Position numbers and translations under genes: made by a program
The notes under the pieces: model-generated
Database searches by the model: none
What the model was told of the DNA's origin: nothing
What the model saw: only the letters and a program-made list of their open reading frames with translations
In this document: one piece after another, positions 1 to 64,000 of the stretch
How positions within the stretch are numbered: the first letter of the stretch is position 1
Layout: each line of letters starts with the position of its first letter
Assembly: GCA_031285775.1 (NCBI GenBank)
Contig: JAITVN010000013.1
Span: forward strand, 1-64,000
DNA: 64,000 bases
Reading direction: 5' to 3'
Origin: Streptococcaceae bacterium
GTDB taxonomy: Bacteria; Bacillota; Bacilli; Lactobacillales; Streptococcaceae

Positions 1-134
1 GCCATCGTGTTCAGACGATACTTGTTAAACTTTTCCGTACAACGCAAGAAATGCTTGTACTCAAGTCCCGAATAACGGTGAGGATAGAAGTTATGTGAGC
101 CATAGAGGTGGCTGCGATCAGGGTTGAAGTCCAT
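1..134 (-). CDS. Partial hypothetical protein, 5' part only (MDFNPDRSHLYGSHNFYPHRYSGLEYKHFLRCTEKFNKYRLNTMA...)
   Basis: Open frame on the minus strand from ATG at 134 to the window edge; no clear Shine-Dalgarno. Confidence 0.3.
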   Translation of the reverse strand, partial: MDFNPDRSHLYGSHNFYPHRYSGLEYKHFLRCTEKFNKYRLNTM

Positions 135-258
135 ATTGGGATACATTCATGCTGTAGAAGTTTTTTAAAATTGTATGCTCTAATTAACATTTATTTAACA
201 AACAACCGTTTTCTTTTGATAAATTACCACAAATTAGAAGTTGAATTATGGCAAAATA

Positions 259-267
259 TGGTATAAT
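259..267 (+). promoter_or_regulatory. Extended -10 promoter (TGGTATAAT) for the 321-1097 gene group
   Basis: TGG TATAAT about 50 nt upstream of a gene with its own SD (GGAAGG). Confidence 0.5.
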
Positions 268-320
268 GTAAAGGACTGAATAGCAGTCTAAACTATCTAT
301 TTTATGGAAGGAAACCTTTT

Positions 321-530
321 ATGATTCGTATTAATTTAGCACAGGAACAAGAGGCTATGAAAGCAGAACTTGAGCAGCACGGCTACAAATTCGTCAAAAA
401 AGAGGGAATTCGTCTTTACTTCGAGTGTCCAGACGGTGATGATGAAAAGGGTCAAGTAGAGTCCAAGCAGATCGTTAAGGCAACACCGCACGGCTCTATA
501 CTCTACTTCAATGTGGAGATTGTTAAGTGA
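321..530 (+). CDS. Small hypothetical protein
   Basis: 69-aa ORF with SD and upstream promoter. Confidence 0.6.
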   Translation: MIRINLAQEQEAMKAELEQHGYKFVKKEGIRLYFECPDGDDEKGQVESKQIVKATPHGSILYFNVEIVK

Positions 531-703
531 AAGCTTGGGGCTGGGGATTCATCAGTATTGCCGCTTTTCTCTTGATGATTTGGGGCTTTAAAAGCTGGCA
601 GTTCATTTTGCTTGTCTTGATTGTAGGTATAATAATGATTGTACGTGGAGGAAAGGAGACGCCGAAAGATGGAGATTCTAAAGACGATAAAAGCGTCAAG
701 TGA
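527..703 (+). CDS. Small membrane protein, 58 aa, GTG start (VKAWGWGFISIAAFLLMIWGFKSWQFILLVLIVGIIMIVRGG...)
   Basis: Frame starts inside GTGA overlapping the previous stop and overlaps the next gene; two hydrophobic segments; not in the supplied ORF track. Confidence 0.6.
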   Translation: MKAWGWGFISIAAFLLMIWGFKSWQFILLVLIVGIIMIVRGGKETPKDGDSKDDKSVK

Positions 704-1097
704 TTTCATTTTTGATAGTATGTTAGCCTCTGGCTTGGATGATATTAAGAAGCAGACGCATCGTAATCCAGGTGCGACGAATTTGAACGGCTTCGAATAT
801 ACCAAGACTTTTGCTAAAAATCGTCGGGGCCGCATCAAATATGATGAAGTCAAGCGTCCGTCGGTATATGCTTTCTCGACTTACACAAATCGTTCGACTT
901 TTCACACGCGCTGGGATTTGACGCCTGTGGACAGCGAAAAGACCACCGTCAAGATCACGGAAAGTCAGGAATCAAAGGGCTTAATTCAAAAGCTCAATGA
1001 CATGTTTGTAGGCTTCCTGCTCGGTCGTGCCAAGAAGAAACAGATGATTGCAATTCTTAACGAAATGGAGCGCTTATACGCTTCAAAAAAATCATAA
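669..1097 (+). CDS. DUF3284-like protein
   Basis: Start at ATGGAGATTC (MEILKTIKASSDFIFDS...) preferred over track start 639; overall resemblance to DUF3284. Confidence 0.6.
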   Translation: MEILKTIKASSDFIFDSMLASGLDDIKKQTHRNPGATNLNGFEYTKTFAKNRRGRIKYDEVKRPSVYAFSTYTNRSTFHTRWDLTPVDSEKTTVKITESQESKGLIQKLNDMFVGFLLGRAKKKQMIAILNEMERLYASKKS

Positions 1098-1105
1098 AAT
1101 GAGGT

Positions 1106-1133
1106 GCACCAGAGATTTTCTGGTGCGCTTTTT
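1106..1133 (+). terminator. Rho-independent terminator
   Basis: GCACCAGA/TCTGGTGC stem then T run. Confidence 0.7.
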
Positions 1134-1158
1134 AAAATAAGGAGTGTAAAAGTAATTT

Positions 1159-2595
1159 ATGGAACACAAACAGTTGAAAGATTTCCCAGCAGATTTTCTC
1201 TGGGGAAGCGCATCCGCCGCTTATCAGATTGAAGGCGCACCATTCGAAGACGGCAAAAAGGCCAGTGTCTGGGACAATTTCGTCCGAATCCCCGGCAAGA
1301 CTTTCAAAGGCACCAACGGCGACATCGCGGTTGATCACTATCACCGCTACAAAGAAGACGTTCAGCTGATGAAAGCGCAGGGCCTGAAGTCCTATCGCTT
1401 CTCGATTGCCTGGTCTCGTATCCTGCCCGAGGGGCGCGGTGAGGTCAATCAGGAGGGACTTAAATTTTACGAGAACTTGATAGACGACCTGGTTGCAAAC
1501 GGCATTGAGCCCATCGTGACGATTTATCACTGGGATTTGCCGCAGACCCTGCAGGATCTATACGGCGGTTGGGAGTCGCGCGAAATCATTGCCGATTTCG
1601 TCAATTATGCCGAGGTTCTCTTTAAAGCTTTCAAGGGAAAAGTCAAATATTGGGTCTCCCTCAACGAGCAGAATGTCTTCACTAATCAAGGCTGGGCCAT
1701 CGCAACGCATCCGCCGGGTAAGACAGATCTGAAGCTCTTTTATCAGGTCAATCACATCGCAAACTTGACCAATGCAGCGGTGATTAACAAATTCCACGAC
1801 ATGCAGATGCCTGGACAAATTGGGCCTTCTTTCGCTTACACACCGCAGTATCCCAAGGATTCTGACCCGATGAACGTCCTTGCTGCGGAGAACGCAGAAG
1901 AGATGAACGCCCATTTTTGGATGGACGTCTACCTTTATGGCGCGTATCCGACGGCAGCCCTGACTTATCTTCAGGAAAATGGTCTTGCGCCTGAGTTTGC
2001 AGAAGGTGACGCAGAACTTCTGAAATCCGCCCACCCTGACTTTTTAGGCATTAATTACTATCAAAGTGCGACTGATGCCTGGAATCCGCTGGATGGCGGG
2101 GTAGGTGCAGCAGAGTTCAATACCACTGGCAAGAAGGGTACCACGAAAGAGTCAGGAGTGCCTGGCTTGTACAAAAAAATAAATAATCCCTTTATCGAAC
2201 GGACGAACTGGGATTGGGAGATTGATCCAGAAGGCCTGCGGATAGCTCTTCGCAGAATTACCAGCCGCTACCGCATTCCGGTCATGATCACCGAGAATGG
2301 GCTCGGCGAGTACGACAAGCTTGAAGACGGCGCTGTGCACGATGATTACCGCATCAAGTACCTTGAGAGTCACGTCAAAGCCATCAAAGAAGCCATGACC
2401 GACGGCTGTCAGGTGATTGGCTACCACACTTGGAGCTTTACCGACCTGCTCAGCTGGCTGAACGGCTATCAAAAGCGCTACGGTTTTGTCTATGTGGACC
2501 AGGATGAGACCATGAAGGGCTCCTTGAAACGGATTCCGAAGGACAGCTACTATTGGTATCAAAAGATTATCGCGGATAACGGCGGCAATCTTTAA
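1159..2595 (+). CDS. Glycoside hydrolase family 1, beta-glucosidase or 6-phospho-beta-glucosidase
   Basis: FLWGSASAAYQIEGA, NEQN acid/base and ITENGLGEYD nucleophile motifs. Confidence 0.9.
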   Translation: MEHKQLKDFPADFLWGSASAAYQIEGAPFEDGKKASVWDNFVRIPGKTFKGTNGDIAVDHYHRYKEDVQLMKAQGLKSYRFSIAWSRILPEGRGEVNQEGLKFYENLIDDLVANGIEPIVTIYHWDLPQTLQDLYGGWESREIIADFVNYAEVLFKAFKGKVKYWVSLNEQNVFTNQGWAIATHPPGKTDLKLFYQVNHIANLTNAAVINKFHDMQMPGQIGPSFAYTPQYPKDSDPMNVLAAENAEEMNAHFWMDVYLYGAYPTAALTYLQENGLAPEFAEGDAELLKSAHPDFLGINYYQSATDAWNPLDGGVGAAEFNTTGKKGTTKESGVPGLYKKINNPFIERTNWDWEIDPEGLRIALRRITSRYRIPVMITENGLGEYDKLEDGAVHDDYRIKYLESHVKAIKEAMTDGCQVIGYHTWSFTDLLSWLNGYQKRYGFVYVDQDETMKGSLKRIPKDSYYWYQKIIADNGGNL

Positions 2596-2631
2596 AAAAA
2601 TAAATGACAAAACTCAAGAAAGAAGGAAAAC

Positions 2632-2883
2632 ATGTCACAATATTTTTTAATTCGACCTGCAGAATTTACAGGCGGCGCATTTTATCAGATCCCAGAAGAT
2701 TTAAAGGGGATGGAACAATTAAAAGATCTGGATGAGCTTTTCCAGAAGCTCGGCGACAGTGACGGCGCTGGAGATGAAATCTATCTTTCAAGACTGACAG
2801 CGGCTTACGAAGGGACGCTGAAGGAGAAATATCCTAAAGCAACGATTATAGTTGCAGACACTTTCAAGGATCCAGCACAGTAA
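2632..2883 (+). CDS. Hypothetical protein
   Basis: 83-aa ORF with SD (AGAAGGAAAA). Confidence 0.6.
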   Translation: MSQYFLIRPAEFTGGAFYQIPEDLKGMEQLKDLDELFQKLGDSDGAGDEIYLSRLTAAYEGTLKEKYPKATIIVADTFKDPAQ

Positions 2884-2896
2884 CAAACAGCTAAGT

Positions 2897-2927
2897 AACT
2901 CATCTTCGGCTTGAAGGTGAGTTTTTT
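2897..2927 (+). terminator. Rho-independent terminator
   Basis: AACTCATCTTC/GAAGGTGAGTT then TTTTTT. Confidence 0.75.
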
Positions 2928-3057
2928 ACTTTTTATGAAACATTTTCAACTATTTTACGTATTAATTAGTAAGGGGAAATTTCTGCGTCGCGCTTTATTC
3001 ATGCTTTCATGATTTCTTTTCTAGAAATCATAATGTAATGATATAATGTAAATTATC

Positions 3058-3927
3058 GTGGGAAATAAAGTTTTGATAGTAGTGGGCCCGACAGCAGTCG
3101 GCAAGTCGGCTTTTGGTGTAAGCCTGGCGCAAGAGTTTTCTGGAGAAATAATCTCCGGCGATTCACAACAAGTTTATCGCGGGCTGGACATTGGCACAGC
3201 AAAGGTAAATGAACTTGAAATGGACGGAGTGCCGCATCATCTGATCAACGTGCGTGAACTCACGGAAACCTTCTCAGTTTATGACTTTGTGAAGGCGGCC
3301 AATCAGGCGATTGAAGAGATATTGTCGCGTGGAAAGCTGCCGATCATTGTTGGGGGAACTGGCCTATATATACAGGCTTTGGTTGAGGGCTATCACTTAG
3401 GCGGCGAGAAGAACCATGCACAGATGTTGGACTTGCGCAGAGAATTGTCAGAGCTGAGCGATGAAGCGCTGCGTGCTCAGCTGAAGCAGCCCTTAGCAGA
3501 GTTTAATCGAAGACGCGCGATTCGTGCCTTGGAACTTGAAACTTTTGGTGCAGGTGAGAATGTTGGCTCGCCATACGATTTTTGCCTGATTGGCTTAAGC
3601 GCCCCGCGAGAAGAGCTTTATCAGCGGATCAATCAGCGTGTGGAATTAATGCTGGCAGCAGGCCTCCTGGATGAAGCAAAGCTGCTCTATGAAAATTATC
3701 GCTCAGTACAGGCTGCCAAAGCGATCGGCTACAAGGAGTTTTTTCCTTATTTCGCGGGAGAGATGTCATTGGATGAAGCCGTTGAGCAGTTAAAGAAGGA
3801 TTCCAGGCATTATGCCAAGCGTCAATTAACCTGGTTTCGCAATCGAATGCAGGTCAATTTTTTTGAGATTAATTCGCCGAATTTTCCGAAAAATGCTATA
3901 ATATGTGCAAAAGAATTTTTAAAATAA
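3058..3927 (+). CDS. miaA: tRNA dimethylallyltransferase
   Basis: VLIVVGPTAVGKSAF P-loop, SGDSQQVYRGLDIGTAK; GTG start. Confidence 0.93.
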   Translation: MGNKVLIVVGPTAVGKSAFGVSLAQEFSGEIISGDSQQVYRGLDIGTAKVNELEMDGVPHHLINVRELTETFSVYDFVKAANQAIEEILSRGKLPIIVGGTGLYIQALVEGYHLGGEKNHAQMLDLRRELSELSDEALRAQLKQPLAEFNRRRAIRALELETFGAGENVGSPYDFCLIGLSAPREELYQRINQRVELMLAAGLLDEAKLLYENYRSVQAAKAIGYKEFFPYFAGEMSLDEAVEQLKKDSRHYAKRQLTWFRNRMQVNFFEINSPNFPKNAIICAKEFLK

Positions 3928-3981
3928 GGATAGGAATAAACAGATAATACCTTCTGGTAAAGCTGTTAAAATGAGGCACCA

Positions 3982-4656
3982 ATGATTGAAAAGATTGATT
4001 ACATTGCATTAGCCCTTAAATATGGCGGATATATGGAGACGGACAGGAATTTCCTAGAAAACCGTTTGGCTACCTTGACAGCTGAGCAGAAGCTAGAGTT
4101 ACTTTTACCTGCGCCATCGGTAATTAACGCTTATTTTAGTGAGCTTTATCAGAAGCGTAATCCAAAAGAGGCAACAGATTATTTCTTCGGGATGTCGCAA
4201 GCTTTCGGCATGTATTTTGACAAACCTAAGTTTGGGGTAGAGGGCAAGAAAGGCTACGAGCTTTTTCGCTTCATTCGCTTGAATATTGACGGAAAAGCTT
4301 ATGGATTCTGCTATTTGAATAATTCTGAAGAGAGCATCATTTTCTCAGAACTACCAGAAAAATATGATCAAAGATTTATGCTCAACATGGCACGAATTTT
4401 TCCACAGTATGTCATTTTTGAAATCAAAGGTCAGATTCATATGAAGCCGAAAAAGTTTGAACGCTTCACGAACCAGCGAGATTTGACACAATTGACTTCA
4501 GCCGCTGAAAATACAACTTATATCAAGTTTTACGGCTATAACATTGATGAGTTGATTGAAGAGGCAGAAAAGAGCTTCAGCTCTGAAACGCTGATGCAGT
4601 ATGATCCGTCCCTCAAACAGTTTATCATTTATCGAAATAAAGGGGCAGTTCTTTAG
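3982..4656 (+). CDS. Conserved hypothetical protein
   Basis: 224-aa ORF; family not recognised. Confidence 0.6.
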   Translation: MIEKIDYIALALKYGGYMETDRNFLENRLATLTAEQKLELLLPAPSVINAYFSELYQKRNPKEATDYFFGMSQAFGMYFDKPKFGVEGKKGYELFRFIRLNIDGKAYGFCYLNNSEESIIFSELPEKYDQRFMLNMARIFPQYVIFEIKGQIHMKPKKFERFTNQRDLTQLTSAAENTTYIKFYGYNIDELIEEAEKSFSSETLMQYDPSLKQFIIYRNKGAVL

Positions 4657-4694
4657 ACACGTTTCTAATTATAAATATCATTAAGGAGTTTATC

Positions 4695-5600
4695 ATGGGA
4701 GCACTTATTACCTTGCTTGTTGTATTACTCATCATAGTAATTGTAGTGATCGCAAGTATTTCTTCGCTGTTCTTTGTTGTGAAGCAGCAGACAGTAGCAG
4801 TTGTTGAGCGATTCGGAAAATTCAGTTCCTTGGCCAATCCTGGTTTTCATGTCAAAGCGCCCTGGGGAATTGACCGTATTGCTGCGCGCATTCAGCTTCG
4901 TATGATTCAATCAGACATGGTGGTTGAGACGAAGTCAAATGACAATGTGTTTGTGACAATGAATATTTCGACACAGTATCGTGTCAATGAGCAGAATATC
5001 ATGGATGCCTACTACAAACTGATGCATCCAGGTGAGCAGATCAAGGCATATATCGAGGATGCATTGCGTTCAGCTGTACCAAAGCTCTCGCTTGATGATT
5101 TATTTGAGAAAAAAGATGAAATCGCGCTTGAAGTGCAAAAGCAGGTGGCCGAGGAAATGACCACTTACGGCTATATTATTGTTAAGACGCTGATCACACG
5201 TGTTGAGCCGGATGCCGAGGTCAAACAGTCAATGAATGAAATCAATGCCGCTCAGCGTAAGCAGGATGCGGCGCAAATGCTGGCCAATGCCAGCAAGATT
5301 CAAGTGGTTACCGCCGCAGAAGCAGAAGCTGAAAAAGACCGCCTGCACGGTGTTGGTTTGGCAGAGCAGCGTAAAGCAATTGTCGACGGCTTGGCACAGC
5401 AGATCGGTGAGATGAAATCCACTGGGATCGGCTTGTCAGAAGAGACGATCATGTCTATTTTGCTGATTAACCAGTATCTGGATACGCTGAATCAATTTGC
5501 GGGTAAAGGTAATGCAACACTCTTCTTGCCGGCAGGTGCTGAAGGCATTGAAGATTTAAGGACGCAGCTCTTGTCAGCTTTAAAAGCGAATAAGCAGTAA
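4695..5600 (+). CDS. SPFH/Band 7 (stomatin/prohibitin-like) membrane protein
   Basis: N-terminal TM, VVKQQTVAVVERFGKF, coiled C-terminal region. Confidence 0.9.
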   Translation: MGALITLLVVLLIIVIVVIASISSLFFVVKQQTVAVVERFGKFSSLANPGFHVKAPWGIDRIAARIQLRMIQSDMVVETKSNDNVFVTMNISTQYRVNEQNIMDAYYKLMHPGEQIKAYIEDALRSAVPKLSLDDLFEKKDEIALEVQKQVAEEMTTYGYIIVKTLITRVEPDAEVKQSMNEINAAQRKQDAAQMLANASKIQVVTAAEAEAEKDRLHGVGLAEQRKAIVDGLAQQIGEMKSTGIGLSEETIMSILLINQYLDTLNQFAGKGNATLFLPAGAEGIEDLRTQLLSALKANKQ

Positions 5601-5607
5601 TTGAGAA

Positions 5608-5645
5608 CATGAAAACGGCAGTCACAGAGGCTAGCCGTTTTCATG
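5608..5645. terminator. Bidirectional terminator between SPFH gene and recF
   Basis: CATGAAAACGGC/GCCGTTTTCATG; overlaps the 3' end of recF. Confidence 0.6.
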
Positions 5646-6710
5646 TGTGATTTTTCCATCATCAACTGTGAAAATCTTCAAATCCTCAGGCAGATTATTC
5701 AGATGGTCAAGTGTCGTGGTAGTAAGGAACGTCTGCGTCTTGCCGATAGAGGTCTCCAGCAGATCCAGCTGACGCGTGTTGTCCAGCTCGCTCATCACGT
5801 CGTCCAGAAGCAGGATCGGGTATTCGCGGGTTTCTGCATGAATCAGCTCGATTTCAGCCAGCTTCAAAGACAGGGTGACCGTGCGCTGCTGACCTTGACT
5901 GCCGAAGTTAGCCACGTTGATGTCGTTGATGAAGAATTGCAGGTCATCACGATGCGGACCGAGGCTGGTTTGCCTTCTGGCGATATCTTTCGTGCGGGCA
6001 GCTTTGAGTTCGCCAGCGAAATCATCTTTGACTGACTTGACATAAGCAATGCTCAAGTTTTCTATTTGGTGAGTCAGCTGCAGATGGATTTCAGCAGCGG
6101 TTTCACCCAGTTTTGCGACAAATTCACTCCGTGCGTCCATTACTTTATTTCCGAATTCAACCAGCTGTTCATCAAGCACATCAAGAAAAATCGGGTCAAT
6201 TTTCTGGCTGAATTCTTTCAGATAAGCGTTACGTTCACGCAGGGCACGGTTGTAACGCATTGAATCATAGAGATAGACTGCTTTGATCTGCCCAAGTTCC
6301 ATGTCAATGAAGCGGCGTCGCTTAGCAGGTGCACCCTTAATGAGCTCAAGGTCTTCCGGCGCAAACATGACGACATTAAGCTGACCGATGTAATCTGCGA
6401 TGCGTTTTTCCTGCAAATGATTGACCTTAGCGTGACGTCCGCGCTTGTCCAGCTCCAATTCCAGCGGTATCTTGCTGCCGCGTTTCTCAATTTCTCCAAT
6501 AACCCGCATGCGCTCTGTATTCCAGCGTATCAACTCCGAATCATGGCTGGTTCTGTGGCTGCGTGTGAGCGCCAAAAAATAAATGCTCTCAAGAATGTTG
6601 GTCTTTCCCTGAGCATTCTGTCCTAAAAATATGTTCAGATTGGGATGAAAATCAAGCAGCAGATTTTCATAATTTCTGAAATTTTTCAGTTGGATTCTAT
6701 TGAGTTTCAT
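5631..6710 (-). CDS. recF: DNA replication/repair protein RecF
   Basis: FLGQNAQGKTNILESI, LLLDDVMSELD. Confidence 0.95.
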   Translation of the reverse strand: MKLNRIQLKNFRNYENLLLDFHPNLNIFLGQNAQGKTNILESIYFLALTRSHRTSHDSELIRWNTERMRVIGEIEKRGSKIPLELELDKRGRHAKVNHLQEKRIADYIGQLNVVMFAPEDLELIKGAPAKRRRFIDMELGQIKAVYLYDSMRYNRALRERNAYLKEFSQKIDPIFLDVLDEQLVEFGNKVMDARSEFVAKLGETAAEIHLQLTHQIENLSIAYVKSVKDDFAGELKAARTKDIARRQTSLGPHRDDLQFFINDINVANFGSQGQQRTVTLSLKLAEIELIHAETREYPILLLDDVMSELDNTRQLDLLETSIGKTQTFLTTTTLDHLNNLPEDLKIFTVDDGKITHENG

Positions 6711-7054
6711 CTGTGAAAGGGAGATCTGGGCTTGCCTGCTTTTACTTGCTTTTCAGCGTTCAGCTGTTCCTTGATTTTAAAATTCTTTTCGAGCTGTTTT
6801 ATCTGCTCGCGCTCGGCCAATTCTTCGGCGTCGGCCTGGACAAACTGAACGGTCATGTCAAATTCTGGCAACTCTAATCTATCGCCAGGATAGATTTTTT
6901 TGCCTCGGCGATTTTCCTGTTCGCCATTGTAAAAGATATGTTCGGCATTTTCCGCCAAAAAAGATTTGGCTTGACCGCCGGTTTGGATAAGTCCCAGCTC
7001 TTTCAGGCTTTGACCCAGGGTAATGTAGTCCTTGAATATTGTAATCGTTTCCAT
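6707..7054 (-). CDS. yaaA: S4-domain YaaA-like protein
   Basis: ITLGQSLKELGLIQTGGQAKSFL S4 motif; overlaps recF start. Confidence 0.8.
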   Translation of the reverse strand: METITIFKDYITLGQSLKELGLIQTGGQAKSFLAENAEHIFYNGEQENRRGKKIYPGDRLELPEFDMTVQFVQADAEELAEREQIKQLEKNFKIKEQLNAEKQVKAGKPRSPFHR

Positions 7055-7058
7055 GTAT

Positions 7059-7616
7059 TTATTTTCCTAAGTTATCGTACTCTTCGCGCGTAATTGCCCA
7101 ATAGTCAGTCAGAACGGATTTGTCCAGCTTGGCAACGTAAAGCCAGAGATGTCCGATTTTCCGCATGCCTAGCTTGGACATGACGCGCCCAGACTGTGTA
7201 TTTTCGACATTGTGCTCGGCGACGAGGACGTTTAGTTCCAGCGTGTTGAAGGCGAAGTCTCGTAGAGCACTCGCAGCTTCGGCCACAAGTCCCTGCCCCC
7301 AGTAGGCCCGATGGAGCGTCCAGCCGAAATCTGCCTGATCACCGTCAATGCGCAAGTCAATACTGCCGATGAGCTTATTGTCAGCTTTATATACGATTCC
7401 CCAGTTTTCAGGGCGCTTGTGAATAAAGAATTCGACAATCTTAGCGAGTGTCGTCTCCAAGTTTTTGTGGGCTTCATAACTCATGTAGCGCGTGACTTCT
7501 GGGTCACTAGCGTACTCAAAGATTTCCTCAGCATCGTCAAGGGTGATTTTGCGCAGAAGTAGCCGTTCTGTCTCAAAAGTCTCATGTTCCGCCAATAAAA
7601 TCTGCCTATTTCTCAT
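7059..7616 (-). CDS. GNAT N-acetyltransferase, RimJ/RimL-like
   Basis: TERLLLRKITLDDAEEIFEYASDPEVTRYM, GQGLVAEA. Confidence 0.85.
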   Translation of the reverse strand: MRNRQILLAEHETFETERLLLRKITLDDAEEIFEYASDPEVTRYMSYEAHKNLETTLAKIVEFFIHKRPENWGIVYKADNKLIGSIDLRIDGDQADFGWTLHRAYWGQGLVAEAASALRDFAFNTLELNVLVAEHNVENTQSGRVMSKLGMRKIGHLWLYVAKLDKSVLTDYWAITREEYDNLGK

Positions 7617-7663
7617 AAGATGATTGTAGCAAAAAACTGGCGAAATATGCTAAAATAAAAGCT

Positions 7664-8989
7664 ATGACGAAAACTGTAAAGTTGGCTGAAGGTGTGAATT
7701 TGCACCTGCTGCCGAGTAAAAAATATAAGACGGTTCATTTTATGGTTCGCTTTCGTGAGCTGGCCTCCCGTGAAACCTTGGCGGAGCGGGCAATACTTGC
7801 GAATCTCTTGACAATGGCCAATGCAAAATACCCTCACCCGAAAGATTTCCAAGCCGCTTTGGCGATGAATTTTGGGATGCGATTGGGTGCGGGTACAACG
7901 TCAAAAGGGCTGCAGCACAATTTGACGTTTGGCATGAATGTTGTTGAGCCTGCCTTCGTTGGCGAAGACACGCTGGCAAAGGCAGTCGAGCTTCTTCGCG
8001 CAGTGATTTTTGAGCCTTTAGCAGAAAATGGAAGCTTTAACGCGCAGATTTTTGATTTGATCAAGACCAATGGGCTGCATGATTTGGCGTCCTTAAAGGA
8101 TGATAATGCCTATATGGCTGCAGTTAAGCTGGATCAGCTCTTTTACACGGATATCAATATGGCAACGCCATCTCACGGCACGGTTGAGTTGATGGAACAC
8201 GTTGATGCGGCAGGACTTTACGCCTATTACTTGACAATGCTGGCAACAAACTCAGTAGATATCTATGTTTTGGGGAATGTTGATGATGCTGCGATGACTC
8301 GAGCTTTCAAAGACTGGAATTTTTCAGATCGTATGCCCATCAATGACATTTTCTACAGTCAAGCAGTAAAAGAAGAAACAGAACTTATCAAGAGCAAAGA
8401 GGCTTATCAGTCTCAGCTGGCGATGGCTTGGTTAATGCCGATTCAATACGGCGACAGTGATTATCTGGCGCTGCAGGTTTTCAACGGGCTTTTCGGAGGG
8501 CAGCCGAATTCCAAGCTCTTTAGTATTGTTCGAGAGCGGGAAAGTTTAGCTTATGGAATAAATTCTCGTTTTGACAGTTTTACAGGTATGATGTCAGTGA
8601 TGGCTGGAGTTGATGACGAAAATCTGCTCTTGGCACGAGATCTTGTCATAGCCTTGCTTGAAGAGCTGAAAAATGGCGATTTCAGTGAAGAAGATTTATC
8701 GCAAACAAAAGCGCTGCTGCGCAATGGCTATTTGGCTGGAAAAGACAGTCCTTCAAGTCAGCTGGAAATGGCCTTTGTTGCGGGCTTGCTGCCTGAGAGA
8801 GAATTATCTGATGAAGAATGGCTGGCCAACTTGGAGGCGGTTAAATCTGAAGATGTTCAGCGTGTTGCTCAAAAACTGAAGATTCAAGTCACTTACATGT
8901 TAAAATCTATCTCTCTGACAGAGGAACTTGAAAAAGATGAGTCTGTTGAGTCAGATCTGTCAACGCAGGGAATCGGAGGTGCAGAATGA
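7664..8989 (+). CDS. yfmF: M16-family protein YfmF-like (inactive protease-like subunit)
   Basis: M16 fold sequence lacking HxxEH, paired with YfmH. Confidence 0.85.
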   Translation: MTKTVKLAEGVNLHLLPSKKYKTVHFMVRFRELASRETLAERAILANLLTMANAKYPHPKDFQAALAMNFGMRLGAGTTSKGLQHNLTFGMNVVEPAFVGEDTLAKAVELLRAVIFEPLAENGSFNAQIFDLIKTNGLHDLASLKDDNAYMAAVKLDQLFYTDINMATPSHGTVELMEHVDAAGLYAYYLTMLATNSVDIYVLGNVDDAAMTRAFKDWNFSDRMPINDIFYSQAVKEETELIKSKEAYQSQLAMAWLMPIQYGDSDYLALQVFNGLFGGQPNSKLFSIVRERESLAYGINSRFDSFTGMMSVMAGVDDENLLLARDLVIALLEELKNGDFSEEDLSQTKALLRNGYLAGKDSPSSQLEMAFVAGLLPERELSDEEWLANLEAVKSEDVQRVAQKLKIQVTYMLKSISLTEELEKDESVESDLSTQGIGGAE

Positions 8990-10248
8990 TTAAAAAGTAT
9001 TATGAGCACATCAAAGAAACGCTTTACACAGATAAATTAGACAACGGCTTAAGGGTTTATTATCTGCCGAAAGCTGGATGGAGCAAGACTTACGGGATTT
9101 TCACCACCAATTTCGGCTCGCTGGACACTTCTTTTGACGGAAAGACTTATCCTGCAGGAATTGCGCATTTTCTAGAGCATAAGCTTTTCGAAAAGCAAGA
9201 CGGCGATGTGATGCTGAAATTTGGTAAATTAGGGGCACAAACCAATGCCTTTACAAGTTTTAATCGAACAGCCTATCTCTTCATGGGTGCAGAGAATATT
9301 CCTGAAAACATTGAATTACTGCTGGATTTTGTGCAGCAGCCTTACTTCACAGAAGCATCTGTCTCAAAAGAACAGGGCATCATCACACAGGAAATTCAGA
9401 TGTATCAGGATGATCCGAATTGGAAACTATATGCAGGATTATTGGCGGCGCTTTATCCGAACTCTCCGCTGGCTGAGGACATTGCAGGGACGCCGGAGTC
9501 AATCAGCGACATCACACCTGAGATGCTTTATCAGAACTACAGAACTTTTTATCAGCCGTCAAATATGCTTTTGTTTTTGACGGGGCCATTTGATGTTAAT
9601 GAGATTTCAGAGCTGGTAAAAAATAATCAGGCAGAAAAAGATTTGCCGAGTGTGCCCTTGGATCGTCCAGCACATGTCTTTCAGCCTGCCATCCCATTTT
9701 CAGAAATTTCCATGGAAGTTTCCGAAACAAAGTTGGCTGTCGGTTTCCGTGGGAATAATGCTGTCAATCCTGATGAAGCACTGGAATACCGCTTATCCAT
9801 GCAAATTTTCTTTGCGATGATTTTCGGCAGAACCAGCAAGTTTTTTGAAAATGCATACAAGAGTGGGCTGATTGATGACAGCTTCAGCTTTGAGTTTGAG
9901 TGCAGCCCGCAATTTCAATGTCTGCTCATCAGCCTTGACACGAAAAGGCCTGAAGAGTTGTCGGAAGTCTTGCAAGAACAGCTGAAAAAGTATAAAATGA
10001 ATGATGACGCAAACTCGGTTCATTTTGAGCTGATTCGTCGTCAGATGCTCGGAAGCCATATTGCCTCGCTGAATTCATTAGAACATATTGCCAATGAGTT
10101 TGCAGCGATGCCGACAGACTCTAGCAAGAACTTGTTTGATCTTGCAGAGGTCTTGTCAAATCTGACTTTGGAGAGAGCTTTGGAATTTTCAGAAAATTTT
10201 CTGAAAGACTCAGAAATATCGACCTTTGTCATTCGGCCGAAAAGTTAA
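8986..10248 (+). CDS. yfmH: M16-family metallopeptidase YfmH-like
   Basis: HFLEH zinc motif in GIAHFLEHKLFE; ATGA overlap with yfmF. Confidence 0.88.
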   Translation: MIKKYYEHIKETLYTDKLDNGLRVYYLPKAGWSKTYGIFTTNFGSLDTSFDGKTYPAGIAHFLEHKLFEKQDGDVMLKFGKLGAQTNAFTSFNRTAYLFMGAENIPENIELLLDFVQQPYFTEASVSKEQGIITQEIQMYQDDPNWKLYAGLLAALYPNSPLAEDIAGTPESISDITPEMLYQNYRTFYQPSNMLLFLTGPFDVNEISELVKNNQAEKDLPSVPLDRPAHVFQPAIPFSEISMEVSETKLAVGFRGNNAVNPDEALEYRLSMQIFFAMIFGRTSKFFENAYKSGLIDDSFSFEFECSPQFQCLLISLDTKRPEELSEVLQEQLKKYKMNDDANSVHFELIRRQMLGSHIASLNSLEHIANEFAAMPTDSSKNLFDLAEVLSNLTLERALEFSENFLKDSEISTFVIRPKS

Positions 10249-10318
10249 AATAGTGCACTGGTTTTGACTGAACAAAATGACTTTTCTGACGATGATGCCT
10301 TTAGTGGTCACTTTCTTT

Positions 10319-10827
10319 GTGTGCTCGCTTCAAAGCGGGTGCGCTTCACATCTTGTCTAACTGAGTTCAGCGCACCTGAAGCTAGGAAATTAGATATTTT
10401 TAGAACCTGCCATTCGGCAGAACCAAAAAATCCTAAATTTCTACGCTTCAAAGCGGGTGCGCTTCACATCTTGTCTAACTGAGTTCAGGACGCCGAAAGC
10501 TAGAAGATTAGATAAATTGAGAACCTCCCCTATGGGGAGAACCTCAATTTCCTTAATCTTTACGCTTCCAAGCGGGCGTCCTTCACATCTTGTTAATTGA
10601 GTTCAGCGCACCTGAAGCTAGGAAATTAGATATTTTTAGAACCTGCCATTCGGCAGAACCAAAAAATTCTAAATTTCTACGCTTCAAAGCGGGTGCGCTT
10701 CACATCTTGTTAATTGAGTTCAGGACGCCTGAAGCTAGGAGATTAGATGAATCTAGAACCTGCCCTTTTGGCAGAACCTAGATTCCCTAAATCTCTACGC
10801 TTCAAAGCGGGCGTCCTTCACATCTTG
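10319..10827. repeat. Array of four ~114-bp imperfect palindromic units plus a truncated half unit
   Basis: Units at 10361-10474, 10479-10593, 10597-10710, 10714-10827; half unit ~10319-10354; shared ends (C/T)TGAGTTCAG...CTTCACATCTTG. Confidence 0.9.
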
Positions 10828-10842
10828 GCGAAAGGAGGGGAA

Positions 10843-11691
10843 ATGGTACAAAAAGCGATTGGCCCGCTGCTTAAAGAGCGGCGAACTAAGCTGGATTGGA
10901 GTTTAGACAAGGCCGAGAAGCAGACTTCCATCAAAAAAATTTACATTAGCGCGCTTGAGACTGGCAATATTGGGATTTTCCCTGGTCCTTTCTATGTGCG
11001 GGCTTACCTCAAGCAATATGCGCAAAGACTAGAACTTGACGTAGATGCGATTCTTGAAGCCTATGACAAGGGTGTACCTGTTGAGGTTGAAGGCCCTTTT
11101 GAGGATACAGGCAACTATCGATTTATTCGACCGGACGAGCGGGAAATCCTCCTCGGAGAAGAAGACACTGATGAAGAGCCGAAAAACTGGTTCCAGCGCT
11201 ATATGCCAGTTGTTTTATTATCATCATTCGCAATTATTATTTTAGCGGCGGTGGCTCTTATTGTTGTTCTTAATTATCCGAGAGAGTCAGCTGTTTCGCC
11301 CGACAATTACAGCACTTCTCAGAGCTCGGTCAGCTCCAGCCAGTCTTCATCAGATTCTTCTAGCTCTTCAAGTGCCGCAACAAGCTTGAGCCACTCGACG
11401 GATGGTGCCACGATTCTCGTAAAATCCGGCACAAAATCTGTTGTCCTGACCTTTACTTTAAAAACTGGGATCGCGACTGCAACTGCCAGCGTTTCAGGTA
11501 CTGTCAGTCAGACGGCAAATTTGACTGCAAGCCAAAACACTGCTGCAATCACTCTTGAAGAGAATGTGGCCAAGACTACTTTAACGTTGAGCGATTACAA
11601 GTCACTCAACATTCAGATTAATGGCCAGGCGCTTGATTTATCTGATGTTCCGAACCCGCCGAATACACTTACTTTGGAAATAACTTACTAA
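10843..11691 (+). CDS. rodZ: RodZ-like HTH/TM/DUF4115 protein
   Basis: MVQKAIGPLLKERRTKLDWSLDKAEKQTSI HTH, TM, Ser-rich linker; SD AAAGGAGGGG before ATG 10843. Track start 10747 lies inside the repeat array. Confidence 0.8.
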   Translation: MVQKAIGPLLKERRTKLDWSLDKAEKQTSIKKIYISALETGNIGIFPGPFYVRAYLKQYAQRLELDVDAILEAYDKGVPVEVEGPFEDTGNYRFIRPDEREILLGEEDTDEEPKNWFQRYMPVVLLSSFAIIILAAVALIVVLNYPRESAVSPDNYSTSQSSVSSSQSSSDSSSSSSAATSLSHSTDGATILVKSGTKSVVLTFTLKTGIATATASVSGTVSQTANLTASQNTAAITLEENVAKTTLTLSDYKSLNIQINGQALDLSDVPNPPNTLTLEITY

Positions 11692-12267
11692 ATGAAAAAA
11701 GAAAAACTCCCAAATCAGCTGACAATGATAAGAATCTTTATGATTCCGATTTTCGTCATTCTCTTCTACCTGCCGCAGGGCACCGTCATAAAAGGCGCCG
11801 TGTCAAACGGCCACAGCTCTGTCATGTGGATAATTGCGGCCGTCGTTTTTGCAGTGGCTTCATTTACGGACTGGCTTGACGGATATTTGGCCCGCAAGTG
11901 GCATGTCGTCAGCAATTTCGGAAAATTCGCCGATCCGCTAGCTGATAAGATGCTGAATATGGTCGCTTTCGTGGTGCTTGTTGCCATGAATATTGTGCCG
12001 ATTTGGGCGGTGGCGATTATTATCTGCCGAGAACTGGCAGTCACAGGACTGCGTCTGCTTTTAGTGGAGCAAGGCGGTGTCGTAATGGCGGCAGCCATGC
12101 CAGGGAAAATAAAAACTGCTACTCAGATGACCTCCGTGATTTTTCTCTTTCTGGGCGATCCGTTTTACATCGGCATGATTTTATTTTACATCTGTGTGTT
12201 CTTTACGATCTATTCAGGCTATGACTATTTTTCCAAGAACATGTCAGTTTTCAAGAATGCAGACTAA
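11692..12267 (+). CDS. pgsA: CDP-diacylglycerol--glycerol-3-phosphate 3-phosphatidyltransferase
   Basis: LPNQLTMIRIFMIP, DWLDGYLARKWHVVSNFGKFADPLADK. Confidence 0.93.
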   Translation: MKKEKLPNQLTMIRIFMIPIFVILFYLPQGTVIKGAVSNGHSSVMWIIAAVVFAVASFTDWLDGYLARKWHVVSNFGKFADPLADKMLNMVAFVVLVAMNIVPIWAVAIIICRELAVTGLRLLLVEQGGVVMAAAMPGKIKTATQMTSVIFLFLGDPFYIGMILFYICVFFTIYSGYDYFSKNMSVFKNAD

Positions 12268-12284
12268 AGTTTACAGTAATTAAC

Positions 12285-12306
12285 AAATCGCCTTTGGCGA
12301 TTTTAT
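12285..12306 (+). terminator. Short terminator-like hairpin between pgsA and hisS
   Basis: AAATCGCC TTT GGCGATTT. Confidence 0.5.
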
Positions 12307-12318
12307 AGTAAGGATGAT

Positions 12319-13614
12319 ATGAAATTACAAAAACCAAAAGGCACACAGGATATTTTCGGAAAAAATGCTGAAACGCTGGCACAAATCAATGCGCTGGCTG
12401 CAGCAACTTTCGAGAATTACAATTTCAAGCAGATTGAGACGCCGACTTTTGAGAATTACGAACTTTTCAGCCGTTCTGCTGGTGAAACGTCCGACATTGT
12501 TACCAAAGAAATGTATGATTTTAAAGACAAGGGCGGGCGCCATCTGGCTTTACGTCCTGAAGGCACCGCGCCCGTTGTACGTGCCTACCTGGAGAACAAA
12601 TTTTACGCGCCGGAAGTGCAAAAGCCGGTTAAGTTCTGGTATTCTGGTCCTATGTACCGCTACGAACGCCCACAGTCCGGCCGCCTACGCGAATTCCACC
12701 AGATTGGTGTCGAAGTCTTTGGCGCTGAAAATCCAGCTGTGGATGCGGAAACCATTATCATGGCAGCTGATCTTTTCAGTACTTTGGGTCTATCTACTTT
12801 GAAAATACACCTTAATTCTATTGGTGACAGCGCATCCCGCGCAGCTTATCGTAAAGCTCTGGTAGATTATTTGGCGCCTTTTGAGTCAGAGCTCTCAGAG
12901 GATTCGCAGCGTCGTTTGATTGAAAATCCGCTGCGAATTTTGGACAGCAAAGAAAAACAGGATAAAATTATTCTGGAAAATGCGCCGTCTGTTCTGGATT
13001 ATTTGAACGAAAGGTCAAAAGCACATTTTGACTCTGTTTGTGAAATATTAGATGCGGCTGAAATAGATTATGTGATCGACAGCAGTATGGTGCGCGGCTT
13101 GGATTATTATACCAATACCGTCTTTGAGATTATGTCAGTCATAAAGGGTCAAGAGCTGACTGTCTGCGGCGGCGGTCGTTACGACAAACTGGTAGAGTAT
13201 TTTGACGGACCTGCCACGCCGGCTTTCGGCTTTGGAATGGGACTTGAGCGTCTGTTAATGGTGCTTGAGATGCAGGACATTGACCTGACCGACGAGATTG
13301 GGCTTCATGCCTATGTTGCCGTTCTTGGCGATAAAGCAAATCTGGAAGCGAGTAAGCTGGTCTCGGCACTGCGTGTTCAGGGTTACAGCGTCGATCGTGA
13401 TTATTTGGGCAGGAAGCTGGCGGCACAATATAAGTCGGCTGATGCCTATCATGCTGATTTGATAATTACCCTAGGCGATGATGAGGTGGGAAATCAATGC
13501 GCGAAAGTCAAAAATTCTGCCAGCCGTGAAGAACGCGAGTATTCATTTGACGCACTTTATGCAGATTTTGCTACAATTTATGAAGATTTAGTCATGAATC
13601 ATGAGGACGACTAA
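12319..13614 (+). CDS. hisS: Histidyl-tRNA synthetase
   Basis: KPKGTQDI, GLDYYTNTVFE, GGGRYDKLVEYFDG. Confidence 0.97.
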   Translation: MKLQKPKGTQDIFGKNAETLAQINALAAATFENYNFKQIETPTFENYELFSRSAGETSDIVTKEMYDFKDKGGRHLALRPEGTAPVVRAYLENKFYAPEVQKPVKFWYSGPMYRYERPQSGRLREFHQIGVEVFGAENPAVDAETIIMAADLFSTLGLSTLKIHLNSIGDSASRAAYRKALVDYLAPFESELSEDSQRRLIENPLRILDSKEKQDKIILENAPSVLDYLNERSKAHFDSVCEILDAAEIDYVIDSSMVRGLDYYTNTVFEIMSVIKGQELTVCGGGRYDKLVEYFDGPATPAFGFGMGLERLLMVLEMQDIDLTDEIGLHAYVAVLGDKANLEASKLVSALRVQGYSVDRDYLGRKLAAQYKSADAYHADLIITLGDDEVGNQCAKVKNSASREEREYSFDALYADFATIYEDLVMNHEDD

Positions 13615-13635
13615 AAATATCGGAGAGATGAAGAT

Positions 13636-15396
13636 ATGAAGAGAACATGCTATGCAGGCCAAGTCACGGCCGAACAAATTGGACAAGAGATAACTTTAAA
13701 AGGCTGGGTGGATCGCAGGCGTGATTTAGGCGGCCTGATTTTCGTTGATTTACGCGACCGTGAGGGTATCATGCAGATTGTCTTCAATCCGCAGCAGGTG
13801 ACAGGAGATTTGATGGCACAGACTGAAAAATTGAGGGCAGAGTTTGTCATTGAGGTGACGGGAATGGTCTTAAAACGCGACCATGTCAATGAAAAGCTGG
13901 CGACTGGCGAGGTTGAGCTGCATGTCTCAAAATTGACAGTCCTTGCGGTTTCACAGACACCGCCATTTGAAATAAAAGACGGTAACAATGAGGTGACCGA
14001 TGAACTGCGTTTGCGCTATCGTTATCTTGACTTGCGTCGTCCAGCCATGCAGGCAAATCTTCGTCTGCGAAACCAGGTAACGCACGAAATCCGCAATTAT
14101 ATGGATGCGTCAGGATTCATTGACATTGAAACACCGATGCTGGCTAAATCTACACCGGAAGGGGCACGTGATTACTTAGTGCCGTCTCGCGTCAATGCAG
14201 GCCATTTTTACGCGCTGCCGCAGAGTCCACAAATCACCAAGCAGCTTCTGATGGGCGCAGGTTTCGACCGCTATTATCAGATTGTCAAATGTTTCCGTGA
14301 TGAGGATTTGCGCGGTGACCGTCAGCCAGAGTTTACTCAGGTCGATCTTGAGACAAGTTTCCTAGACGAGGATGAGATTCAGGAGATTACCGAAGGTCTG
14401 CTTGCAAGCGTTATGAAAGCGACCAAAGGGATTGAGCTGCCCTTGCCGCTGCCGCGGATGACTTGGACGGATGCGATGAATAATTACGGCTCAGACAAGC
14501 CTGACACGCGTTTTGAGCTGCTTTTGACGGATCTGACAGAGGACATGCATCAGCTGGATTTCAAGGTTTTCAGTGAAGCACCTGTTGTAAAGGCGATTGT
14601 GGCCAAGAACTTGGCGGATAAGTATTCTCGAAAAGAGATTGACAAGCTGACAGAGCTGGTCAAACAGAACGGGGCACACGGGCTGGCTTGGCTTAAGCTG
14701 GAAAATGGTCAGTTGTCAGGATCTGTCGCAAAATTTGTGACATTGTCCGATCTAACCAAGCTGAAGCTGGAAGACAACGACTTGGTATTCTTCGTGGCGG
14801 ATAAGCTTGGTGTTGCCAATAATGCGTTGGGCGCACTGCGTCTGCACATCGGGCGCACACAGGGCTTGATTGACCAGAACAAATTTAACTTTCTCTGGGT
14901 CGTTGACTGGCCTTTGTTCGAGTGGTCTGAGGAGGAGGGGCGTTATATGTCGGCTCACCATCCATTCACACTGCCGACCGCGGACACTGTTGAGTTTTTG
15001 ACGGCTGACGGAAGCTCTGAGGATTCGGACTTGCGCAAAGTGCACGCGCATGCTTATGATATTGTGCTGAACGGCTATGAGCTGGGGGGCGGATCGCTCC
15101 GAATTCATACGCGCGACTTGCAGGAGAAGATGTTCACTGCGCTTGGATTCAGTAAAGAAGCAGCTGAGGAGCAGTTTGGTTTCTTGATGGAAGCATTTGA
15201 TTATGGCTTTCCACCGCACGGCGGTTTGGCAATTGGTCTTGATCGATTTGTCATGCTGCTGGCTGGTAAGGACAACATTCGAGAAGTCATTGCCTTTCCT
15301 AAGAATAAACGTGCAATTGATCCGCTGACGCAGGCACCGAGCCCTGTAGCTGAAAAACAGCTGGATGAGCTTCATATTGAGGTAAAAATTGATTGA
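13636..15396 (+). CDS. aspS: Aspartyl-tRNA synthetase
   Basis: [41 protein letters not shown]. Confidence 0.97.
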
Positions 15397-15502
15397 TTTC
15401 TTGTCTGATTTGATGACCACAATACTTGGGTAGACTGTGAAACTTGTTTGAAATCCATCACTCAGTTTACAATTGGAATTAGGAAATACTTCTCTAATCA
15501 AC

Positions 15503-16411
15503 ATGAAAAAAGCCTTCTTAAAGAATAAACTTTTAAATTACTCTCATCTTGACCTTTCAGGATTCATTGACAGATTTTCAGCTGCAGTTGTTTACGCGAT
15601 CGTCTCTGCTATTGCGCTGAACTTTTTCCTGCAGCCGGGTGATGTCTATTCGAGCGGCGTTACGGGTGTTTCACAGATTCTTCACACACTTCTGATTCGC
15701 GGATTTGGCTCAGAGCCGATTCCTATCTCGTTGGTCATCTGGGTCTTGAATATGCCTCTTTTGATCTTAGCATGGTTTACGCTTGGAAAAAAATTCACAA
15801 TTTACACCTTTCTGGCAATCACTTTAAGTTCTATCTTTATCCAGGTTCTTCCGTCACAAACATTGACGAAGGATCCTACAATGAATGCTTTATTCGGCGG
15901 GGTCCTGATGGGATTTGGTGTCGGATTCGTCATGCGCAACGGCATTTCCAGCGGCGGTACGGATATCATTAGTCTGACCATCCGAAAAAAAACGGGCATG
16001 TCAGTCGGTTTCTTGAGTACAGCAGTAAATGGCGTGATTATCATTGTGGCTGGCGCACTTTTTGGCTGGCCGCACATGTTTTATTCCTTGATTTATATTT
16101 TTATTAATGGCCGTTTAGTCGATGCCGTTTTCAATCGTCAAAAGAAAATGCAGGTAACGATTGTTACAAAATATCCTGACGATGTGCGCGATGCCATATT
16201 TAGGCATTTAAGACGCGGTGTGACCTTCATTCGAGGTGCCGAGGGAGGATATACGCATCTGCGAGAAACGGTCATGCTGACAGTGGTGACCAATTCTGAA
16301 TACGGTGAGTTTAAGGAAGCCATGAAAGAATCAGATCCGCACGCTTTTGTCACACTTGCACAAAATGTCCGAGTTCTCGGAAATTTCAATGAAGAACAAA
16401 ATAGCAAATGA
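15503..16411 (+). CDS. YitT family (DUF161/DUF2179) membrane protein, copy 1
   Basis: GGVLMGFGVGFVMRNGISSGGTDIISL; ATG 15503 preferred over TTG 15473. Confidence 0.85.
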   Translation: MKKAFLKNKLLNYSHLDLSGFIDRFSAAVVYAIVSAIALNFFLQPGDVYSSGVTGVSQILHTLLIRGFGSEPIPISLVIWVLNMPLLILAWFTLGKKFTIYTFLAITLSSIFIQVLPSQTLTKDPTMNALFGGVLMGFGVGFVMRNGISSGGTDIISLTIRKKTGMSVGFLSTAVNGVIIIVAGALFGWPHMFYSLIYIFINGRLVDAVFNRQKKMQVTIVTKYPDDVRDAIFRHLRRGVTFIRGAEGGYTHLRETVMLTVVTNSEYGEFKEAMKESDPHAFVTLAQNVRVLGNFNEEQNSK

Positions 16412-17274
16412 AAAATTTTCTCTTTAAACATCTTACGAATTTATTTTGGATTACGATAGGGACTGGGATCTACTCTTTCGGTTTCGTCAAGCTGAACATG
16501 GCCAATCATCTGGCAGAGGGCGGTGTTTCGGGTATCAGCTTGATTGGCCACTTTCTACTGAACATTAATCCTTCAATAACGACACTGCTGCTGAATGTGC
16601 CGCTTTTAATTATCGGCTATCGTTTTTTAGGGCGCCGTTTATTCACTTTTACGGTTTATGGAATTGGAGTTCTGGCTTTTTGGATTTGGCTCTGGCAGCT
16701 GATTCCTTTAAGCATCAACATTGATGGTGATTTTTTAATTGCGGCTTTGCTGGCAGGTGTTTTTTCTGGAATCGGCCTTGGTCTTGTTTTCAGAAATGGC
16801 GGGACAACGGGCGGGACAGATATTATCGCTCGACTGATTCAGGATCGAAACGGTGTGCCTTTGGGACGTACAATGATGATTGCCGATTCCTTTGTATTAA
16901 TCGCGTCGTTGAGTTATGTTGACCTGAAGCATATGATGTACACCCTGATCTGCAGCTTCGTTGCGAGTCAGGTGTTAGAATTGGTGCAGTCTGGCGGATA
17001 TACGGTTCGTGGTATGTTGATTGTGACACGCTTTCCAGACGAACTGGCCAAAAAAATTCAGAAGGAAATGGGACGTGGCGTAACATTTCTCAACGGTGAA
17101 GGCGGATTTTCCCGCGAGTCAATGAAAATCATCTATGTGGTGTTGAATCCGCGCGAAATTCAAGAAACGAAACAAATGATTCAAAAAACTGACGACAAGG
17201 CCTTTACCACGATTATCAATGTGCATGAAGTAATGGGAGACTTTGTCCATTCAAAAAGCCGCTATCGAGGATAG
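16408..17274 (+). CDS. YitT family (DUF161/DUF2179) membrane protein, copy 2
   Basis: GVFSGIGLGLVFRNGGTTGGTDIIARL; overlaps copy 1 by 4 nt. Confidence 0.87.
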   Translation: MKNFLFKHLTNLFWITIGTGIYSFGFVKLNMANHLAEGGVSGISLIGHFLLNINPSITTLLLNVPLLIIGYRFLGRRLFTFTVYGIGVLAFWIWLWQLIPLSINIDGDFLIAALLAGVFSGIGLGLVFRNGGTTGGTDIIARLIQDRNGVPLGRTMMIADSFVLIASLSYVDLKHMMYTLICSFVASQVLELVQSGGYTVRGMLIVTRFPDELAKKIQKEMGRGVTFLNGEGGFSRESMKIIYVVLNPREIQETKQMIQKTDDKAFTTIINVHEVMGDFVHSKSRYRG

Positions 17275-17286
17275 ACGGCTTTTTAT
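17253..17286 (+). terminator. Rho-independent terminator
   Basis: AAAAAGCCG...CGGCTTTTT spanning the YitT stop. Confidence 0.65.
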
Positions 17287-17305
17287 TAGATGATAAAGCA
17301 CCAAC

Positions 17306-18310
17306 TCAGATCTGTTCTTTTAAAAAATGGTCGAAGATTTGATTGACTTCTTCTGGCGAATTGGCTTGATTGACAGCGACTTTGATTTTGGCAGCACCTT
17401 TGGCGCCTTTTAAGTAATAGCTGGCCTGGGAGCGGAACTCGAGGGTGGCAAGATGTTCGCCGTGAAGCTCGACCAGTCGTCGCAGGTGCAGCTTAGCCGT
17501 CTCTATTTTTTCAGAAATACTGGGCTCAGGAAGCAGCTCGCCAGTTTCAAGGTAATGAGCGGTCCGCTTGAGCATCCAGGGGTTACCCAGCGCTGCGCGG
17601 CCGATCATCACAGCGGTGACGCCAGTTTCATCAATCATGCGCTTCGCATCTTCCGGACTTTTCACATCGCCATTGCCGATAACAGGAATTTTCACCGCCT
17701 CTGTAAGCTTTGTCAGCCAGCCCCAGTTTTCTTGAGCACTGCCCTTGTATGCCTGAGCTTTGGTGCGTGTATGCATGGCAACAGCAGCTGCGCCGGCCGC
17801 TTCGATGGCTTTTGCATTTTCAACAGCAAGGAGGTGTTCAGAATCCCAGCCTAGACGGATTTTAACGCTCAATGGCATTGAAATGGCTTTGCTGACAGCA
17901 GATACAACATCGTAGACCTTATCCGGATCTAACAAGAGCCGGCTTCCGGCCTCATTTTTGGTGACTTTCGGGACGGGACAGCCCATGTTGATATCAATGA
18001 TATCTGCAGTGGTATTTGCTTCAACGAATTTGGCAGCTTCGACCAGTGTATCTGCTTCTCCGCCGAAAATCTGAATGCTCAGCGGATGCGGCACGCCTTC
18101 GAAATTAAGCATCTCGAGGGTTTTTTTGTTTCGAAACTCAATGCCTTTGTCGGAAATCATCTCAGACACGACCAGTCCAGCGCCGAATTCCTTGGCAGTG
18201 GTAAGAAAAGCTTTATTTGTGATCCCTGCCATGGGTGCGAGCACGATGCGATTGGCAATTTTTACATTGCCGATAGTATAGCTGCCTGTGTATTTTGTGT
18301 TGCGAGTCAT
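17306..18310 (-). CDS. dusB: tRNA-dihydrouridine synthase, DusB type
   Basis: IVLAPMAGITNKAF, DINMGCPVPKVTKNEAGSRLL, GNGDVKSPEDA. Confidence 0.94.
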   Translation of the reverse strand: MTRNTKYTGSYTIGNVKIANRIVLAPMAGITNKAFLTTAKEFGAGLVVSEMISDKGIEFRNKKTLEMLNFEGVPHPLSIQIFGGEADTLVEAAKFVEANTTADIIDINMGCPVPKVTKNEAGSRLLLDPDKVYDVVSAVSKAISMPLSVKIRLGWDSEHLLAVENAKAIEAAGAAAVAMHTRTKAQAYKGSAQENWGWLTKLTEAVKIPVIGNGDVKSPEDAKRMIDETGVTAVMIGRAALGNPWMLKRTAHYLETGELLPEPSISEKIETAKLHLRRLVELHGEHLATLEFRSQASYYLKGAKGAAKIKVAVNQANSPEEVNQIFDHFLKEQI

Positions 18311-18454
18311 GACAATTATTTTAGCATTTTTTTACAGAATTTTATACCCTGTCAGCTCAAAGTGTTACAGCACTGTCCTTCTGAAAGTCAATTAACGGAA
18401 ATGAATCGCAGTAACAGACATCAACCATTAATTGTCTAAAAATTATCAAAACAA

Positions 18455-18483
18455 TTGACAAATGGAATTGGATACATTATAAT
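18455..18483 (+). promoter_or_regulatory. Sigma-A promoter of the PTS/LicT operon
   Basis: TTGACA, 17-nt spacer, TATAAT. Confidence 0.85.
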
Positions 18484-18506
18484 GATATTATAAAAATTGA
18501 ATGAAC

Positions 18507-18548
18507 GGATTGTTATTCTAAGCTTAGATATTAATTAGAAGCAAGACC
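18507..18548 (+). promoter_or_regulatory. Ribonucleic antiterminator (RAT) of BglG/LicT type
   Basis: GGATTGTTATTCTA...TTAGAAGCAAGACC, overlapping the terminator's 5' arm. Confidence 0.85.
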
Positions 18549-18578
18549 TATCTATAAAAAGATAGGTCTCGTTTTTTA
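18544..18578 (+). terminator. Conditional terminator in the PTS operon leader
   Basis: AGACCTATC tataaaaa GATAGGTCT then GTTTTTTATTTTTT. Confidence 0.85.
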
Positions 18579-18663
18579 TTTTTTGGGAAAACTGTCATAA
18601 GTGATGGTGTTGTCAATTGATGAATTCATTTTAAATTGTGAAACAGAAAGGAGTGATTGTGCT

Positions 18664-19134
18664 ATGGAAACTAAAGCACAATTCAAGAAAGATATGAAAA
18701 TCTATGCAGTAGTTGATGGGAAGATTAAAAAAATTGAAAATGTGGCAGACATTGCATTTTCTAAGAAAATGCTGGGTGACGGGATGGCAATAGAGCCCAG
18801 CTCAAACTTGATTACTTCACCTTGTGAGGGAAAAGTGGCTGCGATTTACCCCACCAAGCATTTTATCGGAATAAAAATGGCGGACAATGAAGAGCTGCTG
18901 ATTCATATAGGCATTGATACGGCGGAGCTTAATGGCGATCCTTTTGAGACAAAAGTGAGTGTCGGAGATGACATAGAAGCTGGTACGGTACTGTGCCGGG
19001 CGGATTTTGATTTCATGGCTGAAAAGGGTTATATCACAGATGTGATTGTTATTTCAAGCACATCAAGAATTAAAATTGTTAAAACTGACGGCGCTGTCAA
19101 TCGAAATGATGTTATCTTTGAAACCTTAAAATAA
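18664..19134 (+). CDS. Stand-alone PTS EIIA, glucose family
   Basis: Glc-type IIA (ELLIHIGIDTAELNGDPFE); SD AAAGGAGTG before ATG 18664. Confidence 0.88.
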   Translation: METKAQFKKDMKIYAVVDGKIKKIENVADIAFSKKMLGDGMAIEPSSNLITSPCEGKVAAIYPTKHFIGIKMADNEELLIHIGIDTAELNGDPFETKVSVGDDIEAGTVLCRADFDFMAEKGYITDVIVISSTSRIKIVKTDGAVNRNDVIFETLK

Positions 19135-19190
19135 ATAACATGAATGCTGCCTTTCCTAATGATAAACTAAGCAGATAACGGAGAGAAACG

Positions 19191-20063
19191 ATGATTATTT
19201 CAAAAGTATTAAATAATAACTGTGTTGTTTCAAGAGATGAAAATGATAAAGAAGTTATTCTGATGGGATCTGGCTTAGCTTTTGGATTAAAAAAGGGGGA
19301 CTTTCTTGATAGAAAGCGGGTACAAAAGGTTTTTCGCTTGGAGCATTCCGTTTTGTCAAAGTTCCAGAATGTCGTCAAAGATATTCCGGCACAATACATC
19401 TTGGCGGCAGATAAGGTTATTGCTTATATAAAAGCGAAGACTGAGGCAGAAATTAGTGACTCGATTTATATTACTTTGACGGATCATATTTGGGCTTCAT
19501 CCGAAAGAATTAAAAAAGGTATTAAGTTTGACAATGTTTTGCTGATCAATGTGAGAGGCTTATATCGCAAGGAATATGAAGTGGCATTAATTGTCACCAA
19601 AATGCTGAAAGATTATCTGAAACTTGATTTTGATGAGTCTGAAACGGATTTTATTACACTGCATATTATTAATGCACAAATGGAGAGCGAGATGACGCAC
19701 ATTCACAAGATTACGAAAATCGTTTCGGATATCAGTGAATATGTGATAGAGCTGCTCCAAATCAATCCCAATGCGGATCGTATCTCTTTTGACCGCTTTT
19801 TAGTTCATTGTAGATTTTTGATTCAGAAAGTGGTAACTGGAAAAGAACATGAACCGAAAACTGAAGAACCGATATCAAAGTTTATCAAACGTTTTATGTT
19901 CAAAGAATATCCTGAAAGTGAAAGTTTAAGGGGATGTGTTGACGGTATAGCGAGAATTATCAAAAATGAATGTCATTATCTTATCAATGAAGATGAAAGA
20001 CTGTTTCTGTATATTCATGTGGCAAGACTTGAAATGAGGGAAAAGAGAAGTGATTACGCGTAA
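19191..20063 (+). CDS. licT: BglG/LicT-family antiterminator (CAT-RBD + two PRDs)
   Basis: MIISKVLNNNCVVSRDENDKEVILMGSGLAFGLKKGD; two PRD histidine regions. Confidence 0.92.
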   Translation: MIISKVLNNNCVVSRDENDKEVILMGSGLAFGLKKGDFLDRKRVQKVFRLEHSVLSKFQNVVKDIPAQYILAADKVIAYIKAKTEAEISDSIYITLTDHIWASSERIKKGIKFDNVLLINVRGLYRKEYEVALIVTKMLKDYLKLDFDESETDFITLHIINAQMESEMTHIHKITKIVSDISEYVIELLQINPNADRISFDRFLVHCRFLIQKVVTGKEHEPKTEEPISKFIKRFMFKEYPESESLRGCVDGIARIIKNECHYLINEDERLFLYIHVARLEMREKRSDYA

Positions 20064-20127
20064 GCTTCTTTATCTTATGTTGTTTCTGCAGGACGACATA
20101 AGGTCATAAATAAGAATTGGAGGAAAA

Positions 20128-21279
20128 ATGATTGCAGGGAATGAAGTGATAACAGGGACAACATCCTGCCGAAGGGCAGAGAAGATTATTGAAGTAAAAG
20201 TCAGACGCGTTTCCCATACTGTAACAAATAATCTTCAAGACGCAACGAGAAAGATTGACAGACTAGGTTTTGTCATCGTTGAAATTAAAACTGAATCAGG
20301 CCACACAGGGATTGGGTATACTTCCAATGGCGCAGGCGGAAAAGCTGTTAAATCAGTCATTGCTGATTATATTGCGCCCAAGATTATCGGGAAAGATCCT
20401 TTTGAGAGCAGTGTCATCTGGAATGAAATTGTCTCCTATCTGAGAGGTGTGGGGAGAAAAGGCTTGGTATTTTGTGCGCTGAGTGCTGTAGACATTGCCT
20501 TATGGGATTTAAAAGGAAAGCTGCTGAATTTGCCGCTCTACCAATTGTTTGGCGGGAAAAAAATGCCTGTCCCAATTTATGGAAGCGGCGGATGGACAAG
20601 TTACTCTGATGAAAAGCTCGTCGATGAGATGCTTTCGATGGTAAATCAGGGATACAGAATGATTAAATTTAAAGTGGGGGTTGACAATGGCAGCAATTTA
20701 AGAAGAGATTTGAAAAGGGTTCGATTGGTCAGAAAAGCGGTTGGAGACGAGATAAAGATAATGCTGGATGCAAATAATTGCTGGGATGCTGCGACTGGTG
20801 CAAGATTTGCAAATATGGTCAAGGATGAAGACATTCTTTTCTTGGAAGAACCCGTACCAGCTGATGATATTCCCGGTTTGATCAAATTTAAGCAGAGTAC
20901 GGATCTTCCGCTGGCCACGGGCGAGCACGAGTATACAAAGTATGGCGCACGCGCGCTTCTGGCCGATAATTGCGTGGATATCATCCAATGCGATGCTGTA
21001 AGAACGGGCGGCTTTACTGAACTGGTAAAAATTTGCGCCATGGCTGAGGCTTGGAATATTAGAATAGCCCCACATGGAAGAGAGAATTTGCATTTGCATT
21101 TGGCCGGCGTTTTCCCCAATTTCATGGCCTTAGAGAATCTCATTATGTATGAAGAGATTACCGCAAAGGTTTTTCTTAATTCTCCTGTTCAACATAATGG
21201 CTATCTTGAAGCAAACGATTTGCCTGGAATAGGACTGATCCTAAACCAAAAATTCATTCAAGAAAATGAAGAAAATTAA
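20128..21279 (+). CDS. Enolase-superfamily (mandelate racemase/muconate lactonizing) protein, probable acid-sugar dehydratase
   Basis: KFKVG (KxK), LDANNCW, LEEPVPADD, TGEHEYTKYG, APHGREN. Confidence 0.88.
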   Translation: MIAGNEVITGTTSCRRAEKIIEVKVRRVSHTVTNNLQDATRKIDRLGFVIVEIKTESGHTGIGYTSNGAGGKAVKSVIADYIAPKIIGKDPFESSVIWNEIVSYLRGVGRKGLVFCALSAVDIALWDLKGKLLNLPLYQLFGGKKMPVPIYGSGGWTSYSDEKLVDEMLSMVNQGYRMIKFKVGVDNGSNLRRDLKRVRLVRKAVGDEIKIMLDANNCWDAATGARFANMVKDEDILFLEEPVPADDIPGLIKFKQSTDLPLATGEHEYTKYGARALLADNCVDIIQCDAVRTGGFTELVKICAMAEAWNIRIAPHGRENLHLHLAGVFPNFMALENLIMYEEITAKVFLNSPVQHNGYLEANDLPGIGLILNQKFIQENEEN

Positions 21280-21366
21280 AAATAATCTGGACAGAAGTTT
21301 GTCTGAGTAAATGAGGTTCAAGCTGCTGCATCAGAAGCAAAGAAAGGGCTCAGAAAGAAGGAGAAG

Positions 21367-21981
21367 ATGAGTTCAAAAAGAGAAAGCGTCACTGAATTCT
21401 TAACAACAGTCAATGATGAATTGTGGAAGTTTGAAGAAACGATTGATTTTTCAAGCCTTTCAAAGGCTTGTACATTAATTCTTGAGACAGAGAAAAAGAA
21501 TCGCAGGCTGCATATCACAGGGATCGGAAAACCCAGTCATGTCAGCGCATATGCCACTTCTTTGTTTAGTTCAATCGGCATTCCTGCCTATTTTCTAGAT
21601 GGAACAGAAGCGACACATGGCTCTTCAGGACAAGTTGTCGCAGGTGATGTGGTAATTGCGATTTCAAACAGCGGTAAAACAAGTGAGCTTTTGCAGACAG
21701 TTGAGTGCTTACAAAATAATGGCGCAAAGATTATCGCATTAACTGGAAATGCAGAAAGTCCGCTGGCAAAGTACAGTCAGGTTTGTCTCAAGGCAAAGGC
21801 AGATTATGAAGGTGATCACTTGAATAAGCCGCCTCGAGCTTCCATTCTGATAGAGATTTTAAGTTTGCAAATCCTTTCAATTCTTCTTCAGGAAGAAAAA
21901 CAATTGACGGCCGAACAATATGTCAAATGGCATCCAGGCGGCACAATCGGAGAATCAATTCGAGAAGGGGAAAACGCATGA
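21367..21981 (+). CDS. SIS-domain phosphosugar-binding protein (isomerase-like)
   Basis: ITGIGKPSHVSAYATSLFSSIG, AISNSGKTSEL, HPGGTIG. Confidence 0.88.
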   Translation: MSSKRESVTEFLTTVNDELWKFEETIDFSSLSKACTLILETEKKNRRLHITGIGKPSHVSAYATSLFSSIGIPAYFLDGTEATHGSSGQVVAGDVVIAISNSGKTSELLQTVECLQNNGAKIIALTGNAESPLAKYSQVCLKAKADYEGDHLNKPPRASILIEILSLQILSILLQEEKQLTAEQYVKWHPGGTIGESIREGENA

Positions 21982-22874
21982 AGCTTATGGAAGGCGTGAT
22001 CACACCGATTGTGACACCATTCAATCGAGACAAAAACCAGACCGTCAATTTGGCCGAAAGCAAAAAAATGGTAGAACATTTGATCAGTCATGGCGTCGAT
22101 GGAATATTGGCATTAGGAACCAATGGTGAGTTTCACACCATGGATAGGACAGAAAAAATCGAATTTGTCTCAGCAGTCATCGAAGCAGCGGATCATCGGC
22201 TCCCAATCTATGCAAATGTGGGAAGTTGTTCATTACAGGAAAGTATTCAGCTGTCAAAGGAAATGGAAAAACTTGGCGTCAATGCGGTAACTTCTGTCGC
22301 TCCGTATTTTGTTCAGCCTAATGAAGAGGAGCTTTATTACTTCTTTTACGAAATTGCCTCAAATATCAGTGTTCCATTAATACTCTATAATATTCCAAAA
22401 TTTACAGGATATAGTATTGCCCCGTCAATTGTCCAAAGGCTTGTCAACGACAGAGTTGGAGTACTAGGCATTAAGGACAGTTCAGGAGATTTGGGGCTCT
22501 TTGAAGAATACATGAAAATATCAAAAGCCCTTGACTTTAAAGTGATGATAGGTTCAGACTCAAAGATAAGCAGCGCCTTTCAATTGGGGGCAACCGCATG
22601 TGTGGCTGGAACATCAAATTTGATTACTGACACAGTTGTTTCTTTATGGCAGTCATTGAAAGACAAGGAGGCACTTTTGTCCGAAAGGCTTCAAAATGAG
22701 ATTGAAGTGCTTCGAAGCGCCTTAAAATTGGGTACTCAGCCATCAATTATTAAGAAAGGAATTGAACTTTCGGGCATTGCTCAAGTCGGTTGTGCAAGAA
22801 AGCCGGTTTGTGAGCCGAATAAAGAGGCAGTCGTCAAAACGAAAAAAATGCTCAAATACTTTGGCTTGGTTTAA
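21978..22874 (+). CDS. DapA/N-acetylneuraminate lyase superfamily aldolase
   Basis: MEGVITPIVTPFN, ALGTNGEFHTM, ILYNIPKFTG, GIKDSSGDL; ATGA overlap sets start at 21978. Confidence 0.9.
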   Translation: MKLMEGVITPIVTPFNRDKNQTVNLAESKKMVEHLISHGVDGILALGTNGEFHTMDRTEKIEFVSAVIEAADHRLPIYANVGSCSLQESIQLSKEMEKLGVNAVTSVAPYFVQPNEEELYYFFYEIASNISVPLILYNIPKFTGYSIAPSIVQRLVNDRVGVLGIKDSSGDLGLFEEYMKISKALDFKVMIGSDSKISSAFQLGATACVAGTSNLITDTVVSLWQSLKDKEALLSERLQNEIEVLRSALKLGTQPSIIKKGIELSGIAQVGCARKPVCEPNKEAVVKTKKMLKYFGLV

Positions 22875-22939
22875 CAAGCAAAAATGAATTGAAAAATATG
22901 AAATGATTAAGACTCTGAAAGAGGAGAGAAGGAGTTAGC

Positions 22940-24403
22940 ATGTCGAAATATGATGAATTTAACAAAGTAGCACTTGATTTGGTCGGAGGGAGGGAAAATC
23001 TGAAGCACGTGGCCCATTGCGCGACACGATTAAGAATTACCTTTCAATCAAAGCGCAAAACTAAAGATGAACTCTGGGATGCAACATGGGTAGAAGAAAA
23101 CCTGAAAAAACTCGGCTGTGTGGGGGTTGTCCCCAAAAGTAATCAGGTCCAATTCATTATCGGACCAGAAGTAGATAGCGTTTACAATGAGTTTTGCAAG
23201 TCAGCAGACTGGAATGAATCAGTTGACGAAAAAAGCGATGTTGAAATTATAAAAGAAGAGGAGGAAAATTCCAGGCATGGCTTCAGCCGCTTGATCTATA
23301 AAATCGGAAACTTCATGGGGCCGCTCTTTATGCCGATTATTCCTGCCTTGATTGTCGGAGGACTGATTGTCTCAATAAAAAATCTGGCGGTTAACTATTT
23401 CGGCTTGGATCCAGCCAATAGCACGGTTCAATTGTTCATGTCGCTGAACCAGGCAGGTTTTTATTTCCTTCCCATCTACCTAGGCTACACTGCCGCAAAG
23501 CAGCTCAAAACGCCGCCTATCCTAGGTATGATGCTTGGTGCCTCAATGATCACGCCGTTATATACCAGCGGCGTGGTGACAGAATTGTTTGGGATCGCAA
23601 TTCCGCAGGTAAAGTATGCCTCTACCATTATCCCGATTGTCTTGGGCTCATTCTTTTTGAGTTTTGTCTATAAAAGGGTTAAGAAGGTGATTCCAGAGGT
23701 CATGACTTTCTTACTGACGCCGCTAATCACCATGATGATTGTCATCCCGATTCAATTGATTATCTTTGGGCCGATTTCCACTTTTCTGTCAACTTATATT
23801 GGTACAGCGGTAATCTGGCTGGCAAATACATTCGGATTCATCTTCCTGCCGATGTTTGCGCTGTCATTCCCATACATCGTAATGACCGGATTAGACAAAT
23901 CATTTTATGTTGTCGGAGCAGAAGTTTTTGCTGCTCGAGGCTACAACAATGTAACGGGTGCCATGGCTTTTATTTCAAACATTTCCATTGGCGCAGCTAC
24001 CTTAGCTGTTTCAAGAACAATTAAGAATAAAGAAGAGCGAGGAATGATTGCTTCATTCGGAATGACTGCATTATGCGGCATTACTGAACCTGCTTGGTAC
24101 GGCGCTCTTATTCAAAGGCCGAAAACACTGATGGGTGTCGGAATGGGTGCTGTTTCAGCCGGGCTGTTTGCGGGAATTGCCGGCCTAAGAACTTTCTTGC
24201 CAGTTGGTCCGATACCAAGCTGGCTCACACTTACCTACTTTGTTGATGGATCAGGCGGAATTCATTATGTTATCATCGGCTTCATCACAGGTCTCATTGC
24301 TACAGTTGTGTCATTTGTTGCAACGACGGTTCTCTTGAAAACATCTGATGAAAGATTTCAAGTTAGCATTTCGCGGATTCTTAGGAGGAAGGCGGTTAAA
24401 TAA
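22940..24403 (+). CDS. PTS EIIBC, glucose/sucrose superfamily
   Basis: IIB motif AHCATRLRITF, multi-TM IIC with ITEPAWYG. Confidence 0.92.
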   Translation: MSKYDEFNKVALDLVGGRENLKHVAHCATRLRITFQSKRKTKDELWDATWVEENLKKLGCVGVVPKSNQVQFIIGPEVDSVYNEFCKSADWNESVDEKSDVEIIKEEEENSRHGFSRLIYKIGNFMGPLFMPIIPALIVGGLIVSIKNLAVNYFGLDPANSTVQLFMSLNQAGFYFLPIYLGYTAAKQLKTPPILGMMLGASMITPLYTSGVVTELFGIAIPQVKYASTIIPIVLGSFFLSFVYKRVKKVIPEVMTFLLTPLITMMIVIPIQLIIFGPISTFLSTYIGTAVIWLANTFGFIFLPMFALSFPYIVMTGLDKSFYVVGAEVFAARGYNNVTGAMAFISNISIGAATLAVSRTIKNKEERGMIASFGMTALCGITEPAWYGALIQRPKTLMGVGMGAVSAGLFAGIAGLRTFLPVGPIPSWLTLTYFVDGSGGIHYVIIGFITGLIATVVSFVATTVLLKTSDERFQVSISRILRRKAVK

Positions 24404-24454
24404 CGTCTAAAAAGTATAAAATCTGGAATTGTGAGAAATATGTTTTAGCAGAAA

Positions 24455-24492
24455 AAAACCTAGCAGAGAAAAGTTATTCTCCGCTAGGTTTT
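24455..24492. terminator. Bidirectional terminator between EIIBC and hslO
   Basis: AAAACCTAGC...GCTAGGTTTT. Confidence 0.75.
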
Positions 24493-24517
24493 GTTAATTG
24501 AAGACGTGTTTGTTTTG

Positions 24518-25417
24518 TCAAAGATCACTTTTTTCCAGCAGCAAATCATTGAGCTCTACCTCGGTGAAGTGATAAGCACGCCCACAGAACTGGCAGACAA
24601 CTTCGGCGCCGTGATTTTCTTCAATCATGGCAGTAATTTCCGCGGGACCCAGCGAGCGGATGCCTTCACGAAAACGCGACTTGCTGCAGTCACAATAGAA
24701 GGCCAGTGGGCTTTCTTCAAGAATTTTATAGGTCAGATTGCCGTAGATTGCAGGTAAGATCTGATCAATTGTCAGCTCAGAGAGTGCGGGCATGGCTTTG
24801 ATTTGCTTTTCCATTTGAGCGATTTCTTCGTCAGTTGCTTCAGGAAGTGCCTGCAATAGAAAGCCGCCTGCTGATTTTACGCTATCTGCATTTTCTTCCA
24901 GGATAACACTCACACCGACAGAGCTTGGGGTTTGCTCTGACTGCAGGAAATACCAGGCCAGATCTTCGCCGATTTCAGCAGAGATCAGGTCAACTTGCCC
25001 AGTATAAGTGGTGCGAAGCCCCATGTCTTTGATGACGATGAGTTGGCCATTGCCGATCAATTCACCGACCAGAATTTCTCCTGTAGAAGTTCGCTGATAA
25101 TCAAGATCGGGATTTTTGACATAGCCTTTGACATTGCCGCTGGCATCTGAAACTGCTAGAATCAGTCCCATAGGGCCATCGCCAATGACTTTGACAGTGA
25201 TTTTTGCATCGCCTTTTTCCAGCGCGCCTAAGATTTGCGCTGCGATCAGTGTTCGACCGAGCGCCACAGTTGAAGAAGCCATTGTCTCATGTCTACGCTG
25301 AGCTTCGGCCACTGTTTCGGTCGAATCAAGCGCAAAAGCACGAAAATGTCCATTGTCTGAGATTGATTTGATAAGTTTATCCATTTGTTTCCTCGTTATT
25401 CTTTTTGAGTGCGCCAT
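24518..25417 (-). CDS. hslO: Redox-regulated chaperone Hsp33
   Basis: CDCSKSRF and CQFCGRAYHF zinc-binding cysteines. Confidence 0.95.
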   Translation of the reverse strand: MAHSKRITRKQMDKLIKSISDNGHFRAFALDSTETVAEAQRRHETMASSTVALGRTLIAAQILGALEKGDAKITVKVIGDGPMGLILAVSDASGNVKGYVKNPDLDYQRTSTGEILVGELIGNGQLIVIKDMGLRTTYTGQVDLISAEIGEDLAWYFLQSEQTPSSVGVSVILEENADSVKSAGGFLLQALPEATDEEIAQMEKQIKAMPALSELTIDQILPAIYGNLTYKILEESPLAFYCDCSKSRFREGIRSLGPAEITAMIEENHGAEVVCQFCGRAYHFTEVELNDLLLEKSDL

Positions 25418-25958
25418 TGCCTTTCAAAGCAAAATAATCAGCCAGGTGCGGCAGCCCTCTATTGATCGTGTAGATCTGGCCGAGCGGCTGAAAGCCAAGT
25501 TTTTCAAGCACCCGTCTTGATTGCTTGTTTTCGACAATGGCTGACGCGTAGATCACATCAACCGCAAGTTTGTCAAAGCAGAAGCTGGTAAGTGCACCGA
25601 TTGCTTCCGGCATCAGACCTTGTCCCCAAAAATCTTGATTTAAAGCATAGAAGATCTCAGTCATGCAGCCGTCGCCCTCAAGGTTGAGCCCGACATCACC
25701 AATTACCTGATGATTTACTTTCAATTCAAGGCACCAATTGCAGAGCGAATGTCTAAAATTAAAATTGATGATGAAATTCTGGGCTTCATCTAGATTTCTG
25801 CTCAAGCCGAAACCTGCCAGTGAGGCGACTTTTGGATCTGAGTGATAGATCAGGAAATCTTCTGCATCGTCTAGCGTAATTTTTCGGAGAATGAGTCGAT
25901 CGGTTTCAAAAGTCATGTGCTGCGCCAGAATGAGATTTGAGTTGATTTTTTTGTCCAT
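25377..25958 (-). CDS. GNAT N-acetyltransferase, RimJ/RimL-like
   Basis: TFETDRLILRKITLDDAEDFLIYHSDP, WGQGLMPEA; start set to MDKKINSN at 25958. Confidence 0.85.
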   Translation of the reverse strand: MDKKINSNLILAQHMTFETDRLILRKITLDDAEDFLIYHSDPKVASLAGFGLSRNLDEAQNFIINFNFRHSLCNWCLELKVNHQVIGDVGLNLEGDGCMTEIFYALNQDFWGQGLMPEAIGALTSFCFDKLAVDVIYASAIVENKQSRRVLEKLGFQPLGQIYTINRGLPHLADYFALKGNGALKKNNEETNG

Positions 25959-26084
25959 AGGGATATTATAGCAAAATTGACAAGCCCTTGACAGCGTCAT
26001 TTTATTATCGCACTGTCAAAAATGCAGCGAATCGGTCAAATCAACATACGATTTGGACGCTGTTTCTGGTATAATTAAATTATA

Positions 26085-27560
26085 ATGAAATTTTTGCAAA
26101 TCAATTTTGATCGCTTTGACGGACTTGATTCAATCCAACTTGAGGATTATCTGGAATCTCGGCCAGCTGCTAATTATTTGCTTTTGGATTGTCGCCAAGT
26201 CACACAGTCGCAATTATTGGAGCTGCTGGAGGCGGTGCGAACGTGTTACATCATTTATGCCTACCCCAATCAGGAGCAGTCTGACGCGTTACAAGCGCTG
26301 GGTGATTTTGATGTGACGAAAATCTGGGAAGATGCTGATTTCATTGAGCATTTAACTTTCATGTTTGATGATTTGCTTCAGACGCAGGGATTTTCTGCCT
26401 TGCCTGACGAAGCTGCTCGTCTGAGAGATGATTTTCCAGGCCGAATTGAGCGACGCGGCCGTTATGAAATGCTTGTGGAAGGAGATTTCCCAGAGGAAAC
26501 GGTTCTGTTGGATTTTCAGCGATTGGTAAAAAATTGGGGACGAACAGTATTTGTCATGCCTTTTCGCCGATTTTATAACGCGCCCGGCCGCCATCGACTG
26601 ACCTTTGACTACGCAACAACTGGGGATTTGCAGGTCATCTATGTCATTTACACCTTGGATCGAGCGGGAAATTTAATTAAAACTGACAGAATCATCGACA
26701 AAGAATATCGCTTTGACGCGCCGAAAAATGCGGAGTATCGCGGCCAGATTTTGTTGAAAGGTTCTGGTTCTGTGCGCTTGGGAAAAGTATGGACATACAA
26801 GGACAAATTGAATCTGGGCTGGTTCCAAGCTGGAGATCAGCGGACAGAAACCGAAGCAGGTGAATTGATTCATTCCCTGTATTTGCCGGGCAAGCGACAT
26901 GGCAAGCTGATTGTCGGTTTTTCAGGTAATTTGTCAGAGCTGCCGCATTATGAGCGGCAGTCCATGGCCAATTACGGCTTTCCTGTTCTCTTATTCTGCG
27001 ACTTGCGGGGACGGGGCGGTGCTTTTCACATAGGAAAAATCGGCGACCATCAGTATGAAAATGCGGTGATGAAACGGATTGATGACTTGCTTATTTCACT
27101 GAATTTGACGCGATCCGACCTGATCATGGCAGGCTGGTCAATGGGCTCGTTTCCAGCTGTCTATTACGGCATGAAAATGCAGGCAGGTGATGTGATTGCG
27201 GCGAAACCTCTGCTTCATATCGGCAGCATTACCCAAAAGGTTGAGGTGGCTTTCAAAACGGAGCCTTCAATGATATCAGCGCGTGAATATTTGACAGGAT
27301 TTTATCGGCCGGAGGACACTGAGCAGCTGGATCAAATCATTGAAAATTGCCTGAGAGCGTCAGATCTGACAAAGACAAATTTTTACAGCTTTATCATGAA
27401 AAACGATGAACTTGATCATTGTGAGTCTTTCTTCAGGAATATTAAAAATTCTGCAAAATCAGTCGCCTGTGTGGAAGAAGCTGGCTTTCATCCAGAAAAA
27501 ATTCCAGAAATGAGTCGCTGGATTGATCAAATCTTGAGCAACTTGACGAAGAGTTTGTGA
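26085..27560 (+). CDS. asp2: Accessory Sec system protein Asp2-like (alpha/beta-hydrolase-type acetyltransferase)
   Basis: GFSGNLSELPHYERQSMANYGFPVLLF...RGRGGAFHIG, GWSMG nucleophile elbow, C-terminal Glu and His; next to Asp1/GtfA/GtfB homologues. Confidence 0.82.
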   Translation: MKFLQINFDRFDGLDSIQLEDYLESRPAANYLLLDCRQVTQSQLLELLEAVRTCYIIYAYPNQEQSDALQALGDFDVTKIWEDADFIEHLTFMFDDLLQTQGFSALPDEAARLRDDFPGRIERRGRYEMLVEGDFPEETVLLDFQRLVKNWGRTVFVMPFRRFYNAPGRHRLTFDYATTGDLQVIYVIYTLDRAGNLIKTDRIIDKEYRFDAPKNAEYRGQILLKGSGSVRLGKVWTYKDKLNLGWFQAGDQRTETEAGELIHSLYLPGKRHGKLIVGFSGNLSELPHYERQSMANYGFPVLLFCDLRGRGGAFHIGKIGDHQYENAVMKRIDDLLISLNLTRSDLIMAGWSMGSFPAVYYGMKMQAGDVIAAKPLLHIGSITQKVEVAFKTEPSMISAREYLTGFYRPEDTEQLDQIIENCLRASDLTKTNFYSFIMKNDELDHCESFFRNIKNSAKSVACVEEAGFHPEKIPEMSRWIDQILSNLTKSL

Positions 27561-27642
27561 TATAATTGTAGCAAAGTTTTGTGGTACTAACATTTATCAG
27601 CAAGCAGTAAGTAATTATTAGAATAAGTGCATGGGAGGCAAC

Positions 27643-29085
27643 ATGATTTATATTATCGGTGAGTATGGCGTTTACAATCGGGAAGCGGCGATTTTTGGAA
27701 TCAAGTCGTTGTTTGATAGAGAGGGAATTGATTGTCAAATCATCACACCCTCCATCGATATTAAGCAGCAGAAAAATCGGGCAGCTATTCTTTCAAAGTT
27801 TAAAGCAGGCACGATCTGGTCGATCTACGACTGCTTTACTGGCCGTACCATGCTGGATGAAGAAAGATTAACGCCGGATAATTATGAAGCGCCTGAAGGC
27901 TATATTGCTGAGGCGGGTTTTGCTTCGCTGCACTACAGGAAAGATAACGAAAAGCTCGAATTAAAGCTGCGTGCGGATGGAAGTATCGAATCTGTTGAAC
28001 ATTTTGAGCGCGATGTACTTATCAGCCGTGATGTTTATGATGATGGCGGCCAATTGGTTGCTCATGAGTATCCTTTGGGAGAGGACACCCTGTCGAAATT
28101 GCTTGATATGCAGGGTGACACGATTTTCGAGCTCTATTTGACAGGTAAATATCGTAAAGTGACGAAAGTCAGATATGTGCGTGAAAAGCTGGATTTCCTG
28201 TCAGAAGCTGCTTTCTGGGAATGGGCTTTTTTGCAGCTTTTGCAGAACAAGCAAGAAAATGACAAGTTTTTCATTCTCAGTGAAGCATTCCGAAAAGCGA
28301 TTGTGACAAGTAATTTCAGTAAACTCGGCGTTTATCTTTTGCCCAGCCACCCGTTGGATGAAAATAAACTTCAAGACATACAGTTTGACCATTATGAGAA
28401 GTTAGTCTTCAACAGTCACGATGAATTGGACAAAATTGCCGTCAAATTTGACGAGCGTACAAACAGCAAGCTCTATTGGAATAATTACATTACAACGGAA
28501 TTCCTCCAGCCAAATTATGAGCTGAACACTTTTCCTGTTTTTCTGAATCTGGGAAGTCCGTCTCCTACTGTTGATTTCGATGTGGTGGCAGATTCTATCA
28601 CTGAAATTTTGACGACTGAAGCGAAAGTAAGCTTTGCCATTGAGTTCACGTTGTTGCGCGACCAGGTTGATTTTTTGAACCTGCTGAAAAGTAAAGGCTT
28701 GAGTGAAGAAGAGCTTAAGACGCGTGTGACAGCAATGACGCGGCCATTTCCTGAAACGCGGGAAGCTGCCATGGCGGCATCTGTCCTCTATATTCATTAT
28801 CAAAACTCTGAAATGATTTCCCAGCCACTGATGCTTGCAATTGCTGGCGAAAAGCCGATTCTGGCGCTAAGCGGAGATCCTTTGCTGAACGATTACCTTG
28901 AAGACAATAACGGAAAAATGATTTCTGAAACTTCACTGGCGCGTTTAATAAAACAGATTATTTATGATGTCGAATTTATTAAATATGTGGCACCGAATCC
29001 AGGCGTTACCCGTGAGAAGTTTTCCGACACGCCGACAATGGAGCGCTGGGTGGAAATTTTTGATGACAAAGGACAAAAAATTTGA
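27643..29085 (+). CDS. asp1: Accessory Sec system protein Asp1-like
   Basis: Size, GT-B-like C-terminal region and position between asp2 and gtfA; SD GGGAGG before ATG 27643 (track start 27631). Confidence 0.72.
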   Translation: MIYIIGEYGVYNREAAIFGIKSLFDREGIDCQIITPSIDIKQQKNRAAILSKFKAGTIWSIYDCFTGRTMLDEERLTPDNYEAPEGYIAEAGFASLHYRKDNEKLELKLRADGSIESVEHFERDVLISRDVYDDGGQLVAHEYPLGEDTLSKLLDMQGDTIFELYLTGKYRKVTKVRYVREKLDFLSEAAFWEWAFLQLLQNKQENDKFFILSEAFRKAIVTSNFSKLGVYLLPSHPLDENKLQDIQFDHYEKLVFNSHDELDKIAVKFDERTNSKLYWNNYITTEFLQPNYELNTFPVFLNLGSPSPTVDFDVVADSITEILTTEAKVSFAIEFTLLRDQVDFLNLLKSKGLSEEELKTRVTAMTRPFPETREAAMAASVLYIHYQNSEMISQPLMLAIAGEKPILALSGDPLLNDYLEDNNGKMISETSLARLIKQIIYDVEFIKYVAPNPGVTREKFSDTPTMERWVEIFDDKGQKI

Positions 29086-30578
29086 CAGTTTATCATATCA
29101 ACAAAGGCATTGGTCCGTCTTCCAGCGGCATTGAGTATGCTCAGAAGTATCGTTTTGACTTAGTCAAGGATTTTCCTGAAAAACAGTATTTCGTGTTCTG
29201 CGACTACATTTACAGCAACTATACGCGCTTTACCGACAATATAGGCATTGATAGGACTGACACACTCAACGCCTATAAGTTTTTGGCGGGCCAGGAAAAT
29301 CATCCTTCCAGCTACAGTGCAGATGACTTCGCAGCAGCGATTTCTCCCGATTTTACGCGGGAACAAGAAAATGAGCGGGCCGTAAACTTTAGAAAGGACA
29401 GCGTGCTGTATAAAGCTTGGCTGATTCCTGAATTGGGCGAAAAAATTGTAGACCGAGTGGACACGATCGTTTCCGGCCGTTTGCTGCAAGTGGCGCATTA
29501 TAGTGACCGCCTGACAAATATTGATTTTTACAACGGTAAGGAGGTTTTCTGCCGTTATTTCTATAATGAAGCGGGTGATTTGTCAATGCGGCAATTTTTG
29601 CATGAAGGAAAGATCATTTTGACCCTGCTTGACGATCTTGTCCTACAGGGGACGAGTGAGTTTTATGATGAGTTTTTTCGCCGCCTGAACTTTAGCAGTC
29701 AGGATCTTGTCATCATTGACCGAAATACTGACATCGGGGCAGAGCTGTTAAGACATAAAAATGGCGCCAAGTATGCGGTAGTTGTGCATGCAGAGCATTT
29801 CAGCGCGCGTATGACGGATGAAAATTGGGTGCTCTGGAATAATTATTATGAATATGTTTTCACAAATTATCAATTCATTGATTACTTTATCGTCTCAACA
29901 GACAAGCAAAAGGAGCGTCTGTCCGCACAATTCGGGATTTATGGCCATCCTGACTCCAAAATTTTGACAATTCCTGTGGGGACAGTAGCTGCCCTCTCAG
30001 ACGGAAGTCAAGTAGAGGCGAATAAATATAAGTTTCTAACGGCGAGCCGATTGGCCAATGAAAAGCATATCGATGTGCTGGTAAAAGCTGTGGCTGAGGC
30101 GAAAAAGTCTCTTCCTGAGCTGGAATTCCATATCTACGGTGCGGGTGGTTTGCAGTCAAATTTATCAGACTTGATCAAGCAGCTTGAGGCCAGTGACTTC
30201 ATCAAAATGGAAGGCCACCAGAAAATGACAGCAGAGCTTTATGCGAAATACGGCGGTTATTTGACAGCTTCAGGATCAGAAGGCTTCGGCCTGACCCTTT
30301 TAGAAGCAGTCGGCGCATGTCTTCCGATTATTGGCCTGGACGTTGATTACGGCAACTCAGAATTCATTAAAGAGGGTGTCAATGGTTATTTGCTTGAGCG
30401 CGCAGACGAAGAGAAGCAAGTACAGCTCTTTGCGGAAGCAATTGTTAAAATGGTCAATGAATTAGATTATTCGGCCGCTATCAGGTTTGACCAAGAAAAA
30501 GCAAAGCCTTATCTGTCTGAAAATGTCAGTCGTGACTGGCGGAATTTTTATGACCTATGCTTGAACGAAAGCAGTTGA
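29082..30578 (+). CDS. gtfA: Accessory Sec glycosyltransferase GtfA-like (GT4 O-GlcNAc transferase)
   Basis: TVYHINKGIGPSSSGIEYAQKYR, E-x7-E motif EGFGLTLLE; TTG start overlapping asp1 stop. Confidence 0.85.
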   Translation: MTVYHINKGIGPSSSGIEYAQKYRFDLVKDFPEKQYFVFCDYIYSNYTRFTDNIGIDRTDTLNAYKFLAGQENHPSSYSADDFAAAISPDFTREQENERAVNFRKDSVLYKAWLIPELGEKIVDRVDTIVSGRLLQVAHYSDRLTNIDFYNGKEVFCRYFYNEAGDLSMRQFLHEGKIILTLLDDLVLQGTSEFYDEFFRRLNFSSQDLVIIDRNTDIGAELLRHKNGAKYAVVVHAEHFSARMTDENWVLWNNYYEYVFTNYQFIDYFIVSTDKQKERLSAQFGIYGHPDSKILTIPVGTVAALSDGSQVEANKYKFLTASRLANEKHIDVLVKAVAEAKKSLPELEFHIYGAGGLQSNLSDLIKQLEASDFIKMEGHQKMTAELYAKYGGYLTASGSEGFGLTLLEAVGACLPIIGLDVDYGNSEFIKEGVNGYLLERADEEKQVQLFAEAIVKMVNELDYSAAIRFDQEKAKPYLSENVSRDWRNFYDLCLNESS

Positions 30579-30665
30579 GGCCAGAAGTCTAACCCCTTCA
30601 ATTTCATTAAGAAGTGAAGGAGGAATTTCGATCAAACTTGCGTTTGAAATTTGTTTTAAAATACC

Positions 30666-32003
30666 TTGAAAGGGATGTCGATTAGAATGACTGAAAATTT
30701 GTCTGAGGGCAGTGCAAAAAAATTAATCCTGACTGATTTTTACCATCAGCCGACCAAACGTTTTCTGGCCAGCTTGACGGCCGCGGGAATTCCCTACAAG
30801 CACGTTAACATTAATTACGACGGCTTTATGCCGAATGAGATTCTGAATCCATTTGCGCATCTTATCGGCGCACAAGGCATGCCTGATAAAGATCTGCATT
30901 ACAATCAGGTCAAAGTTCCAGAGTATGACGAAATCCGCAATCTTGACGGCGGTAAAGCAGAAATCCTGCGCGGTGACAATCTTGTCGGCTACATCTATTA
31001 TGCGCCGAACACTTGGCGGCTGGTGCGGGAAGTTGTTTGGCTGAGCCGTTCTGCTGTGCCCACAATTGCTTATCGCTACAATCGTCAAGGTTTCAAATAC
31101 GCCGAAGTGCTCTATGATTTTGAAGGCAAAGAGGTTAAGGTGCTCTACTACAATGCAGAAGGCAAGCAGGTCTTAACAGTAGATGCTGCAAGCCGTGTGA
31201 TGCTCGGAGAAAATCAAGTATTCCAGAATTTGACTGATTTTGTAAAAGACTATTTGTCCAGACTTTTGGACGGAGTGGATGAAATCTTGATAAATTCAAT
31301 GTCCACGCCCTTTTTTGTGGCCAATCAAATGCCGAAGATTAAATCCAGCTTGTATTTCCAAGAAGTCATTCATAAAGAAATTCCAGGTAACATGCAGCAG
31401 ATTCTGGCTGGAAAATCTGCCCTTAAGCGAATTCTCTTTGAAAATTCCAAAGAAATGGCCAAAGTTCAGCGTCTGTCGTCGGAAAACTTTGTTCGCTTGG
31501 AGTATTTAGGTGCGATTGAACAATTTGCCCGAGAAAATGAATTCCGTCCTGCGGCGCTGACAGTGACTCGAAGCGATCAAATCCTGTACGATGAAGCCAT
31601 TGCCAAAACTCTGGCTGAAAACCATATCAAATGGACAATTGCAGCACCTTCAGAAATTTCAGATAAACTGCGAACATTCGCCAATCATCACAAAAATGTC
31701 AATGTGCTTGAAGCGATCAGCAGCAAAAATCTGCCTAAATTATTGGCTGACAATGACATTTATCTTGATTTGAACCAAGGCGGTGACTGGGAAAATTCCG
31801 TGCAGCGCGCCTATCTCGAAGGCATGCTTGTCATTACAGACATGAAAGTGATCAAAAATGCCGGCTATGAGTTGATTCTTGAAAAAGAACAGGAAATCAT
31901 TGACGTCCTCAACCGTCCGGATAAAGACAGAGCGTTACGTGTTCTCCGGGAGAAAAAAGGAAAACCAGCAACGGCTGCAGATTATAAGAGACTTTTATGC
32001 TGA
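30666..32003 (+). CDS. gtfB: Accessory Sec GtfB-like glycosylation-stabilising protein
   Basis: Follows gtfA; GtfB-like layout (FYHQPTKRFLASLTAAGIPYKHVNINYDGFMPNEILNPF...WLSRSAVPTIAYRYNRQG). Confidence 0.8.
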   Translation: MKGMSIRMTENLSEGSAKKLILTDFYHQPTKRFLASLTAAGIPYKHVNINYDGFMPNEILNPFAHLIGAQGMPDKDLHYNQVKVPEYDEIRNLDGGKAEILRGDNLVGYIYYAPNTWRLVREVVWLSRSAVPTIAYRYNRQGFKYAEVLYDFEGKEVKVLYYNAEGKQVLTVDAASRVMLGENQVFQNLTDFVKDYLSRLLDGVDEILINSMSTPFFVANQMPKIKSSLYFQEVIHKEIPGNMQQILAGKSALKRILFENSKEMAKVQRLSSENFVRLEYLGAIEQFARENEFRPAALTVTRSDQILYDEAIAKTLAENHIKWTIAAPSEISDKLRTFANHHKNVNVLEAISSKNLPKLLADNDIYLDLNQGGDWENSVQRAYLEGMLVITDMKVIKNAGYELILEKEQEIIDVLNRPDKDRALRVLREKKGKPATAADYKRLLC

Positions 32004-32710
32004 TGGGAAATTTACAAAGAGTTTACTGGCAGCAGGATTTTGTCAAATCAGATCAACTTTACCTGCTTGACGGCGCACGCGTCCGTTATGATGAGCAGCC
32101 TGGCATCCTATATGAACACCGAATGCTCCGCGACAATCTTCCGATTTTGGAAAAGCCGCGGGCGCAGTTCCAGAATTTACCTGTCGGCGAGACAATCTCC
32201 TTCACTCTGAATTCTGAAGATAGCGGATTATTCAGCTTTTTGGAAGTAAGATTTTTCAAGAGACAGAAACTAACAGCGAGTTTTGCGGCAGCAGAACAGA
32301 AAACGCTTCAATTTGTCATTCCTGATTATGATGATTTGACGGTCAGAATAAGAGTTCGAGGCTCTGGAAGCACACGATTATTCTCTGTGAAAGCACGTGT
32401 GACCAGCCTTGATGGTTTGATTTACGCTGGTGATCGGGCACTGTCAGAAAATATTGGACTTTTAGAAATTATCGGAGACGACGAAAAAATGTGCGTCAGC
32501 TTCTCAAAAGATTTGCATTATCTGGCAGCCGAATTCTTCAGAGAAACGAAGCCGCAGCTACATTTTGCCAGTCTTGATGGAAGCTTTGATCCCAAGATCG
32601 TCACTGAGTTTATCCTGCAGCAAGCGCCAAAAGAGCTGCTCCTTTTTCAAGCACCAGCGGACATCCTGTCAATTTTATCGCAGCACTTCCCTCTCACCAT
32701 TATTGAATAA
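31997..32710 (+). CDS. asp3: Accessory Sec system protein Asp3-like with C-terminal extension
   Basis: YWQQDF...LYLLDGARVRYD...LPILEKPR...FSFLEVRFFKRQ resembles Asp3; overlaps gtfB. Confidence 0.65.
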   Translation: MLMGNLQRVYWQQDFVKSDQLYLLDGARVRYDEQPGILYEHRMLRDNLPILEKPRAQFQNLPVGETISFTLNSEDSGLFSFLEVRFFKRQKLTASFAAAEQKTLQFVIPDYDDLTVRIRVRGSGSTRLFSVKARVTSLDGLIYAGDRALSENIGLLEIIGDDEKMCVSFSKDLHYLAAEFFRETKPQLHFASLDGSFDPKIVTEFILQQAPKELLLFQAPADILSILSQHFPLTIIE

Positions 32711-32875
32711 ATAGTTGTAAAAAAACCATGGCAGTTTTTTTCGGGCAAAGTTCATTTCCTTTTGATAGAAATATATTATAATAATAATTGAAAACGTGAT
32801 AGTACAGACTGCCAATAAGCCAAACGCAAGAGACAAAGAACCCTTGCCCCAATACTCTCTCAAAGGAGAATTATC

Positions 32876-33346
32876 ATGGGATTTTATGATTACAAAGCAG
32901 TAAAGATGAACGATCAGGAAGTCAGCTTGAGCGATTATGCAGGTAAAGTCGTCTTAGTCGTCAATACTGCCTCAAAATGCGGCTTCACCCCTCAATTTGA
33001 AGGACTGGAGCAGCTTTACAAAGAAGATCGGGACGAAGGTCTAGAAATTCTCGGCTTTCCCTGCAACCAATTTGCCCATCAAGATGCAGGCAGCAATGCT
33101 GAGATAGAGGAATTCTGCCAACTTAACTACGGCGTGACCTTTACCATGTTTCAAAAAATCGAAGTCAACGGCATTCACGCGCATCCCCTCTACAAATTCC
33201 TCAAAAAAGAAAAGCCGGGACTTGGCGGCGCCATAAAATGGAACTTCACAAAATTCCTGATTGACCGCGAAGGTAATGTTGTCGCTCGCTTTGCGCCTAC
33301 TGTGGAACCTGAGGAAATGAAAAACGAGATTGAAAAGCTCCTTTGA
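32876..33346 (+). CDS. gpo: Glutathione peroxidase family protein
   Basis: [36 protein letters not shown]. Confidence 0.95.
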
Positions 33347-33379
33347 CGCCTGTCTCAACATTTTTTGTTCTATCTGTAA

Positions 33380-33408
33380 AAAAAATCGCCCCTTTGGGCT
33401 TTTTTCGT
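33380..33408 (+). terminator. Rho-independent terminator after gpo
   Basis: AAAATCGCCCCTTTGGGCTTTTTT. Confidence 0.6.
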
Positions 33409-33462
33409 GAATCATTTCATTTAAAACAGTTTTGCTGATCGAAATAGTGTATAATGAATTCA

Positions 33463-33538
33463 TACGTGTCTTTTCTACACAAAGTAATGAATTTGAATAC
33501 CGCCCAGTCGAGTTTATTACTTTGTATAGAAACACGTA
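33463..33538 (+). promoter_or_regulatory. Long imperfect hairpin at the 5' end of the predicted pnp leader
   Basis: TACGTGTCTTTTCTACACAAAGTAAT paired with ATTACTTTGTATAGAAACACGTA. Confidence 0.75.
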
Positions 33539-33542
33539 AATA

Positions 33543-33893
33543 ACAAGATGTGAGGTGCGCCCGTTTAGAGGTTGAAAAATAAGAGAAAACTGGCAGGGGA
33601 GGCTTGCCTCACCGAAGTTTTCACTTATTTATCAACATCTGGCGCTCCGAACTCAATTTCACAAGATGTGAGGTGCGCCCGTTTAGAGGTTGAAAAATAA
33701 GAGAAAACTGGCAGGGGAGGCTTGCCTTACCGAAGTTTTCACTTATTTATCAACATCTGGCGTACTGAACTCAATTTCACAAGATGTGAGGTGCGCCCGA
33801 TTGGAAGTTGAATAATAAGAGAAAACTGGCAGGGGAGGCTTGTCTCACCGAAGTTTTCACTTATTTATCAACATCTGGCGCTCCGAACTCAGT
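33543..33893. repeat. Three tandem units (118-bp period) of the hairpin repeat family, core subtype 2
   Basis: Units begin ACAAGATGTGAGGTGCGCCC at 33543, 33661 and 33779 and end CTGGCG...GAACTCA. Confidence 0.9.
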
Positions 33894-33911
33894 TCAAAAT
33901 TTAAGGAGAAC

Positions 33912-36185
33912 ATGTCTAAACAAACATTTTCAATGCAATTTGCAGGGCGTACGTTGACTGTTGAAACAGGCGAAGTCGCGAAGCAGGCAAATGGTGCAGT
34001 GGTTGTCCGCTACGGCGATACCACAGTTCTGACAGCCGCAACGATGGGCAGAATGTCACTGGGTGACTTCTTTCCGTTAACAGTAAACTATGACGAGAAA
34101 TACTACGCCGCAGGCCGTTTCCCCGGCGGTTTTATGAAACGTGAGGCGCGTCCGTCAATTGATGCAACACTGACAGCGCGTCTGATTGATCGTCCGATTC
34201 GTCCGATGTTCGCTGAGGGCTTCCGCAATGAGGTTCAAGTGATCAATACAGTGCTGAGCTATGACAAAGACTGCAGTCCGCAGATGGCTGCCATGCTGGG
34301 CTCATCACTTTCGCTGGCAATTTCTGACATTCCTTTTGATGGTCCGATTGCAGGCGTACAGGTCGGCTATATTGACGGCGAGTACATCATCAATCCGACC
34401 AAGGCTCAAAAAGAAGCGTCTTTGCTGGAGCTGACTGTTGCCGGTACTGAGAAGGCCATTAACATGGTGGAATCCGGCGCCAAGGAGCTCTCCGAGGATG
34501 TCATGCTGGGTGCGCTGCTGGCTGGCCACGAAGCAGTCAAAGAGCTGATCATTTTCCAAAAAGAAATCCAGGCAGCTGTCGGCAAGCCTAAGGCTGAAGT
34601 TGAGCTGCTTCAAGTCAATCCAGACCTCAAAGCTGAGGTGGTTGCGGCATATAACGCAGAACTTCAGGCGGCGGTGAAGAATCCTGACAAACTGCAGCGC
34701 GAGGCGGACACACAGGCTGTGAAAGACAAGGTTATCGCAGACTACGAAGCGCGTTTCGCTGAAGATGAAAATCACGACTTGATCATGCGTGATTTGGGCG
34801 AAATCCTTGAGCAAATGGAGCATGCCGAGGTACGTCGTCTGATTATTGAAGATAAGGTGCGTCCTGATGGACGTGCGACTGATGAAATCCGTGCGCTGGA
34901 CGCGCAGATTGACTTTCTGCCGCGGACAATTGTTCATGGCGACGGACTCTTTACACGCGGTCAGACTCAGGCACATTCGACGTTGACGTTGGCGCCGATG
35001 TCTGATACGCAGATTATTGACGGATTGGACCCTGAGTACAAGAAGCGCTTCCTGCATCATTATAACTTCCCTCAGTTCTCCGTTGGTGAGACAGGCCGTT
35101 ATGGGGCGCCTGGCCGTCGTGAAATTGGTCACGGTGCCTTGGGTGAGCGTGCTTTGGCGCAGGTTCTGCCTTCTCTGGAGGAATTCCCTTATGCGATTCG
35201 TCTGGTGGCGGATGTATGGGAGTCAAATGGTTCTTCGTCACAGGCCTCTATCTGTGCCGGGACTTTGGCTCTGATGGCTGGCGGTGTGCCCATTAAGGCG
35301 CCGGTTGCTGGTATTGCGATGGGATTGATTTCAGACGGCGAGCAGTATACGGTGCTGACGGATATCCAAGGTTTGGAAGATCATTTCGGCGATATGGACT
35401 TTAAGGTGGCAGGGACTCGCGAGGGAATCACTGCACTGCAGATGGACATTAAGATTCAAGGTATCAACGAACAGATTTTGCGCGAAGCGCTGGCACAGGC
35501 AAAAGTGGCCCGTATGCAGATTCTTGATGTGATTGAGGCGACGATTGCTGAGCCTCGCAAGGAGCTTGCACCGTCTGCACCGAAGATTGAGTCCTTCCGC
35601 ATTCCGACGGACAAGATTCGTCTGGTTATCGGTAAAGGCGGCGAGACGATTCAGGGAATAACCAGCGACACTGGCGTTCAAATCGACTTGACAGAAGATG
35701 AAAATGGCGGATTGGTGGCGATTTACTCGAATGATCAGGCGGCGATCAGCGAGGCGCGCCGTCAAATTGAGGAAATCATCCGCGATGCCAAAGTTGGTGA
35801 TGTTTACGAAGGAAAAGTTGTCCGCACCATGGATTCGGCTATCTTTGTCAATCTTTTCGGCAAAGTAGATGCGCGCGTGCATATTTCCGAAATGGCTTGG
35901 GGACGCACGGCTAAGGTCGAAGACGTTGCCAAAGTCGGTGATATCGTCAAGGTTAAAGTGACAAAAATCAGTGACAAAGGCGTTGATGCTTCGATGCGCG
36001 AGCTGATGGAGAAGCCTGAAGGCTACGTGGCACCTGAGCGCAAGCCGCGTTTTGATCGCGGTGAACGTAGAAGCAGCGGCCCAAGACGTGAAGGAGATCG
36101 CCCGCGTCATAGCAGTAACCGCAGTTTTGAACAGCGCGAGCGTAAGAACAATTTCCCTGAAATGTCATCGAAAAAGCCAGAATAA
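33912..36185 (+). CDS. pnp: Polynucleotide phosphorylase
   Basis: RNase PH repeats, KH domain ([18 protein letters not shown]), S1 domain; SD AAGGAG before ATG 33912. Confidence 0.97.
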
Positions 36186-36272
36186 TTCAGCCCCTGATCA
36201 GTATGTTTTCTTAGAACCAATAGCTTTGAAGTTAGCGACAGTTTAGTTGACTGTAGAAAGAAGAGTAAGTTT

Positions 36273-37073
36273 ATGACAACAGGAAAATTTGAGTTAAGCC
36301 CAGAATTAGACCAGCGCTTGCGTGATTCGGTCAGCAATCAGGACGATTTTCTAGACAGCGTAGGTTTTGTGCTAGCCTTGCTGAACTTCAATGTTATTGC
36401 GCCCAATCCTCTCTTTAGTGTAGGCGTCGGCGGGCATGATGTTCTGCCGATATTCACGGCCGAGTCAGACTGGGACACTTTCATGGCAAATGCTTCAGAA
36501 TTGCCGGAAAATGTTAACTGGCTGGCGGTTCCATTTACTGTTGTTTTCAATGCTGTGTTACAAACGCCTATTGACTCAATCGGCTTCAACATCAAAACCT
36601 CACAAAATCAAGAAACTGGCAATCTTTACTACTTTGACAAAGATAAAATGCGTGAATTCATTGACATTCATGCGAAGCTTGTCAACGACTTGATGAGCGA
36701 TGAAAATCAGTCTGCAGACCGGTTAGATAAAATTTACCTTGTTCCTGTATATATCGGCTCCCCCAGTTATGGAGAAATTTTCCGCCTCTTTCCGACGCTG
36801 GCTTCGCACAATTATAACGACAAGGAAGTCATTCCTATTTTTGACAATGTTCAAAGCTTTGCCAGGTGGTATCGCTATCCAGATTTTGGAGAAGCCTTCA
36901 AAAAGAATAAGGGTCAGATACGCGGCATGCGGCTAAAAGAATTGATTCACCCCAGTCTCGGGGAGAATCAGTTTGGAAATGCGGTTGGCGTTGTTATCAA
37001 TCCAATGGAAATCGGCGCCGACAATCAGGAAGATTTTATCTTGACTTGGGATGCTTTAAAGGACATCAAATAA
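36273..37073 (+). CDS. SseB-like protein
   Basis: SseB-like N-terminal layout (PIFTAESDWDTFMA). Confidence 0.6.
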   Translation: MTTGKFELSPELDQRLRDSVSNQDDFLDSVGFVLALLNFNVIAPNPLFSVGVGGHDVLPIFTAESDWDTFMANASELPENVNWLAVPFTVVFNAVLQTPIDSIGFNIKTSQNQETGNLYYFDKDKMREFIDIHAKLVNDLMSDENQSADRLDKIYLVPVYIGSPSYGEIFRLFPTLASHNYNDKEVIPIFDNVQSFARWYRYPDFGEAFKKNKGQIRGMRLKELIHPSLGENQFGNAVGVVINPMEIGADNQEDFILTWDALKDIK

Positions 37074-37080
37074 TTACAGC

Positions 37081-37115
37081 AAAGCCTGCTTCCGTGCATA
37101 GAAGCGGGCTTTTTT
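37081..37115 (+). terminator. Rho-independent terminator
   Basis: AAAGCCTGCTTC...GAAGCGGGCTTTTTT. Confidence 0.8.
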
Positions 37116-37152
37116 GATAAGCTGGGCAGAAAGAGTGTGCTATAATTGAGAA

Positions 37153-38529
37153 ATGATAAAGATCCATAATACCTATACAAGAGAACTCGAGCCGCTCATG
37201 CCGATTGAGCCCGGGAAAATAAGAATGTATGTTTGCGGTCCAACCGTCTACAATTATATTCACATCGGCAATGCGCGTTCGGTTGTTGCTTTTGATGTGG
37301 TTCGTAGATACTTAGAATGGCGCGGTTTTGAAGTTGACTATGTGTCCAATTTCACAGATATTGACGATAAAATCATCAATCGTGCGCGTGAAGAAGGAAA
37401 GTCACCAGCAGAGATTTCTGAGAAGTACATCAAGGCATTTTACGAGGACATTGACGCGCTGAACGTAGAACGTGCCACACACAATCCGAAGGCGACAGAG
37501 TATGTTGAGCAGATGATTGATTTTGTCCAAGATTTGCTTGACAAAGACTTTGCTTACATTTCCGAAGGGAACGTTTATTTTCGTGTCTCTAAAGCGCATG
37601 ATTATGCGAAACTGGCCAATAAAAACCTGGCCGAATTGATTGAAGGCGCCTCAGGCCGAACAGATGCAGACGAGGAAAATGGTCGAAAAGAGTCACCTGC
37701 AGATTTTGCGCTCTGGAAAGCTGCCAAACCTGACGAGATTTCCTGGCCGACGCCATGGGGAAATGGCCGTCCAGGCTGGCATTTAGAGTGCTCGGTGATG
37801 TCAGGCGAATTATTAGGCAAAACCCTTGACATTCACGGCGGCGGAGCAGATCTTGAGTTCCCTCACCATACCAATGAAATTGCTCAGTCCGAAGCGCACA
37901 CAGGTCAAAAATTTGTCAACATTTGGATGCACAACGGCTTTGTCAATTTTGACGGTGAAAAAATGTCCAAATCCTTGGGGAATTTTAAGACAGTGCATGA
38001 GATGTTAGAGACAGGATTAAATCCTCAGGTTTTGCGCTTCTTCTTAGCCGCGACACATTATCGCCGCCCGCTTGACTTCACAGATGCTGCATTGGAGCTT
38101 GCTGGAAATAATCTGAAGAAAATTGAAAATGCCTACCGAAAGCTTCATGACAGCCAACATCAGCGCGAAGCCATTGTCAGCAGCAAGCTGGATGCTTACA
38201 TTTCACGTTTTGAAGAGGCCATGGACGAAGACTTCAATATTGCCAATGGATTGACGGTTTTTTATGATTTTATTGCGGCTGTCAATACTGGAGAAATGTA
38301 TGGATCAAGGGCTGAGCGTTTTTTTGATGATGTTTTGAAAATCATCGGTATCACGCTTAAGTCAGAGCCCGAGATTCTTGACGAAGAGATCGAGAGAATG
38401 ATTCAAGCGCGGCAACTGGCGCGTGAAATGCGAGATTATGAGAAATCCGATCAGATACGTGATCAGCTGAAATCTCAGGGAATTGTTCTAGAAGATACAG
38501 CAGAGGGGATGAGGTGGTACCGTGCCTGA
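37153..38529 (+). CDS. cysS: Cysteinyl-tRNA synthetase
   Basis: [28 protein letters not shown]. Confidence 0.97.
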
Positions 38530-38932
38530 GCTTTTGCAGTCTGACAAAGCCAAGCTGTTGAACGGGATTGCGCTCGCCTACATTGGGGATGCAGTTTGGG
38601 AAGTTTACGTGCGAGACCATTTATTGCTTCTTGGTTTCACAAAACCGTCACAACTGCAGAAGACAGCAGCCAAATATGTCTCCGCCAAAGCTCAAGCCTC
38701 AGTCATAAAACAAATGGAACTGGAAGATTTTTTCACCGAAGAAGAAAGCCAGTTTTTTAAGCGAGGTCGCAATGCACACAGCAAAACCACTGCCAAAAAT
38801 ACAGATGTCCTGACTTACCGTATCTCCACTGGATTTGAAGCGGTGGTCGGTTTTCTTCATCTCACGCAGCAAACATCGCGCCTGGAGCAATTCGTCATTT
38901 TTTCCTTTGGATTTCTTGAGCAAAATAGTTGA
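38522..38932 (+). CDS. mrnC: Mini-ribonuclease 3
   Basis: [32 protein letters not shown]. Confidence 0.93.
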
Positions 38933-38957
38933 ATCAGAAATCAATTTTTGTTATGAT
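38929..38957 (+). promoter_or_regulatory. Promoter of FMN-reductase/nitroreductase genes
   Basis: TTGAAT, 17-nt spacer, TATGAT. Confidence 0.6.
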
Positions 38958-38967
38958 TACAAATGTA
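38958..38967 (+). promoter_or_regulatory. Putative cop box (CopY/CopR operator)
   Basis: TACAAATGTA matches TACAnnTGTA, directly after the -10. Confidence 0.6.
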
Positions 38968-39043
38968 AACAAAAACAAATTTATATGATTGCACGATGAC
39001 AGAATATTAATTGCTTGAAAATCGTGCGATGACAAGGAGAAAT

Positions 39044-39592
39044 ATGACCAAAAAAATAGCGATTATTGTAGGCAGCCTTCGAAAAGACTCATACAACAAA
39101 AAAGTTGCTGAAAAGTTTGCGGCACTTTTGCCTGAAGGATTTGAAGCAAAATTCATCAAAATTGATGATCTTCCCTACTACAACGAAGACCTAGAAACTG
39201 CGGATGCGCCTGCAGCATGGACACGACTACGTCAGGAAATTGCAGATGTAGACGGCGTTTATTTCTTCACACCTGAGTATAATCGCTCTGTACCAGCAGC
39301 TCTGAAGAATGCTTTGGATGTCGGTTCACGTCCTTATGGTGCAAGTGTTTGGGGCGGAAAGCCTGCACTTGTTGTCAGCGTTTCAACAGGCGCTATTTCC
39401 GGCTTTGGTGCCAACCACGTATTGCGCCAGTCACTTGTCTTTCTTGATATGCCGACGCTTCAGCAGCCCGAAGCATACATCGGCAATGTTCAGAACATGA
39501 TTGATGAAAAGGGCGAAATTGTTGAAGGAACTGTAAAGTTCTTCCAATTGATCACTGATAAATACATTGAATTTTTTAAGCGTTTCAAATAA
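39044..39592 (+). CDS. NADPH-dependent FMN reductase family protein
   Basis: IAIIVGSLRKDSYNKKVA, FFTPEYNRSVPAALKNALD; SD AAGGAG before ATG 39044. Confidence 0.9.
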   Translation: MTKKIAIIVGSLRKDSYNKKVAEKFAALLPEGFEAKFIKIDDLPYYNEDLETADAPAAWTRLRQEIADVDGVYFFTPEYNRSVPAALKNALDVGSRPYGASVWGGKPALVVSVSTGAISGFGANHVLRQSLVFLDMPTLQQPEAYIGNVQNMIDEKGEIVEGTVKFFQLITDKYIEFFKRFK

Positions 39593-39685
39593 AAATTTAA
39601 AAATTAAATCCCAAAATTGCGGGCTTTGAATCTTATGTTCAAGGCCCGAAACTACGCAATATAGAATTAGATTGGAAAAGAACAG

Positions 39686-40291
39686 ATGACATTTATTGAG
39701 ACTTTGAAGAACAGACGCAGCATTTATGCTTTAGGTAAAAACATTGATGGTGAGAAGGCCATTGCAGCAATCAAGGAGGCGACTCGTTTGTCACCGACTG
39801 CCTTCAACAGCCAGTCCGGCCGTATCCTTGTTGTGACGGAAGACGCTCAGGATAAGCTTTGGAATAGCATTGTCGCAGGAGATTTGGAAGCGACCATGAA
39901 GGAACAAGGAGCAACAGAGGAAGCCATTGCAAACACGAAGGAAAAGCTGGCTGGATTCGGCAAAGCTTATGGAACCGTGTTGATCTATGAAGATCAAGAT
40001 ACCATTAAAGATTTGCAAGAGAAGTTTGATTTTTATGCAGAGAATTTTCCAGTTTGGTCAGAACAAGGCACAGGCATTGTCACAATGAATATTTGGGGCG
40101 CTTTGACTGAAGAAGGCATTGGCGCAAACCTGCAGCATTACAATCCAGTCATTGATGCTGATGTTGCTAAAGCCTTTGATATTCCTGCCAATTGGAAGCT
40201 GCGCGGCCAACTCGTCTTCGGCTCAATTGAAGCACCAGCTGCTGATAAAGAATTTATCTCAGACGATGTGCGTTTCAAGGTTGCCAAATAA
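39686..40291 (+). CDS. Nitroreductase family protein, similar to lactococcal CinD
   Basis: FIETLKNRRSIYALGKNI, SPTAFNSQSGR, WGALTEEGIGANLQHYNP. Confidence 0.85.
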   Translation: MTFIETLKNRRSIYALGKNIDGEKAIAAIKEATRLSPTAFNSQSGRILVVTEDAQDKLWNSIVAGDLEATMKEQGATEEAIANTKEKLAGFGKAYGTVLIYEDQDTIKDLQEKFDFYAENFPVWSEQGTGIVTMNIWGALTEEGIGANLQHYNPVIDADVAKAFDIPANWKLRGQLVFGSIEAPAADKEFISDDVRFKVAK

Positions 40292-40462
40292 AGCGTCAAA
40301 TCGCGTTTCCTGAGAACGCAAAAAACTAAAAGACGAATTGTTCGGATGTCTGATGCATTGAACAAAGCAATTCTCACAAGTCCTGTAGAAATACGGGATT
40401 TTTTGCTGCTAAAAAATTGCTTACTTTTTCACAAATTTCTGTTATAATAAAATGTATTATTT

Positions 40463-41707
40463 ATGAAAAATATTCTGAAAGATAAACGTCAACCAGCACT
40501 TGACTTTTTACGTTATATAGGCCCTGGACTCATTGTTGCAGTGGGTTTTATTGACCCTGGCAATTGGGCCGCCAACCTGGCTGCAGGTTCTCAGTTCGGC
40601 TACAAGCTGCTCTGGGTCATTTCGCTGTCAACCATCATGTTGGCTGTTCTGCAGCACAATGTGGCTCATTTAGGTATTGTTACAGGCAAATGTTTGTCTG
40701 AAAACACACGCCAATTTTTAAATCCTGTGCTGAGCATCATTGTTCTGGGAACAGGAATTTTAGCAGCGATTTCGACAGCAGTGGCGGAGATACTTGGCGG
40801 CGCGATTGCAATTAATATGCTTTTTCATTTGCCGATGTGGCTGGGCGCTTTGTTGACAGGTGCGCTTGTTACCTGGTTTCTCTTTTCAAATTCTTATCCG
40901 AAGATTGAAAAAGTGATCATCGGCTTTGTCAGTTTAATCGGCATTTGCCTACTCTTTGAGATTTTGATTATTCCAAATATCGACTGGGCTGCAGCCGGCC
41001 GTAGTTGGGTGATTCCGAGCATTGATAAAAAGAGCCTGCCGGTCATTATGTCGGCGCTTGGTGCAGTCGTCATGCCGCACAATCTTTTCCTTCATTCCGA
41101 GGTCATTCAAAGCCGCCAATGGAATCTTAAAGACGAATCTATCATGAAAAGACAGCTGAAGTTTGAGTTCATGGATACGGTTTTCTCAATGTTTCTGGGC
41201 TGGGTCATCAACTCAGCGATTATCATTATTGCAGCAGCTGTTTTATATCCAAATGCCGTCAATGAGATTAATGAAGCGCAGGCGATGCTGACACCGCTTT
41301 TAGGCCCCGCTTCGGCCATTATTTTTGCCGTCGCCTTTTTAGGGTCTGGGCTCGCTTCCTCGGTAACGGCTGGTATGGCTGGCGGTTCAATTTTCGCAGG
41401 TATTTTCCGCGAACCATACGATATTTCTGATCCGCATTCAAAACTCGGCGTGATGATTACAATTTTCGCAGCGACGCTTACTGTCTGTGCTTTGTCGCTT
41501 TTCAGCGACCCTTTCCAAATTCTAATCTGGTCTCAGGTAATGCTGAGTGTGCAGTTGCCGATTACGATTTTTACTCAGATTTATTTGACTTCTTCCAAGC
41601 GTGTGATGGGCAAATATAAAAATGTGCTGTCAACCAAAATTGTTATTTTGGCCATTGGAATTTTTGTCACTGTATTGAATATTATTTTGGTGGCGCAGAT
41701 GTTTTAA
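40463..41707 (+). CDS. mntH: Nramp-family divalent metal transporter
   Basis: GFIDPGNWAANLAAGSQFGY, MPHNLFLHS. Confidence 0.95.
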   Translation: MKNILKDKRQPALDFLRYIGPGLIVAVGFIDPGNWAANLAAGSQFGYKLLWVISLSTIMLAVLQHNVAHLGIVTGKCLSENTRQFLNPVLSIIVLGTGILAAISTAVAEILGGAIAINMLFHLPMWLGALLTGALVTWFLFSNSYPKIEKVIIGFVSLIGICLLFEILIIPNIDWAAAGRSWVIPSIDKKSLPVIMSALGAVVMPHNLFLHSEVIQSRQWNLKDESIMKRQLKFEFMDTVFSMFLGWVINSAIIIIAAAVLYPNAVNEINEAQAMLTPLLGPASAIIFAVAFLGSGLASSVTAGMAGGSIFAGIFREPYDISDPHSKLGVMITIFAATLTVCALSLFSDPFQILIWSQVMLSVQLPITIFTQIYLTSSKRVMGKYKNVLSTKIVILAIGIFVTVLNIILVAQMF

Positions 41708-42190
41708 ATCCTGGCATGATGATGCGATAGGATGATATTGTGGATTGGCTGCCGCGTTGAAATGAGTTGCTTTATTATTTCACGGACAGTCCGCAAAATT
41801 GGCTCTTGCCAGCAGTAGAAGTAATTTAGACTTCTTGTACAAAAGTATAAAAAGCTTACAAATATATAAACATATTGATGGACAAATATTCATGAACATA
41901 TTATGATAAAGATGAAGGGGAGATATGAAAACCCTCATTTTCAAACGCAGCTTTGGCAAGAAAAGAAGGCAAAAAAAGGACATTTAAGGCTTTTAATGAT
42001 ATACTGATATTAGGTAGGACAGGGTATCCGTATTTTTGATATGAATAATTATGTTACTTCGAGTGCTGCGATAAAAGGTTATAATTTTTATAAATATAAT
42101 AAATAATAAAGGGTTGAGCACGTTCTTGCTTTTCGGCTGGAAACATTGGCTGTTGTGCGGATTGTAAGCAACCAAAAAAGGAAGGTAATT

Positions 42191-43612
42191 ATGACACAAA
42201 TTGACTGGGAAAAAGAAGTTGACGCGCGTAAAGATGATTTACTCGCCGACTTGTTTGAACTCTTGAAAATCAATTCTGTAAAAGACATGGCGCATGCCAC
42301 TGAGGAATTTCCGATGGGACCTGGTCCAGCTAAAGCCTTACAGAAATTCCTTGAATTAGCAGAGCGTGACGGCTTCCGCACAAAAAATCTGGATAATCTG
42401 GCGGGTCATTTCGAATATGGCGACGAGGATCTTGAAGCTTTCGGGCTTCTTGGTCACATGGACACAGTGCCGGTTGATGATAACTGGGTAACAAATCCAT
42501 TTGTACCAGTCATCAAGGGTGAAGGCGCCGAAGCAAAACTCTATGCTCGAGGCGCGTCAGATGACAAGGGACCGTCAATGGCTGCTTATTATGCGGTTAA
42601 AATCATCAAAGAACTTGGTCTTCCAATTTCAAAGAAGATTCGCTTCATTGTAGGCACCGATGAAGAGTCTGGCTGGGCTTGTATGAATCACTACATGGAA
42701 CATGAAGAAATGCCTAAATACGGCTTTTCTCCAGATGCTGAATTCCCAATTATCAACGGCGAAAAGGCGATTATCGGCGTGAAAACGACTTTCCCGACTT
42801 TAGACGGTGAAGGCGAATACAAACTTGAGAGTTTCAAGGCTGGTATGGCGTTGAATATGGTGCCTGCTGCTGCAACTGCTGTTGTCACTGGTGATGTGGC
42901 TGCACTGGAAGCGCCTTTCAACGACTTCTTGTCAAAGAATGAGCTTAAAGGCTCTGTCAAGATTGAAGGCGACAAGGGGACATTTGCATTGGAAGGCGTT
43001 GGTGTTCATGCCATGGATCCTACCCTCGGCAAAAATGCAGGGACTTTCCTAGCAGCATTTTTGAACAATTATAAGTTTGACGCAAGCGGCGCCAATTATC
43101 TTAAAGTAACAGCAGATTATTACCATCTTGACCATGATGGCGGCCCACTTGGCATTTCATACGTACATCCTGTGATGGGCAATGTGACAACACCTGCCAA
43201 TCTCTTTGAGTACAGCCCTGAGGGTGAGAAATACGTTACTTTGAACGTGCGTTACCCTGACGGCATTACTTATCAAGAAATTGAAAGCAAGATGAATGAA
43301 ACCTTGAATCCATTTGGTGTCAAAGCTGAAGTGGAAGAGGGCGGACATCTTGAACCGCATTATCTGCCGGGAGATGATCCAATGGTTCGCACTTTGCTGG
43401 ACGTTTACGAGCAATATACCGGTGAAAAAGGCGAAGAAGTTTCAATCGGCGGCGGTACTTACGGTCGTATTCTTGAACACGGCGTTGCTTACGGCGCACT
43501 CTTCCCTTGGCGTGAATCAACCATGCACCAACCAAACGAATATATGTATGTAGATGACATTCTCAAGTCAGCAGCGATTTACGCAGATGCCATTTACAGA
43601 TTGATTAAGTAA
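42191..43612 (+). CDS. pepV: Dipeptidase PepV (M20 family)
   Basis: GLLGHMDTVPV, GASDDKGPSMAAY, GTDEESGW; SD before ATG 42191. Confidence 0.94.
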   Translation: MTQIDWEKEVDARKDDLLADLFELLKINSVKDMAHATEEFPMGPGPAKALQKFLELAERDGFRTKNLDNLAGHFEYGDEDLEAFGLLGHMDTVPVDDNWVTNPFVPVIKGEGAEAKLYARGASDDKGPSMAAYYAVKIIKELGLPISKKIRFIVGTDEESGWACMNHYMEHEEMPKYGFSPDAEFPIINGEKAIIGVKTTFPTLDGEGEYKLESFKAGMALNMVPAAATAVVTGDVAALEAPFNDFLSKNELKGSVKIEGDKGTFALEGVGVHAMDPTLGKNAGTFLAAFLNNYKFDASGANYLKVTADYYHLDHDGGPLGISYVHPVMGNVTTPANLFEYSPEGEKYVTLNVRYPDGITYQEIESKMNETLNPFGVKAEVEEGGHLEPHYLPGDDPMVRTLLDVYEQYTGEKGEEVSIGGGTYGRILEHGVAYGALFPWRESTMHQPNEYMYVDDILKSAAIYADAIYRLIK

Positions 43613-43627
43613 TTTGTGTCGTTCAAG

Positions 43628-43660
43628 AGGTGCAGACTTATATGGTTTGTACCTTTTTAT
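43628..43660 (+). terminator. Terminator after pepV
   Basis: AGGTGCAGAC...GTTTGTACCTTTTT. Confidence 0.6.
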
Positions 43661-43788
43661 CGGTTAGATGCCTGTTCAGAAGCTTTCAGTATTATTTGTC
43701 TACTGTCATCGGAAGATTGTGGTCTATCGTGAAATTTAGCTGAACAGCATCTTTTCTACAGAGTAATAAAAAATTAAAAGGAAAAATT

Positions 43789-45729
43789 TTGAAAAAATTA
43801 TCAAAAGATGCTTATGGCGGCGTGCCCGGCAAAGACTATGTGCCATACGAAAACGGTCGTAAGACCAATGCAGGTAGTCCGTTAGTATTAGTAATCGGTA
43901 CCATTCTGGCAGTTATCTTTGCTGCCTCAACTGCTTATTCTGGCATGAAAGCAGGTTTGACAGTTGCTGCTGGTATCCCTGGCGCAATTCTTGGTTCTGG
44001 AATTCTGTCAATTTTCATCCGCAAAAATACCTTCTTAAAGAAAAATATTCTCCAATCAATGGCGTCTGGTGGTGAATCCATCGCATCTGGTATTATTTTC
44101 GTGCTCCCAGCCATTATCCTGATTGGCGGAAAAGTTAATTTCATTCAAGGGATCTTAGTCGGTGTAGCCGCAGTCTTCTTTGGAATTGGTATCTTGACTT
44201 TTGTGCAAGATTACCTCTTAGTTGAAGAACACGGCAAGCTGATGTATCCTGAATCAATGGCCATTTCTGAGTCATTGGTGGCACTTAACGGAACCGGCGG
44301 CTCATCGCTCAAATATATGGGCATCGGTTTTGGCATTGGTGGTGTGATCACAGCTTTGACAACTTCTGTTTTCGGCGTCTTGAACAATGTGATCGACTAC
44401 GTTAATGAGAGTTTCTACAAGTGGAAGTTCTCCATGGAAGTCAATCCAATGCTGGCTGCGATTGGTTTTATTGTCGGAACGGATGTTTCGATCATGATGT
44501 TTGCAGGCTCGATTTTGGCCAGTATGGCAGTTGTACCTTTGATCGGTTATTTTTCAATCATGGCTCAAGACGGATTCCAAGTTTGGAATGCTGCCTCTGT
44601 TCATATTTCTGCCATGCAGGTAGCAGATATTGCAGGCTCTTATGTGAAATACATCGGTGCTGGTATGATGATTTCCGGCGGTATCATTGGCGCAATTAAG
44701 CTGATTCCAACGATTGTCAATTCCGTGAAGGCGACTTTGGCTGGACGCAAGAATGCTGAAGCTGGCGATCGTGATTCTGTCGGTGTGATTGCACTGATTA
44801 TCGGTGTAATTCTGACCTTTGTCTTTGGCTTTGTCATCAGCGGGAATCCGGCAATTGCGTTGCTGGCAGGTATTATTGCACTGGTTTTGGCGCTCTTATT
44901 CGTCATTGTTTCTGGCCGTTTGACTGGTACGATCGGAACGTCAAATCTGCCTGTTTCTGGGATGACAATTGCGGCGCTGGTTATTCTGACCCTGGTCTTT
45001 CTGATGATGGGCTGGACAAGTAATCATGACATTCAGACACTCTTGCTCTTTGGCACCTTCATTGTTGTGTCCATCTCGGTTGCAGGCGGCTACACACAGT
45101 CTCAGAAAGTAACATTTATCGTGGGCGGACGACCGAGCGAAATCCGCAAATATTACCTTTTAGCAGGTACGATCGGCGTTATCATCGTTGTGGGTGTGAT
45201 CGGTCTCCTTTCAGGACAATTGGCGATCACAGGTGCGAATACACCTTTTGCACTGCCGCAGGCTAACTTGATGGCTACATTGACCAGCGGCATTATCCAG
45301 GGGAACCTGCCTTGGCACATGATTATTGTGGGTATTGTCTTTGGTATCGTCCTTTACATGATGGGCGTTTCAGTCATGACCTTTGCCATCGGTTTCTACC
45401 TGCCGATTTCTACGACTTCGATTATTTTGGTGGGGGCACTTTTACGAGTTTTGGTTGAAATGATTTCCAACAAAAAAGCGAAGGAAGTTAAAAATGAACG
45501 TCTTTCTGCAGGGGTTTCACTGTCATCCGGCCTGATTGCTGGTGCTTCTATTATTGGTCTTATCGGCATTATTCTTCAAGTTACCGGCGTGATCAAAGTC
45601 GGCACACCAACTGGATTTATGAGCGGAAATGCCATTGCTTGGATTCTACTGGCAATTCTTATCATTGCCATTCTGCTTCCTATTTTAATGATCAATAAAG
45701 CGCCTAAGTCCGAGGACGAAGATGCCTAA
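43789..45729 (+). CDS. OPT-family oligopeptide transporter
   Basis: Multi-TM, AYSGMKAGLTVAAGIPGAILG, EDYLLVEEHGKLMYPESMA-like region; TTG start. Confidence 0.88.
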   Translation: MKKLSKDAYGGVPGKDYVPYENGRKTNAGSPLVLVIGTILAVIFAASTAYSGMKAGLTVAAGIPGAILGSGILSIFIRKNTFLKKNILQSMASGGESIASGIIFVLPAIILIGGKVNFIQGILVGVAAVFFGIGILTFVQDYLLVEEHGKLMYPESMAISESLVALNGTGGSSLKYMGIGFGIGGVITALTTSVFGVLNNVIDYVNESFYKWKFSMEVNPMLAAIGFIVGTDVSIMMFAGSILASMAVVPLIGYFSIMAQDGFQVWNAASVHISAMQVADIAGSYVKYIGAGMMISGGIIGAIKLIPTIVNSVKATLAGRKNAEAGDRDSVGVIALIIGVILTFVFGFVISGNPAIALLAGIIALVLALLFVIVSGRLTGTIGTSNLPVSGMTIAALVILTLVFLMMGWTSNHDIQTLLLFGTFIVVSISVAGGYTQSQKVTFIVGGRPSEIRKYYLLAGTIGVIIVVGVIGLLSGQLAITGANTPFALPQANLMATLTSGIIQGNLPWHMIIVGIVFGIVLYMMGVSVMTFAIGFYLPISTTSIILVGALLRVLVEMISNKKAKEVKNERLSAGVSLSSGLIAGASIIGLIGIILQVTGVIKVGTPTGFMSGNAIAWILLAILIIAILLPILMINKAPKSEDEDA

Positions 45730-46063
45730 GCATAATGCGACTGATTTGAGTGTCATCTACGACATTCGGCCGGCCACCAAATATGATGAATTTGATGGAC
45801 ACATACGTGTGATAAAAGAACAAAATCACTGGTCCCAGCGCTTCATGCGCCGACTTGGCGTCAAGATTCCTTTGAGAAGCTATAAAGAACTTGACGATTA
45901 TGGGACATTCGTTTTCAAGATGATTGACGGAAAAAGAACCATCCATGAGATAGGCTCTGCCCTCAGTGAAAAGTACGAAGAAGCTGGTGATCAGCTTTAT
46001 GAACGCCTCATTCCTTATCTGGAACATCTTGAACGAAATGAAAAATGGATTCAAAAAAAATGA
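45722..46063 (+). CDS. PqqD-domain protein
   Basis: GTFVFKMIDGKRTIHEIGSALSEKYEEAGDQLYERLIPYLEHLE resembles PqqD; overlaps OPT stop. Confidence 0.7.
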   Translation: MPKHNATDLSVIYDIRPATKYDEFDGHIRVIKEQNHWSQRFMRRLGVKIPLRSYKELDDYGTFVFKMIDGKRTIHEIGSALSEKYEEAGDQLYERLIPYLEHLERNEKWIQKK

Positions 46064-46188
46064 GTGGACGCATGCCTGTCATGCAAATTTCAGGCAAGCT
46101 GAACTCAAAACAAAGACAAGCCTTAACAAACTCGGATTTTCTTGTTTTCTATGCCATTCACATGAAAACCAGCTCGAATCTGAAATAA
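46060..46188 (+). CDS. Possible 42-aa small protein (MSGRMPVMQISGKLNSKQRQALTNSDFLVFYAIHMKTSSNLK)
   Basis: ATGA overlap with the PqqD stop; not in the track; a competing frame is 45966-46229. Confidence 0.4.
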   Translation: MSGRMPVMQISGKLNSKQRQALTNSDFLVFYAIHMKTSSNLK

Positions 46189-46228
46189 GTAGTTTGTCCC
46201 GGCTTGTGGAAGAAAGAGGTAAAAATTA

Positions 46229-46906
46229 ATGGTTGAGAATCTTAGATATAAATCAGTCTTTGATATCATCGGCCCAGTCATGGTTGGCCCCTCTAGCTCG
46301 CATACAGCTGGAGCAGCTCGAATCGGTAAAATCGTACGTTCGATTTTCGGCGACTTGCCCGACCAGCTCGAAATCCATCTCTATGAAAGTTTCGCCAAAA
46401 CTTACCGCGGTCATGGAACAGACGTTGCCATTGTGGCAGGCGTTCTAGGCATGGATCCGGACGATCCTGAGCTCCCGAACTCTGCTAAACTTGCTTATGA
46501 AGCAGGGATGGAAGTCAGCTATGTTCTACATCTTGATGAACAAACCGATTTTCCAAATACGGCGCGTCTTGTCTGCCATAAAGGTCATAAAACGATGGCC
46601 ATTACAGGAGTGTCATTGGGCGGTGGTCTAATAAAAGTCACAGAACTCAATGGTTTTGAAGTTTCTATCTTCATGGGAATGCCGACATTTATTACGGTGC
46701 AGCGCGATGTACCTGGTGTCATTTCTAAAGTTACAACAATTTTACGCGAAAACGAGATCAACATTGCCCAGATGAATGTGACGCGAACTGCGAAGGGCGA
46801 TAAGTCTATCATGATTATTGAAGTTGACACCACGCAAAATGTTGACGCAGCATCTGAAGATATGAAGAAAATTCCAGAACTTTACGATGCGACTTTCTTT
46901 ATGTAA
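46229..46906 (+). CDS. sdaAB: L-serine dehydratase, beta subunit
   Basis: DIIGPVMVGPSSSHTAGAARIG, ACT-like C-terminus. Confidence 0.95.
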   Translation: MVENLRYKSVFDIIGPVMVGPSSSHTAGAARIGKIVRSIFGDLPDQLEIHLYESFAKTYRGHGTDVAIVAGVLGMDPDDPELPNSAKLAYEAGMEVSYVLHLDEQTDFPNTARLVCHKGHKTMAITGVSLGGGLIKVTELNGFEVSIFMGMPTFITVQRDVPGVISKVTTILRENEINIAQMNVTRTAKGDKSIMIIEVDTTQNVDAASEDMKKIPELYDATFFM

Positions 46907-46921
46907 ATGAGGTGAGTAAAA

Positions 46922-47791
46922 ATGTATGCAAATATCACAGAATTGATTGAGCAAGCCAAAAAAGTTGGTTCGGTGGCAGAAGTGGCCATTCAAACCGAAA
47001 TTGAAGTGACAGGGCGCTCACGCGAAGATATCATTGAACTAATGGAACGCAATCTTCAGACCATGAAAGATTCGATTGCCAGCGGTTTAAAAGGAAAAAA
47101 GTCACTGACTGGACTGACAGGCGGCGATGCACTGAAGCTTGATAATTATATCAAGTCTGGAAAATCTATTTCGGGTGCCGGCATTATGACTGCCGTGCGT
47201 AATGCCTTGGCTGTCAATGAAGTTAATGCGCAAATGGGGCTAATTTGTGCCACACCAACAGCTGGTTCAGCAGGAACCCTGCCTGGCGTATTGATGCTGG
47301 CCATTGATAAATTAGGGCTGACACATGAAGAGCAGTTGAACTTTCTCTTCACAGCTGCTGCATTCGGCTTGGGAATTGCGAACAATGCCACAATTGCTGG
47401 AGCAGAAGGCGGTTGTCAGGCTGAAGTCGGTTCTGCATCGGCCATGGCTTCTGCAGCCCTTGTCACCGCGGCCGGCGGAAGCCCTGAGCAGGCTGAGCAA
47501 GCGATTTGCTTAGTTCTTCAGAACATGCTCGGATTGGTTTGCGATCCAGTAGCAGGGCTTGTAGAAGTTCCTTGCGTGCACCGTAACGCCTTGGGTTCAT
47601 CGCAGGCACTTGTCTCAGCAGATATGGCCTTGGCTGGCATCAGTACCATCTTCAATGCGGACGAAGTCGTATCAGTGATGTACAAAGTCGGGAAGAATCT
47701 CCCGGCCATCTACCGCGAAACTGCAGATGGCGGACTGGCTCAGACACCAACAGGCCGCGCAGTAATGGAAAAAATCTACGGCGGAAAATAA
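46922..47791 (+). CDS. sdaAA: L-serine dehydratase, alpha subunit
   Basis: TPTAGSAGTLPGVL, EGGCQAEVGSASAMASAA, CDPVAGLVEVPCVHRN. Confidence 0.95.
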   Translation: MYANITELIEQAKKVGSVAEVAIQTEIEVTGRSREDIIELMERNLQTMKDSIASGLKGKKSLTGLTGGDALKLDNYIKSGKSISGAGIMTAVRNALAVNEVNAQMGLICATPTAGSAGTLPGVLMLAIDKLGLTHEEQLNFLFTAAAFGLGIANNATIAGAEGGCQAEVGSASAMASAALVTAAGGSPEQAEQAICLVLQNMLGLVCDPVAGLVEVPCVHRNALGSSQALVSADMALAGISTIFNADEVVSVMYKVGKNLPAIYRETADGGLAQTPTGRAVMEKIYGGK

Positions 47792-47904
47792 CAAGATGTG
47801 AAGCGCGCCCGCAAAGAGACGTAGAAATTTAGGGATTTGAGGTTCTGCCGAAAGGCAGGTTCTCGAATCATCTAATTTCCTAGTCTCTGGCGCGCTGAAC
47901 ACGA
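47791..47904. repeat. Single unit of the hairpin repeat family
   Basis: ACAAGATGTGAAGCGCGCCC...GGCGCGCTGAAC; core GATTTGAGGTTCTGCC GAAA GGCAGGTTCTCGAATC. Confidence 0.88.
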
Positions 47905-47932
47905 TCTCATTCGTCTTTCACAATAAATATAG

Positions 47933-47961
47933 TTGACAAAGCTCAACTTAAGAGTTAAAAT
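47933..47961 (+). promoter_or_regulatory. Promoter of the thrS T-box leader
   Basis: TTGACA, 17-nt spacer, TAAAAT. Confidence 0.8.
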
Positions 47962-47967
47962 AACTTC

Positions 47968-48236
47968 AGAGACAAGTTGATTGGATGACTTTTAAGAGAG
48001 CAAGCGGCGGGTGAGAGTTTGCAAGTTAGAAATTTCAATACCACTCTTTGAAAGGAAAGCCTTGCTTTTCCAAAACTAAATTCAATTCTGATGCGAACAT
48101 CAGACGCCTCCAGCACGATACGCTGATGATGAGAAGTTTCCCTTTGACTGAAGCGTCTTTTAGTGGAACTTGAAATAAGGTGGTAACACGCATTCTGCGT
48201 CCTTTGTTGTAAGGACAAGCAGAATGCGTTTTTATT
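47968..48236 (+). ncRNA. T-box riboswitch leader, threonyl
   Basis: T-box AAGGTGGTAACACGC, terminator CGCATTCTGC...GCAGAATGCGTTTTT, candidate ACC specifier in TTCAATACCACTC. Confidence 0.88.
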
Positions 48237-48330
48237 TTAGCTGTTTGTCCAAGGAAAAATGCAAAGAGTAAGCCGGTATGCGGCTTATAGACTGAATCAG
48301 CAGCTGCGATTTCAGTCGGAAAGGAAAAAA

Positions 48331-50271
48331 ATGGTTAAAATTACATTCCCTGATGGTGCGGTCAAAGAGTTTGACTCAGGCATTACGCCTTTCGAGATTG
48401 CGAAGTCCATCTCTCCAAGTCTTGCCAAAAAAACTCTGGCCGGCAAATTGAACGGTAAGCTTATTGATGCGCGCCGCGAAATCAATTCTGACGGTGACTT
48501 TGAGATTATCACGCCAGAATCAGAAGAAGCACTTGGTTTGTTGCGTCACTCAGCTGCACATTTATTCGCGCAGGCTGCACGTCGTCATTTCCCTGAGATT
48601 CATCTTGGCGTAGGCCCAGCCATCCAAGACGGCTTCTACTACGATACTGACAATGCTGCCGGGCAGATTACTGCTGAAGACTTGCCGATGATTGAAGAGG
48701 AAATGCACAAAATTGTCAAAGAGAATTTACCTTCTGTTCGCCGTGAAGTCTCAAAGGCTGAGGCGAAAGAGATTTTTGCGCACGATCCTTATAAGCTTGA
48801 ACTTATTGAGGAACACAATGAGGACGAGGGCGGACTGACGATTTATACACAGGGTGAGTACACGGACCTTTGCCGCGGTCCTCACGTGCCGTCAACTGGC
48901 TACATCAAGTTCTTTAAACTTTTGAGCGTGGCAGGTGCTTATTGGCGCGGTAATTCCGATAATGCCATGATGCAGCGTGTCTACGGCACTGCTTGGTTTA
49001 GTCAGGAAGATCTTGATGCCAACCTGCAGATGCGTGAAGAAGCCAAAGAGCGCGATCATCGCAAACTCGGCAAGGAGCTCAATCTCTTCTTCAATGACGC
49101 TGCGCTGGGTGCAGGTACTGCTTACTGGCTGCCGGACGGTGCAACGATTCGCCGCATCATTCAGCGTTATGTCGAAGATCAGGAAGTAGCAAATGGTTAC
49201 CAGCACGTCATCACACCGATTTTGATGAATTTGGACATTTATAAGCAATCCGGCCACTGGCAGCATTATCGTGAGGACATGTTCCCGCCAATGGATATGG
49301 GTGACGGCGAGGAGATGGAGCTGCGTCCAATGAACTGCCCTTCGCACATTGCCATCTACAAGCACGATGTGCATTCCTACCGTGAATTGCCGATTCGTAT
49401 CGCTGAGTTCGGTATGATGCACCGCTACGAGAAATCAGGTGCTCTCTCAGGCCTTCAACGCGTGCGTGAGATGACCCTGAACGACGGACACACATTCGTC
49501 ACATTAGACCAAGTCGAAGAGGAATTCGGCAAAATCCTGAAGCTTGTCCTTGACATGTACCGTGATTTCGGCATTGAGGACTACAATTTCCGCCTGTCCT
49601 ACCGCGATCCTGAAGACACTGAGAAGTACTTCCCAGATGATGAGATGTGGGAGAAGTCGCAGAAAATGCTCAAAGCCACGATGGACGACCTCAAGCTGGA
49701 TTACGTTGAAGCAGAAGGTGAAGCCGCATTCTATGGACCTAAACTTGACATTCAGGTTAAAACGGCTCTGGGCAATGAAGAAACCCTGTCAACCATTCAG
49801 CTGGACTTCTTGAACCCAGAGAACTTTGACATTACTTATGTTGGCGCCGACGGCGAAAAGCATCGTCCTGTGATGATTCATCGCGGTGTTATCTCAACGC
49901 TGGAGCGCTTCATTGCTTATTTGATTGAGCAGTACAAGGGCGCATTTCCAACCTGGCTGGCACCAACTCAGGCGACTATTATTCCTGTCAATGAAGAAGC
50001 GCATGGCGATTACGCCTGGAAGATTGCAAAGACTTTACAGGAGAAAGGTTTCCGAGTTAAGGTTGATGACAGCAATGAAAAAATGGGCTACAAGATTCGT
50101 CAATCCCAGACCAAGAAGATTCCTTATCAGATCGTGATCGGCGACCAGGAATTGGCCGAAGGCAGCGTTAACATTCGTCGCTATGGTTCAACAGACACTG
50201 AAGTTTTGTCCTTTGATGAATTTGTTAAATCTCTGGAAGCTGACGTGGCAAATATGAGTCGTAAAAAATAA
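48331..50271 (+). CDS. thrS: Threonyl-tRNA synthetase
   Basis: TGS domain, RPMNCPSHI, start MVKITFPDG at 48331. Confidence 0.97.
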
Positions 50272-50297
50272 ACGAATCAATGAATTGTGATAAAACT

Positions 50298-50326
50298 TTC
50301 TCCTGATTTTCAGGTGAAAGTTTTTT
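50298..50326 (+). terminator. Terminator after thrS
   Basis: ACTTTCTCCTGATTTTCAGGTGAAAGTTTTTTT. Confidence 0.7.
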
Positions 50327-50509
50327 TGTCTTTATGATCGTAAAGAGGACAGAGCTGAAAATGATTCAAAAAATAAAATTATTTAATAGTAAAAATTATA
50401 TAAAAATAGTTGATTTTTTTCTTTTATTGTAATATAATTAATTCACAATAATATTCAGATAATTTAGGTGTCGAGAGTTATTGTTGTAAACTTTACTTGG
50501 AGGAGTGAA

Positions 50510-52525
50510 ATGAAAAAAGTCAAACTAATGGGAGTATCCGCTGCAGTGCTGTCAGCGGTTGCGCTTCTGACAGCCTGTAGTTCGTCAAATAAGGGCTCGG
50601 ATACCTCAACCAAAGCACCAACAAAATATGCATATGTGTATACCACTGAACCTTCAACATTTGATTACCTACAATCAAATCTATCGGCGGATTCTGACAT
50701 TTTCTGCAATTTTGTAGACGGGCTGATGGAGAACGATCCATCAGGCAACTACGTCGGCGCCCTAGCCAAATCCTGGTCGGTGAGCGATGACGGAAAAACT
50801 TATACCTATCATCTTCGCAAAAACATTAACTGGGCAAATGCCGATGGCTCTGTTTATGCGCCGATCAAGGCTTCAGACTTTGTAGCAGGCTTGCAGCATG
50901 CCGTAGAAGTCAAGTCAGAAATGCTCTATCTGGTTCAGCCTTTGATTTCTGGTCTTGATGATTATGTGACAGGTGCTTCGAAAGATTTTTCTAGTGTTGG
51001 TATCAAGGCAGATGATGAGGCAGGAACTGTTACCTACACTCTGAACAACCCAGCGCCCTATTGGAATTCATTAACAACTTATCCGATTCTGTTTCCAGTC
51101 AATTCTGATTTCTTAAAGAGTAAGGGAGAAGATTTTGGTAAAGTTTCATCACCAGACAATGTGCTCTATAGTGGTCCATTTGTTCTGTCGAATTTCACTT
51201 CAAAATCAGTTGTTGAGTTGAAGAGTAATCCTTCATACTGGGATAAAAAGAACGTTCATATCACAGATATTAAATGGAACTATTACGATGGTGCTCAGCC
51301 GGCATCGCTCTTTACGCAATATGACAAAGGCGTATACACTGTCGCGAGGGTTTATCCGAACGACCCGTCTTATAAGAATGTTGAAAAGAACTACAAGGAT
51401 AACATTAATTACAGTCTCACGACGCCAACAACTTATAATCTTACCTTCAACCTGAACCGTCAAGCCTATAAGCTGACAAAGAAAACCAGCTCAGAGGAAA
51501 AGACCTCGGCTGCTAAAGCTATTCTCAATCACGACTTCCGAGCGGCGATCAACTATTCGATCGATCGGATCAGCTACAATGCCCAAGCCAGCAATGAGCA
51601 GGGCGGAAAAAATCAAACGCGTAACTCGTTTACAATGCCGAATCTGGTCAGTGTTGACGGCAAACCTTATTCAGATGCCGTTAAGGCCGAGCTGGACAAG
51701 ATTGATTCCTCTCTCTGGAAAGACGTTGACATGAGCGATGGCAATAACTCGAAATTTAATGAATCGCTTGCCAAGTCTGAGTTTGCTAAAGCAAAAGAAA
51801 CGCTAGAAGCAGAGGGCGTCAAATTCCCGATTCATCTGGATTTGCCGCAGCAGCAAAGTTCTGTTGTGCTGGTCAATCAGGCAAAATCTTTGAAGCAGTC
51901 CATTGAATCAACCCTTGGTAAAGAAAATGTGGTGGTAGATCTCAACTTGACAAATGATGACGACTTCTATGCGGCGACCTATATGGCAACTTCCGGCGAG
52001 CAGTCAGACTTTGATATCTCAACAGCCTCAGGATGGGGACCAGATTACATTGATCCGGCAACCTTCCTGAACATCTACGATTCACGCCACGGCGACATGC
52101 TTCAAACGCTCGGTTTAATCGGAACGGATGATCAGGCATCATCACCTGAACAAGCTGCCGCCATTAAAGCAGTCGGTTTAGATGAATATGATCAGCTCTT
52201 GGACGCAGCGGCAAAAATCACCGATACTTCTAAGCTGAATGACCGCTACAAAGCCTATGCGAAAGCCGAAGCTTACCTAGACAATACCTTTATTCAGATT
52301 CCTCTGCAGACGGCAGGCGGCACGCCAAACCTGAGCAATGTGGTACCTTTCTCAAGTTCTTATGGACTCTGCGGTATCTCTAATGCGTTGACAACTACCA
52401 ACTCTCGTCTTAAATACACCAAACTTCAAGATAAGCCAGTCACTCAGGCACAATACGATAAAGCTAAAACAGCCTTTCTAAAAGCCAATGAAAAAGCAAA
52501 AGTACTGGACGAAGTTAAAGAATAA
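50510..52525 (+). CDS. oppA: Oligopeptide-binding lipoprotein, OppA/AmiA type
   Basis: Lipobox LLTAC, SBP family 5 features; SD TGGAGG before ATG 50510. Confidence 0.92.
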   Translation: MKKVKLMGVSAAVLSAVALLTACSSSNKGSDTSTKAPTKYAYVYTTEPSTFDYLQSNLSADSDIFCNFVDGLMENDPSGNYVGALAKSWSVSDDGKTYTYHLRKNINWANADGSVYAPIKASDFVAGLQHAVEVKSEMLYLVQPLISGLDDYVTGASKDFSSVGIKADDEAGTVTYTLNNPAPYWNSLTTYPILFPVNSDFLKSKGEDFGKVSSPDNVLYSGPFVLSNFTSKSVVELKSNPSYWDKKNVHITDIKWNYYDGAQPASLFTQYDKGVYTVARVYPNDPSYKNVEKNYKDNINYSLTTPTTYNLTFNLNRQAYKLTKKTSSEEKTSAAKAILNHDFRAAINYSIDRISYNAQASNEQGGKNQTRNSFTMPNLVSVDGKPYSDAVKAELDKIDSSLWKDVDMSDGNNSKFNESLAKSEFAKAKETLEAEGVKFPIHLDLPQQQSSVVLVNQAKSLKQSIESTLGKENVVVDLNLTNDDDFYAATYMATSGEQSDFDISTASGWGPDYIDPATFLNIYDSRHGDMLQTLGLIGTDDQASSPEQAAAIKAVGLDEYDQLLDAAAKITDTSKLNDRYKAYAKAEAYLDNTFIQIPLQTAGGTPNLSNVVPFSSSYGLCGISNALTTTNSRLKYTKLQDKPVTQAQYDKAKTAFLKANEKAKVLDEVKE

Positions 52526-52562
52526 GCTTATTCTGGAAACTGTTTTTTAAAAATGTTTTACT

Positions 52563-52600
52563 CAAATGCCTCTTTTTCCAGTTTAGAGGCATTTGATTAT
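52563..52600 (+). terminator. Intercistronic hairpin (partial terminator) between oppA and oppB
   Basis: Perfect 11-bp repeat CAAATGCCTCT/AGAGGCATTTG. Confidence 0.65.
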
Positions 52601-52637
52601 TTTCAAACAGAACAAACCTAAATGAAAAGGAAAGCTT

Positions 52638-54131
52638 ATGGTTAAATATATATTTGGAAGATTGCTTCGTGGTATTATTTCGATTTTTTTAGTCACGACG
52701 TTTACCTATGCCTTAGTCTATAGTTTGATTCCGCGCCACACAGTATTTACTCATGATCTCAACTACAATAAAATTGCTTCCGTTCCGGACAAACGAACAG
52801 ATTATGAGAATACCGTTTTTGATGAAATAGGCTACATTGAGTATTTAAACTCACGTGATTTGCTCCTGAAAGCTGAAAAAACAGACGCGAGCGTGACAAC
52901 GAAACACACTCAAAAAAATGAGAAGATCTTCAAAGCTTGGGCAAAAAAAGCCGGCTCCGGCTGGAAGATTCATCAAATGCCGCAAAGCAAAAACTTTTAT
53001 GCTGTTCGAGAGATTCCGCTTTATGAACGCGTCGGACGTTTTTATAGTCAACTGATTCAGATTGATCATATTTGGCATGTGCAGGATAAGACAAATCCGA
53101 ATCTCAAACGCGGCTACTCTGTAAGCACCAAAGGCGGTCTGGCACTGATAGGCAGCGGGACAAAGTACAAGTATCAGCTCTATGTCGATGGAAAATTTCC
53201 ATTTATTCATCAAAATATTGTGCATCTCTATTTAGGGCAGTCTTATCCGACTTACTCTGGTCAGGGCGTTCTGCAAGTCATTGAACAAAGTCAAGGTCAA
53301 GCGAAGCTGGCAATGACACAGTTCCCGACAGGTAAAATGCTCTCAGCGGCCAATCTGCATTCGGCACAATATCAAAGCCCAAGTAAAACGGACGCGCCCA
53401 CCAAGGCAAAATTCAGCAAAGATCCATACACTCTCACGCAAAACAACAACAGAGATTTTTCAATGATTGCGACTTCGTTTCTGAATGGCTTCATTGCGCT
53501 TGTCATTGTTTATGCGCTTGGAGTGCCATTGTCAATGCTCTTCGCGCGTAAAAAGGGCACTTGGATCGACGGCATCGGCAATACGATTGTTATTCTGTCA
53601 ATTGCTTTGCCCAGTCTGGCTTTCGTTTACTTTCTGCAGTTCATCGGCGGAAAAATCGGCTTACCAACACTCTTTCCAGACTTAGGGGCGCATAATGTTC
53701 TGTCTTATGTGCTGCCCGTATTCATTTTAGCCGCCTTATCGCTTGGCGGCACGATTCAATGGGTTCGACGTTTCATGATTGATCAGTCCTTGAGTGATTA
53801 TGTCCGCTTTGCGCGCTCAAAAGGCTTGTCAGAAAAAGAGATTTCCAGTCGCCACATCATGAAAAATGCCTTGATTCCGATTGTTCAAGGAATTCCAGGT
53901 TCAATCATCGCTACAATCGGGGGTGCCACCATTACAGAAACGATTTTCAATGTGCCGGGAATGGGTAAAATGCTGCCGGCGGCAATTTTGTCACACAACA
54001 ATGCCATGGTTGTCGGTCTGACCTTTATATTTACTGTAACTGCTGTGATCTCACTGATCTTGGGCGACTTTGTCATGACGCTGGTTGATCCTCGCATCAA
54101 TCTTTCTGTAAAACGAGGAGGTGAAAAATGA
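52638..54131 (+). CDS. oppB: Oligopeptide ABC permease, OppB/AmiC type with large extracytoplasmic insert
   Basis: N-terminal TM, ~240-aa insert, then BPD transport domain; AmiC-like size. Confidence 0.9.
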
Positions 54132-55069
54132 CAAATAAAAAAATTGAAAATTTGACAGCGGATCTTTTCGAATTTGCAAAAGTTGATGAATTGGACTCTG
54201 AAAGAATTGATGCCCCGATTTATTCCTATTGGCGCTCAGTTTTCAGGAAATTCTTCAGCTCGAAGTTTACAATTCTCATGCTTGTCATCATGCTTGTCAT
54301 CATCATATTAAGTTTCATCCAGCCTCTTTTTTCAGGCTACAGTTTCATGAATACAGGCAACATCAATGACTTTGCTTCACGATATAATCCGCCCAGTCTG
54401 CAATACTGGTTTGGTACAGATTCAAATGGACAGAGCCTCTTTGATGCGGTTTGGGCAGGCGCAAGAACCTCAATTTCCATCGGATTTCTGGCCACTTTGA
54501 TTACGACTGTGATTGGTGTGGTTGTCGGCGCGATTTGGGGAAATTCACCGCATATTGATCGCTTTATGCTTGAAATTTATAATGTGGTCAGCAATGTGCC
54601 GCTGCTCCTAATCATCATGGTTCTCTCCTTCTCATTCGGCAACGGCTTCTGGAATCTGCTCTTTGCCATGTCGGTGACTTCCTGGCTGGGAACGGCTTAC
54701 TTTATCCGTGTTCAGGTCATGATCATCCGTGATCGGGAGTACAATTTGGCTTCAAGGACATTGGGGACGAGGACTTGGCATATCGTGACCAAAAATACGC
54801 TGCCTTTCATGGTTTCCGTCATTATGACAATGGTTTCCACGTCCTTGCCGAGTTTCATAAGCTATGAAGTATTTCTCAGCTTTCTAGGCATCGGATTGTC
54901 GGCAGATACCCCATCGCTCGGGCGTATGATTTCACAGTATTCAAATAATGTGACAGATGAAGCCTATTTGTTTTGGATTCCTGTCATTGTACTTGCTTTG
55001 ATCACAATGTCGCTTTACTTGGTCGGACAGGCTTTAGCAGATGCGTCAGATCCAAAGACACACTTGTAG
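54128..55069 (+). CDS. oppC: Oligopeptide ABC permease, OppC/AmiD type
   Basis: [30 protein letters not shown] domain. Confidence 0.93.
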
Positions 55070-55078
55070 GAGGAAAAA

Positions 55079-56206
55079 ATGACAGATAAAAATAAAATTA
55101 TTGAAGTCAAAGATGTTTCCGTTCAATTTCAAGTGCGCAAGCGTGTTTTGACGGCTATTCGCGACATTTCCATTGATTTGTACGAAGGTGAAGTTTTAGC
55201 AATCGTTGGCGAATCAGGCTCAGGAAAATCCGTTTTCACTAAAACATTCACAGGAATGCTGGAGGAAAATGGAAAGATCTCTGCGGGTTCAATCATGTAC
55301 CATGGGCAGGACTTGACGCAGATTCATTCCAACAAAGAGTGGAGCAAAATCCGCGGCGGAAAAATTGCCACTATTTTCCAGGATCCTATGACTTCGTTGA
55401 ATCCTGTTGTCACGATCGGCAAGCAGATTGTTGAGGTAATTGAGAAGCACCAGAAGATCAAAGGTGCCAAAGCCAAGGAAATTGCCATTGATCTGATGAA
55501 TAAAGTTGGCATTCCAGATGCGGAAAAAAGATTTAATGATTATCCCTTTGAATATTCAGGCGGAATGCGGCAGCGTATCGTCATTGCGATTGCCTTGGCC
55601 TGCAAACCAGAAATTCTGATTTGTGACGAGCCGACGACCGCATTAGATGTGACCATACAGGCACAAATTTTAAGCTTAATTCGCAGTCTCCAGAAAGAAT
55701 ATGAATTTACCACGATTTTCATCACGCATGACTTAGGTGTCGTCGCAAATATCGCAGATAAAGTGGCCGTCATGTATGCGGGAGAAGTAGTCGAATACGG
55801 GACAGTGGATGACATCTTCTTCGACCCTAAGCATCCCTACACATGGAGCCTGCTTTCTTCACTTCCGCAGCTGGGTCAAAGAGGCGCAGAATTATTTTCA
55901 ATCTCAGGGACACCGCCCTCACTTTTCAAAGAAATTGAAGGCGATGCGTTTGCCCCTCGTAATCCCTATTCGCTCAAAATTGATTTTGTGAAGGCGCCGC
56001 CAAAAGTACAAGTCAACGAGGTACACTGGGCAAAAACATGGCTTTTAGACGAAAGAGCACCGAAAATTGAAAAGCCTGCGATCATCCAAAATTTGCATGA
56101 AAAAATGGAGCTTATGATAAGAAGTCATGCGCATGAGTTTGTAGAAGCGCCGCAGATTGTAGAGGGAAATGGTGCTTCAAGTAAAAGCAGGGAGGTAAGC
56201 AGATGA
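55079..56206 (+). CDS. oppD: Oligopeptide ABC ATPase, OppD/AmiE type
   Basis: [26 protein letters not shown]. Confidence 0.95.
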
Positions 56207-57144
56207 GCAAAGAAGTACTCTTGAGCGTCAAGGATCTGGAAATTACCTTTGGCAGCGGCAAAAAGAAGTTCACAGCTGTAAAGGACGCCAGTTTTGATAT
56301 CTATAAAGGCGAAACTTTTTCACTGGTAGGCGAATCTGGTTCTGGAAAGACCACCATCGGACGGGCTGTTATCGGAATTAATCCTGTCAGTGCAGGTGAA
56401 ATCATCTTTGAAGGAGAGAAGATTTCAGGCAAAAGAAATCAAAAACTGCGCGAGAAAGTAACGCGTGAAATCCAGATGGTTTTCCAGGATCCAGCAGCTT
56501 CACTGAACGATCGAGCAACCATTGATTACATTATCTCCGAAGGATTATACAACTTTAAACTTTTCAAAGACGAAAAGGATAGAAAAGAAAAAGTGGAAGC
56601 CATGATTCAAGAGGTTGGCCTGCTGCCTGAGCACTTATCTCGTTACCCGCATGAATTCTCTGGCGGGCAGCGTCAACGCATCGGCATTGCGCGCGCGCTG
56701 ATCATGGATCCGCATCTGGTTATCGCCGATGAACCCATTTCTGCACTTGATGTCTCCATTCGGGCGCAAGTACTGAATCTGCTGAAGAAATTCCAGCGAG
56801 AGAAAAATGTGACCTATTTGTTTGTGGCACATGACTTGTCTGTGGTACGTTATATTTCTGACCGCATCGCTGTCATTTATAAAGGACAGATTGTCGAAAT
56901 GGCCGAGACTGAGGAATTGTTTGAGCATCCGATCCATCCTTACACGAAGTCTTTACTCTCAGCAGTGCCTATTCCTGACCCGAAGCTGGAAAAAGAAAAG
57001 AAGCTGATTGTCTATCACCCAGTGAAATACGACAATTCATCAGATTTGCCCAGTTTCGTAGAAATACTACCAGGACACTTTGTCTGGGCAAATCAGGCAG
57101 AACTGTCAACTTACCGAGAAAATCTGGAAACAATAAAAAAGTAA
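56203..57144 (+). CDS. oppF: Oligopeptide ABC ATPase, OppF/AmiF type
   Basis: [33 protein letters not shown]. Confidence 0.95.
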
Positions 57145-57366
57145 TTTTAGCTAATTCTAAGGAAATTATGTATAATAGTGTAAAATGTTTATCAGGGATG
57201 AAGCCAGCTTTCAAAAGTGTCTCTTAACTGGCGTCAACTGTGACATAAAACTTTTTTGCTTGCAAATTTAAAATGAATTTGATAAACTAAATAGTACGGC
57301 TTTAAGCCTTCAACAACTTTGGTTCGGCAGATTTGCTAAAAATAAGAGCCAAGGCGAAAGGAATGT

Positions 57367-57612
57367 ATGAAAAAAGATATTCATCCAAAATATGGACCCG
57401 TTGTGTTTAAAGATACCTCAACAGGTTACCAGTTTTTGAGCGGTTCGACTAAAACGTCAAAAGAGACCATCAAATGGGAAGATGGCAATGAGTACCCTCT
57501 GATTCGAGTGGAAATTTCATCCGATAGTCATCCCTTCTATACTGGACGTCAGAAGTTTACGCAAGCAGACGGACGAGTAGATCGTTTCAACAAGAAATAC
57601 GGTCTCAAATAA
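57367..57612 (+). CDS. rpmE2: 50S ribosomal protein L31, type B
   Basis: [28 protein letters not shown]...[25 protein letters not shown]. Confidence 0.95.
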
Positions 57613-57705
57613 GTTTTTTTCTGAGATTGCAAGCAATGAAGAATAAACGCAGAAAACACTTGTAGAATAGCAATTGAGCAGGTTTTGCAGTTTAGCAAAA
57701 ACTTT

Positions 57706-57736
57706 AGATTCTATCAAGGCTTGATAGAATCTTTTA
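57706..57736. terminator. Terminator downstream of rpmE2
   Basis: AGATTCTATCAAG-GC-TTGATAGAATCT then TTTT. Confidence 0.75.
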
Positions 57737-57972
57737 ATAGATGAAAGAGTCAGAATATTTTGTCCCCTTTAAATAAGACAGTGTTTTTTAAGAGAAATCC
57801 TATTCATCCGCTGGATTTGATTTACCAAGAGAGAAATAAGAATATTAAGACCTACTACCTTGAAATAAGAGACAAATAGAATTTCATGCCAAAATTATAA
57901 AAATTGCAAAAAACTTCTAGATTTTCAAGTATATCTTATGAGGGTTTTGTAAAAAAATGTTACAATTACATT

Positions 57973-58500
57973 ATGAAGTGGCAAATTAGTGAAATACAGA
58001 AACAGAAATCAATTCGTTTTGATGAAATACTTGATCTTAAAAGTGAACTGATGGCACGCAATCCTGAAATTCTAGATTTGACGGACGTGAGTGTTAAGGG
58101 CTCAGTAGACTATGAAAATGGATTATATGATTTGCTGGCCGATGTCAGCTGTGTCATATCTTTGCCGTCAACACGGAGTCTGAAAGTGGTTGAGCTGCCA
58201 TTGGATTTTGAGATCAGCGAAACTTACGCTCTCCCTGAAAATACTGAAGAAGTTAATGAGCCCATGATTCTATCGTTAGCGTCGAATGAAATTTCACTTG
58301 ACGAGGTCATAGCGGACAATATTCTATTGGAAATTCCTCTTCAGGTCTTGACGGATGAGGAAAAAGAAAGTGGTGTGATGCCACACGGAAAAAACTGGAC
58401 AGTCTTATCAGAGGACGATTATGAAAAGATAAAGGCAGAAACGAAAAAGTCGAATTCTCCCTTTGCATCTCTGAACAATCTCTCTCATGAGGCTGAATAA
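57973..58500 (+). CDS. YceD family (DUF177) protein
   Basis: MKWQISEIQ..., DVSVKGSVDYENGLYDLLADVSCVISLPSTRSL; start at 57973, not 57904. Confidence 0.82.
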   Translation: MKWQISEIQKQKSIRFDEILDLKSELMARNPEILDLTDVSVKGSVDYENGLYDLLADVSCVISLPSTRSLKVVELPLDFEISETYALPENTEEVNEPMILSLASNEISLDEVIADNILLEIPLQVLTDEEKESGVMPHGKNWTVLSEDDYEKIKAETKKSNSPFASLNNLSHEAE

Positions 58501-58546
58501 GTTTATCTTAAGTCTATTTGTTAAAAATTTTTAAAGGAAAATAAAA

Positions 58547-59254
58547 ATGGTTGGAACTAAAAAAATACTAATTATTGAAGACGAGAAGAATCTAAGCAGA
58601 TTTGTGTCATTAGAGCTTGAACACGAAGGTTATCAGACCACAGTTGTGGCAGATGGACGAAAAGGCTTGGAAGAATCTTTGACTGGGAAGTATGATTTGA
58701 TTCTGCTGGACTTGATGCTCCCTGAGCTGGATGGCTTTGAGGTAGCCCGTCGCGTCCGTAAAGATGGCGTCAATACTCCGATTATCATCATGACTGCACG
58801 TGATTCTACGATGGACCGTGTAGCTGGTTTAGATATCGGGGCAGACGATTATATCGTTAAGCCTTTTGCCATCGAAGAATTGTTAGCGCGCGTTCGTGCC
58901 TTTTTCCGTCGTGAAGACCAAGTTAAGAAGCTTAATGGTTTCTCGGATGACAACAGTCAGTTCCGCGATTTAAAGATTGATCGCACGAACCGGACAGTTC
59001 AGCGCGGCAATCGAATCATTGATTTGACAAAACGTGAGTATGAGCTCTTATTGACGCTGATGCAGCATCGCGGAAATGTCGTGACGCGTGAGCATTTGGT
59101 CTCTGAAGTTTGGGGATTCCCAAATACTGAAACCAATGTAGTGGATGTTTATGTCAGATATCTGCGAAATAAGCTTGACGAGCCTGGAAAAGAATCCTAT
59201 ATTCAGACCGTTCGCGGCTTAGGCTATGTGATGCGTGATAATACTGTGAATTAG
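58547..59254 (+). CDS. covR: OmpR-family response regulator, CovR/CsrR-like
   Basis: ILIIEDEKNLSRFVSLELEHEGY, KPFAIEELLARVRAFFRR, SYIQTVRGLGYVMR. Confidence 0.85.
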   Translation: MVGTKKILIIEDEKNLSRFVSLELEHEGYQTTVVADGRKGLEESLTGKYDLILLDLMLPELDGFEVARRVRKDGVNTPIIIMTARDSTMDRVAGLDIGADDYIVKPFAIEELLARVRAFFRREDQVKKLNGFSDDNSQFRDLKIDRTNRTVQRGNRIIDLTKREYELLLTLMQHRGNVVTREHLVSEVWGFPNTETNVVDVYVRYLRNKLDEPGKESYIQTVRGLGYVMRDNTVN

Positions 59255-59256
59255 TA

Positions 59257-60774
59257 ATGTCAAAAGTCGAGAAAATCAAGAAATTTTTCAAGGGTAATTT
59301 TAAGTTTGCCTTTAAAAAGAATTCCATATTATGGCGCTGGTCTGCAGCTAACGCCATTTTTTTCTTTATCGCCATTACGCTTGTGGCACTTGTGAGCTAC
59401 CTGGTGATGATGTTTTCTGTTATTGGCTCTAACAATGCCAGTATGAAGGGGACGCTCGACAGCATCAGTGTACGCTTATCAAAATCAGATCGTCCGTTGA
59501 CAAAACAAAACTTAAATGATTTTCTAAACAATTTTAACATTCCGACAGGATCTTGGGAGGGCGGAGAACTACTACAAAGTTCGGATATTCTCAGTCAGAT
59601 GATTTCCTCCAGGAATATGAATTTTTATTTTTATAACGTTGATCATCACATGTTTTATAGGACTAACAGTGATCGGCTGCCCTTTCAGAGTTCAGGAAGC
59701 AAAAAAATCACTTCCTACAAGTTTGACGGGAATACAGGTTATCTAGGTTGGAGAGAGATCAGATCGGAAAAAACTGGCGAGGTAATCGGCTACATTGCTG
59801 CCTTTTATGATTTATCGAATTTCTATTCCCTGAGTCAAAAAATGCTTATCGCATTCATTGTGATTACCTTTATTTCATTGATTGTGTCTGTTTTCTTCGG
59901 CTATCAACTCACTAAGCACTTCATTAAGCCTTTGCGTCGAATCGGCGAGTCCATGGAAAAAGTGGCTGCTCACCCGGAAGAGGCCTTTGTTCCAGTCAGA
60001 TTTGAAAAAGACAAGATCGATGAAATCACACAAATCGCTGATTTTTATAATCAGATGATGGGCCACGTGAATTATTACATTGAACAGCAGCGCGGTTTCG
60101 TGTCGGATGCCTCTCATGAGCTGCGGACGCCTCTGGCTGTGATTGATGGCCATCTGCACCTCTTGGAGCGCTGGGGCAAAGATGATCCGAAAGTGATGGA
60201 AGAATCACATCGCGTGATCATTGAGGAAGTTTCCAACATGAAACGAATGCTTGAAGGAATGCTGGCCCTGTCAAGGCTAGAGCAAAAGAAGCTGCCGTCT
60301 GAGTATCGGACGAAGGTGATTAATCCTGTCACACAAGTTGAAATCGTATTGGGCAATTTTTCAATGATGCATCCTGAATTTTCGGCTCATTTTATTAACA
60401 AGCTTTCGGAAGATTGCCGAATGCTCATGGATGAAGGACATTATGTCCAGGCGCTGATGATTTTACTCAATAATGCTGCCAAATATTCACCTGACTCACA
60501 CAAATCTATTACCATTGAGCTGAATGAAACAGAAGATTTTGTTGTGACGAGTGTGGCAGACAAAGGCATGGGAATGTCTAAAGAAGATGCCAATCTGATT
60601 TTTGAGCGCTTTTTCAGAGCAGATAAGGCACGCAATCGTGAAATCGGGGGAACTGGCCTAGGACTGCCGATTCTTGCCAACATCGTCAAACAATACGGCG
60701 GCGGTATAGTCGAAGTAGAAACAGAGCTGAACAAAGGCTCAAAATTCACATTTAAGATTCCTAAAGTGAAATAG
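59257..60774 (+). CDS. covS: Sensor histidine kinase, CovS-like
   Basis: Two TMs, HAMP, SHELRTPLAVIDGHLHLL, GGTGLGLPI. Confidence 0.85.
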   Translation: MSKVEKIKKFFKGNFKFAFKKNSILWRWSAANAIFFFIAITLVALVSYLVMMFSVIGSNNASMKGTLDSISVRLSKSDRPLTKQNLNDFLNNFNIPTGSWEGGELLQSSDILSQMISSRNMNFYFYNVDHHMFYRTNSDRLPFQSSGSKKITSYKFDGNTGYLGWREIRSEKTGEVIGYIAAFYDLSNFYSLSQKMLIAFIVITFISLIVSVFFGYQLTKHFIKPLRRIGESMEKVAAHPEEAFVPVRFEKDKIDEITQIADFYNQMMGHVNYYIEQQRGFVSDASHELRTPLAVIDGHLHLLERWGKDDPKVMEESHRVIIEEVSNMKRMLEGMLALSRLEQKKLPSEYRTKVINPVTQVEIVLGNFSMMHPEFSAHFINKLSEDCRMLMDEGHYVQALMILLNNAAKYSPDSHKSITIELNETEDFVVTSVADKGMGMSKEDANLIFERFFRADKARNREIGGTGLGLPILANIVKQYGGGIVEVETELNKGSKFTFKIPKVK

Positions 60775-60948
60775 AGCTGTAAAAAAAATATGGAAGGCGT
60801 TTTCTCGTTTGAAGCGCTTTTTTTTGAGTAAATAGTGAAAATGAAAATGAAAAATCAAGAAAAATTATTGACGCGAATTCCTGCCCTATCTACTTTTTCA
60901 GCATCAATTACATTCTGTGTTTTGACAATTTTGTGATAAAATAAGGAG

Positions 60949-62325
60949 ATGAAAAATTCTCGAGAATATTTAGGCAAACGTGTTCTGGTACTTGGGCTTG
61001 GTCGCTCGGGCACGGCTGCTGCAAAGTTGCTTCATGATTTAGAAGCTGAGGTTGTGGTTAACGACAGTGAAGCGCAGGCTGCACCAGAACTTGAGCAACT
61101 TGGTATTAATGTGGTTACAGGATCACATCCGCTGGGACTTTTAGATGGCATTGATCTGATGGTAAAAAATCCCGGCATTCGTTACGATAATATTTTAGTG
61201 GCTGAAGCTGAGAAACGCAGAATTCCCATCGTGACAGACATTGATTTGGCTGGTGAGATTTCAGACGCGGATATTGTGGCAATTACAGGGACGAACGGCA
61301 AGACCACAACGACGACATTGATCGGGCGCATTCTTAAAGAATCAGGATTTCATGTGAAAGTGGGCGGAAATATCGGCATCCCCGCGTCAGAAGTAGCCCA
61401 AGCGACGAGAAAATCCGACAAGCTAGTGATGGAAACCTCAAGTTTTCAACTTCAGGGAACGTTGAAGTTTCATCCTCATATTGCAGTTATTACAAATATC
61501 TACTCTACGCATTTAGATTACCATGGTTCTCAGGAAAACTATGAGGCAGCCAAGTGGAAGATTCAGCAGAACATGACAGCTGACGATTTTCTGATTTTGA
61601 ATTTCAACCAGGCGAAGCTGCGCCAAATGGCAAATAAAACTCAAGCGACGCTTGTGCCTTTTTCCACTCAGAAGGTGCTTCCAGAAGGCGCTTACGCTTT
61701 CGAGGGCAAGCTTTATTTCAGAGATGAGTACTTGATGGACGCGGCAGAGTTAAGCCTTCCGGGTGAGCATAATGTTGAGAATGCTCTGGCCGCAATCGCT
61801 GCAGTGAAGCTGTCTGGCGCAAGTAATGCGGCGATTGTAAAGGTGCTGACAAGTTTTGAAGGCGTGCGTCACCGTTTGCAATTTTTAGGGACAGCTCAGG
61901 GCCGTCGTGCCTATAATGACACTGAGGCAACCAATATTCTGGCGACAAAAAAAGCCTTGACCGGCTTTGATCACAGCAAATTATGGCTTTTTGTCGGTGG
62001 ACTTGATCGCGGGAATAATTTTGACGAATTAGAAGACTCGCTCGTAGGCCTGAAAGGTTTGATTATCAGCGGGGAAACAACCCCTAAATTTGTGGCTTTG
62101 GCTGAAAAACTGGGAATCCCCTATCACACGACTGAAAATGTCGTCACTGGTTTAAACGAGATTTTCCCCTGCACTGAAGCTGGTGATACCTTACTTTTAA
62201 GCCCGGCTTGTGCAAGTTGGGATCAGTATAAGAATGCAGAGCAGCGCGGAGATATGTTCATCGAAGCCTTTGAAGCGCTGAAGGAAAAAGTAGCAGAGCC
62301 AGACGTTAAAAAGGAGCTGAAATGA
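60949..62325 (+). CDS. murD: UDP-N-acetylmuramoylalanine--D-glutamate ligase
   Basis: VLVLGLGRSGTAAAKLL, ITGTNGKTTTTTLIG, SPACASWDQYKNAEQRG. Confidence 0.97.
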   Translation: MKNSREYLGKRVLVLGLGRSGTAAAKLLHDLEAEVVVNDSEAQAAPELEQLGINVVTGSHPLGLLDGIDLMVKNPGIRYDNILVAEAEKRRIPIVTDIDLAGEISDADIVAITGTNGKTTTTTLIGRILKESGFHVKVGGNIGIPASEVAQATRKSDKLVMETSSFQLQGTLKFHPHIAVITNIYSTHLDYHGSQENYEAAKWKIQQNMTADDFLILNFNQAKLRQMANKTQATLVPFSTQKVLPEGAYAFEGKLYFRDEYLMDAAELSLPGEHNVENALAAIAAVKLSGASNAAIVKVLTSFEGVRHRLQFLGTAQGRRAYNDTEATNILATKKALTGFDHSKLWLFVGGLDRGNNFDELEDSLVGLKGLIISGETTPKFVALAEKLGIPYHTTENVVTGLNEIFPCTEAGDTLLLSPACASWDQYKNAEQRGDMFIEAFEALKEKVAEPDVKKELK

Positions 62326-63413
62326 AAATTGTACTGACGGGAGGAGGAACTGGAGGGCATATTTATCCAGCTTTAGCTTTTGCGAAATATCTTCAGAAAA
62401 TCGAACCTGGCTCTGAATTTCTTTATATCGGTACTGAAAAAGGCTTGGAGAGTACAATTGTCCCTGCGGCAGGATTTCCATTTAAAACTGTAGATGTACA
62501 GGGAATTCGACGTTCCCTGTCTCCTGATAATATTCGCACAGCCTGGAAGTTTTTCCGATCGACTGCGGATGCCAAAAAAATCATTGCTGATTTTAAGCCG
62601 GATGTGGTTTTCGGAACTGGGGGTTATGTCTCTGGCCCAGTCGTTTATGCGGCGACACGACTTAAAATTCCAACGATTATTCATGAACAAAATGCCGTGC
62701 CTGGCGTTGCCAATAAGTTTTTGGCCAAACGCGTGAATAAGGTAGCAGTGGCTTTTCACCACGCCGAGCAGCATTTTCCTGCCGAAAAAGTTGTTTTTGT
62801 TGGGAATCCGCGTGCCCAGGAGGTTGCAGACATTAAAGCTTCCGATATTTTAAAAACATATGATTTAGACCCTAGGAAACAAACAGTGGTCATTTTCGGC
62901 GGTTCACGCGGCGCTTTGACGATCAATAAAGCAGTGGTTTCAGCCTTGCCTGAGCTAGAGCATCAAAGTTACCAGACACTTTATGCCTCTGGGGAAATCT
63001 ATTATGACGATTTTAAAAAAGAATTTGTCAGGTTTGATGAATGTCCGAATATTGCCATTCGTCCTTATATTTCTGACATGTCAGAGGTTTTATCTTCGGC
63101 CAGTTTGATTGTCGCGCGCTCTGGTGCAACGACGATTGCGGAGGTGACTGCGCTTGGACTTCCCGCGATCTTTATTCCCAGCCCAAATGTGACCAACGAT
63201 CAACAGACGAAAAATGCCATGGAATTGGTAGATGCTGGAGCTGCTGTAATGATAAAGGATGCAGACCTCACTGCAGACAAGCTTCTCAAGAGCATTTCAG
63301 ACATTTTGTCAAATATGGAAAGATATGAAAAAATGAAAGCAGCCAGTCTCGCAGCAGGTGTTCCAGATGCCTTAGAAAGACTTTACAAGCTGACTAAGGA
63401 AATGATTCAATAA
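62322..63413 (+). CDS. murG: MurG, UDP-GlcNAc:undecaprenyl-PP-MurNAc-pentapeptide GlcNAc transferase
   Basis: MKIVLTGGGTGGHIYPALAF, HEQNAVPGVANKFLA. Confidence 0.97.
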   Translation: MKIVLTGGGTGGHIYPALAFAKYLQKIEPGSEFLYIGTEKGLESTIVPAAGFPFKTVDVQGIRRSLSPDNIRTAWKFFRSTADAKKIIADFKPDVVFGTGGYVSGPVVYAATRLKIPTIIHEQNAVPGVANKFLAKRVNKVAVAFHHAEQHFPAEKVVFVGNPRAQEVADIKASDILKTYDLDPRKQTVVIFGGSRGALTINKAVVSALPELEHQSYQTLYASGEIYYDDFKKEFVRFDECPNIAIRPYISDMSEVLSSASLIVARSGATTIAEVTALGLPAIFIPSPNVTNDQQTKNAMELVDAGAAVMIKDADLTADKLLKSISDILSNMERYEKMKAASLAAGVPDALERLYKLTKEMIQ

Positions 63414-63416
63414 GAA

Positions 63417-64000
63417 ATGGCAGAAGAAATAAAAAGTCCCTGGCAAATTGAGCACGAGAAGATGCTCGACCAGCAAGAAGCTAAAAAGAAAGCGCAGGCG
63501 AAGAAAAAGCGTCTCGAGTTTTTGCGTAGTTTAAAAATAACGCGAAAGTCTGATCAATCACTTCACGAAATCGCGGAAGCTGAAGAAAAAAACGATGAAG
63601 AGACGGAAGCTTCAAGTACAGCAGCTGATGAAGTTAACCAAACTGCGCTCAGTTATAAGGACGGAGAGGTCATTGACAACCGTTTTGATAACGCTGAAGA
63701 TCAGTCCACGATGCCCTCATCACTTAAGTCCTTTACCCGAATTTTGCGTCGAATTTGGCCTATTTTGCTCGTGTTTTTTATTGTCTTTGCGGGCAGCATT
63801 TATTATTTGTCGCCGCTTAACCGGATCGGCTCATTTAAGATTAGCGGCAATTCCGTGGTTAAGGCCAGTGATATTGCAGCTTCCTCGAAATTAACCATGC
63901 AAAGTTCGATTTCTGGAATATTTAGACATAAAGCCGCAATTGAAGCAAAAATCAGCAAGAGTTCTCCCCGGATTGAAAGCACCCAGATTTCAGTTTCGCT
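63417..64000 (+). CDS. divIB: Cell division protein DivIB/FtsQ, partial (runs off window)
   Basis: MAEEIKSPWQIEHEKMLDQQEAKKKAQAKKKRLEF, one TM, POTRA start (IGSFKISGNSVVKASDIAASSKL); track ORF 63595-63894 is the wrong frame. Confidence 0.88.
   Translation, partial: MAEEIKSPWQIEHEKMLDQQEAKKKAQAKKKRLEFLRSLKITRKSDQSLHEIAEAEEKNDEETEASSTAADEVNQTALSYKDGEVIDNRFDNAEDQSTMPSSLKSFTRILRRIWPILLVFFIVFAGSIYYLSPLNRIGSFKISGNSVVKASDIAASSKLTMQSSISGIFRHKAAIEAKISKSSPRIESTQISVS

Follow-up and report, generated by a model that had tools for sequence, protein, structure and literature searches.

Small structured repeats such as BOX, RUP and EFAR have usually been described species by species. REP/BIME repeats are palindromic, intergenic elements of 20–40 bp, often found by stop codons; they bear a GTAG-type tag and are associated with a Y1 transposase. 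EFAR elements are palindromic miniature elements (42–650 bp, from 16 sequence types), also intergenic, and have reportedly been found within stem-loops, parts of whose stem persist on either side of the insertion. Efa-1 is a 163-bp double hairpin present in 65 copies in E. faecalis (PMC2267715). BOX elements (67–637 bp) are modular, intergenic and strongly folding, have terminal inverted repeats, occur in around 100–120 copies and are concentrated in certain species of a group (S. pneumoniae, S. mitis, S. suis; PMC3049150). RUP of S. pneumoniae, nearly confined to pneumococcus, is a ~107-bp stem-loop with terminal inverted repeats, present in 110 copies in one genome (PMC3049150).

The repeats analysed here, identified between yfmH and rodZ in a 64,000-nt stretch (the window) of contig JAITVN010000013.1 of a Streptococcaceae bacterium (GCA_031285775.1), resemble each of these in part. 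They are like BOX in their intergenic location, about a hundred copies, variable internal modules and strong fold, like RUP in being short stem-loops with about a hundred copies per genome, and like REP/RAYT elements in being palindromic, intergenic and often located by stop codons. However, the ends of BOX and RUP are inverted and those of the present family are not; RUP has one conserved sequence and is not modular, whereas here the arms vary freely. Unlike in BOX, what varies in the present element is its stem, and it varies in a compensatory way; internal loops hold the modules, and the family occurs in several families of Lactobacillales. Its modular build (module M1 in 0–3 copies and M2 in 0–1, see below) is as in BOX, judged without sequence comparison to boxA, boxB and boxC. 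REP/RAYT elements are tied to a Y1 transposase, whereas Y1 genes do not track copies of the present family. The family works like BOX and EFAR and, by the features tested, is not BOX, RUP or REP. The preliminary description of the locus had likewise recognised none of these three, and the ends (not those of BOX or RUP) and the lack of an Rfam match agree with it.

EFAR/Efa-1 is probably the nearest described relative. The repeats might be new members of a described family, with EFAR of Enterococcus faecalis the foremost candidate and streptococcal BOX another: both are built alike, from modules, Efa-1 may be the same as EFAR, and relatives of the element were found in another Lactobacillales family with genomes of up to 4 Mb. 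Such membership nevertheless appears unlikely. BOX, as well as RUP, differs in its terminal inverted repeats, and the stem-loop target of EFAR was not seen, complementarity between the flanks of the present element being below that of shuffled pairs (mean longest complementary run 2.78 vs 3.13 ± 0.15 shuffled). Rfam searches of window elements, long forms and homologues (24 further loci) gave no family match on the elements, a match to SSRC8_2 in one homologous locus (L171) lying beside the element rather than inside it. No similar DNA was found in named phage and plasmid collections with a window unit, a streptococcal pair or units from other families. No paper describing the family was found in a literature search, most subscription papers being outside its reach, and the family is apparently uncatalogued.

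The array between yfmH and rodZ

One 5′-truncated and four complete units are arranged head-to-tail at 10326–10827 (TRF: period 118, 4.3 copies), with spacings of 118, 119, 117 and 118 in a repeat search (Table 1). The four-unit array of the preliminary description is thus real, with units of 115–116 bp after refinement of their limits from the common ends, and all of the arm and tip sequences given there are found in the window. The alternation of subtypes noted there was also seen, units 1 and 3 being 98% alike and units 2 and 4 85% alike; it is the result of local duplication or of repeated insertion at one target. Each single unit folds at −40 to −50 kcal/mol. The location between yfmH and rodZ was agreed as well, with a full-length RodZ profile match that scores under the strict cut-off (144.7 vs 375 bits); the closest named relative of the YfmH protein is from Lactovum miscens (70% identity), which places the window in a Lactovum-like member of the Streptococcaceae. 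The array is not confined to this spacer: the family to which it belongs is dispersed and order-wide, and the rodZ array is only one of its sites. Within the window, the same ends recur with different arms at two more places: three units in reverse orientation at 33544–33894 and one at 47792–47906.

Table 1 Copies of the repeat and adjacent signals in the window.
Feature	Position	Strand	Support
5′-truncated copy, last ~30 nt CGCTTCAAAGCGGGTGCGCTTCACATCTTG, opens array	10326..10355	+	Sequence and repeat search
Unit 1, 115 bp, outer arms AGCGCACC/GGTGCGCT	10359..10473	+	CM E=3.2e-34; in alignment A1
Unit 2, 116 bp, outer arms AGGACGCC/GGCGTCCT	10477..10592	+	CM E=1.4e-32
Unit 3, 115 bp, near-copy of unit 1	10595..10709	+	CM E=1.3e-33; 98% identity to unit 1
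Unit 4, 116 bp, related to unit 2; 3′ end directly 5′ of rodZ Shine-Dalgarno (SD)	10712..10827	+	CM E=2.6e-35
rodZ SD region and ATG (10843), GAAAGGAGGG	10830..10845	+	Sequence
Unit of reversed array, other inner arms, 3′ end beside TAA	33544..33658	-	TRF; CM E=2.8e-24
Second unit of reversed array	33662..33776	-	CM E=8.6e-21
Third unit of reversed array, 5′ end 17 nt from pnp ATG (33912)	33780..33894	-	CM E=6.8e-22; PNPase profile
Solitary unit, 3′ end directly after stop codon of L-serine dehydratase alpha-subunit gene (47789-47791)	47792..47906	-	CM E=5.9e-30

Anatomy and modules of the element

All copies have the ends AAYTGAGTTC...TCACATCTTR, which are nearly invariant, are not inverted copies of each other and flank one long imperfect hairpin. 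Following AAYTGAGTTC are a variable outer stem (~8 bp), a second stem (commonly TGAAGC/GCTTCA), the stem GGAAATTAG/CTAAATTTC, then unpaired GAT opposite CC and, innermost, an inner stem, an AGAACC/GAACC loop and a tip hairpin. The returning 3′ arm, unlike the 5′ arm, has a 4-nt bulge before TCACATCTTR.

Copy lengths (n=128 paired ends, in the stretches fetched) cluster at 28, 115–119, 164–182, 216–239 and 278–390 bp. The 28-bp copies have lost the hairpin and consist of both ends joined across a collapsed stem (AACTGAGTTC-GGCGCGCC-TCACATCTTG), while longer copies, which reach 390 bp, have structured modules in fixed internal loops. Module M1 (AAGCAGAC-hairpin-GTCGCTTT-CCCC..GGGG) occupies three internal sites (0–3 per copy) and M2 (~115 nt, with several hairpins) a fourth (0–1 per copy); in congeners an M2-like module is also present reversed on the 5′ side. 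Two long forms (336 and 339 nt) fold 8.2 and 8.8 SD below dinucleotide shuffles. The M1 core was found in only 5/199 Streptococcaceae genomes, from three genera, and its reversed pattern gave no match; in one of them (G125) it lies at the same internal site as in the source genome. At L216:1370–1700, in another genome (G093), M1 lies within a differently built repeat, and a stretch there beginning GAGGTTGTAGATGGA seems to resemble pneumococcal BOX. Modules may be shared between repeat families.

Copy number and distribution

The source assembly is fragmented (119 contigs, ~90% complete), with arrays possibly collapsed, and copies were sampled by searches. A covariance-model scan of the genome, proposed in the preliminary description, gave at least 136 matches (150 candidates scored), and a window unit gave 77 BLAST matches. 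The exact 5′ end AAYTGAGTTCRG occurs 108 times in this genome and the reversed pattern, used as a control, not once, so the hairpin family is represented far more often than expected by chance. Exact 5′ ends number 10, 4, 3 and 1 in congeners; the near-complete congener G001 has one, and no match to the covariance model was obtained in it.

Matches to the covariance model (R1; E-values are rough, calibration having been short) were found in 154/199 Streptococcaceae genomes and in 8/11 genera, with 89, 85, 70 and 61 in single genomes of two genera in fuller scans. Those inspected in other genera have the same ends as in the source genome and are therefore not chance hairpins. Named carriers are Lactococcus reticulitermitis and L. 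chungangensis; the genus contributing most genomes of the set (g5) is presumably Streptococcus. In other Lactobacillales families the interior GGAAAAAAGATRAA...TTTCCTATTTTTC is kept and the ends are partly different (e.g. TATCTAGCT...GCTTTTA). One covariance model takes in repeats from other Lactobacillales families as well as from Streptococcus, Lactococcus and a Lactovum-like genus, so that how they evolve and are mobilised becomes a single question for study.

Covariation and the level of pairing

The compensatory arm changes of the preliminary description were borne out with more copies. Among 66 copies from the source genome, 29/34 pairs have changes on both sides, with a covariation score of 0.448 compared with 0.167 for shuffled and at most 0.128 for slid partners. 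For 68 distinct matches from other genera, in an alignment that was fitted to the structure and so leans toward pairing, 33/34 pairs have changed on both sides and the score is 0.722 (0.200 shuffled, at most 0.130 slid). Covariation this strong, together with conserved unpaired positions, is what might be expected of a structured RNA whose folding is under selection and which, from the 5′ UTR (by the SD) or from just behind a stop codon, regulates translation in cis or stabilises the mRNA; the fixed position beside SD sequences or stop codons in several genera and a copy before dnaJ common to three streptococcal genomes would also fit. In structured RNAs, G-U is ordinarily tolerated much better than A-C. 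Here G-T mismatches are not in excess over A-C (42 vs 41 of 2,177 cells and 40 vs 32 of 2,099, in two alignment sets with one G-T-rich pair omitted), and this equal rarity suggests that pairing is kept on DNA. Selection on RNA is also difficult to reconcile with orientation (antisense to the gene whose stop codon adjoins ~52 copies, sense to the gene whose SD adjoins ~32), with enormous copy-number differences between congeners and with neighbours (rodZ, pnp, serine dehydratase and dnaJ among those identified) that have no common function, making it an improbable source of the covariation.

The suggestion of selection on a folded RNA or DNA in the preliminary description is accordingly narrowed: the RNA part is not upheld, given the mismatch counts and near-perfect palindromes, while coupling of the arms at the DNA level fits better, suggesting a folded DNA substrate or mutual correction of the arms. 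The copy at L105:1268–1385 is almost perfectly palindromic in its inner half (~30 bp per arm), probably through template-switch correction, and suggests that arm-to-arm correction does happen. Taken further, the copies could be neutral palindromes, in which template switching within a strand or gene conversion keeps the arms alike and folding is not selected. The near absence of one-sided changes, the L105 palindrome, a fully paired tip in another copy (L194) and the 28-bp copies with the entire hairpin deleted all suit this reading. Correction is not the whole story, as the mismatched spots (GAT opposite CC, the AGAACC/GAACC loop and the 3′-side 4-nt bulge) survive across genera, while blind correction would erase them; the ends are also nearly invariant, and neutral homogenisation is accordingly disfavoured and seems quite doubtful as an explanation. 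With hundreds of copies and near-pure compensatory change, the family provides a test case for DNA-level arm coupling versus RNA selection.

Mobility

Direct repeats of 6–8 nt starting with TTR flank copies of the element (length 7 with one mismatch allowed, 12 vs 3.35 expected; length 8, 5 vs 0.88 expected; 0/400 shuffles), and TTAAAGTG flanks one solitary copy (L079) at either end. This signal is clear once TTR is counted within the duplication and weak without that, 58 outer flanks alone giving a modest excess (4-nt match 5 vs 1.1, p 0.0045), and many of the flanking repeats lie inside arrays, where unit duplication would also yield them. Within arrays, adjacent units of quite different length are separated by one array-specific spacer (TTATTT, TTGTTTT, TTATTCT etc.), as expected from repeated hits on one target, although duplication of unit plus spacer would also produce it. 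The element is absent from the yfmH-rodZ spacer in Lactovum miscens and two Streptococcaceae assemblies. In Lactococcus chungangensis (L055:5313–5459) the yfmH-rodZ spacer holds a copy that, like the array in the window, ends flush with the rodZ SD; the other Lactococcus loci examined are without a copy. The same spacer has probably been hit twice. Together, copy-number swings, empty orthologous sites and TTR direct repeats point to a mobile element.

The elements are dispersed and intergenic, with flanking duplications that are significant overall and stem in part from arrays, and they lack terminal inverted repeats, which MITEs in general share with an autonomous element; no coding copy was found among paired ends up to 900 bp apart. 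They are likely to be non-autonomous, hairpin-shaped mobile elements forming a modular, MITE-like repeat family. A recombinase acting in trans would recognise the folded ends and lower stem and insert a copy at a TTR-containing target, leaving a 6–8-nt direct repeat that starts with TTR. As the target would then be present beside the element, the same site could be hit again, and repeated hits would line up unlike copies head-to-tail, separated by a single array-specific spacer, as is the case before rodZ. Pairing would be maintained on DNA, as a folded single-stranded or cruciform substrate, presumably assisted by template-switch correction, and the arms could therefore drift together and gain or loss of modules be tolerated. 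Against mobility as the explanation, no mobilising enzyme or filled/empty strain pair within one species was found, IS200/Y1 genes do not track copy number, and some streptococcal copies, upstream of dnaJ, look orthologous across species, which could mean a host function.

The preliminary description had proposed a check for an adjacent transposase or RAYT. The only IS200/IS605-type Y1 transposase gene found in the source genome is less than 1 kb beyond the window (L152:1468–1947; C67:64933–65289), and no element ends were found near this locus. Its proximity, with the hairpin shape and ends that are not inverted, might indicate REP-like elements moved by an IS200 or REP-associated tyrosine (Y1) transposase. 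Flanking duplications are not expected from Y1 transposases, however, and presence of the gene is not correlated with copy number: five copy-rich genomes (G089, G085, G102, G045 and G284) have no Y1 gene, while another (G027) has five Y1 matches and no copies. A Y1 transposase was therefore rejected as the mobiliser, and movement of this type is very improbable. Integron attC sites, which are also variable hairpins beside stop codons, seem an unlikely match, the present elements being scattered by housekeeping genes and their ends lacking an attC core.

Position of the 3′ end and neighbouring genes

In the source genome, 62 arrays have usable neighbours (assigned by a simple ORF rule). The 3′ end of 44 of them, compared with 22 expected under uniform insertion, falls −3 to +6 nt from a stop codon or SD boundary; for the 5′ end the number is 11. 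In arrays that keep a spacer of 40 nt or more, the 3′ end is flush in 23/34 and the 5′ end in 0/34 (3.3 expected). In 18 cases the TAA stop codon is supplied by the terminal TTA of the element itself, on the opposite strand, and some other copies adjoin a −10 box (TATAAT) or a terminator. Arrays from other Lactobacillales families gave 12/16 flush at the 3′ end and 0/16 at the 5′ end with crude gene calling; in congeners and in genus g9 no difference between the two ends was seen with a simple gene caller. Insertion, or loss of adjacent DNA, was likely tolerated up to the next functional signal, so that copies stop flush with a stop codon, SD or −10 box, and any effect on rodZ expression would be incidental or secondary. 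This exact stop at the start and stop signals of core genes poses a sharp question about insertion mode, and possible effects on the 5′ and 3′ UTRs of rodZ, pnp and dnaJ can be tested.

A broader scheme, offered tentatively and in our view possible rather than probable, would have all of these repeats belong to one ancient Lactobacillales-wide family. Its enzyme would read a folded DNA (or RNA) hairpin instead of inverted repeats, with arms, ends and modules interchangeable if the fold is kept and modules common to genera, and insertion would be polar, the 3′ end stopping exactly at the next translation or transcription signal.

In three streptococcal genomes (L176, L178 and L179 in G084, G073 and G008) a near-identical copy lies directly before dnaJ, one base from the ATG, and has possibly been domesticated. 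At two loci (L165 and L198) copies are antisense and lie just past the apparent 3′ end of a 23S rRNA gene, with the 3′ end of the element near the rRNA. In the window, a long inverted repeat (ACAAAGTAAT...ATTACTTTGT; 33470–33540), preceded by a promoter-like TATAAT, is located upstream of pnp, from which it is now separated by the three-unit array, and could be a pnp leader hairpin.
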